Assembly: GCA_903900705.1 (NCBI GenBank)
Contig: CAIUOG010000132.1
Location: 1 to 35,138, forward strand
Source of the DNA: an uncultured Acidobacteriia bacterium
GTDB taxonomy: Bacteria; Acidobacteriota; Terriglobia; Bryobacterales; Bryobacteraceae
DNA: 35,138 nt
Direction of reading: 5' to 3'
Numbering within the stretch: position 1 is the stretch's first letter; every line of letters starts with the position of its first letter. This document shows positions 1 through 35,138 of this stretch, piece after piece. Made by a program: the position numbers and the translations under genes. Below the pieces are notes generated by a model. The model had not been told where the DNA came from and did no database searches. It saw only the letters and a program-made list of their open reading frames with translations.

Positions 1-450
1 AGTTTCCTGCGGCGCGACGGGACGGTGTGGTCGACCGATAAGGACGGGCTGATTCTGGGCCTGCTGGCGGCGGAGATTACGGCGGTGACGGGGAAAGACC
101 CGGGGCTGCATTACCGGGAATTGACGGAACAGTTTGGGACGTCATATTACACGCGCATCGATGCGCCCGCCACGCCGGAACAGAAGGCGGCGTTTAAGAA
201 GCTGACGCCCGCTTCGGTGACGGCTGGAACGCTGGCCGGGGATGCGATTACGGCGCGGCTGACGCATGCGCCGGGGAACGGGGCGGAGATCGGCGGGCTG
301 AAGGTGACGACGGGGAACGGGTGGTTCGCGGCGCGGCCTTCGGGTACGGAGAATATTTACAAGCTCTATGCGGAGAGTCTGAAGGGCCAGGCGCATCTGG
401 AGCAGATTGTGGCGGAAGCACAGCGGATTGTGACGGAATCGCTGGGGTGA
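1..450 (+). CDS. pgm: Phosphoglucomutase, C-terminal part (5' end outside window)
   Basis: This is the last 149 codons of an alpha-D-glucose phosphate-specific phosphoglucomutase, which interconverts glucose 1-phosphate and glucose 6-phosphate in the cytoplasm. The frame is open from base 1 (S-F-L-R-R-D-G), so the gene begins upstream and the GTG at 25 is an internal valine. The segment matches domain IV of the E. coli-type enzyme: a WSTDKDG stretch, [13 protein letters not shown], then STLAGD-like and [13 protein letters not shown] segments, and the phosphate-binding loop RPSGTE near the end. The stop at 448-450 is followed by a hairpin. Family assignment is firm from the domain IV signature; the catalytic serine lies in the missing part. 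Confidence 0.93.
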
Positions 451-456
451 TTGGAG

Positions 457-478
457 GGGGGAGCGAGGACGCTCCCCC
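457..478. terminator. Hairpin between convergent genes
   Basis: A perfect 9-bp inverted repeat (GGGGGAGCG / CGCTCCCCC) with a 4-base loop AGGA lies 7 bases after the phosphoglucomutase stop and 6 bases before the end of the convergent symporter gene. There is no T-tract on either side, so it is a strong GC hairpin that may stop transcription from both directions or protect 3' ends, rather than a classical intrinsic terminator. Confidence 0.6.
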
Positions 479-483
479 GTGCA

Positions 484-1911
484 TTACGCTTCGAGCGACC
501 GGCTTTTGTTCGGCACAGCCAGCGAGCCCACGATCATCCCGATCGCGGCCAGCGAGAATGCGCTCATGCCCGCATACGACGCGGGAATACTGAAGAAGTA
601 GGCGGCTGACCCGACCGCGCCGCCGATGAGTGCGCAGTAGGCCCCGAAGGTGCTGGCGCGCTTCCAGAACAGGCCCCCGATGAACGCCGAGAACGCACCG
701 GCGAGGAAGAGCGTGGCGGTGATGTTCAGGTAGAAATAGACCGGTCCCGGCAGCACGTACCAGACGCCCCAGAAGAGAACAAACAGGCTGACGCAGACGT
801 TGACGATGCGGTTCAGCACCACCTGGGAATCCTGCGAGAGCGGCTTGCGGCGCAGGGGCAGAATGATGTCCTGCGAGATGACGGAACTCCAACCCAGCAG
901 GTAGGAACTATTGACGGACATGGTGGCGGCGAGCATGCCGGCGACCACGATGCCCAGCACACCCGAGGGCAGAATGCGGGAGATCATTTCCGGCATGGCC
1001 TGCAGCGAGTCATGCCCGGCGCCGAAGTAGGCGAGCGCGCCAATGCCCCAGAGCATCGGCATCATACCGCGGCCGAGGAAGATGAAGCCGGTCCAGAAGA
1101 AGACTTTCTTGCTGGTTTCGGGGTCTTTGGTGGCGAAGGTGCGCATGGCGGTGGTTTGCCAGCAGGTGTCGACGGCCATCCAGAGCAGGATCTGAAAAAT
1201 GATGTAGGCCCAGCCGTAGTCGCCATTGGTGAGGGGGTTGAAACCCTTGTCGCCCATGTTGGTCATAACGGCGTGCTGCATGTTGCTCCAGCCGACGGTC
1301 CAGATGACGTAGCCGGTGACGAGGCAGGTGCCGAGGCTGAGCATCACGAACTGAATGAAGTCAGTAATGACGACCGAGACCATTCCACCCAGAACGGTGT
1401 AGAAGAGTTCGAGGAAGAGGATGACGGTCATGGTCCACTTCAGGTTGGAGAGCGGCAGGCCGGCGATGATGGTGAGGAAAGTGCCTTCCACCTTGAGGAA
1501 GACGCCCATGTTGAGCAGACCGCCGACGGCGACGAGGATGCCGGCGATGAAGCGGAGGCGGCGGCTGTATTTGACTTCGAAGAACTCGGGGACGGTGGTG
1601 AGGCCGAGGTCGCGGAGTTTGAAGATCATGAAGCCGGTTGCGCCGAGGAAGATCATGACGCCGCCGGCGAGCAGACCATTCACGAAGGACGAGAAACCGG
1701 TTTTGTAGCCGAGTTCCGCGTAGTACATGAAAGTGATGGTGCCGATTTCGGTGGCGGCGAGGGTGGCGATGCCGATGAATTTCCCGAGGTGCCGCCCGGC
1801 GAGCAGGAAGTCTGTGGCGTCGGAAATGTAGCGCTTACCGTAAAGGCCGGCGAGCAGGGTGATGGAGAGGTAGACGACGACAATGATCCAGTCGAGAGCG
1901 CCGAAGTTCAC
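484..1911 (-). CDS. Sodium/solute symporter, SSS family
   Basis: A 475-aa polytopic inner-membrane protein of the sodium:solute symporter (SSS, LeuT fold) family, expected to import a small solute with Na+. About 13 hydrophobic segments are visible, starting with LDWIIVVVYLSITLLAGLYG. The N-terminal part has the family's typical DFLLAGR segment followed by LAATEIGTITFMYYAELGY, and the length is normal for the family. The substrate cannot be read from the sequence. The start is GTG at 1911, preceded by a good AAGGAG site and overlapping the stop of the 56-aa gene upstream (GTGA), so translation is probably coupled. It is the last gene of a minus-strand cluster that also holds a formimidoyltransferase-like gene, so an amino acid or carboxylate substrate is possible but unproven. 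Confidence 0.9.
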   Translation of the reverse strand: MNFGALDWIIVVVYLSITLLAGLYGKRYISDATDFLLAGRHLGKFIGIATLAATEIGTITFMYYAELGYKTGFSSFVNGLLAGGVMIFLGATGFMIFKLRDLGLTTVPEFFEVKYSRRLRFIAGILVAVGGLLNMGVFLKVEGTFLTIIAGLPLSNLKWTMTVILFLELFYTVLGGMVSVVITDFIQFVMLSLGTCLVTGYVIWTVGWSNMQHAVMTNMGDKGFNPLTNGDYGWAYIIFQILLWMAVDTCWQTTAMRTFATKDPETSKKVFFWTGFIFLGRGMMPMLWGIGALAYFGAGHDSLQAMPEMISRILPSGVLGIVVAGMLAATMSVNSSYLLGWSSVISQDIILPLRRKPLSQDSQVVLNRIVNVCVSLFVLFWGVWYVLPGPVYFYLNITATLFLAGAFSAFIGGLFWKRASTFGAYCALIGGAVGSAAYFFSIPASYAGMSAFSLAAIGMIVGSLAVPNKSRSLEA

Positions 1912-2078
1912 TGTGCGCTCCTTTTAGCGGCGGCGCGGACGGTTTGCGCGTGCTTCAGGTCGGCGAGCATGTTGCGCAGGTCGGCCACGCCGCGGAAGGC
2001 GACTATGGCGGCGATGCCTGCGAAGGCGCTGCCGGCAATGATGAAGTTGAGGGTCCAGAAATCTGCCCAGAAGCCCAT
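1908..2078 (-). CDS. 56-aa single-span membrane protein preceding the symporter
   Basis: This small gene fills the gap between the FKBP gene and the symporter. It starts at ATG 2078, two bases after the FKBP stop, and its TGA stop overlaps the GTG start of the symporter. The product begins MGFWADFWTLNF, has one hydrophobic helix (about residues 9-30, rich in Ile, Ala and Gly), and ends in a basic, Ala-rich tail (AAAKRSAQ). Small hydrophobic proteins are sometimes encoded next to SSS transporters, YhdT beside the pantothenate symporter PanF being the known case. A role as an accessory subunit is inferred from position only. I do not recognise the family. Confidence 0.72.
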   Translation of the reverse strand: MGFWADFWTLNFIIAGSAFAGIAAIVAFRGVADLRNMLADLKHAQTVRAAAKRSAQ

Positions 2079-2080
2079 GA

Positions 2081-2851
2081 TTATTCGTTCCCTTTCAGAG
2101 TGCCGAGTTGTTCGGCGATGTTGGCGATGAGAGCGGTGAAGAGACCGCGGCGGCTGGAGGGCTTACCCTGCACTTCGGCGTCTCCGGAGAGGTAGCCCGC
2201 GCTGGCGGATTCGAGTTGCCGGTGGACGGCGGTGAAGCCGGCGGCGAGTTGTTCGGCGAGGGGGCCTGGGGATGGGTCCGCGACGGGATCGTTATTGGCG
2301 AGCGCGAGGGTTTTGCGGTTGGCGTCGTCGATTGCTTTGAGGGTGGAGGCTTTGGCCGGAGATGCCGTCTTTGCGAGCGAAAGGATGCGGGTTTCGAGGT
2401 CGGCGTAGGGGAGCAGCAGATCGATGGCGGCGGGGGTGGCCGGGATATCGCTGACGCCGAGCAGTTCCACGTCGAAAATGAGTTCCGCTTTGGGCGGAAT
2501 TTTGCCGCGGCCCGCCTCACCATAGGCGAACTGGTAAGGGACGATGAGACGCCGCCTGCCGCCGACCTTCATGCCTTCAAAACCCACGTCCCACCCGGCG
2601 ATGACCTGGCGGCGGCCCTGCACGAATTCGAAGGGCGTGTTGCGGTCGACGGAGGAATCGAATTTGGAGCCGTCTTTCAGCCAGCCGGTGTAGTGGACGG
2701 TGAAGCGTTTGCCGGGGGCGGCCGGGGCTCCGGTGCCCTCCACAAGGTCAATGAAGCGAAGCGTGGCGAGGTCCTGGATGGGGCGGTCTGTGGGGGGTTG
2801 GCCGGAGAGCGCGGTGGCGATAAACAACAGCAGCGGCAAAAAGCGCGTCAT
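2081..2851 (-). CDS. Secreted FKBP-type peptidyl-prolyl cis-trans isomerase
   Basis: A 256-aa protein with a signal peptide (MTRFLPLLLFIATALSG), then one FKBP domain at about residues 32-133. It should catalyse proline isomerisation during folding in the periplasm. The domain shows the usual sequence landmarks: VHYTGWLKDGSKFDSS, PFEFVQG, VIAGWDVGFEGMKVGG, and YGEAGRGKIPPKAELIFDVELL. The remaining roughly 120 residues form an Ala-rich, probably helical extension not found in minimal FKBPs; its end (SRRGLFTALIANIAEQ) faintly recalls DinB-like four-helix bundles, which I hold only as a guess. The frame is open further upstream, but ATG 2851 is chosen because it begins the signal peptide and overlaps the stop of the upstream gene (ATGA). 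A GGAGG lies about 10 bases upstream. Confidence 0.92.
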   Translation of the reverse strand: MTRFLPLLLFIATALSGQPPTDRPIQDLATLRFIDLVEGTGAPAAPGKRFTVHYTGWLKDGSKFDSSVDRNTPFEFVQGRRQVIAGWDVGFEGMKVGGRRRLIVPYQFAYGEAGRGKIPPKAELIFDVELLGVSDIPATPAAIDLLLPYADLETRILSLAKTASPAKASTLKAIDDANRKTLALANNDPVADPSPGPLAEQLAAGFTAVHRQLESASAGYLSGDAEVQGKPSSRRGLFTALIANIAEQLGTLKGNE

Positions 2852-3711
2852 AGGGAGAGTATCCTCCGCGGCGTGAGATTTTCCCAGTGCAGATTGTGGC
2901 CGGCTGAAAGGGCCAGAGCGGCGGGCGGGATCATGCCGATGAGTTCGCTGCCGGCGATTTCGATCCCGAGGCGGCGGCAATGGTCTGCCACGGCGTCAAA
3001 AACAATGTGCATGGGTGTGACTTCGAAGTCTACCAGGTTGATGGAGACCTGGACCTGGCGGCGCGATTCGAGCGGGAGTCCGAGGGCTTTGACGGCGGGC
3101 AGGCCACCGGAGGATTCGCGGATTTCCCGGGCGATTTCCCGGGCGGCGGCGAGGTTGGTGGTCCGCAGGTTGATGTTCCATGCGATGAGGAATTTGCGCG
3201 CACCGACGACGCAGACGCCGGCGGTGGGGTGCGGTTTTGAGCCGAGATCGGGCGGGAGACCGGCGGGGGCCAGTTTGCGCACGCTTTCAAGGCGGCGGCA
3301 TTCCGGACGGAACGCGGCGGCTTCGTAAAAGTAGACGGGCACGCCGAGTTCGTGCCAGATGCGCGCGCCGGCCTCGCGGGCGAGAGCGGCACAGTCGCCG
3401 AGCGTAACGGCGTCGATGGGGACGAAGGGGACGACGTCGGCCACGCCGAGGCGCGGGTGGACGCCGGTCTGACGAGTCAGGTCAAGGGCTTCGACGGCCT
3501 GGCGCACGGCGGCCACGGCGGCGGCCACGATCGTTCCGGGCGGGCCGAGGAAGGTGAGGACGGAGCGGTTGTGGTCGGGATCTGACGTTTGGTCGAGCAG
3601 ACGCGCGCCGGGGGTGCCGCGAACAGCTTGAGCGATGGTGTCGACGGCGGTGAGATCGCGACCTTCGGAAAAGTTGGGGACGCACTCCACAGTGGGCTGA
3701 GAGCGGGTCAC
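2848..3711 (-). CDS. Glutamate formimidoyltransferase-like protein
   Basis: A 287-aa cytoplasmic protein matching the formiminotransferase domain (FtcD type), which moves the formimino group of N-formimino-L-glutamate to tetrahydrofolate at the end of one histidine degradation route. Landmarks are CVPNFSEGRD (residues 10-19), DPDHNRSV (44-51) and GVHPRLGVADVVPFVP (83-98). The length fits the stand-alone transferase without a cyclodeaminase domain. The start is GTG 3711, overlapping the stop of the SDR gene upstream (GTGA); the stop overlaps the FKBP start. No other histidine-degradation gene is nearby, so the physiological substrate here is inferred from family only. Confidence 0.88.
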   Translation of the reverse strand: MTRSQPTVECVPNFSEGRDLTAVDTIAQAVRGTPGARLLDQTSDPDHNRSVLTFLGPPGTIVAAAVAAVRQAVEALDLTRQTGVHPRLGVADVVPFVPIDAVTLGDCAALAREAGARIWHELGVPVYFYEAAAFRPECRRLESVRKLAPAGLPPDLGSKPHPTAGVCVVGARKFLIAWNINLRTTNLAAAREIAREIRESSGGLPAVKALGLPLESRRQVQVSINLVDFEVTPMHIVFDAVADHCRRLGIEIAGSELIGMIPPAALALSAGHNLHWENLTPRRILSL

Positions 3712-4484
3712 GTGCGCTTGTCCCGGAAGGGCCGTTTGAGATGGCGGCGAAGGTAAGGCGGCAGGTGGGTCAGGAAGGCGACCACGGCTTTGTAGGCGAG
3801 GCCGGGCACCACGATAATCCGGCCCTGGTCGAGGCCGCGCAGGGAGGCCGCCACGATATCGGCGGGCTTCATCCAGAGCCAGGCGGGGATGCCGCCGCGA
3901 TCCACGCCGAGAGTGTCGTGAAACTCGGTGAGGGTGAAGCCGGGGCAGAGCGCCTGAACGCGGACGGCGGAGCGGGCGGCGCGAAGTTCGATGGCGAGAC
4001 CTTCCGTGAAGTTGTTCATCCAGGCTTTGGTGGAGCAGTAACTCGCATTGCCGGGATTGGTGGAAAAGGCGGCGACCGAGGAGACGTTGATGACGGCGCC
4101 ACGATTGCGATCAACCATGGGGCCGAGGGCGGCGTGGGTGAGGCGGACGGTGGCGAGGACGTGGAGGCGGTGCATGTGGTCCTGCCCGCCGACGTCGGCC
4201 TTCCAGAAATAGCCGAGGGTACCGAAGCCGGCGTTGTTGACGAGGAGTTCCAGGCGCGGGGAGTCGCGGATGGCGCTTTCGACGAGAGCGAGACCCTGTT
4301 CGGTGACCAGGTCGGCGGCGAGAGTCCGGACGTCGACGGGGAGCGTCCGGGCGATTTGTTCGAGACGGTCCGCGCGGCGGGCGACGAGGAGGAGGTCGTA
4401 CCCGCGCGCGGCAAGCTGACGGGCGAAGGTTTCGCCGATGCCGCTGGAAGCACCGGTGATGAGGGCTACGGGACGATCGCTCAA
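3708..4484 (-). CDS. Short-chain dehydrogenase/reductase (classical SDR)
   Basis: A 258-aa SDR with the cofactor loop TGASSGIG at residues 10-17, NNAG at 83-86, a serine pair at 135-136 and the catalytic YxxxK at Y149/K153. VARR after the second strand suggests an NADP(H) preference. The position usually held by the structural Asn of the catalytic tetrad reads His-Val-Leu here (LHVLATV), which is an oddity worth checking. The start is TTG 4484, with no strong ribosome site; it is chosen because the Rossmann fold begins at once. It lies three bases after the stop of another SDR and overlaps the formimidoyltransferase gene. Substrate unknown; the C-terminus has a hydrophobic and basic end (PGLAYKAVVAFLTHLPPYLRRHLKR) that may contact the membrane. 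Confidence 0.88.
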   Translation of the reverse strand: MSDRPVALITGASSGIGETFARQLAARGYDLLLVARRADRLEQIARTLPVDVRTLAADLVTEQGLALVESAIRDSPRLELLVNNAGFGTLGYFWKADVGGQDHMHRLHVLATVRLTHAALGPMVDRNRGAVINVSSVAAFSTNPGNASYCSTKAWMNNFTEGLAIELRAARSAVRVQALCPGFTLTEFHDTLGVDRGGIPAWLWMKPADIVAASLRGLDQGRIIVVPGLAYKAVVAFLTHLPPYLRRHLKRPFRDKRT

Positions 4485-4487
4485 AAG

Positions 4488-5240
4488 CTATGCCATCCGC
4501 ATGGTGAGGCCGCCATCGAGAATGATGTCGGAACCGGTCATGAAGTCGTTGGTGGCAAGGACTTCAATGGCCTGGGCGACTTCATCCGGAGTCCCTTCGC
4601 GGTGCAGCGGGATGCGGTTATCGAGATTATTTTTAACCTGCGCTTCGGTGAGGATGTCCTGAAATCGGGTCCGGATGACGCCGGGCGAGACGCAGTTGAC
4701 GCGGATATTGCTGTCGGCGAGTTCGCGGGCGAGGACGCGCGTGAATTGCGGAATCGCGCCTTTGACAATCGCATAGGCGGCCGCGCCCATCACGCCCCGG
4801 TGTCCGGCGGTGGAACCCAGCAGAATGATGGCTCCCTCTTTCTTCGGGGTCATATGGGGGATGGCGGCGCGGCAGAGGTGGAAGGCCGCGTGAACATGGA
4901 CGTTGAAGGCGTGATACCAGACATCTTCCGGGACGTTGACGAATGAACCCATGGCGGCCGCGCCCGCATTGTGGACGAGGACGTCAATGCCGCCCAGGCC
5001 GGCGACCGTCTCTTCCACGGTGCGCGTGGCGTCAGCCGGGCTTGCCATGTCGGCGGCGATGGAGATCGAGCGGCGGCCCAGAGCTTCGATGGCCGCCTTC
5101 ACTTCGAGCGCGGCATCAGAATTTGCGTCGCGGCTCTGGATGGCGACGTCAGCGCCGGCCCGGGCAAATCGGAGGGCGGTGGCCGCGCCGATTCCGCGCA
5201 CGCCGCCGGTAACGAGGCAGACTTTTCCTGCGAGTTTCAT
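4488..5240 (-). CDS. Short-chain dehydrogenase/reductase, FabG-like
   Basis: A 250-aa classical SDR with the full catalytic set: TGGVRGIG at residues 11-18, N91-A-G, N113, S143 and Y156/K160, followed by VNCVSPGVIRT and the typical C-terminal MTGSDIILDGG. It resembles 3-oxoacyl-ACP reductases and sugar or alcohol dehydrogenases of the same fold; which of these it is cannot be told from sequence alone. The frame is open for 56 more codons upstream, but these are low-complexity Pro/Ser-rich and antisense to nothing conserved, so ATG 5240 (MKLAGKVCLVTGG) is the start. It is three bases upstream of the second SDR and 40 bases after the SulP stop. Confidence 0.9.
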   Translation of the reverse strand: MKLAGKVCLVTGGVRGIGAATALRFARAGADVAIQSRDANSDAALEVKAAIEALGRRSISIAADMASPADATRTVEETVAGLGGIDVLVHNAGAAAMGSFVNVPEDVWYHAFNVHVHAAFHLCRAAIPHMTPKKEGAIILLGSTAGHRGVMGAAAYAIVKGAIPQFTRVLARELADSNIRVNCVSPGVIRTRFQDILTEAQVKNNLDNRIPLHREGTPDEVAQAIEVLATNDFMTGSDIILDGGLTMRMA

Positions 5241-5280
5241 CGGAACCAGATTACTGCATGGGTCGCGGAGCGGGCGGGCC

Positions 5281-7458
5281 TCAGCGCTGCAGGGCGGCGA
5301 CTTCGCGATTGGCGAAGTCGAGGCGTTCGGCGAGGGTCCGGATGACGAACTTGTGGAAGGCGTAGGCGAGCGGGGGATTGTCGGCCTCCATCCGGTCCAT
5401 CGCCTCACGGGTCAGGCGGAGGATGACGGTGGGTTCGTCGACGGTGACGGACGCTCCGCGAGGGGCCATGCGGTAGATACCCATCTCGCCGACCATGGTT
5501 TGCTGCATCATGCTGCGGATGCGGATCTCCTTGCCCTCATAAGGACGAAAGAGGACACTGACGCGGCCGGAGTAGACGAGGCAGAGGTGATCACCGGATT
5601 CCCCCTGGTGAAAGAGCATTTCCCCTGCCGCAAGTTCGACCCTCTCGACGTAGTGGAACAGCTGATCGAGCAATTCACGACCGCCGATTTCGCGAATCAG
5701 CCACTCGTCGGCGGAGCGGAAGGTCTCGTCGCGATTGGCGCGTTCTTCGAGCAGCCGGTCTTCGCACCATTCGAGGGCGGGGTCCAACTGGGCGAAGACG
5801 CGGCAATGGGGATCATCATCCCGCAGAAAGCCTCCGGCGCGGAGACTGTGCTCGACTTTGGGCGGCAGACCCGCGAGAACGAGGATGACCGAGGCCCGCT
5901 CCGTGAACTGTCGCAGCTTGACCAGACTCATCACGGCGGAGGTATCGATGCCAAGTACTTCGTTGAAGGCGAGCAACACCATTCGGCAGCCGCCTGCTTC
6001 CTGAGCGGCGACCAGTTCCTTCACGTGGAGCAGGAGGCGGTTGGCGCTGCCGAAGAAGATGAAGCCATGCAGCCACATGATCTGGATGCCATCGCCATGC
6101 AGGATGAGTTCGCGGTTCTGCGCCGGGGAGCGATCGAGACGGCTGGCGTATTTGCTGCGATTGAGTTCCAGTTTGACGATGCGGATGCGGCTGGAATTCA
6201 CCGCAAAGGTGACGCAGGCGGCCAGAACGCCGACCGAGATTCCGGCGAGAAAGCCCCACGCGACAATCGCGACCAGGATGATGATGACCTGGGCGTAGTC
6301 GGGCGCGGTCAGGCGTTTCCAGCCCCGGAGCACCCACTCGTTCACCATGTCCCAGCCAAGACGCAGCAACATGCCACCGAGCACGGGCACGGGGGTGTAG
6401 CCGAGCAGACCGGTTCCAAAGACGAGCGTTGCGAGGCAGCCCCCGGCGGCTACAATCCCGCTCAGCCGGCGCGTCCCCCCGTTCTGGAAATTGAAGAGGG
6501 TCCGGCTGAGTGACATGGTTCCGGTCATGCCGCCGAACAGAGCGGCGGCGAGATTGGCGTAGCCGTTGATGCGCAGTTCCCGATCCACGTCGAGGTCAGC
6601 GGCCATCTGGGTATCGACCTCGATGGCGGTCACGCTGAGCAGCAGCGTGATGGCCGTGACGACGACGAGCGCCGCGTAATCTCCGGCGAGACGGAGGATC
6701 ACGCCGGGGTCCGCATGGTGAAGATTCCGGTAGAGCCAGACGACCGGAACGACCACGCCGCCAGGCACCTTGAGCAGCCAGCCGGCATCCTGGGCCTGGG
6801 CGACAGACATGCCGGCGAACCGGAGTCCCAGGTGGGTGATTCCGCCGCCCCCCAGCAGGAGAGCCGGCACGGCGAGGGGACTGTTACTGCGTTTTGAGAT
6901 GAGAGCAATGGCGACGCTGAACCCAATCCCGGCGAGTAGTTGCAAGATGCGGGGTGGCTGCAGGATGCCGGGCAGATTTTCCGGGGTGGGGTGGATACGG
7001 GTGAGGATGCGGACAGCGCCTTCCATGAGGAGCCAGCCCGACGCGGCCATGAAGCCTCCGATGACCGGATAGGGCACAAAGCGCACCCATCGCCCCATTT
7101 TGATTGCGCCAAAAACGAGGAGGATGACGCCGGTGAGCAGGGTGCCGATCAGGAGCGAAAGCAGCGCCATGGCGCCGGCCGTGTCCGCCTGACCGTGTAC
7201 GGCGACGGTGGAGGCCACGGAGGCGGTCATGACCGTCAGGATGGCGGTGGGTTTGGAGTCCGGACCGGCGATGGCGAAGGGGATTTCGCTGAACAGGGCA
7301 AAGACGACGGCGGTGACAAAGGCGCCAATGAGGCCATAGCCGATGCCGACCTGTAACTGGCCCGCCAACGGACCGGAGAAGATTGCGGCCGAATAGCTGA
7401 TGGTTGCGGCCACCATCAGGACAGCGGTGACCAGCCCTGCCATGATGTTGGACTTCAT
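5281..7458 (-). CDS. SulP anion transporter with STAS and cyclic-nucleotide-binding domains
   Basis: A 725-aa inner-membrane protein. Residues 1-425 form a SulP/SLC26 transporter domain with many helices, including the PYPVIGGFMAASG segment and a conserved GGMTGTMSLSRT stretch. Residues about 449-570 are a STAS domain with the GIDTSAV loop at 503-509. Residues about 595-715 are a cyclic-nucleotide-binding (Crp-type) domain with GE at 657-658 and the phosphate-binding arginine in APRGAS at 667, so cAMP or cGMP binding looks intact. The protein would move an inorganic anion (sulfate or bicarbonate are the usual family choices) under control of the two cytoplasmic domains. ATG 7458 starts the protein; a second Met six codons on is possible. 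A perfect 11-bp inverted repeat lies 20 bases upstream. Confidence 0.92.
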   Translation of the reverse strand: MKSNIMAGLVTAVLMVAATISYSAAIFSGPLAGQLQVGIGYGLIGAFVTAVVFALFSEIPFAIAGPDSKPTAILTVMTASVASTVAVHGQADTAGAMALLSLLIGTLLTGVILLVFGAIKMGRWVRFVPYPVIGGFMAASGWLLMEGAVRILTRIHPTPENLPGILQPPRILQLLAGIGFSVAIALISKRSNSPLAVPALLLGGGGITHLGLRFAGMSVAQAQDAGWLLKVPGGVVVPVVWLYRNLHHADPGVILRLAGDYAALVVVTAITLLLSVTAIEVDTQMAADLDVDRELRINGYANLAAALFGGMTGTMSLSRTLFNFQNGGTRRLSGIVAAGGCLATLVFGTGLLGYTPVPVLGGMLLRLGWDMVNEWVLRGWKRLTAPDYAQVIIILVAIVAWGFLAGISVGVLAACVTFAVNSSRIRIVKLELNRSKYASRLDRSPAQNRELILHGDGIQIMWLHGFIFFGSANRLLLHVKELVAAQEAGGCRMVLLAFNEVLGIDTSAVMSLVKLRQFTERASVILVLAGLPPKVEHSLRAGGFLRDDDPHCRVFAQLDPALEWCEDRLLEERANRDETFRSADEWLIREIGGRELLDQLFHYVERVELAAGEMLFHQGESGDHLCLVYSGRVSVLFRPYEGKEIRIRSMMQQTMVGEMGIYRMAPRGASVTVDEPTVILRLTREAMDRMEADNPPLAYAFHKFVIRTLAERLDFANREVAALQR

Positions 7459-7477
7459 GAAGCTATAGGTTTAGCAC

Positions 7478-7505
7478 GTGCGTTTTCATCCAGTTGAAAA
7501 CGCAC
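7478..7505 (-). promoter_or_regulatory. Perfect inverted repeat in the sulP leader
   Basis: The two arms are GTGCGTTTTCA (7478-7488) and TGAAAACGCAC (7495-7505), 11 bp with no mismatch and a 6-base spacer. It lies 20 bases upstream of the transporter start codon and 30 bases after the stop of the upstream gene. In RNA it would form a hairpin without a T-tract; as DNA it has the size and symmetry of an operator for a dimeric regulator. Either a leader hairpin or a repressor site is possible. Confidence 0.5.
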
Positions 7506-7535
7506 TCTGCTGAAACCGGATTGAAATAATTGCTG

Positions 7536-8015
7536 TTACTGCTGCGCGTCTTCGAGCGCCGCCTCTTCGGCGGCCAGCTGTTCGGCGAGCGCGCGGCGGG
7601 TGGCGTCGTCACGCTTCTTCTGTTCTTCCACAATGGCGATCCACGGGGCGATCAGCGTCTGCGGATCCTCTGTCATATCGATCAGTCCGGCCGAAACGGC
7701 GTTGCCTTCGTTGAGCGCCACCACCATGATGCCGTTGGGTTCGGGGCGGAATTCGAGGCGCTGATCCAGCGCTTCGAGGCGCAGGGTGGTATCGATCCAG
7801 ATCAGGTTGACTTTGACGCGCCGTTGAAAGCCGGCGCGGGTCGATTGCTGCATCAGACTTTGTGTCCAGGTGTCGCGCTTCAGCTTGTCGGCCCAGGGGG
7901 CTGCGGCTTTGGCGCGGCTGCGGTCGGCATCACGGCTTCGCTGGTCTTCCAGCCCTCCCTGCTCGCGTGATTCCAACGCCTTCAGATTATTCTCGAGATT
8001 GTCCAGGAAACTCAT
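7536..8015 (-). CDS. Protein of unknown function, 159 aa
   Basis: I do not recognise this protein. It has no signal peptide and no membrane segment. Residues about 1-60 are charged and helical (MSFLDNLENNLKALESREQ, then several Arg/Asp-rich turns). Residues 62-120 look like a small mixed alpha/beta domain (RRVKVNLIWIDTTLRLEAL, LEFRPEPNGIMVVAL). The last 35 residues are an acidic, Ala/Glu-rich helix likely to form a coiled coil. ATG 8015 is the only sensible start. It is divergent from the NADH dehydrogenase gene and 77 bases ahead of the SulP transporter. The distribution of codon positions and its compact folding pattern argue that it is real; function unknown. Confidence 0.75.
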   Translation of the reverse strand: MSFLDNLENNLKALESREQGGLEDQRSRDADRSRAKAAAPWADKLKRDTWTQSLMQQSTRAGFQRRVKVNLIWIDTTLRLEALDQRLEFRPEPNGIMVVALNEGNAVSAGLIDMTEDPQTLIAPWIAIVEEQKKRDDATRRALAEQLAAEEAALEDAQQ

Positions 8016-8118
8016 CCTCTACCAGTTTCGCAAGACGACTATCGCCACGGGTGATACCGGAGTTATAACCTGAGTTTCCGGGAATAATCCGAGAGGGGTT
8101 CGTGATACACGGAGAGCA
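8016..8118. promoter_or_regulatory. Divergent intergenic region (unknown protein / ndh)
   Basis: These 103 bases separate two divergently transcribed genes and must hold promoters for both. A palindromic GTTATAAC (8062-8069) offers a TATAAC hexamer on both strands, and AATAAT occurs at 8083-8088, but I see no convincing -35 partner for either. GGAGAG at 8110-8115 is the ribosome site for ndh. Confidence 0.35.
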
Positions 8119-9435
8119 ATGAAAACACGCATTCTGATACTCGGCGGCGGCTTCGGTGGCGTCTATGCGGCACTCGAACTGGACAAGACACTGGCATGGA
8201 AAGAGGACGTGGAGGTCACGCTGGTGAGCCGCGAGAACTTCATCCTCTTCACGCCGATGCTGCACGAGGTGGCGGCGAGCGATCTGGATCTGACGCATAT
8301 CGTCAACCCGATCCGGAAGATGCTGAAGCACGTCAATTTCTTCCACGCCGAGGTGGAAAGCATCGACCTCGAAAACAAGACCGTGCGGGTGGCGCATTCG
8401 GAAGTGCGGCACGTTCACGATCTGCCTTATGACCACCTGATTATTGCGCTGGGCAACGTGACGAACTTCTTCCGGATGCCGGGGCTTGAGGAGACGGCGT
8501 TCACGATGAAGTCGCTGGGCGATGCGATTGGGGTACGGAACCACCTGATCGAGATGCTGGAAGCGGCGGATTTTGAATGCGCGGCGGGGGACCGGGATCA
8601 GTTGATGACCGTGGTGGTGGCGGGCGGCGGGTTCTCCGGCATTGAGACGATCGCCGGGATCAACGATTTCCTGCGGGAAGCGACCCGCTTTTATTCGCAC
8701 CTGTCGCAGATGCAGATCCGGGTGGTGGTGGTGCATCCGGGACCCGTGGTGTTGCCGGAACTGGGCGAGGTGCTGGGAGCGTACGCGCAGAAGGAACTGA
8801 TCGCGCGCGGGGTGGAGGTGCTGGTGAATACGCGGGTGAAGGCGGTGAACGGCAACTGCATCACCCTGAGCGACGGCAGCAGCATCAACGCGAACACGCT
8901 GATCTGGACGGCGGGCACGGCGGCGCATCCCATCTGCGCGGCGCTGCCCTGCGCCAACGAGAAAGGCCGACTGCAGGTGAATGAATTCCTGCAGGTGGAG
9001 GGCTGGCCCGGCGTGTGGGCCCTGGGCGATGGCGCAACGGTGCCGGATCTGACGACGGGCAAAACGTGTCCGCCGACCGCGCAGCATGCGATCCGCCAGG
9101 GAACCGCGCTCGCGCGCAATCTGGCAGCCACGCTGCGGAACAAACCGATGAAGCCTTTCCGCTTCAAAACGCTGGGCCTGTTGGCGGCGATCGGGCGGCG
9201 TTCCGGAGTGGCGATGATCCTGGGCTTCCGGTTCTCCGGGTTCCTCGCGTGGGTACTCTGGAGGACCATTTACCTGGCGAAACTGCCCCGCCTCGAAAAG
9301 AAGGTGCGGGTGGCGTTAGACTGGACGATCGATCTGTTCTTCTCAAAAGACATTGTGCAGTTCCAGACCCGGCGGTCGGCGGCCATGAGCACGCCCCCGA
9401 CACAGGATGAGTCACAGATGGGGACAGGAAAGTGA
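8119..9435 (+). CDS. ndh: Type II NADH dehydrogenase (NAD(P)/FAD-dependent oxidoreductase)
   Basis: A 438-aa two-dinucleotide-binding flavoprotein, expected to oxidise NADH and reduce quinone at the inner face of the membrane without pumping protons. The FAD loop GGGFGG is at residues 9-14, the NADH loop GGGFSG at about 169-174, and the second FAD signature in WALGDGA at about residues 301-307. The C-terminal part (FRFSGFLAWVLWRTIYLAKLPR) is the amphipathic/hydrophobic anchor usual in this family, followed by a variable polar tail. The start ATG 8119 directly precedes the FAD motif and has GGAGAG upstream. It stands alone on the plus strand and its stop is followed within 7 bases by a hairpin. 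Confidence 0.93.
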   Translation: MKTRILILGGGFGGVYAALELDKTLAWKEDVEVTLVSRENFILFTPMLHEVAASDLDLTHIVNPIRKMLKHVNFFHAEVESIDLENKTVRVAHSEVRHVHDLPYDHLIIALGNVTNFFRMPGLEETAFTMKSLGDAIGVRNHLIEMLEAADFECAAGDRDQLMTVVVAGGGFSGIETIAGINDFLREATRFYSHLSQMQIRVVVVHPGPVVLPELGEVLGAYAQKELIARGVEVLVNTRVKAVNGNCITLSDGSSINANTLIWTAGTAAHPICAALPCANEKGRLQVNEFLQVEGWPGVWALGDGATVPDLTTGKTCPPTAQHAIRQGTALARNLAATLRNKPMKPFRFKTLGLLAAIGRRSGVAMILGFRFSGFLAWVLWRTIYLAKLPRLEKKVRVALDWTIDLFFSKDIVQFQTRRSAAMSTPPTQDESQMGTGK

Positions 9436-9441
9436 CCAGTT

Positions 9442-9479
9442 GTGGCCGTTTGTGTCACCCGGACACACCCAATGGCCAC
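9442..9479 (+). terminator. Two-part hairpin after ndh
   Basis: GTGGCC (9442-9447) pairs with GGCCAC (9474-9479), and inside it TGTGTC (9451-9456) pairs with GACACA (9462-9467), leaving a 5-base loop ACCCG and a small internal loop. It starts 7 bases after the ndh stop. No T-run follows, so it may be a 3'-end-stabilising hairpin or a weak terminator. I see nothing else recognisable from 9480 to 9560. Confidence 0.5.
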
Positions 9480-9561
9480 GACGGATACAAGAGGCGATTT
9501 AGTTAGCTCCAGTACCGTCACAGAATCAACAACTTACGGAATCTGCGATATGGCCGTTGAT

Positions 9562-9591
9562 TTGCTACTCTAGGTCACGAATCGGTAGAAA
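9562..9591 (+). promoter_or_regulatory. Possible promoter for the folded element at 9602
   Basis: TTGCTA (9562-9567) and TAGAAA (9586-9591) are separated by 18 bases and would start a transcript near 9598, just before the first paired base of the long hairpin. Both hexamers are imperfect sigma-70 matches, so this rests mainly on the good position. Confidence 0.35.
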
Positions 9592-9601
9592 CACTACAAA
9601 C

Positions 9602-9732
9602 CTGCCCTCTGCTGCAACACGCGGGCGTCAGGGATAACGACCGGACTTCGAGCTTTCGGGAGTGCGGGGTCAAACCAAAACGGTTCGTTATCCTCCGCTT
9701 GACGGTTGCAGCACGAGGGGTTTTTTATTTTT
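9602..9732 (+). ncRNA. Candidate structured small RNA with its own terminator
   Basis: A long imperfect stem folds across 115 bases: CCCTC (9605-9609) with GAGGG (9715-9719), TGCTGCAAC (9610-9618) with GTTGCAGCA (9705-9713), CGTCA (9626-9630) with TGACG (9700-9704), GGATAACGA (9632-9640) with TCGTTATCC (9685-9693), and CCG (9641-9643) with CGG (9681-9683). The apical region of 37 bases can hold a small extra hairpin (ACTTC with GGAGT, 9646-9663). A T-tract (TTTTTTATTTTT, 9721-9732) follows the base of the stem, so transcription on the plus strand would end there. It lies between convergent genes and does not code. The shape (long rod with side bulges plus terminator) is reminiscent of 6S-like RNA, but I find no conserved 6S sequence; it could also be just an elaborate terminator for ndh. 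Confidence 0.55.
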
Positions 9733-9742
9733 GGGGGCAGTG

Positions 9743-11377
9743 TTACCGAACGTTTGGAACTTCCAGCACCATCCCCAAACCATCCAGCAGTGTCGAGGTA
9801 GCGCGCTGATAGCTCACAAATGCCTGCTGATAGCCGACATAGGCATTGAGCAGAGCACTTTCCGAGGCGGCCAGCTGCGTCTGTGAATCCAGCAGTTCAA
9901 AGGCGGTGATGGTGCCGAGTTCGTACTTCTGCTGCTCCGCGTCCACGTTCTTCTTTGCCAGATCGCGGGCGATGGTGGCGGCTTCGATGGTGGCGTTGGC
10001 GAGTTCGATGGAGTTCATGGCCTGGCGGACATCCTGAATCACCTGCTGCCGCACCTGACGCTCCGTGAGCTGGTCGCGAGTCTTCTGGATGAGGGCATCA
10101 GCCAGCTGAACGCGGGCGGCGGTGCTTTTGATGGGGAGCGTGAGCTGGAGCCCCGCGCCATAGGTGGGGGAATTAAAGCCGAGCACGTCCCCCAGAACGT
10201 TGGCGAGCCCGCCGGAAGTGGTGCGGGAGGTGATGCCGAGAGCGGTATTGGCGTTCACCTGATTGCCGGCAAGGCCGACGCCGGAACCCTGGATGCTGAG
10301 GTCGAGGCGCGGGGTCATCAGATTGCGCGCAACGCGGGCGTTGAGATCGTCGATGGTGATGCGGCGATGGGCGGCATCCATCTCCGGGCGGACGCGGAGG
10401 GCGGCGGCGAGTGCTTCTTCATAGGGCAGGATGCCGGCGCGGTCCGGCAGCGCGGAAGGGTCGTCACTGAGGGCGATTTCAGTCGAGCGCATTTCCGGAG
10501 TGAGATCGGCGCCCATCACGCGGCGGAGACCATCGAGCGCGGAACGGTAGGCGAACTGGGCCTGGACCAGATCACGCTTGCGGGCGGCGACCTGGGTTTC
10601 GGACTGGAAGATGTCGAGGTTGGCGAGCGCGCCGAGGTCGAGAGCCTGCTTGTCGCGATCGTAGGACTTCCGGGCAAGGGTCAGGGTCTGTTCGAGAACC
10701 TTGATGTTGTCGCGCGCGCGGATGGCATCCCAATACTGACCCGCCGCGGTGGCCACGAGGTCCGCGATATGGGCTTCGCTCTGGCGGGAGGTGATGCCGA
10801 GCTGGGTGCGGGCAATCTGCTGCGGAGCCGTGAACTGGATGCCATTGCGGTTCTGCAGCAGCGGCTGCAGGAAAGTGAAGCCGAGGGTGCCGGAGATGCT
10901 GGGGTTGAACAGGTTGAAGGCGCTGTTGGTGGAACTGCGCGAGGCGTTGAAGGTGACGCCCGCCGTTTCGCCGGTGGGCAGCAGTTGTGAGAAGCCGGCG
11001 GAAGAGTTCTGGGTCAGGCTGCTCAGAGTGGACGCGCCGGCGATCTGCGAGAACTGCGGCGAGACGGAACGCAGTGCCGTAAAGCCGAGGGTCACGGACG
11101 GATCGAACACGGCTTTGGAGGAACGAATCTGGTCGGCAACGGTATACACGTCGAGACGCGAGAGGTTGATATCGGTGGAGTTGCGCAGCACCAGTTCGAG
11201 AAAGGTCTTCAGAGTGAGATTGAGCTTACCGTCGCGGATGCGTTCGTTGATTCCTTCCACTTCACGGACGCGGACGGTCTCCGGGTGAAAGCGGTGGTCG
11301 AGCCAGGCGGGAACGGGCAGTGTTCCGGCGGGGGCAAGCGGGGCCGCGAGAGCGAGCAGCAGGAGGAGTCGGTTCAT
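9743..11377 (-). CDS. TolC-family outer membrane efflux protein
   Basis: A 544-aa secreted protein with a signal peptide (MNRLLLLLALAAPLAPAG) and the two repeated outer-membrane-efflux-protein halves rich in long helices, for example the NATIEAATIARDLAKKN and SQTQLAASESALLNAYVGY stretches near the C-terminus. Like TolC it should form a trimeric channel through the outer membrane and a helical tunnel into the periplasm. It is the last gene of the exporter operon, six bases after the permease. The N-terminal segment TFLELVLRNSTDINLSRLDVY is the usual first-helix pattern of the family. ATG 11377 is preceded by GGAGGAG-like sequence. The substrate of the system is unknown. Confidence 0.9.
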   Translation of the reverse strand: MNRLLLLLALAAPLAPAGTLPVPAWLDHRFHPETVRVREVEGINERIRDGKLNLTLKTFLELVLRNSTDINLSRLDVYTVADQIRSSKAVFDPSVTLGFTALRSVSPQFSQIAGASTLSSLTQNSSAGFSQLLPTGETAGVTFNASRSSTNSAFNLFNPSISGTLGFTFLQPLLQNRNGIQFTAPQQIARTQLGITSRQSEAHIADLVATAAGQYWDAIRARDNIKVLEQTLTLARKSYDRDKQALDLGALANLDIFQSETQVAARKRDLVQAQFAYRSALDGLRRVMGADLTPEMRSTEIALSDDPSALPDRAGILPYEEALAAALRVRPEMDAAHRRITIDDLNARVARNLMTPRLDLSIQGSGVGLAGNQVNANTALGITSRTTSGGLANVLGDVLGFNSPTYGAGLQLTLPIKSTAARVQLADALIQKTRDQLTERQVRQQVIQDVRQAMNSIELANATIEAATIARDLAKKNVDAEQQKYELGTITAFELLDSQTQLAASESALLNAYVGYQQAFVSYQRATSTLLDGLGMVLEVPNVR

Positions 11378-11383
11378 GGCGTC

Positions 11384-12631
11384 CTATTCGTAGCGCAGGG
11401 CTTCAATGGGGTCGATTCGGGAGGCTTTTCTTGCCGGATAAATACCAAACACCACACCCACGGCCACAGAGACGCCAAAGGCGATGCCGATGGAGGAGGG
11501 CGTGACGATGGTGTTCCATTCCGCGGCGCGGGCAATCAGCCAGGAGAGGAAGTAGCCGAAGGCAATGCCGACGACGCCACCGCCGATGGAAATGAGAATG
11601 GATTCAAAAAGAAACTGACGGACGATATCGCCGCGGCGCGCACCAATCGACCGGCGAATGCCGATTTCGCGCGTTCTTTCGAGCACCGTGGCGAGGACGA
11701 TATTCATAATGCCAATGCCACCGACCAGAAGCGAAATGGCGGCGATGGCAACCATGACATAGGTGAAGATGGACTGCGAACGCTGTTGTTCGGCGAGGAG
11801 CTCGGCCGGAATGGTGACGACGAAATCGGCAACCTTGTGGTGCGTGGAACTCAGGATGGCGGAGACGACTTTGGCGGCCACCACACTGTCGGCGCCCTGT
11901 TTCAGACGGATATCGACGCCGTCCAGTTCGTCTTTGAAGCTGCCGCCGCGATCAAAGAAGCGGTACTGGAAGGTGTTCAGGGGGATGTAGATGACGAAGT
12001 TGGGATCCTGCGACTGGGCGGTGCCGGAGCCGGAGCTGACCTGATTCTTCAATACGCCGACGACCTGCAGCCAGGTGTCATTCACCTTGACGAATTTGTG
12101 CATGGCCGAGCCATAGCCGAGAATGGCCACTTTGGCGCGCTCGCCGAGGATGCAGACGGCGGCGCTGGCATCGTCACTCGCGGGGTCAAAAGGCGCGCCT
12201 TCGGCAAACTTCCAGTTGTGGATGGCGGAGTAAGCGGGGCGGACGCCGTAGAGCTCCGGCACGTCCGGCGCGGGCTTGGGGAACACCTGCGCGGGATGCA
12301 GAGTGCGGCGGGCGGAGATGAGCTCGAGTTCATCCACATTGGCCTGTAAAACACGCACATCGCGTTCAGTAAGGCCGGGGGAGGAACGGCGGCGCTGCTG
12401 CAATTCCTGATTGCTGGTGGCCGGACGGGCTTCGATCAGGAGGTTTCTGACGCCCAGCGTTTCAATGAAGCGCAGAGATTCCTCGCGCGCGCCCGCGCCA
12501 ATGGCGAGCATGCCGATGACAGCGCCCACGCCGAAGATGATGCCAAGCGCGGTGAGCACGGTGCGCGTCTTTTGCGCCCAGAGATTGGTCGCGGCCAGGG
12601 TGAGATCTGAGAGGTAGCGGGTGAGCAGCAT
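11384..12631 (-). CDS. MacB-like ABC transporter permease
   Basis: A 415-aa inner-membrane protein with the MacB topology: first helix at about residues 24-45, a periplasmic domain (MacB_PCD type) to about 280, then three helices in the FtsX domain. The FtsX signature is clear (GGIGIMNIVLATVLERTREIG, then IRRSIGARRGDI and the closing YPARKASRIDPIEAL). MacB-type permeases act by mechanotransmission, driving substrate through the adaptor and TolC rather than across the inner membrane. No nucleotide-binding domain is fused and none is encoded in the operon, so an ATPase must be supplied from elsewhere. ATG 12631 overlaps the upstream stop by one base (TAATG). Confidence 0.92.
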   Translation of the reverse strand: MLLTRYLSDLTLAATNLWAQKTRTVLTALGIIFGVGAVIGMLAIGAGAREESLRFIETLGVRNLLIEARPATSNQELQQRRRSSPGLTERDVRVLQANVDELELISARRTLHPAQVFPKPAPDVPELYGVRPAYSAIHNWKFAEGAPFDPASDDASAAVCILGERAKVAILGYGSAMHKFVKVNDTWLQVVGVLKNQVSSGSGTAQSQDPNFVIYIPLNTFQYRFFDRGGSFKDELDGVDIRLKQGADSVVAAKVVSAILSSTHHKVADFVVTIPAELLAEQQRSQSIFTYVMVAIAAISLLVGGIGIMNIVLATVLERTREIGIRRSIGARRGDIVRQFLFESILISIGGGVVGIAFGYFLSWLIARAAEWNTIVTPSSIGIAFGVSVAVGVVFGIYPARKASRIDPIEALRYE

Positions 12632-13965
12632 TATTTCGGCAGGGCCTGCATGGCGCCGGATGCGCTCTTCTTTTTGGCGGCTTCGGTGGGATTCGAAAGA
12701 GCCACGAACTGACCTTCGTCCAGCCCGGTGATGACGACCTTCATTTCGTTGCGGCGGACGAGCGTGACATCCTTCGCGACGAAGCCGCCTGGGGTCTGGA
12801 CGTAGACGAAGGTTCGACCGTCGCTCTCAAACAGAGCCTGCGCGGGCAGGGAGAGCACGCCTTTCATCTGGTCTGTGGTGATGACGATGTTGGAGCTCAT
12901 GCCGGGGCGCAGTTCCACGGAGGGATCGTCGAGCGCGATGCGGCATTCAAAGCTGCGGTCCCACGCGGGGCCGCTCGCGCCGCCCATTTCGCGGACTTTG
13001 CCGTGATACGCATGGCCGGGGACGGCGACGATGCGGAGGATGGTGCTCTGGCCGAGCGAGATGTGGCCGCGGTCGAGTTCGCTGATTTTGGCGGCCACTT
13101 CCCAGTTCTTCAGGTCGGGAATCTGGGCGAACGCCATGCCGGGACGCACGGTGTCGCCCAACTGGTAGGCGGGCAGCGTCATGCCGAAGAAGGTCTGGTT
13201 CTGATTGGTGTTCTGGAGGATGGAGACGTAGCCATCGCGATGCGCCCGGAGCGTCATGGCATCGATGTTGAGCTGCGCCGTCTTCGCCTGGGATTCGGCC
13301 TTGAGACGGGCGGCTTCCTGGATGGCGATAGCGGCATCGTCTGTGGCCTTGCGGTTGGTGAGGTTGTGCTGCAGCTGCACGAGGTGATCTTTGGCCGCTT
13401 CGAGCGCGATGGTGTTCTGGCGCGCCGTGAGGCTGGGCAGGAGCGGGTTCTTGCGGACGTCGAGTTCGGCCAGCCGGACGTCGGTGGCGGCTTTTTGCAG
13501 CGCGTAGCGGTCTTCTTCGGCCTGCGCTTCTTTCATGGCTTTGGCCTGGATGAGGCGCTGCCCGGTCTCGGCAAGATCGGCCTGAGCCTCGCGAAGTTTA
13601 TACTCCTGCTCGGTGGTGTCGAATTCAGCGACAATCTCGCCGGCTTTCACTGGTTCACCGCTATCGAGCAGAGTGGTCAGGTGCATGTCGAGGCCGCCGG
13701 TCATGGGAGCGGTCAGCATCTCCGGATTGCCGCCGCGCAGTTCGCCGCGGGCCGAGACGTCGAGAGTGACATCGCCGCGCACCACCTTCGCCACCGGGAT
13801 GATGTCCTTCTTCACCCCTGTGATGTCACTCCAGGCGCGCATGCCGTAGAAGACACCGAGGGCGACCAGCGAGGACACAGACAGCAGAATCACACCGGCG
13901 CGCAGCCACCGGCGGCGGGGCGTGTTCAAAACAGGCCGGGAGGGAGAAACGGAGACGGTGCTCAT
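12631..13965 (-). CDS. Periplasmic adaptor (HlyD/MacA-like), third in operon
   Basis: A 444-aa membrane-anchored adaptor with a short cytoplasmic head, one transmembrane helix (about residues 25-47, GVILLSVSSLVALGVFYGM), half of a lipoyl-like domain (VKAGEIVAEFDTTEQEYKL), a long coiled-coil hairpin (about 125-230, Ala/Gln/Glu-rich), the second half lipoyl region and a beta-barrel with LRPGMSSNIVI. The C-terminus (LVRRNEMKVVITGLDEGQFVALSNP) is the membrane-proximal domain seen in MacA-type adaptors. It should link the permease to the TolC-like channel. ATG 13965 overlaps the previous gene's stop (ATGA). It is similar in plan to the next two genes, so these probably arose by duplication. Confidence 0.88.
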   Translation of the reverse strand: MSTVSVSPSRPVLNTPRRRWLRAGVILLSVSSLVALGVFYGMRAWSDITGVKKDIIPVAKVVRGDVTLDVSARGELRGGNPEMLTAPMTGGLDMHLTTLLDSGEPVKAGEIVAEFDTTEQEYKLREAQADLAETGQRLIQAKAMKEAQAEEDRYALQKAATDVRLAELDVRKNPLLPSLTARQNTIALEAAKDHLVQLQHNLTNRKATDDAAIAIQEAARLKAESQAKTAQLNIDAMTLRAHRDGYVSILQNTNQNQTFFGMTLPAYQLGDTVRPGMAFAQIPDLKNWEVAAKISELDRGHISLGQSTILRIVAVPGHAYHGKVREMGGASGPAWDRSFECRIALDDPSVELRPGMSSNIVITTDQMKGVLSLPAQALFESDGRTFVYVQTPGGFVAKDVTLVRRNEMKVVITGLDEGQFVALSNPTEAAKKKSASGAMQALPK

Positions 13966-15233
13966 TTCGTTTCCGGTCCGGTTTTGGATTTCGGCGCATC
14001 ATCTTTCGGCGGTTCCGACAGCGCCACCAGCGTGCCTCCCGCGATGCCCCGCACCGCCACCTCATCCGGATTCTTTGCGATGATCTGCACGGGCGTCGGC
14101 ACGTAGCGGCCGCCGGTCTTCACGTAAACGGCGGGCTTGCCACCGAGCGTGAAAAGGGCTTTCGAGGGGATGCTGATGGCGTCCGGAATGCGGTCTTCCA
14201 CCAGATCCGCGCCGGCGTTCATGCCGGGGCGCATGCGGGGGTCGGGTGGTTCCAGGCGGGCGTAGGCGCGAAAGCTGCGGGTGGGTGGCCACTCGTTGAA
14301 GCTCTGTTCGGTGAGCGGCGTGATGCTGGTGATTTTCGCCGGCATCACCTTTTCCGGGAAGGCGTCCACACGCACCAGAACGCTGGTGCCGACCTCGATT
14401 TTGCCGCGATCGACCTCTTCGATTTTGCTCTCCATCTCGAGGGTGCCGAGGTCAGGGATTTCCGCCAGAACCTGCCCTGCGGCGGCGTGATCGCCCACTT
14501 TGAAGGGTTGCGCGTTCATCCAGCCCTGGGAGTAGTTGGGCATGTAGTTGATGACGCCGTTGAGCGGGCTGCGGAGTTCCATGAGCGCGAGGTGGCTTTT
14601 GGTGAGCTCCATCTGAGTCTTCGCGCGGTCACGCGCCCGCTCGAGCGCGGCAATGCGGGCTTCCGCCACACGTTTGTGCGTCACCATGGCGGCCTTCTGC
14701 ACGCGGAGACGCTCTTCGGCGAGGCTGAGGTCGATGCGGCTTTCCTCGCCCTGGATCTGGCTCATGATGGCCTGTTTGGAAGCTTCGAGGCGGGCGCGTT
14801 CCACATTGAAGGTGGAAGTGGCGAGGTCGAGCTGGTCCTGATCTTCGGTAATGCGGGATTGCGCGAGGGCCTGATCGAGGGTGGCCTGCACCTGGTTGAC
14901 GGTGGAGTTGCGTTCGTCGAGTTCCTGGCGGGTGCGACTGGGGTCGAAACGGATGACGACTTGCCCCTTTTTCACTTCACTGCCGGGGGCGGCCTGCTCC
15001 ACAATCTGGAGATCGGTGACATCAAGGGGCGCGGAGAGTTGCTGCGAATTGTGGGCGACCAACTGACCGCGCGTGCGGACGAGAACGAGGAACTCGCCGC
15101 GGCGGGCGGAGGCGAGAGGCAGGTCCGCCAGTTGTTTGGTCTTGCGGAGTTCCCGGACGGCGAAACCGGAGCCCGCCAGGACCAGGAGAACGATGGCGGC
15201 GCGAAGGCTGCCGGTGAGGCGGCGGGAGTTCAA
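13962..15233 (-). CDS. Periplasmic adaptor (HlyD/MacA-like), second in operon
   Basis: A 423-aa adaptor with one N-terminal helix (about residues 9-26, LRAAIVLLVLAGSGFAV), a lipoyl-like half (GSEVKKGQVVIRFDPSRTRQ), a coiled-coil hairpin of about 130 residues, and a barrel domain with MRPGMNAGADLV. The C-terminal part has YVPTPVQIIAKNPDEVAVRG, as in MacA. The start is TTG 15233: it overlaps the stop of the first adaptor (TTGA) and has GGAGG eight bases upstream, which decides this start over later codons. The N-terminal helix is retained rather than cleaved, as expected for this family. Confidence 0.87.
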   Translation of the reverse strand: MNSRRLTGSLRAAIVLLVLAGSGFAVRELRKTKQLADLPLASARRGEFLVLVRTRGQLVAHNSQQLSAPLDVTDLQIVEQAAPGSEVKKGQVVIRFDPSRTRQELDERNSTVNQVQATLDQALAQSRITEDQDQLDLATSTFNVERARLEASKQAIMSQIQGEESRIDLSLAEERLRVQKAAMVTHKRVAEARIAALERARDRAKTQMELTKSHLALMELRSPLNGVINYMPNYSQGWMNAQPFKVGDHAAAGQVLAEIPDLGTLEMESKIEEVDRGKIEVGTSVLVRVDAFPEKVMPAKITSITPLTEQSFNEWPPTRSFRAYARLEPPDPRMRPGMNAGADLVEDRIPDAISIPSKALFTLGGKPAVYVKTGGRYVPTPVQIIAKNPDEVAVRGIAGGTLVALSEPPKDDAPKSKTGPETK

Positions 15234-16216
15234 TTGGAGCCTCCGACAGAAATATCCACGGCGGCGGAGAGATCGGGCAGCAGGCGCGGGTCTTTCTGAT
15301 CGAGCCGGAAGCGGGCGACGAAGGTCTTGACGGTGATGCCGAGGGGCGAGGTCGCGACCGGGCTGGCGGAACTGAAGTGGGCGGTGAAGACGCGGTCGGG
15401 GTAAGCGTCCAGGTGCACCAGGGCTTTTGCGCCGGGCACGAGGACCGCGCCATCGGGCTCACCCACGGCGACTTCCACTTCCATATTTTCGGGGTCGAAC
15501 AGCTTCAGCAGCGGGCTGCCGGGCCAGATCTGATCGCCTTCCTGCGCATGGCCCATCGAGTTATTTCGATAAACATTCTGCAGTGCGACCATGCCGCGGA
15601 TAGGGGCTTTGACCGAGAGCTTTTCGGAGTTACGGACCTGGCGCTCCACGGCGACTTTCTGGCGCTCACGCTGCAGTTCGAGCACCCGCAGTTCCGCCCG
15701 GTCCGCCGTTTCGCGGGCCTTGATGGAGCGCAGCAGACTGGCCACGTGGATGCGGGCATCTTCGAGGCGGACCCGGTTCTTTTCCTGATCGATGGCGCTC
15801 AGAACCGGGCCTTTGCGGCTTTCGATCTCCGCTTTCTGCAGATCGGCGTTTGCCTGGGCGACATCGGAGACGCGCTTTTCGGCGTTACCGAGGTGAGCGG
15901 CTTTCAGGAGTTCCACCTGGTGATCGAGGCTGTCCAGCGCGTTTTCGGTGTCGCGCAGGATCTTTTGTTCATTGGCGCGGTCAAAGCTGGCGAGCATGGC
16001 GCCCTCGTTGACGATCGCGCCGTTTTCCACCAGCGTGGCGAGCGTGAGGCTTCCGCCCAGGCCTTCAATGCGGGGGACCAGGACGGTGAATGACTGCACC
16101 GCGCGAATTACGCCGGTGGCACGCACGGAGGCGCGGGGAGGCGCGGGCTTCAGGGAAGGATCCGCAGCCGGAAGGATCGGGACGAACAGGAACAGGAATA
16201 GGGCCGTTAAGCGCAC
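15230..16216 (-). CDS. Secreted HlyD-like adaptor, first in operon
   Basis: A 328-aa adaptor, shorter than the two downstream. It begins with a cleavable-looking signal peptide (MRLTALFLFLFVPILPAADPS), then a lipoyl-like half (VENGAIVNEGAMLASFDRAN), a coiled-coil hairpin (about 95-195), VKAPIRGMVALQNVYRNNSMG, and a truncated barrel that ends soon after LPDLSAAVDISVG. It therefore lacks the membrane-proximal domain of MacA-type adaptors. The start is GTG 16216 with no obvious ribosome site; it is chosen because it opens the signal peptide. As the first gene of the exporter operon its promoter should lie in 16217-16310, where I see no convincing consensus. Confidence 0.82.
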   Translation of the reverse strand: MRLTALFLFLFVPILPAADPSLKPAPPRASVRATGVIRAVQSFTVLVPRIEGLGGSLTLATLVENGAIVNEGAMLASFDRANEQKILRDTENALDSLDHQVELLKAAHLGNAEKRVSDVAQANADLQKAEIESRKGPVLSAIDQEKNRVRLEDARIHVASLLRSIKARETADRAELRVLELQRERQKVAVERQVRNSEKLSVKAPIRGMVALQNVYRNNSMGHAQEGDQIWPGSPLLKLFDPENMEVEVAVGEPDGAVLVPGAKALVHLDAYPDRVFTAHFSSASPVATSPLGITVKTFVARFRLDQKDPRLLPDLSAAVDISVGGSN

Positions 16217-16317
16217 GCGAAAAAGTCCGAAACAGTCTGACGCCGGTGTAAAGAAAACGTTGACTGCGAACTTAGAGGATATAGCAGAGCCTGGTGCGGT
16301 TCCGGACCCTTAACGTT

Positions 16318-16353
16318 TACTGTGATTCCGGCGGGTACTGTGATTCCGGCGGG
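16318..16353. repeat. Exact 18-bp tandem repeat, two copies
   Basis: The unit TACTGTGATTCCGGCGGG occurs twice head to tail (16318-16335 and 16336-16353), ending two bases before the stop codon of the VOC gene. It sits in the 3' untranslated region of that gene and upstream of the exporter operon. Origin could be replication slippage; two copies could also form a paired regulatory site. Confidence 0.7.
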
Positions 16354-16355
16354 AA

Positions 16356-16721
16356 CTACCGAACTTCGCTCATGAGTGCAACCAGATTGCCTTCGGAGTC
16401 GCGGAAGAAGGCCATCCAGAGTTCATGGTCCGGCATCTTTGCGATCATGCGCGCGGGCGATTCGAACTTCACGCCTTTGCCGGCCAGTTTGGTGGAGGCG
16501 GCCTGAATGTCGGCGGTGCTGTAGTACAGGATCGAACTGTAGGTGGATTCCGGGGTTTCCGACTTGGACAGCATGAGGCGGACGCCACCACAGTCGAAGA
16601 ACGCCATATTGGAGGCTTCAAACAGGAACCGGAGGCCGAGAACGTCACGATAAAAGGCAACTGCGCGGGGCAAATCCGAGATCGTCAGCGCGATCTGCCC
16701 GATTGAAGAGATTCCGGCCAC
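16356..16721 (-). CDS. VOC-superfamily (glyoxalase/bleomycin resistance fold) protein
   Basis: A 121-aa single-domain protein with two beta-alpha-beta-beta-beta modules of the vicinal oxygen chelate fold: IGQIALTISDLPRAVAFYRDVLGL at the N-terminus and WMAFFRDSEGNLVALMSEV at the C-terminus. The length is normal. Members bind a divalent metal and act as lyases, isomerases, dioxygenases or binding proteins, and the sequence does not say which. The start is GTG 16721, with no clear ribosome site, chosen because the fold begins immediately. It lies 21 bases after the GlcNAc-kinase-like gene and may be the last gene of that operon. Confidence 0.85.
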   Translation of the reverse strand: MAGISSIGQIALTISDLPRAVAFYRDVLGLRFLFEASNMAFFDCGGVRLMLSKSETPESTYSSILYYSTADIQAASTKLAGKGVKFESPARMIAKMPDHELWMAFFRDSEGNLVALMSEVR

Positions 16722-16742
16722 GTGGTGAGTATAACCCGAAAA

Positions 16743-17708
16743 TCAGGACTTTATCACTGGCACCTGGTACGGGAGTACTATTACCCCGGCCAGCTTCAGG
16801 GCAATCAGAAGGGCGCCCACGGCCGGACTGTGGGCCGGCGGCGCGGAGACGGCGTGGCCTTCCAGTTCGATGAGCATGCGGAAACGTTCGAGGACAGTGG
16901 TGCTGTTGAAAACACCTCCAATCCAGGCGACCCGCAGCGGTTTCTCCGGCAGGTCCCGCGTGTTCCACAACTGGCGGCGCACGGTACCGGCCAGCATGGC
17001 GAGTTGCATAGCGGCTCGCTGCAGAATATCGCCCGCCACGGGGTCGCCTTCCTGGGCGATCTGGTCCACCAGCCGGGCGAGGCCGGCGACCCGGGAGCGC
17101 GGCCACTCCGGGGTGTAAAAAAGATGCAGGGTCTGGTTGGCGTTGGCCGTGCCGGTGGCTTCGAGCAGAGCGGGGGTGAGCGCGGTCACCGGGCCCCAGC
17201 CCTCATGTTCGGCGAGCGCGGCGCGCAGAGCCTGGCGAACCACGTCGAACCCGCCGCCCTCGTCGCCGAAGATGTGGCCCCAGCCGCCGGCGCGCGCGGA
17301 TTCGGATTTCCCGTTCTCCCCAAAAGCGATGGAACCGGTACCCGCCACGACGATGATGCCCGGTTCGCCCATGGTGGCGCCGGCGAGCGCGATCCTGCCG
17401 TCGTGAGTGACCAGCAAATGCCCGGCGTCGAACACTTCGTGCAGAAGGCCGGCTTTATCTTCCGGGCCTCCGCTCATGCCGAGGCATGCGCCGCGGAAGC
17501 GGGGTTTGCCGGTGGGCATGCCGGCGCGCGAGGCCGCCTGAAGAACGCATTCGCCCATCACGCGCAGGAACTTCGCGCGGCTTTCCGCAGCGGAGACATG
17601 ATTGCAGGGTCCGGCGGTGGCCCAGCCGATCACCTTACCCGTCTCATCGGAAATCACGGCGACGGTGCTCGATTGCCCGCCATCCACTCCCAGAAAATAG
17701 TCGCTCAT
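16743..17708 (-). CDS. BadF/BcrA-type ATPase, N-acetylglucosamine kinase-like
   Basis: A 321-aa protein of the ASKHA (actin-like ATPase) superfamily. Visible motifs are the phosphate 1 loop GVDGGQSST (residues 8-16), THDG followed by the phosphate 2 loop VAGTGSIAFG, and GGWGHIFGDEGGGFDVV, an arrangement typical of eukaryote-type N-acetylglucosamine kinases and the BadF family. It most likely phosphorylates an amino sugar in the cytoplasm. The frame is open for 81 codons upstream, but ATG 17708 begins the phosphate loop region and overlaps the stop of the glycosyltransferase gene (ATGA). A link to recycling of cell-wall or surface sugars is an inference from the neighbouring glycosyltransferase. 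Confidence 0.87.
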   Translation of the reverse strand: MSDYFLGVDGGQSSTVAVISDETGKVIGWATAGPCNHVSAAESRAKFLRVMGECVLQAASRAGMPTGKPRFRGACLGMSGGPEDKAGLLHEVFDAGHLLVTHDGRIALAGATMGEPGIIVVAGTGSIAFGENGKSESARAGGWGHIFGDEGGGFDVVRQALRAALAEHEGWGPVTALTPALLEATGTANANQTLHLFYTPEWPRSRVAGLARLVDQIAQEGDPVAGDILQRAAMQLAMLAGTVRRQLWNTRDLPEKPLRVAWIGGVFNSTTVLERFRMLIELEGHAVSAPPAHSPAVGALLIALKLAGVIVLPYQVPVIKS

Positions 17709-19888
17709 TGAATTTGGTAGATTTTGCCCATGCCGACGTCGGCAACTTCGCGCAGTCCCCAGCGGGCGGGATCGGCGCGCATGTCCGCGGCGGACATGTA
17801 GTTGTTGGCGATCAGCAGGTAGTCGACGCCCAGAGATTTGATTGTACGGCTTGCCAGACGGCGCAAATCGTTGCCGGGGGGCAGATGGATGGTTTCCAGC
17901 TGCGCGTCCTTTTCGAGGCCGGAACCTTCGAGGTGCATGCGGACGGGCCATTGATCGTGCCCGCAGAAGAGTTCCACGCGGTCAATTTTTGCGGGCGTGT
18001 CGCCGAAAAAGACGTCGATGTACTGGCCGGGACGGAGGACTTCCCAGGCGCGCCAGCGGGTGACCGGGTTGTGGTCGAAGGCGAAATGGATATCCCAGGG
18101 GAAGGGGTTCGATTCGGCGTGAACCGGGTTGACCTCGTCATCGCCGCTGTAGAAGCGGGCTTCCCCGATGTTCCAGACGTCACCGCCGGCGGCGCCGGTC
18201 TGCACGATGCGCAGGTGGCTCATCACACGGGGGCTGAAGTGGAAACGGTGCTCCCAGAGCGGCTGGAAATCCTGCACGAGCGGGGTCTGCAGAATGTCTT
18301 CAATCCTCTCGCCATCGGCCGAATAGTAGTTCACCATCACGGAACGGCGGATATAGGATTCGGGCAGCGGGTCATTGCTCCAGAGAGTCTTATCTTCGGG
18401 AATCACATCGTTGATTTTGCGCGCGACGTTGTAGCCCCACCAGCGTCGTTCGAGGAAGCTTATGGGCGAATCGATCTGAAGCGCGACCTGCCAGGGCATG
18501 TGTTCGATGTGCCAGTCGCCGGCGGGCGAGTGGTATTTCGGGATGATGGTGGGCCAGGCAAACAGCAGGGAGGCGGCGACGAGGGAGACAAGAAGGGGCG
18601 CGGAGAACTCCAGTACGTAGGCCATGCCGAGCGAGAGGAACGGCAGTGCGGGAATCAGGAAGCGGCCGCCGATATTGGCGGGGAAGGTGGCGAGGAAGAA
18701 GGCGGCGGGAAGCAGGCAGCGGCGGCCGCGGGGATGTCGCAGGGCGAGCAAAGCGACCGGCGCGAGCAGGAAGACCGGGCCGATGTGGCCACCGGTCTGG
18801 CCGGTGACGGTGACGATCCAGAAAAGCGGCTTCAGGCTGGGGAGCTGGTAGGTGCGCAGCACTTCCCGCCAGAAGTTTTCGAGCGTGATGTGGACGAAGG
18901 GGTTGGGGAACCACCGGTTGAAGAAGGGCGAGAAGGGGTTCCAGAGCCAGATCCAGTTCTTGATAAGCCAGGGCAGCCCGATGGCGGCGGAGGCGAGGGA
19001 TGAGGTGACGATGCGCGGGAAGGAACCGAGGTTCCGGTGCGTGATGAGGAGCACGGCGATCATGTAGAGGACCGCGACGAAGCCCGTGTATTTGATGGCG
19101 AAACAGAAGCCGGCGAGCAGGCCGATGGGGATCATCAGGCGGTCGTCATCACGGCGCTCCCGCCAGATTTCGAGCAGGTAGAAGAGAGTGAAAGCGGTGG
19201 TGGCGAGCGCCACGTCCGTGTAGGCGCTGACGCCGTCGATTCCCACGACGGGCGAGAGATAGACCAGCATGGCGGCGGTGACGCCCGCGCGCGGATGGCC
19301 GATGCGGCGGCAGTAGGAGAGGATCAGCAGTGGCAGCGCGAAGAGAAAACTGGTGTGGACGGTGGCCGCGGCGGAGTGACGCCCGAAGGCGAAGGCGAAC
19401 AGGAAGAGCATTTCCACGCCCTGTGAGAGGCTGGCGTAGAGGTTGGTGGTGATGCGGACGAAGCCGTGTTCACGCAGGTAGCGGGCCACCAGACCGAGGT
19501 GATAACTGGAACCGTCCGGGCTGATTTCGGGCGCGAGGCAGTTGGAAAGATAGAGCAGGGCGTAAATCGCAAAGGAAGCGGCGAACAGGTATTTCCAGAA
19601 GTTCGGGAGGGGCGGGAGGGGCTCCCGGCGTTTTTGCAGGAGAGTGAGCCACGCGGCGGGCGCCAGCAGCAGAAGGCCCAGCGCGAGAAATACCATGGGC
19701 CGCGCCAGATGGATGACGCAGAGGCCAAAGACCGTCATGCTGAGCAGCGGCGCTCCCGTCACGGCGGCCAGCAGTTCCTGCTCGAAGCGTTTGAAGTGCA
19801 GCCCCAGCAGCCGGAACAGCAGCGTGCCACAGGCCCAGCAGACAGAGACCGTGAAGGCCGCGGCCAGCACAATCACGAAGACGTTCAC
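17705..19888 (-). CDS. GT-C membrane glycosyltransferase with lectin-like C-terminal domain
   Basis: A 727-aa protein with about 11-13 transmembrane helices in its first 450 residues and a soluble C-terminal half. The first large periplasmic loop has SPDGSSYHLGLVARYLREHGF, the place where GT39/ArnT-type enzymes carry the catalytic acidic residue, so transfer of a sugar from a polyprenyl-phosphate donor is the likely reaction. The tail (about residues 560-680) contains NPFPWDIHFAFDHNPVTRWRAW and GQYIDVFFG, a pattern like F5/8 type C (discoidin) domains. GTG 19888 overlaps the NUDIX stop (GTGA), with GGAG upstream. A second gene of the same architecture lies at 29486-31705. Confidence 0.8.
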   Translation of the reverse strand: MNVFVIVLAAAFTVSVCWACGTLLFRLLGLHFKRFEQELLAAVTGAPLLSMTVFGLCVIHLARPMVFLALGLLLLAPAAWLTLLQKRREPLPPLPNFWKYLFAASFAIYALLYLSNCLAPEISPDGSSYHLGLVARYLREHGFVRITTNLYASLSQGVEMLFLFAFAFGRHSAAATVHTSFLFALPLLILSYCRRIGHPRAGVTAAMLVYLSPVVGIDGVSAYTDVALATTAFTLFYLLEIWRERRDDDRLMIPIGLLAGFCFAIKYTGFVAVLYMIAVLLITHRNLGSFPRIVTSSLASAAIGLPWLIKNWIWLWNPFSPFFNRWFPNPFVHITLENFWREVLRTYQLPSLKPLFWIVTVTGQTGGHIGPVFLLAPVALLALRHPRGRRCLLPAAFFLATFPANIGGRFLIPALPFLSLGMAYVLEFSAPLLVSLVAASLLFAWPTIIPKYHSPAGDWHIEHMPWQVALQIDSPISFLERRWWGYNVARKINDVIPEDKTLWSNDPLPESYIRRSVMVNYYSADGERIEDILQTPLVQDFQPLWEHRFHFSPRVMSHLRIVQTGAAGGDVWNIGEARFYSGDDEVNPVHAESNPFPWDIHFAFDHNPVTRWRAWEVLRPGQYIDVFFGDTPAKIDRVELFCGHDQWPVRMHLEGSGLEKDAQLETIHLPPGNDLRRLASRTIKSLGVDYLLIANNYMSAADMRADPARWGLREVADVGMGKIYQIQ

Positions 19889-20436
19889 CGGAGGGACTCC
19901 GCCCGGCGGATAGCGTTGATGATGCTATCGGCGATCTGGAGACGCCCGAAATCGGAGGAGGATGCCCAGAGCACCTGGGGCGCTTCGTCGGTAATCTCAA
20001 TCGCGTCCGACGCGGCGCGCAGGCACCAGATCAGGTCATGGTGCAGGTGGAAGGGTTCAGACTTTTTGGGCGGAATACCGTGGACATCCAGGCCGGCGAG
20101 GAAGGGCGCGAACGCCGGATCCAGCCGGACGCTGGTCTCTTCCACCGCTTCACGCGCGGCGGCCGCGGAAAGCGATGCGTCAGAGGGTTCCACATGTCCG
20201 CCCGGCAGCAGCCAGCGGTGCAGGCGGTGGTGGTGCATGAAGAGAATCAGGGGTTCGGAAGGGTGCAGCACGAGGGCGGTGCACGTGATGTGGCCGGGCG
20301 TGAACTGGTCCCGCGAGAAGGGCGCGGCGCTCGATTGCAGTATGCCGAGGATCAGTTCCTGGCTTTTGCGGGCGAGGCCGTCGTGTTGAGGGTCGAACGG
20401 CGCAACGGTGTCGAGTGCTTCAGCGGCGGTAATCAT
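19885..20436 (-). CDS. NUDIX hydrolase
   Basis: A 183-aa cytoplasmic protein with a Nudix box starting at G79-G80-H-V-E and continuing to R95-E-A-V-E-E100. One extra residue separates the two halves compared with the canonical box and the usual final glycine region reads T-S-V, a variant seen in several GGHVE-type members. The enzyme should hydrolyse a nucleoside diphosphate linked to another group; HHHRLHRWLLPGGHVEP is typical of this subgroup. ATG 20436 overlaps the upstream stop (ATGA) and its own stop overlaps the glycosyltransferase start. Its position suggests a role with nucleotide sugars or polyprenyl diphosphates, but that is only positional. Confidence 0.88.
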   Translation of the reverse strand: MITAAEALDTVAPFDPQHDGLARKSQELILGILQSSAAPFSRDQFTPGHITCTALVLHPSEPLILFMHHHRLHRWLLPGGHVEPSDASLSAAAAREAVEETSVRLDPAFAPFLAGLDVHGIPPKKSEPFHLHHDLIWCLRAASDAIEITDEAPQVLWASSSDFGRLQIADSIINAIRRAESLR

Positions 20437-22004
20437 TTGAGCGGATAAACCAGGTACTTCGCGTTCCGATAAACCGGGTCCCGACCCGGCAAATAGTGCG
20501 CGGGCGAAACCACAAGGTAGCCGATGCCCATAGTACGGTATCGCTCAGTTTGGGCGGGGCCGGCGCCGGTGGTCTGTTGCCAGCGACGCCACCATTCGGC
20601 GGCGAAGACGGGTTTGTAGTTCACCTGTCCGCCGCCTTTCCAATCGACGTAGACGGCGCGGAGGGCCTCGGCGCGGAAGATGCCGGGGTAGTTGGCTTTG
20701 CCGTTATCGGCGAAGAAGAAGACGGCGTCGGCCGGCGTGGAGTGGCGGGCCCAGGAGGAGAGCGCCGCGATTTCCGGCGTATGGAGCGTGGCGGTGCCAT
20801 TGATGCGGGCGAAGGCGGGAATCGCAAAGTAGCAGGCCAGAAGGGCCAGAGACGCGCGGGATTTGGGCCACGCGAGAGCGGCCACGGTGAGTACCGCGAA
20901 GGCCAGGCAGAGAAGCATCTGGGGCGTGGGAGGGACGGCGAGCAGGCGGCTCCGCATGGGCAGCAGCCACGGGAGCAGAAACCAGGCGAAAGCTTCTGGG
21001 AAACGCCGCGCGCGGGCCGCCACGCAACCGGCGGCGGCGGAGAGAAGCACCGCGAAGGCGGTGATGAACAGCACGGCGCGCATGGGTTGCAACTGGGGCA
21101 TCAGCGCCCATTTGCAGCGTTCGAGCAGCAGCCAAGACAACGGCATACTGGCGAGGCCGATGACCGGCAGACTGAGTGCGAAAAGCCGCAGCGCGGGGGG
21201 GACGCGCGGCCCCAGGCGCCACAGCGCCAGCATGGCGACCGCGAACAGGAAGCAGTGTTGCAGGATGGCTTCACCGGGCCACATCGAGATCCAGTTGTAG
21301 GAGGCCCGGAGCCGCTGCAGTTGTTCGAGCGCGGGCGGCAGAGTGGCGAAGATGCCTCCGGATTCGCCGGGACCGGACTGGAAATGCGCGGCGGCAAGCA
21401 GCAGTGCGCAGGCCGCGAGCAAGGGTGGCCAGAGACGGCGTTTTCTGAAGGCGGGCGCCACCAGCCAGAAAGGCCAGGTGGTGGGGGCGTGGAAAAGCAC
21501 CGCCACGGAAGCCGCCATGCCCGCGGCGCGCCAGCGGGCGTGAGAGGCCAGGCCGATGGCGAGCATCACCAGGGGCAGCGCGAAGCCGCGGGGCACCGGT
21601 TCATACTCCACGGTCATGACAGCGGGACCGGTGATGGTCGCGCCCAGAGACCAGAGCAGGGTCACGATTGCGGCGGCTTCGGCATCCAGCCCCAGCGCGG
21701 TGGCAATGAGGAAGACACCCCCGAACCCGGCGGCGCGCAGCAGGATATCCAGAGCCATCAGCACGGTGTGGAAATCGAGCCCCGTGAGCCAGCGGAGCGT
21801 GAGTGCCGTTTCGTCGTACAGCGTCAAGGCGACGTGCGGGTGTTGGACGATCAGGTCCTGCCGCAGCAGGGAAGGGTCCCGGATATGCTCCAGAATCGGA
21901 GCGTAGATCTGGGTATCCTGCTGCAGCCAGGTGTGGCCGGGAAATACCGCCCAGGAAAGAACGCTGAGCAGGAGGAAGAACAGCAGCTTCGCCGAGGCCC
22001 TCAC
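20433..22004 (-). CDS. Polytopic membrane protein, possible GT-C type glycosyltransferase
   Basis: A 523-aa protein with roughly 11-12 hydrophobic helices. After the first helix comes FPGHTWLQQDTQIYAPILEHI, a loop with acidic residues in the place where GT-C enzymes hold their catalytic Asp, and a long helix-rich core follows. The C-terminal 100 residues form a soluble part (STPADAVFFFADNGKANYPGIFRAEALRA, ending at YRNAKYLVYPLK) that resembles the periplasmic tails of such transferases. I do not recognise a named family, so the assignment is by topology. The start is GTG 22004, overlapping the TPR gene's stop (GTGA). Confidence 0.7.
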   Translation of the reverse strand: MRASAKLLFFLLLSVLSWAVFPGHTWLQQDTQIYAPILEHIRDPSLLRQDLIVQHPHVALTLYDETALTLRWLTGLDFHTVLMALDILLRAAGFGGVFLIATALGLDAEAAAIVTLLWSLGATITGPAVMTVEYEPVPRGFALPLVMLAIGLASHARWRAAGMAASVAVLFHAPTTWPFWLVAPAFRKRRLWPPLLAACALLLAAAHFQSGPGESGGIFATLPPALEQLQRLRASYNWISMWPGEAILQHCFLFAVAMLALWRLGPRVPPALRLFALSLPVIGLASMPLSWLLLERCKWALMPQLQPMRAVLFITAFAVLLSAAAGCVAARARRFPEAFAWFLLPWLLPMRSRLLAVPPTPQMLLCLAFAVLTVAALAWPKSRASLALLACYFAIPAFARINGTATLHTPEIAALSSWARHSTPADAVFFFADNGKANYPGIFRAEALRAVYVDWKGGGQVNYKPVFAAEWWRRWQQTTGAGPAQTERYRTMGIGYLVVSPAHYLPGRDPVYRNAKYLVYPLK

Positions 22005-22684
22005 TTCGCGGGGAGTTTTTCGAGCTGCTGTCTGGCCCAGGCACGATCAGGATCGAACTGCAGGGACTTCGTGAGCGCGGCGCGGGCCTGTTCGGTCTGT
22101 TTCTGCTTCGCGTAGGCGATGCCCATCCAAAGATACGCCTCGGCGTTTTTCGGGTCGAGCGAAATGGCCTTCTGGTAGTCTTTCAGGGCGTTGTCGGGAC
22201 CGCCGCCAAAATTGTTGGGCAGGTAGTAGTAGCCGACGCCGTGGGCGACCCAGGCGCGGGCGGATTTCGGATCGAGTTCGATGGCTTTATCGAGAGCTTC
22301 TTTCGCGCGCTTGCCATAAGCGAGAGCGCCCAGGATGGGATTGGCCGGAATCACCTGGCCGCAGAGAGTGCCCAGAATCCGGTGGTATTCCGCGTTCTTC
22401 GCGTTCAGCGCGATGGCATGTTCCGCGGCCTTCACACCGGCCTCCGCGGCGCGCTGGGACCCAGGCTTATCGCGCTTTTCATAGGCCACTTCCGCCACAT
22501 AGGAGAAAGCCACCGCCGCCCGGTACCATTTGTTCGCATCGCCGGGGGATTTATCCGCGTCCGCCTGCAGAGTCTCCGCGACTTTGGCGAGGCCATCCCG
22601 ATCCTGTTTATCCCGTAATTTATCCAGATCGTCCGCGGCGAAGCAGATTCCCGCGAGTAAGAATGCCGTGAAAACAAGCCTCAT
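22001..22684 (-). CDS. Secreted TPR-repeat protein
   Basis: A 227-aa protein with a signal peptide (MRLVFTAFLLAGICFA) and tetratricopeptide repeats; the clearest are ALDKAIELDPKSARAWVAHG, ALKDYQKAISLDPKNAEAY and ALTKSLQFDPDRAWARQ in the C-terminal half. The N-terminal half is helical and Ala/Lys-rich and probably holds degenerate repeats. It should act as a protein-interaction scaffold in the periplasm. ATG 22684 opens the signal peptide. It is 20 bases after the MFS transporter stop and is the first gene of the coupled chain that leads to the glycosyltransferase and sugar kinase genes. Confidence 0.85.
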   Translation of the reverse strand: MRLVFTAFLLAGICFAADDLDKLRDKQDRDGLAKVAETLQADADKSPGDANKWYRAAVAFSYVAEVAYEKRDKPGSQRAAEAGVKAAEHAIALNAKNAEYHRILGTLCGQVIPANPILGALAYGKRAKEALDKAIELDPKSARAWVAHGVGYYYLPNNFGGGPDNALKDYQKAISLDPKNAEAYLWMGIAYAKQKQTEQARAALTKSLQFDPDRAWARQQLEKLPAK

Positions 22685-22704
22685 AAATGCAAATCACCCT
22701 ATCT

Positions 22705-23910
22705 CTATAATGCTGCCACGCGGCGCTGCACCAGCAGGAAGTAGAGTCCCAGGCTGAGCAGCACAAGGCCGTTAATGGTCAGGACGGTGGGAGCCGACCA
22801 CAGGGGTACAAGGAAGCCGGTGATCAGGCTGCCGAGGGGCATGCCGCCGCGGAAGGCAACGTTATAGACGCTCATCACGCGACCGCGCATTTCGTTGGTG
22901 GTGATGAGCTGTACCAGCGAACTGATCATGGCGAAGGCGCACATGAGAACCGCGCCGGAGCAGAACAGCAGCAGGCAACTGAGGGGCAGTGAGGTGGATT
23001 GCGAGAAGCTCGCGATGCCGATGCCGAGCGCGACGAGCATGGTGAGAGCCACCCGGCCTTTGTTCGGAATGTTGCCGAGCGCCGCCACGGTGAGCGCCCC
23101 GGTGATGGAGCCCAGCCCGGAGGCCGCGAGGAAGAGCGTGTAGGTCATCTCGTCGCGCTGAAAAACATTCTTCGCGAAGACCGGCAGGAAGGTGATCATG
23201 GGCACGGCCAGGGCAGTCATGCAGAAGGCGATCAGGATCAGCGTCACCATGGCGCCCTGCGTCCGGATGAACGAGAAGCCCTGCTTCATGCTTTCGAGAA
23301 TCGATTCGCCGGTGCGGGCGGGTTTGAAGTTGATGTGCAGGCGGGAGAGCGAAATGATGACCGCGATGAACGAGAGCCCGTTGAGACCGAAACACCAGGC
23401 CGCGCCGACGTACTTCAGGGCGAGCCCTCCCAGTACGGGGCCGATCACGCGCGCGAGATTGAACTGGATGGAGTTGAGGGCGATGGCGTTGGGAAGATCC
23501 TCTTTTTCGACCAGGCTCGGCACCAGTGCCGAATAGGCGGGTCCGCCAAAGGCCTGCGCGGTCCCGACGACGAAAGAAGAGACCAGGATGTGCCAGACTT
23601 CGAGACGCCCGGAAACGATCAGCGCGACCAGCGTGAAGGCCGACGTCATCTGGACCAGTTGCGAGCCGATCAGCAGGTAGCGACGGTCCATGCGGTCCGC
23701 CACGACGCCGCCGAAGAGGGAGAACAGAAGAATTGGAATGTTGCCGAGAAAGTCGTCGAGGCCCAGCATGAACGGGTCCCGGCTCTTTTCGAGCACCAGC
23801 CAGTTCTGCGCCATTTCCTGCATCCACGTGCCGATGCTGGAGGTGCAGGCCCCTATCCACAGCAGGCGGAAATCGCGGTAATGGAAGGCTTTAAAGACGC
23901 GTCGCAGCAA
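22705..23910 (-). CDS. MFS transporter, DHA3/EntS-like
   Basis: A 401-aa major-facilitator protein with 12 predicted helices. The N-terminus (FKAFHYRDFRLLWIGACTSSIGTWMQEMAQNWLVL) and the loop GGVVADRMDRRYLLI (loop 2-3 motif) are those of the DHA3 drug or siderophore exporter group typified by EntS. It should export a small molecule by proton antiport; substrate unknown. The start is TTG 23910 with only a weak ribosome site (CGGAT), chosen because the family always begins with this first-helix motif. A hairpin separates it from the VOC gene upstream. Confidence 0.88.
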   Translation of the reverse strand: MLRRVFKAFHYRDFRLLWIGACTSSIGTWMQEMAQNWLVLEKSRDPFMLGLDDFLGNIPILLFSLFGGVVADRMDRRYLLIGSQLVQMTSAFTLVALIVSGRLEVWHILVSSFVVGTAQAFGGPAYSALVPSLVEKEDLPNAIALNSIQFNLARVIGPVLGGLALKYVGAAWCFGLNGLSFIAVIISLSRLHINFKPARTGESILESMKQGFSFIRTQGAMVTLILIAFCMTALAVPMITFLPVFAKNVFQRDEMTYTLFLAASGLGSITGALTVAALGNIPNKGRVALTMLVALGIGIASFSQSTSLPLSCLLLFCSGAVLMCAFAMISSLVQLITTNEMRGRVMSVYNVAFRGGMPLGSLITGFLVPLWSAPTVLTINGLVLLSLGLYFLLVQRRVAAL

Positions 23911-23932
23911 GTACGATCCGTTCTGAAAGGAA

Positions 23933-23971
23933 CCCGCCGCACCCCTGGTGGCACAGGTGGAGCGCGGCGGG
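23933..23971 (-). terminator. GC-rich hairpin after the htrA-VOC pair
   Basis: CCCGCCGC (23933-23940) and GCGGCGGG (23964-23971) form a perfect 8-bp stem with a 23-base loop that can hold a smaller pairing. On the minus strand it starts 9 bases after the VOC stop and is followed by GTTCCTTTC, a poor T-tract. It probably reduces read-through into the MFS gene. Confidence 0.5.
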
Positions 23972-23979
23972 CTTCGGTG

Positions 23980-24375
23980 TTACGGGAGCGGATTTTCCCG
24001 CTGGATCAGGTGGAGAAGGTTTCCATCCAGATCATTAAAGAACACGAGCCGGTTGCCCATGGTCTCAAAGGGTTCGCCCACGAAAACCACACCCTTTTCC
24101 TTGAGAAGAGCATAGGCTCCGTCGAAATCGTCGTTGGCGATGGCGAGGTGGCGGATGCCGCCATCCTTATTGTTCGCCGGAGTCTGAGGCGCGGCGAGCG
24201 GCGTGGCGGCGGGAATGATTTCCAGCATGGTGCCGTTCTTCGCCTTCACGAAATAGTTGCCGGCGTAGGTGTAGTTGATGTGGAAATCGAGGTGATCCAC
24301 ATACCACTGCGCCAGCTTCTGGGGGTCTGGCGATGAGATCGCCGTGTGTTCTATGCCCTGGAACATATAAGCCAT
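23980..24375 (-). CDS. VOC-superfamily (glyoxalase fold) protein
   Basis: A 131-aa single-domain VOC-fold protein: FQGIEHTAISSPDPQKLAQWY at the N-terminus, GGIRHLAIANDDFDGAYALL in the middle and LVFFNDLDGNLLHLIQR at the end. His residues of both modules and a C-terminal acidic residue could bind metal. The reaction cannot be told. ATG 24375 is preferred over ATG 24366 three codons on, although neither has a clear ribosome site. It lies 19 bases after the protease stop, so the two are probably co-transcribed. It is a different subgroup from the VOC protein at 16356-16721. Confidence 0.84.
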   Translation of the reverse strand: MAYMFQGIEHTAISSPDPQKLAQWYVDHLDFHINYTYAGNYFVKAKNGTMLEIIPAATPLAAPQTPANNKDGGIRHLAIANDDFDGAYALLKEKGVVFVGEPFETMGNRLVFFNDLDGNLLHLIQRENPLP

Positions 24376-24394
24376 GATTGTAGCGCGAGCCGGT

Positions 24395-25819
24395 CTATTC
24401 GCTGAGCACCAGATAGAGCAGTTTGCCGCCGCGCTCCAACTGCACCACGAGGGAGTCGGCGGGACGGAGCCGGTCCACCGCGCCGCGCAGCGCATCGAGG
24501 GACGAGATGGGGACGTTATTCACGGCGTAGATCACATCTCCAAGCCGGAGGCCGCCCTGGCCGCCGTAATCGGCTTCGCCGGATCGCGCCGCCACGATGA
24601 CGCCATAAGGCTTGCGGGTTTCGGGCAGTACGCGGGCGAGATCTTTTGTGATTTCGACTCCCACGATGCCGAGCCTTCGCACGCGGTTGGCTTCGGGCTT
24701 GACGAGGTCGAGAAAACGGAACGGATCGTCTTCGCGCTCGATGATTTTCACCTGTGCGCCGAAGCGGTCGGAATCGCGAATGGCGCCGATGTTCACCACT
24801 TCATCAAGCGCGAGGCGGTAGAGTTCACGCCGGAACTGGCGGACGTCCGCCACGCTTTTCCCGTTGACGGAGACCACAATGTCGCCTGGCTGCAACCCGC
24901 TTTTCGCGGCGGGACCATCGGGGTCGACATCCGCCAGAATGATGCCCCAGTCCTGTTTCAAGCTGAGGCCGGAGGCGAGTTCAGGCGTAATGCTCTGCAC
25001 GTCCACGCCGATTTCCCCGCGATGCACGTGGCCGTCTTTGCGGATCTGTTCGTAGACGGAGCTCACAATGTTGCTGGGAATGGCGAAGCCGATGCCTTCG
25101 CTGCCGCCCGATTGCGAGAGGATAAAGGTATTGATTCCCACCACTTCGCCGTTTGAGTTGACGAGCGGCCCGCCGCTGTTGCCGGGGTTGATGGGCGCAT
25201 CCGTCTGGATGTAGCCAAGAGGATCATCGGGGCGAACCTGGCGCTCCACGGAACTGACCACGCCGAGGCTGACCGAGTTTTCGAGGCCGAGCGGATTGCC
25301 GAACGCCAGCACGATTTCACCCTGCTTCAGCAGTTCTGAATCGGCAAGCTTCAAAACCTGGAGCGGGCGCGGCGGCTCGATTTTGAGCACAGCGAGATCC
25401 ACCTCGCGGTCCGTGCCAATCACCTTCGCTTCGAGCATGGTGCCGCGCATGAGCGAGTTGCGGGCGTTATCGGCGGGCGCGGCATCGGGCGACCAGGCAA
25501 GCTGCACGCGCACCCGGCGGGCGTTCTGGACCACGTGATTGTTCGTAATAATGTAGCCATCCGCGCTGACGATGACGCCGGAGCCAGAACTGCTCTGCCG
25601 GGTCACAAGGCCGGCGGTGGTTCCGCTGCTCTGTGCCTCATCCCCGCCCAGCGAGTAGCCGGTGGAGAAGACCTGCACGACCGAACCACGCACGCTCTGC
25701 GTCAGGGACTGGATGGAATCGCTGAGGGTACGCAACGAATCGGCCCTGCGGACATCCTGCGCGCCCAGGGCGAGGGACGCGAGGTGAAGTGCGGCGAGAA
25801 AACGGAGCGGGCTGGCCAT
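24395..25819 (-). CDS. HtrA/DegP-like trypsin-type serine protease with two PDZ domains
   Basis: A 474-aa periplasmic protease for damaged or misfolded envelope proteins. It has a signal peptide (MASPLRFLAALHLASLALGA), a trypsin-like domain with the catalytic triad H95 (TNNHVV), D141 (EVDLAVLKI) and S215 (NPGNSGGPL), then two PDZ domains at about 275-365 and 385-474. The first PDZ has GLQPGDIVVSVNG, the second GLRLGDVIYAVNNVPI. ATG 25819 is the true start because it opens the signal peptide; the open frame extends 37 codons further but is not conserved in type. The start codon lies at the edge of a repeated segment also found before the MBL gene at 26741. Confidence 0.92.
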   Translation of the reverse strand: MASPLRFLAALHLASLALGAQDVRRADSLRTLSDSIQSLTQSVRGSVVQVFSTGYSLGGDEAQSSGTTAGLVTRQSSSGSGVIVSADGYIITNNHVVQNARRVRVQLAWSPDAAPADNARNSLMRGTMLEAKVIGTDREVDLAVLKIEPPRPLQVLKLADSELLKQGEIVLAFGNPLGLENSVSLGVVSSVERQVRPDDPLGYIQTDAPINPGNSGGPLVNSNGEVVGINTFILSQSGGSEGIGFAIPSNIVSSVYEQIRKDGHVHRGEIGVDVQSITPELASGLSLKQDWGIILADVDPDGPAAKSGLQPGDIVVSVNGKSVADVRQFRRELYRLALDEVVNIGAIRDSDRFGAQVKIIEREDDPFRFLDLVKPEANRVRRLGIVGVEITKDLARVLPETRKPYGVIVAARSGEADYGGQGGLRLGDVIYAVNNVPISSLDALRGAVDRLRPADSLVVQLERGGKLLYLVLSE

Positions 25820-25952
25820 GATGTTTGGGTAGATGAAAAGTGTCCTGTTCGCGATTCCAACGGCTGCAGCCGGACGGCCCGGCGCCGGCAAAACCGTCAA
25901 GGTACGAATAAGGGACGCGGAGGGATGCAAATGGGTTCTCGAATGTTATTGA
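25816..25952 (+). pseudogene. Decayed copy of the 5' end of the MBL gene at 26741
   Basis: Bases 25816-25861 match 26724-26769 at about 39 of 46 positions, including the shared stretch TTGGGTAGATGAAAAGTGTC, and the similarity resumes at 25919-25938 (GACGCGGAGGGATGCAAATG against GACGTGGAGGGAGGCAAATG). Read from ATG 25833 the fragment gives 39 codons, starting MKSVLFAIPT and containing KVRIRDAEGCKWVLEC, then stops; the intact gene gives MKSVFFAVLT and EVYDIDVEGGKCLLVV at the equivalent places. It has lost most of the signal-peptide region and everything after the first beta strands. It is antisense to and abuts the htrA start. Confidence 0.65.
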
Positions 25953-25978
25953 CCGTCAACGGGCTTATTCCTTAGACT
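25949..25978 (+). promoter_or_regulatory. Likely promoter of the PEP-CTERM gene
   Basis: TTGACC (25949-25954) and TAGACT (25973-25978) are spaced by 18 bases, giving a reasonable sigma-70-type promoter with a start near 25985, about 40 bases before the TTG start codon. Confidence 0.45.
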
Positions 25979-26011
25979 GATTGGAACGCAGTAGTACCGC
26001 GTATCACTTCC

Positions 26012-26017
26012 GGAGGG
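26012..26017 (+). promoter_or_regulatory. Strong ribosome binding site before a TTG start
   Basis: GGAGGG lies 7 bases before TTG 26025 and there is no ATG in frame before the signal peptide ends its charged region. This site decides the use of TTG. Confidence 0.8.
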
Positions 26018-26024
26018 AAAAAAT

Positions 26025-26657
26025 TTGAAAAGTATCTATTGCATTCTTGCAATGGGCATGATCGCTGTGCCTGCTGCTTTTGCCGGCCCCACCGTCATCG
26101 ACTATGTGACCCCGTTCACCTCGAGCAATGGAGTCAGCGCGAACGGTGTTTACCAGGTCGGGCAGACGATTACCGTACCCACTGGTGTTTCTGAACTCGA
26201 CTCCTTTTCGCTGGTGTTCTACGACGCCCTCGGGGTGGCCCTGGATGGTGTTGTGGAAAACTGGAACGGCTCGGCGGCGGGTTCCACTCTCTTCACGGGT
26301 GGCCCGGTTGCATCCCCGGGGAGCACACAGGTTCTGGGTGGTTATTTCGCGTTCACTTATAACACCGCAATAGCCGTTACGCCCGGGACGCAGCTTTTCC
26401 TTGGCCTCGTTGCGGATGGCGGCGGCACGTTCGGGGGAAATGTCGCCTGGTTTGGGTATCCCGGCAACCTTTATTCCGGAGGGAACCTTCTTTTTAACAC
26501 CGGCGGCGGCCTGAGTAGCGTCTTTGGCGTGGGCGAGGACATGGCGTTTTCGGCCAGCTTCGACACCGTTACTCCGGATGCTCCGGAGCCTGGCTCGATT
26601 GGCCTGATGGTGGCCGGCGCGCTGGCGATGGCATTCGGACGCCGGCGTATTCGCTAG
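26025..26657 (+). CDS. PEP-CTERM sorting domain protein
   Basis: A 210-aa exported protein. It has a signal peptide (MKSIYCILAMGMIAVPAAFA, cut before G21), a Gly/Ser/Thr-rich beta-sandwich-like body with almost no Cys or Lys after the signal, and the C-terminal tripartite sorting tag: APEPGS at about 186-191, a hydrophobic helix (IGLMVAGALAMAF) and a basic end (GRRRIR). PEP-CTERM proteins are thought to be processed by an exosortase and placed at the surface or in extracellular polysaccharide. No exosortase is in this window. The start is TTG 26025. The gene is monocistronic, with its own promoter and a strong terminator. Function of the body is unknown. Confidence 0.88.
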   Translation: MKSIYCILAMGMIAVPAAFAGPTVIDYVTPFTSSNGVSANGVYQVGQTITVPTGVSELDSFSLVFYDALGVALDGVVENWNGSAAGSTLFTGGPVASPGSTQVLGGYFAFTYNTAIAVTPGTQLFLGLVADGGGTFGGNVAWFGYPGNLYSGGNLLFNTGGGLSSVFGVGEDMAFSASFDTVTPDAPEPGSIGLMVAGALAMAFGRRRIR

Positions 26658-26675
26658 TCTGGCGTCTCTTCCAGG

Positions 26676-26713
26676 GCGGCGGCGAAGGGTATCCCTTCGC
26701 CGCCGCTTTTTTT
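26676..26713 (+). terminator. Strong intrinsic terminator of the PEP-CTERM gene
   Basis: Arms at 26676-26689 and 26693-26706 form a perfect 14-bp stem (GCGGCGGCGAAGGG and its complement) with a TAT loop, followed by seven T (26707-26713). It starts 18 bases after the stop codon. Confidence 0.93.
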
Positions 26714-26727
26714 GTCGCCCGCACCAT

Positions 26728-26733
26728 TATGAT
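26728..26733 (+). promoter_or_regulatory. Possible -10 element of the MBL gene (leaderless start)
   Basis: TATGAT at 26728-26733 is a good -10 hexamer placed 7 bases before ATG 26741. If used, the transcript would begin at or next to the A of the start codon, because there is no room for a ribosome site after it. The terminator just upstream makes read-through from the PEP-CTERM gene unlikely, so a promoter must be here. No good -35 is visible. Confidence 0.4.
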
Positions 26734-26740
26734 TGGGTAG

Positions 26741-27766
26741 ATGAAAAGTGTCTTCTTCGCGGTTCTGACTGTCACACTCCTCACCGCCGGCCTTTCGGCA
26801 TCCGGCCGGTCGATGGAGGTCTACGACATCGACGTGGAGGGAGGCAAATGTCTTCTGGTGGTTTCGCCCTCCGGCGAGTCGTTGCTCTACGACCTGGGCT
26901 GGCCTGGCTATGAGGGCCGCGACACGCGCCGCATTGTGGCGGCGGCGAAGGCCGCGGGGCTGAAGCAAATCGATTACCTGGTGGTATCGCACTATGACCT
27001 CGACCACATGGGTGACGTGCCCGCTCTGGTGGCGAGCTTTCCGGTTCAGCATCTGATTGATCACGGCCCGCTCGAAACCAGCGGCAAAGGCGCGGAGGAG
27101 CGATACCGGAAGTACGCCGCGATGTTCGGCGGAATTGATCACCTGGTGGTGAAGGCCGGCGACAAACTGCCGATCCGGGGAATCGACGTCACCGTGATCA
27201 CGGCGGCCGGGAAATGGATCGACAAACCGCTGCCCGGGGCGGGACAGCCCAATCCGCTCTGCGCCACCACGCCCGATAAGCCGAACCGCCCGGAAGATCT
27301 GGAAGACAACATGTCAATCGGGCTGCTGTTCACGTTCGGCCGGTTCCGGATGCTGGATCTGGCGGATTTCGAGTGGGATTACGACCATAAACTGATGTGT
27401 CCGAATAACCCCGTCGGCACGGTGGACGTTTATCAGGTGAGTATTCACGGGCAGGATAAAGGTGTCTCCCCGGTGCTGGCGCAGGCGCTGCACGCGCGGG
27501 TGGCCCTGATGGGCAACGGACCGACGAAGGGTGGCGCGCCGGGCACGTTTGAGACGCTGAAGGCCGCTCCCGGCCTCGAAGATATCTGGCAGCTGCACTC
27601 TTCGCTGAACGGCGATAAAGAACACAATCCTCCGGAGCGCTTTATTGCCAATGTTGAAGGGCCGAAGGATTTCTCTTACTGGCTGAAACTCTCCGCGACG
27701 GAAGACGGGGCTTTCACCATTCGCAACAGCAGGACCGGCGTCACCAAGGTGTATCGCCGTCGCTGA
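26741..27766 (+). CDS. Secreted metallo-beta-lactamase-fold hydrolase, ComEC-like
   Basis: A 341-aa protein with a signal peptide (MKSVFFAVLTVTLLTAGLSASG) and a metallo-beta-lactamase fold. The metal motif is H84-Y-D86-L-D88-H89 (SHYDLDHMGD), the HxDxDH form seen in ComEC-type domains rather than the HxHxDH of classical lactamases. Further metal ligands probably include DLADFEWDYD and the later HGQDKG. ComEC-like domains are nucleases in competence, but secreted stand-alone members of this kind have no settled substrate. ATG 26741 opens the signal peptide. It is followed after 8 bases by the hydrolase gene, so the two form an operon. A decayed copy of its 5' end lies at 25816-25952. Confidence 0.85.
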   Translation: MKSVFFAVLTVTLLTAGLSASGRSMEVYDIDVEGGKCLLVVSPSGESLLYDLGWPGYEGRDTRRIVAAAKAAGLKQIDYLVVSHYDLDHMGDVPALVASFPVQHLIDHGPLETSGKGAEERYRKYAAMFGGIDHLVVKAGDKLPIRGIDVTVITAAGKWIDKPLPGAGQPNPLCATTPDKPNRPEDLEDNMSIGLLFTFGRFRMLDLADFEWDYDHKLMCPNNPVGTVDVYQVSIHGQDKGVSPVLAQALHARVALMGNGPTKGGAPGTFETLKAAPGLEDIWQLHSSLNGDKEHNPPERFIANVEGPKDFSYWLKLSATEDGAFTIRNSRTGVTKVYRRR

Positions 27767-27774
27767 CAGGGGGC

Positions 27775-28920
27775 ATGAGGGAGATGCTGAACAACATCGG
27801 AGCTTACGGGGAATGGGCGGCAGGGCTGGTTCCGGATCCGCCCCGGCTTTCGTACCGGAAGCCCGGCTGGGCAAGTCTGAATGCCTGGAAAGCCCAGGCG
27901 CGGCAGCGGTACCTGGATGCGCTGCTGCGACCGGAATCGGGCGGGACACCGCGGGCGACCGTGCAGCACCATATCGAGTTCGACGGTCTGGCCATCGAAC
28001 ATCTCAGTTGGCAACTGCCGTACGGACCGCCGACCGAGGCTATCGTGTTAAAGTCGGCCGGCGCGTCCGGCAAGCTCCCCGCCGTTCTCGCGCTGCATGA
28101 TCATGGCGGCAACAAGTACTTCGGAACGCGCAAGATCACCCGGATCAGCCAGGATGTGCACCCGGCCATGGCGGCGCATCAGGAGCGCTTTTATGGTGGC
28201 GTGGCGTGGGCCAACGAACTGGCGAGGCGCGGTTATGTGGTGCTGGTGACCGATGCGTTTTCCTTCGGCAGCCGGCGGGTACGCGCCGGTGACCTTTCGG
28301 ACCCGGTGCGCCGTGGCCTGACGGAGCAGAATCCGGAGGCGTCCGATGAGATTCAGCGCTACAACGCCTGGGCGGAGGCACATGAGCACGTGCTCTCGAA
28401 AAGCCTGTTTTGCGCCGGAACCACCTGGCCCGGCGTGTTTGTGGGCGAGGACCAGCGGGCGCTCGACTACCTCTGTTCCCGGCCCGACGTGGACGCCACG
28501 CGAGTGGGCTGTGGCGGGCTTTCCGGCGGCGGCCTGCGCACCGTCTACCTGAGCGGCGCTGACCCCCGCATCCGCTGTTCGTGCGCCGCGGGAATGCTGA
28601 CCACGTGGCGCGATTTCCTGCTGAACAAGGCCTACACGCACACGTGGATGGTGTACATCCCCGGCCTGCCGCGGGATCTGGATTATCCGGAGATTCTGGG
28701 ACTCAACGTCCCCAACGCCGCCATGGTGCTGAACAACCATGAGGATCAGCTGTTCACTGTGCCGGAGATGGAACGCGGCACCAACATGCTTACTGAGATT
28801 TACCGCAATGCCGGCGCGCCGGAGCGGTTTCAGGGAAAGTTTTACCCCGGGCTGCATAAGTTCGACCGGACCATGCAGGCGGACGCGTTTGCCTGGTTTG
28901 ACAAATGGCTGCGGGCATGA
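27775..28920 (+). CDS. Alpha/beta hydrolase, dienelactone hydrolase/acetyl-esterase-like
   Basis: A 381-aa alpha/beta-hydrolase with the nucleophile elbow G-L-S250-G-G, a likely acid at D324 (NNHEDQLF) and a histidine at H361 (GLHKFD), so the triad looks complete. The oxyanion region is LALHDHGG (about 105-112). There is an N-terminal extension of about 60 residues and no signal peptide. The family includes acetyl xylan esterases and dienelactone hydrolases; substrate unknown. The ATG at 27775 is preceded by AGGGGG. The stop overlaps the lipoprotein start (ATGA), linking this enzyme to the membrane glycosyltransferase cluster; deacylation of a surface glycan is one possible role, by position only. 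Confidence 0.84.
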   Translation: MREMLNNIGAYGEWAAGLVPDPPRLSYRKPGWASLNAWKAQARQRYLDALLRPESGGTPRATVQHHIEFDGLAIEHLSWQLPYGPPTEAIVLKSAGASGKLPAVLALHDHGGNKYFGTRKITRISQDVHPAMAAHQERFYGGVAWANELARRGYVVLVTDAFSFGSRRVRAGDLSDPVRRGLTEQNPEASDEIQRYNAWAEAHEHVLSKSLFCAGTTWPGVFVGEDQRALDYLCSRPDVDATRVGCGGLSGGGLRTVYLSGADPRIRCSCAAGMLTTWRDFLLNKAYTHTWMVYIPGLPRDLDYPEILGLNVPNAAMVLNNHEDQLFTVPEMERGTNMLTEIYRNAGAPERFQGKFYPGLHKFDRTMQADAFAWFDKWLRA

Positions 28921-29489
28921 GACTCAGGCTGGGCCTGGCGACCACGCCGCTCCTGTTAGCCGGATGCGCTCAACAGCCCGTCTTTTCCGTGCCGCCGCAG
29001 CGCACCGCGCAGGAGTTCCGTGTGCAGGATCTGTTCCGCGCCGGGGCGCCCACACAACCGCCGGGGATTCGATTGGTGAGTGGCATTCGGCCAACCGGGA
29101 TCGGCCTCGACTGGACCTGGACCACGGACCACGCGGCACTGCGGCTTGCGCTCGATCCGCAGTCCAACGCCCGGTGGGACCTCGATGCAAGAATCACCTG
29201 CGCCGGAGTGGTTCTGGACAAAACGGGGCCACAACACCTCACGTTTGTGGTGAACGGGGAGACGGTTGGCAAAGCAACGCTCGACGCCGCGCGAATCTGG
29301 AACCTGCGTTTTCCGGTGGAACCGGCCCTGCTTAGAGCCGCCGGCTCCGGGGAGGGCGTACTGGTGGAGATCCTGATCGACCGGACTCTGCCGGATGCGG
29401 GCGGGCCGCCTTTCGGCGTATTGCTGCACGAGATCGGGTTCACGCATGAGCTGTCCGGCGCGGATCAGAAACACGGGGTGGCACAGTGA
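28917..29489 (+). CDS. Lipoprotein with beta-sandwich-like domain
   Basis: A 190-aa putative lipoprotein. MRLRLGLATTPLLLAGC gives a signal peptide and lipobox (LLAGC), with Cys17 as the lipidated residue. The body has a LTFVVNGETVGKATL stretch and a LVEILIDRTLPDAG strand pattern, like the beta-sandwich domains often attached to membrane glycosyltransferases. I do not recognise a named family. ATG 28917 overlaps the hydrolase stop (ATGA); an upstream ATG at 28905 adds only four residues and is less likely. The stop overlaps the start of the glycosyltransferase gene (GTGA), so the two are probably made together and may work together at the membrane. Confidence 0.78.
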   Translation: MRLRLGLATTPLLLAGCAQQPVFSVPPQRTAQEFRVQDLFRAGAPTQPPGIRLVSGIRPTGIGLDWTWTTDHAALRLALDPQSNARWDLDARITCAGVVLDKTGPQHLTFVVNGETVGKATLDAARIWNLRFPVEPALLRAAGSGEGVLVEILIDRTLPDAGGPPFGVLLHEIGFTHELSGADQKHGVAQ

Positions 29490-31705
29490 CTGCGTGGCGG
29501 GTTTTGCTGGGCGCGGCTTTCGTTTTCGCGGTCTGCCTCGCGGCCGGACGGCTGCTGTTCCAATGGTTAGCCGTCCGTCTGCGCGGCGGCGAACGAGTCT
29601 ACCTCGAATTTCTCACCGGAGCGGCCCTGGTGAGCACTGCGATGTTCGCGCTTGCCAGTGTGCACCTGGTCTACACTTCCGTGCTGGTGGCGGCGGGCGG
29701 CCTGTTGCCGCTGTGCGCGTGGTGGTTCCGGCGACCGGCGGGCGCGGTCTCCTCTGCCGGCGCGAGATTGACGCCTCTGTGGCGGACTCTGTTCGTGCTT
29801 ACCTGGCTGACCTTTGGCGCGCTCTATCTGATCACGGCGATGACGCCGGAGACGAGCCCGGACGGCGTGAGCTATCACGTGGGCCTGATCAGCCGTTACT
29901 ACCAGCACCGCGGCTTCTACTTTGTCGACAGCATGTTCGGCGGCCTGGCGGAAGGCGTCGAGATGCTGTTTCTGCCCGCTTTCGCGCTGGGCCGCCATTC
30001 GGCGACGGCGGTGGTCCACCTGCTCTTCTTACTCACGCTGCCGTTCGGAATGCTCGCGTACGGCAGGCGTATCGGCCTGCCCGCGGCCGGAGTGGTGGGT
30101 TCGCTGCTGTTCTATCTCGCGCCGGTGGTGGGGCGGGACGGAACCATTGCTTATGTGGACGTCGCCACCGCCGCGGTGGTATTCGGAGTCTACCTCTGCC
30201 TCGAAATCTGGCGCAGGGAAAGCCTGGAAGCGATGCTGGTTCCGGCCGGGTTGCTGGCGGGTTTCAGCTACGCCTGCAAGCTGACCGCGTCGCCGATCGC
30301 GGTGTTTCTGTTTATTTATATGGTCGCGGTGACGCTCGCGCGGCGGGACGGGTTCCCAACGCTCTGGCGTCGCGCCGGAGTCACCACGTTGCCTGCAATC
30401 CTGGTGGCGGGTCCGTGGATCGTGCGAAATGCCATCCTGTTCCACAATCCGTTTTTCCCGCTTTTTAACAACTGGTTCCCGAACCCGCATCTTTACCCCA
30501 TCATCGAAAGTGAACTGCGGCGACTGATGGCGCAAATGGGCGGCGTACCGCTGGCAAAGCTGCCCTGGGAAGCCACTGTCGGCGGCAAACTGGCGGGGGT
30601 CATCGGACCGGTTTTCCTGCTGGCTCCTCTCGCGCTGCTCTCGGTCCGCCACAGCGCGGGGCGACTGCTCCTGCTCGCATTTCTGCCGCTGTTTCTGCCC
30701 TTCTTCTCGAATAACGGGGGACGGTTTCTGATCCCCTCGCTCCCGTTTCTCGCGATGGCGCTGGCAGTCGGCATCGTCTCCATTCCCCGGCTGGGTCCAG
30801 GGTTGGCCGTGATGGTTGTGCTGGCGCATGCGGTACTTTCGTGGCCGGATCTGATGGACCGCTGGTCGCCGGGCTTTCAGTGGCGGATTGACAATGCGGA
30901 CTGGCGGGCGGCGCTGCGCATCACCCCGGAAAACGTATATCTGCGGGAACACTGGCGGGACTACCTGCCCGGCCTGATGCTGGACCGTCTGGTGGCGCCC
31001 GGAGAAGTGGTGTTCTCGCCCGCGATGGGTCAACTGGCCTACCACCATCGCGAGTTGCTGGGAACATATGAATCGTCGAAAGCGCGCCTCGCGTTTCTGT
31101 ACTTCATTACGCCGCTGGAGCAGCCGCTGGCGAACACTTTCCACCGGGAAATCCACTTTCCCGCAGTGAAGACGGACCGGGTACGCCTGGTGACGCGCAG
31201 CACTAACGACAACGATCTTCGGATTGAAGAACTGCGGTTTGCGCTGGGCAAGAGCGAACTTCCCCGGGAGGCAGCCTGGCGCATCACCGCTTCAGCAAAC
31301 CCGTGGGAGACGCCGCTCGCGTTCGACAACGGGCCACTTTCCTTCTGGACGTCCGGCCGGACCGTGACGCCCGGCCTGTGGCTGGAAACCGATTTCGGAC
31401 ACATGGCGGAACTGGACCGGCTTCTCGTGGCGCAGAGTGAGGACCAGCGCTGGACATCTCTGGGGGTGGAGGCGATGGAAGACGGGAAATGGACCCGGCT
31501 GCACTCGCGCGAATCCGATACGGTGGAGCCGGCGCGCGCCTCCGTTCGCATGGAAGCCCGCGATGAACTGAAGCGAATGGGCATCCGCTGGATCCTGATT
31601 CCGGATGGCGCGTACGGGGCGGATGATCTGCTCGGCAACCCGGCAATCTGGGGCGTTACGCAGGTGGCTGTGGCCAATGGCTTCCGGCTCTGGAAACTCA
31701 ACTGA
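29486..31705 (+). CDS. GT-C membrane glycosyltransferase with lectin-like C-terminal domain (second copy)
   Basis: A 739-aa protein with the same plan as the one at 17705-19888: about 11-13 helices in the first 450 residues and a soluble tail. The shared features are the N-terminal AGRLLFQWLAVRLRGGERVYLEFLTGAAL-type helix-loop, the first periplasmic loop SPDGVSYHVGLISRYYQHRGF, IGPVFLLAPLALLSVRH, and NNGGRFLIPSLPFLAMAL. The tail has ASANPWETPLAFDNGPLSFW and LWLETDFG, again like F5/8 type C domains. It should transfer a sugar from a lipid-linked donor on the periplasmic side. GTG 29486 overlaps the lipoprotein stop (GTGA). The two copies differ widely, so this is an old duplication. Confidence 0.8.
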   Translation: MTAWRVLLGAAFVFAVCLAAGRLLFQWLAVRLRGGERVYLEFLTGAALVSTAMFALASVHLVYTSVLVAAGGLLPLCAWWFRRPAGAVSSAGARLTPLWRTLFVLTWLTFGALYLITAMTPETSPDGVSYHVGLISRYYQHRGFYFVDSMFGGLAEGVEMLFLPAFALGRHSATAVVHLLFLLTLPFGMLAYGRRIGLPAAGVVGSLLFYLAPVVGRDGTIAYVDVATAAVVFGVYLCLEIWRRESLEAMLVPAGLLAGFSYACKLTASPIAVFLFIYMVAVTLARRDGFPTLWRRAGVTTLPAILVAGPWIVRNAILFHNPFFPLFNNWFPNPHLYPIIESELRRLMAQMGGVPLAKLPWEATVGGKLAGVIGPVFLLAPLALLSVRHSAGRLLLLAFLPLFLPFFSNNGGRFLIPSLPFLAMALAVGIVSIPRLGPGLAVMVVLAHAVLSWPDLMDRWSPGFQWRIDNADWRAALRITPENVYLREHWRDYLPGLMLDRLVAPGEVVFSPAMGQLAYHHRELLGTYESSKARLAFLYFITPLEQPLANTFHREIHFPAVKTDRVRLVTRSTNDNDLRIEELRFALGKSELPREAAWRITASANPWETPLAFDNGPLSFWTSGRTVTPGLWLETDFGHMAELDRLLVAQSEDQRWTSLGVEAMEDGKWTRLHSRESDTVEPARASVRMEARDELKRMGIRWILIPDGAYGADDLLGNPAIWGVTQVAVANGFRLWKLN

Positions 31706-31785
31706 AACGTGACAGGTGCGTTAGAATCAAGCTTTCAGCGGGGCGGAACTACAGACTTCGAAACAGGCGCCACTTTTACTTGCAT
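31706..31785 (+). promoter_or_regulatory. Leader and possible promoter of the sensor gene
   Basis: TAGAAT (31722-31727) is a good -10 hexamer, but I see no -35 at a proper distance. No ribosome site precedes ATG 31786 (TTTTACTTGCAT). No terminator for the glycosyltransferase gene is visible, so read-through is possible. Confidence 0.3.
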
Positions 31786-34700
31786 ATGAGACGCTCATTA
31801 CGGGTTGGAGCGGGGAACCGGACAACGCTCGTTCCCGTTCTGTTGTGCCTGTTCACCCTGTTTTCGGGTGGCGATAGGGCGTTTGGACAACAGTACGCGT
31901 TTGAATATTTCGGGGTGGAACAGGGCCTCACGAATCTGGCCGTCAAAACTCTGTATCAGGACCGCACCGGCTTCATCTGGGTGGTGACGGAAAAGGGCGT
32001 CTTCCGCTACGAGGGCGTGCGCTTCCGGGAGTTCACACCCGCGCAGGGGCTGCCGCCGAGCGTGACCGCGTCCATTGGGGAGGCGCCCGATGGCTCCGTG
32101 CTGGTGGGCAATCAGGCGGGGTTGTTCCGACTGCGGGGCGAACGCTTTGAGAAGCTGCCGCTCCCTGCCGGTAAGCGCATCAACGGCTACAACAGCGTTT
32201 TGCTGGATGGCAACCGCACGTGGCTGGGTACCGACGTGGGTCTGCAGGTTGCGGCCATCCGTCCTGATGGAGGCATAACGATCCAGCCGGGTCCCGCGCT
32301 CCCGCCGGGTATTGCGAAAGATATCCAAAGCATCTTCGTCGAAAAGGTGGCGGGCGGCCACGACCGGCTCTGGTGGGGTTGCGGCAACGCGCTGTGTAAA
32401 TCAGAAAACGGACAGTTCGCTGTTCTGGGCGAGGAAAGCGGCCTGAAGGCCTCGCACGTCCAGGCGATCCTGGCGGACCGGGAAGGCAATCTCTGGATTG
32501 CGCAGAACCGGCGACTGCTGCAGTTGAAGCCGGGTGCCGCGCGGTTTGAAGAGGCTGATCCGCAGCTTCCTCCGGTGGGTCCCGGCAGCAGTCCGCGAAT
32601 TGATTCCGATGGACGTTTGCTGGTTCCCACGACCGGCGGTCTGGCGGTGCGGATCGGCAACCGCTTTCATGTGCAGGGGCGAATGTCCGGACTGCTGCCG
32701 CCGGTGTATTCGGTGCTGCAGGATCGGGAAGGTTCCGTCTGGCTGGGCCTGGCCGGGCGTGGTCTGGCGAAATGGCTCGGCTATAGCGAATGGGAAAGCT
32801 TCACGGCACAGAGCGGGCTGACCGGCGAAACCGTTTATGAAATTCTGCCGCAGCGTGATGGTTCCATCTGGGTGGGGACCGAAGCGGGATTCTTTCACGG
32901 CAAGCGCGGCGAGTTTGGCTGGGACTGGCAGCAGCAGAAAGCCATCGGACAGGCGCCCGTTCACGCCGTGCAGCAGGCGGCGGACGGCGCGTTGTGGCTT
33001 GGCACGGATGGCCGGGGAGTGGCGCGCTTCGACACAAAGTCAGGCAACGCGCGCTGGTTCGGACGCGATGCCGGTCTGGCCGCCAATTCCCCCAATGCCG
33101 TGCTGATCGACAAAGATCAGACAGTCTGGGCCGGCACCGAAAACGGCATCTTCGTGAGCGCGCGGGGCAGCGGGAAGTTCCGGCATATGGAAGGCGGGCC
33201 GCTGGAACGCTGCTGGGCGTTGATCGAAACAGCCAATGGCGATATCTGGGCCGGCGCAAAAGACGGCCTGTGGCAGTTCTCAGGCGGCAAATGGCGGCAA
33301 CTTACCCGGCAGCAGGGGTTGCGGAGTGAAGCCGTGGTTTCGCTCGCGGCAGATCCCAACGGGGCCATCTGGATCGGGTATCGTCTGGCCGGAACCATCA
33401 CCCGGCTGACTTTCCGCGATGGGCAGCCCGAGTTTGCGCATTATGATCCCCACGCGGATCACCCCGCCGATATCACCTACTTTCTCGGTTTTGACTCGAA
33501 AAACCGACTCTGGGCGGGGACTAATCTGGGCGTGCAGGTACTTGACCAGGCCTCCGGCCGCTGGGACCGGTTCGATCATCACGACGGCCTGATCTGGGAC
33601 GACTGCGATCTGCACGCGTTTGCCTCGGAGGCCGATGGCCATGTCTGGATCGGGACCAGCGGCGGGCTTTCCCGTTTCCTGCCGCGCATGAATCCCGTGC
33701 AACCCGGCCCCCCGCGGACCGTGTTCACCAGCGTGCTGGCCGGAAAGAACGAGATGGACCCGGCGCACAGCATGACGCTCGAATATACCTCCGATCCGCT
33801 GCTGGTCCGTTTCACCGCGCTGCGATTCGGGCGTGATCGCGATCTGGTCTTCCGGTACCGCCTGACACCGTTGTTCACCCAGTGGAAAGAGACGATCACA
33901 CGCGATCTGCAGTTCCCCGCCCTGCCCCCGGGCAACTACCGTCTGGAGGTGGAAGCGCGGGATTCCAAAAGCGCCTGGAGTGAAACCCCCGCCGTATTCG
34001 CGTTTGTGGTGCTGGCGCCCTGGTGGCGGACCTGGTGGTTCATGGGTGGCTGCATCATGGGCACCGCCGTCCTGGCGGGCTTCTTCTTCCGCCGCCGCAG
34101 CGCGCAGGAAGAAGCCGTACGGCACGCGCTCGAAAACGCGGTTGCCGAACGCACGCGCGAACTTTCCCACCAATACCGGCACGATGTGCTCACCGGCCTT
34201 CCCAACCGCCTGCTGTTCGGCGAACGACTGGCTCGGGAGTGCCAGAATGCGGACCGGAACGACAGCCGGGTGGCAGTACTGTTCATCGACCTGGACCGCT
34301 TCAAGCGCATCAACGACACCTGGGGCCACCAGATTGGCGACCTGTTCCTGAAGCAGATTTCCGAACGGCTGCGCGCCGGGCTGCGCGATTACGAGACCAT
34401 CGCCCGCATCGGCGGCGACGAGTTCATTGTGCTGATCCCCGGGCTGAGTGACAAGGCGGAAGCCAGGGCGCGTGGCTGGGATCTGCTGCGCGCGCTTGAA
34501 GCCCCTTTCCGGATTGAAGGCAAAAACGTGTTCGCCACCATGAGCGTGGGCATTGCGGTCTTCCCGGACGACGAACGGGATCCCAGCGCTCTGATGGCGG
34601 CGGCCGACGCGGCCATGTACCGGGCCAAGGGCGCCGGCAAGAACCAGGTGCAGCTGTTTGAAGCGGGCATGACGGAGGCGGCGTCCCGTCCGCAGAACAT

Positions 34701-34920
34701 CGAAGACCGGCTGCGCGAGGCCCTGAAAACCGGCGGCTTCCGGCTGCGGTATCAGCCCCAATACACCCTCGCCGGGAAGCTTGACGGCTTTGAGGCTTTG
34801 CTCCGGGTGGATGGCTATGAAAAGGAACTGCCGCCGTCGGAATTTATCCCCATTGCGGAGGAAAGCGGCCTGATCGTGGAACTCGGCGCATGGGTGCTGA
34901 AAGAGGCCTGCCGCCAGGTG
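31786..34920 (+). CDS. Propeller-Y_Y_Y sensor with GGDEF and truncated EAL domain
   Basis: The frame is open from ATG 31786 to the window end (1045 codons to 34920). It has a signal peptide (MRRSLRV, then a hydrophobic stretch to about residue 36), then at least ten repeats ending in W-[IVLA]-G motifs (for example SIWVGTEAG, ALWLGTDG, TVWAGTENG, HVWIGTSGG), which form the two-component-regulator propeller type of periplasmic sensor. A Y_Y_Y domain follows (FRYRLTPLFTQW), then one transmembrane helix at about 750-770, a short coiled coil, and a GGDEF domain with GGDEF at 876-880, so it should make cyclic di-GMP. The product-inhibition RxxD site reads R-D-Y-E. An EAL domain starts with EALLR at about 1003-1007 but is cut after about 75 residues (see the feature at 34921). 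Confidence 0.88.
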
Positions 34921-35138
34921 ATTCTGACTCTCGCCGCTGTGGCGGGGTATTGCGCGATGGCGCAAACACCCCAGGGGGCGCCCGCGGGCCGGGGCGCGCA
35001 ACCGCCGGTTGAAATAGACAAAACAGCGCCGACGGAAGACTTCAAACCTTCCTCCCTGAACCAGCCGGGCAAACAGTACCCCGAGGTGAACTCGCAGAGG
35101 CGCGTCCGCACCCAGTTGCGGGCGCCGAACGCGCAGAC
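34921..35138 (+). CDS. N-terminal fragment of a secreted esterase, fused in frame to the EAL remnant
   Basis: From 34921 the reading frame of the sensor continues but its character changes at once. The sequence becomes a hydrophobic signal-peptide core (ILTLAAVAGYCAMAQ), a Gly/Ala/Gln/Pro linker (PQGAPAGRGAQPPVE), then DFKPSSLNQPGKQYPEVNS and VRTQLRAP. This is the start pattern of secreted acidobacterial esterases with an N-terminal beta-sandwich domain and an enterochelin-esterase-like fold. The charged N-terminal residues of a signal peptide are missing unless GTG 34918 is used as start. The gene runs off the window. Assignment to that esterase group is from memory of the family and not from a search. 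Confidence 0.6.
   Translation, partial: MLTLAAVAGYCAMAQTPQGAPAGRGAQPPVEIDKTAPTEDFKPSSLNQPGKQYPEVNSQRRVRTQLRAPNAQ

Follow-up and report, generated by a model that had tools for sequence, protein, structure and literature searches.

A reading frame running from a truncated EAL domain into an esterase at a contig end is probably a contig-tail artefact

Known faults of metagenome assemblies come closest to the locus analysed here. A review of metagenome curation describes local assembly errors for which there is not a single read in perfect agreement, and it cautions that chimeric open reading frames may result when a sequence is composed from related strains (PMC7111523). For viral metagenomes, a study of contig extension reports mis-assemblies that arise when a contig end is lengthened with reads that stem from a different region of the same genome (PMC7953547).

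The stretch of DNA we analysed, referred to as the window, is 35138 bases long and corresponds to the entire contig C132 of a 6.1 Mb draft genome. This genome consists of 179 contigs, is rated 99.87% complete and appears to be a metagenome bin. At the right end of the window a single reading frame leads from a membrane sensor with a partial EAL domain into an esterase. We think it probable that this fused frame is a contig-tail artefact, of the assembly or of the library, and that another contig, C147, follows C132 in the genome.

The sensor gene and the junction in the window

The sensor gene (31786-34921, plus strand), which is cut at the junction, was delimited by the listing of open reading frames and by Pfam. 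Its frame opens at a TTG at 31780 (ATG at 31786) and is free of stop codons to the last codon of the window. Pfam assigns to it Reg_prop propeller repeats, a Y_Y_Y domain, a GGDEF domain (residues 801-956) and the start of an EAL domain. The EAL match comprises residues 976-1047, which correspond to profile positions 2-75 of 236, and the EAL part ends with EACRQV at 34920. This agrees with the initial annotation, according to which the domain is normal up to EACRQV, about 75 residues in. The full-length EAL domain expected of a working EAL phosphodiesterase is therefore not found in the window, where the profile is covered from position 2 to 75 of 236.

Past 34920 the sensor frame reads ILTLAAVAGYCAMAQTPQ, which is the N-terminal part of an esterase (34922-35138, plus strand) that runs off the contig end. 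The codons following the V at 34920 read ILTLAAVAGYCAMAQTPQG... and match the esterase encoded on C147 from its residue 5. Thus, the earlier statement that an esterase N-terminus is read from the next codon on, without a stop, is borne out by the match to the C147 esterase, whereas the signal peptide named in the same statement was judged by eye and is putative. The window contains esterase residues 5-76 only, the start codon and the first residues being missing, and a Pfam scan of the window returned no match to PF00756. The window copy does not, in other words, combine the own start, the signal peptide and the esterase domain of a secreted esterase. The contig, and with it the window, ends 217 bases past the junction.

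Elsewhere in the window, the frames at 17705-19888 (minus strand) and 29486-31705 (plus strand) encode large membrane proteins that are alike in length and look like paralogues; motifs such as SPDG.SYH.GL..RY are common to both by eye. The minus strand carries at 9743-16216 a run of genes that by eye are of the efflux type; their products resemble an outer-membrane channel, an ABC permease and, in three cases, membrane-fusion proteins.

The arrangement on contig C147

Besides C132 itself, a query of the genome with window positions 34600-35138 recovers a single further contig, C147, in two stretches. Bases 1-85 of C147 are identical to window positions 34837-34921 (plus strand), and its bases 893-1111 align at 99% with 34920-35138, the last 219 bases of the window, with two differences. 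The comparison places the junction at the two bases GA (34920-34921, plus strand), which are common to both sides, and 807 bases that are present on C147 are absent from the window tail. On C147, EACRQV continues through the remainder of the EAL domain (208 aa, stop at 627), which Pfam matches to profile positions 49-236 (E 1.8e-57). After this stop there is a spacer of about 250 bases and then, as the next gene downstream, the esterase, a frame of 413 aa with its ATG at 882, an in-frame stop 72 bases upstream of that ATG and a match to the Pfam family Esterase, PF00756 (E 2.2e-16). Thus, the same assembly carries an intact version, matching both sides of the window join (C147:1-85 and 893-1111), that contradicts this join. 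The initial annotation had argued that neither protein makes sense when fused, and C147 indeed provides both the EAL remainder with a stop and a whole, separate esterase.

Do the two contigs represent two loci? The sensor part (31780-34836) has its sole full copy in the genome on C132; its matches elsewhere are limited to 152 bases at 73% and 42 bases at 83%. Window positions 34837-35138 occur only on C132 and C147, and the whole esterase only on C147. Because the sensor part occurs once, the two contigs do not represent two loci but lie side by side in colinear order, and a second sensor locus is ruled out.

The two differences between the window tail and C147 are single-base differences, at 35002 and 35007. 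One of them gives Q-P-P for Q-A-P, and the same residue occurs in a relative (L050), which counts against simple sequencing errors. Since the tail variants are absent from C147, the tail looks like another haplotype.

Sensor and esterase genes in related genomes

A conserved fusion was sought with a 151-aa junction peptide, in which the join lies after residue 79. The search covered 41 genomes, including 19 of the genus (the 18 genomes of this set other than our own are already among the 41). Counting the own genome in each case, the peptide finds a match in 27 of 41 genomes at E 0.001 and in 17 of the 19 genus genomes at E 1e-15. Only the window, however, covers both halves of the peptide; a conserved fused homologue, which the initial annotation had named, together with reads across the junction, as a sign of a real fusion, was encountered in none of the 41 genomes apart from the window itself. 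Across these genomes, matches on the EAL side reach residue 103 of 151 at most, and matches on the esterase side begin at residue 75 at the earliest. Some EAL matches run past the join, and the one inspected (L035) is an ordinary EAL domain. Esterase matches that start before the join do so at residue 75 in G018 and, when realigned, at 73 in L034 and 64 in L052; in L052 the stretch before the join lies directly after another esterase copy, and an EAL match was not found there.

For the comparison of the intact genes, eight sensor orthologues of the same genus were used (L030-L033 and L035-L038). Five further loci (L049-L053) were taken from the 80 that a contig scan of the genomes gave, and the high matches on G018:C74, a sensor orthologue, and G016:C313, an esterase, were left out. 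Seven of the eight sensor orthologues align with the EAL part of C147 over at least 200 of its 208 residues, at 67-83% identity, and the alignment with the eighth (L030) covers 123 residues before its contig ends. Esterase relatives at 80-85% identity are found in six loci, L034, L039, L040 and L041 of the same genus as well as L049 and L050; by their contig numbers and positions, L039 seems to be the same record as L049, and L050 the same as G006. The C147 esterase aligns from Met 1 in L034, L040, L041 and L050 and only from residue 12 in L039 and L049. In the three loci inspected for it, an in-frame stop lies upstream of the esterase ATG, at 15 bases in L050, 57 in L034 and 78 in L040. In the comparison with related genomes that had been proposed at the outset, the sensor and esterase orthologues of the genus that were inspected are separate genes. 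As far as these sequences go, sensor and esterase are normally encoded separately, and this genome is no exception.

The same alignments bear on the reverse possibility, namely that C147 is the chimera and the window shows the true order. C147 starts 85 bases upstream of the junction, as such a reading might have it, but its EAL part agrees with the seven same-genus orthologues and its esterase with L034, L040, L041 and L050 from Met 1. On this orthologue evidence we reject the reading, to which we give hardly any credence.

A functional EAL-esterase fusion is very unlikely as well. In its strongest form, that of a working protein conserved by selection, we regard it as close to excluded. The frame is open across the join, but a join would be in frame about one time in three by chance and is no evidence of selection. 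Moreover, the EAL domain is cut at 75 of 236, the search of the 41 genomes shows no fused homologue except the window, and the EAL remainder and the whole esterase are present in the same genome, on C147.

Conserved adjacency of the two genes finds no support in the genomes compared. Sensor and esterase are on different contigs in G006, G016 and G018, and in L031, L036, L037 and L038 the 357-957 bases available downstream of the sensor stop contain no match to the esterase. This lack of support for a conserved adjacency neither helps nor hurts the interpretation as an artefact. Separately, a 758-aa open frame at G000:C11:21459-23531 has two sets of esterase matches and looks like it contains two esterase domains.

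Contig ends and the probable origin of the join

We surveyed 143 of the 358 contig ends of the assembly (81 5' and 62 3' ends), using 1500 bases of each, or 1001 bases in the case of the 3' end of C147. Pairs with less than 88% identity, with E values above 1e-5 or on one contig were dropped. In ten pairs the overlap is identical and exactly 141 bases long, and such overlaps are the mark of de Bruijn assembly with a word length of 141. The largest default word of MEGAHIT is 141, and the assembler used here was presumably MEGAHIT-like; k141 contig titles are present in other metagenome genomes. Four other pairs overlap over 324-462 bases, gap-free, with 5-15 mismatches. The left end of the window (1-324, no strand assigned) is among them: it pairs with bases 1-324 of C79 reversed, 309 of 324 bases being identical and the remaining 15 substituted without gaps. 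In the single stop-free forward frame, 2 of 108 residues differ. The differences look like strain variation, and C79 is probably the left neighbour of C132. Overlaps of both kinds, those of 141 bases and those with SNPs, are what one would expect when short reads from mixed strains are assembled.

The survey also returned ten exact matches of 34-140 bases, all but one of them terminal on both sides, as well as C80/C88, a pair that looks like a repeat and has a one-place gap, and a second, shifted match between C14 and C88. Finally, the 5' ends of C127 and C12 form a forked overlap of 174 bases at 99.4%, situated 445 bases inside C12, beyond which the tails differ; this fork may reflect a repeat or a further defective contig tail.

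C132/C147 is the only colinear overlap in the survey that is broken by a large gap. Its identical runs are 85, 80, 4 and 131 bases long, all shorter than 141, and in this respect the pair resembles the SNP-bearing overlaps. No 141-base word is therefore common to the C132 tail and C147, and the two contigs were left unjoined.

If the contig tail is defective and the fused frame an artefact, the true order would be that of C147: the sensor (GGDEF-EAL) gene, its stop, the spacer and a separate esterase gene. In a short-read metagenome assembly of mixed strains, C132 would have been ended by a path that jumped 807 bases and carried another esterase allele, whose link to the sensor may go back to a chimeric molecule or an error of local assembly. 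The jump would date from the preparation of the library or the assembly rather than from the cell, read support for the tail should be low, and the join was probably carried by a read or a library molecule. A misassembly driven by repeats was considered and ruled out, since the two bases common to both sides of the join are too few for such an error to explain it. The short homology also makes a pure assembler error less likely, and the separate haplotype does the same for a pure library error confined to a single strain; mixed strains allow both.

The initial annotation had left the choice between a deletion in the genome and a join created by the assembly close to the end of a contig. This pair of options is supported, and with a junction 217 bases from the end it is the artefact that we favour. 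A possible though clearly less probable explanation is that a minor strain of the same species has in fact lost the 807 bases, so that its sensor gene runs into the esterase gene downstream. It is consistent with the strain variation in the assembly, seen in the C79 overlap (15 of 324 bases) and in three other SNP-bearing overlaps. The tail has two SNPs of its own, which a real deletion in a minor strain and a chimera of mixed strains would show alike, and the 2-base homology at the join fits end-joining and, equally, chance. Against a real deletion stand the intact arrangement on C147, the existence of the join sequence only as a 217-base dead end at a contig tip and the lack of any other colinear overlap with a large gap among the 143 of 358 ends. 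A deletion of this kind would cut the EAL domain of the GGDEF sensor short and deprive the esterase of its start and its normal export signal, and would thus amount to a double loss-of-function allele. That a minor strain really has the deletion and has kept the allele for a changed second-messenger output, from dual GGDEF-EAL to GGDEF-only with an esterase tail, strikes us as highly improbable.

On the contig-tail reading that we prefer, the locus serves as a warning that a frame which stays open across the tip of a contig can enter a gene list as a false fusion protein. Here, it was exposed by the neighbouring contig of the same assembly. A gain in contig order results as well, C132 being next to C147, with C79 as the probable neighbour on the left.

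Compared with membrane sensors of the Reg_prop/Y_Y_Y/GGDEF/EAL type, the sensor has the same domains by Pfam, but the window copy lacks EAL profile positions 76-236, and the EAL remainder is on C147. Compared with the putative esterase family PF00756, the C147 gene is a match (E 2.2e-16), whereas the window holds residues 5-76 without a start codon. Unlike the local assembly errors and strain-variant contig ends in metagenome-assembled genomes described in PMC7111523, the present case consists of one clean 807-base omission with a 2-base homology and no repeat-driven join. With those errors it shares the position at a contig terminus, the overlap with the next contig, the strain variation and the possibly chimeric open reading frame.
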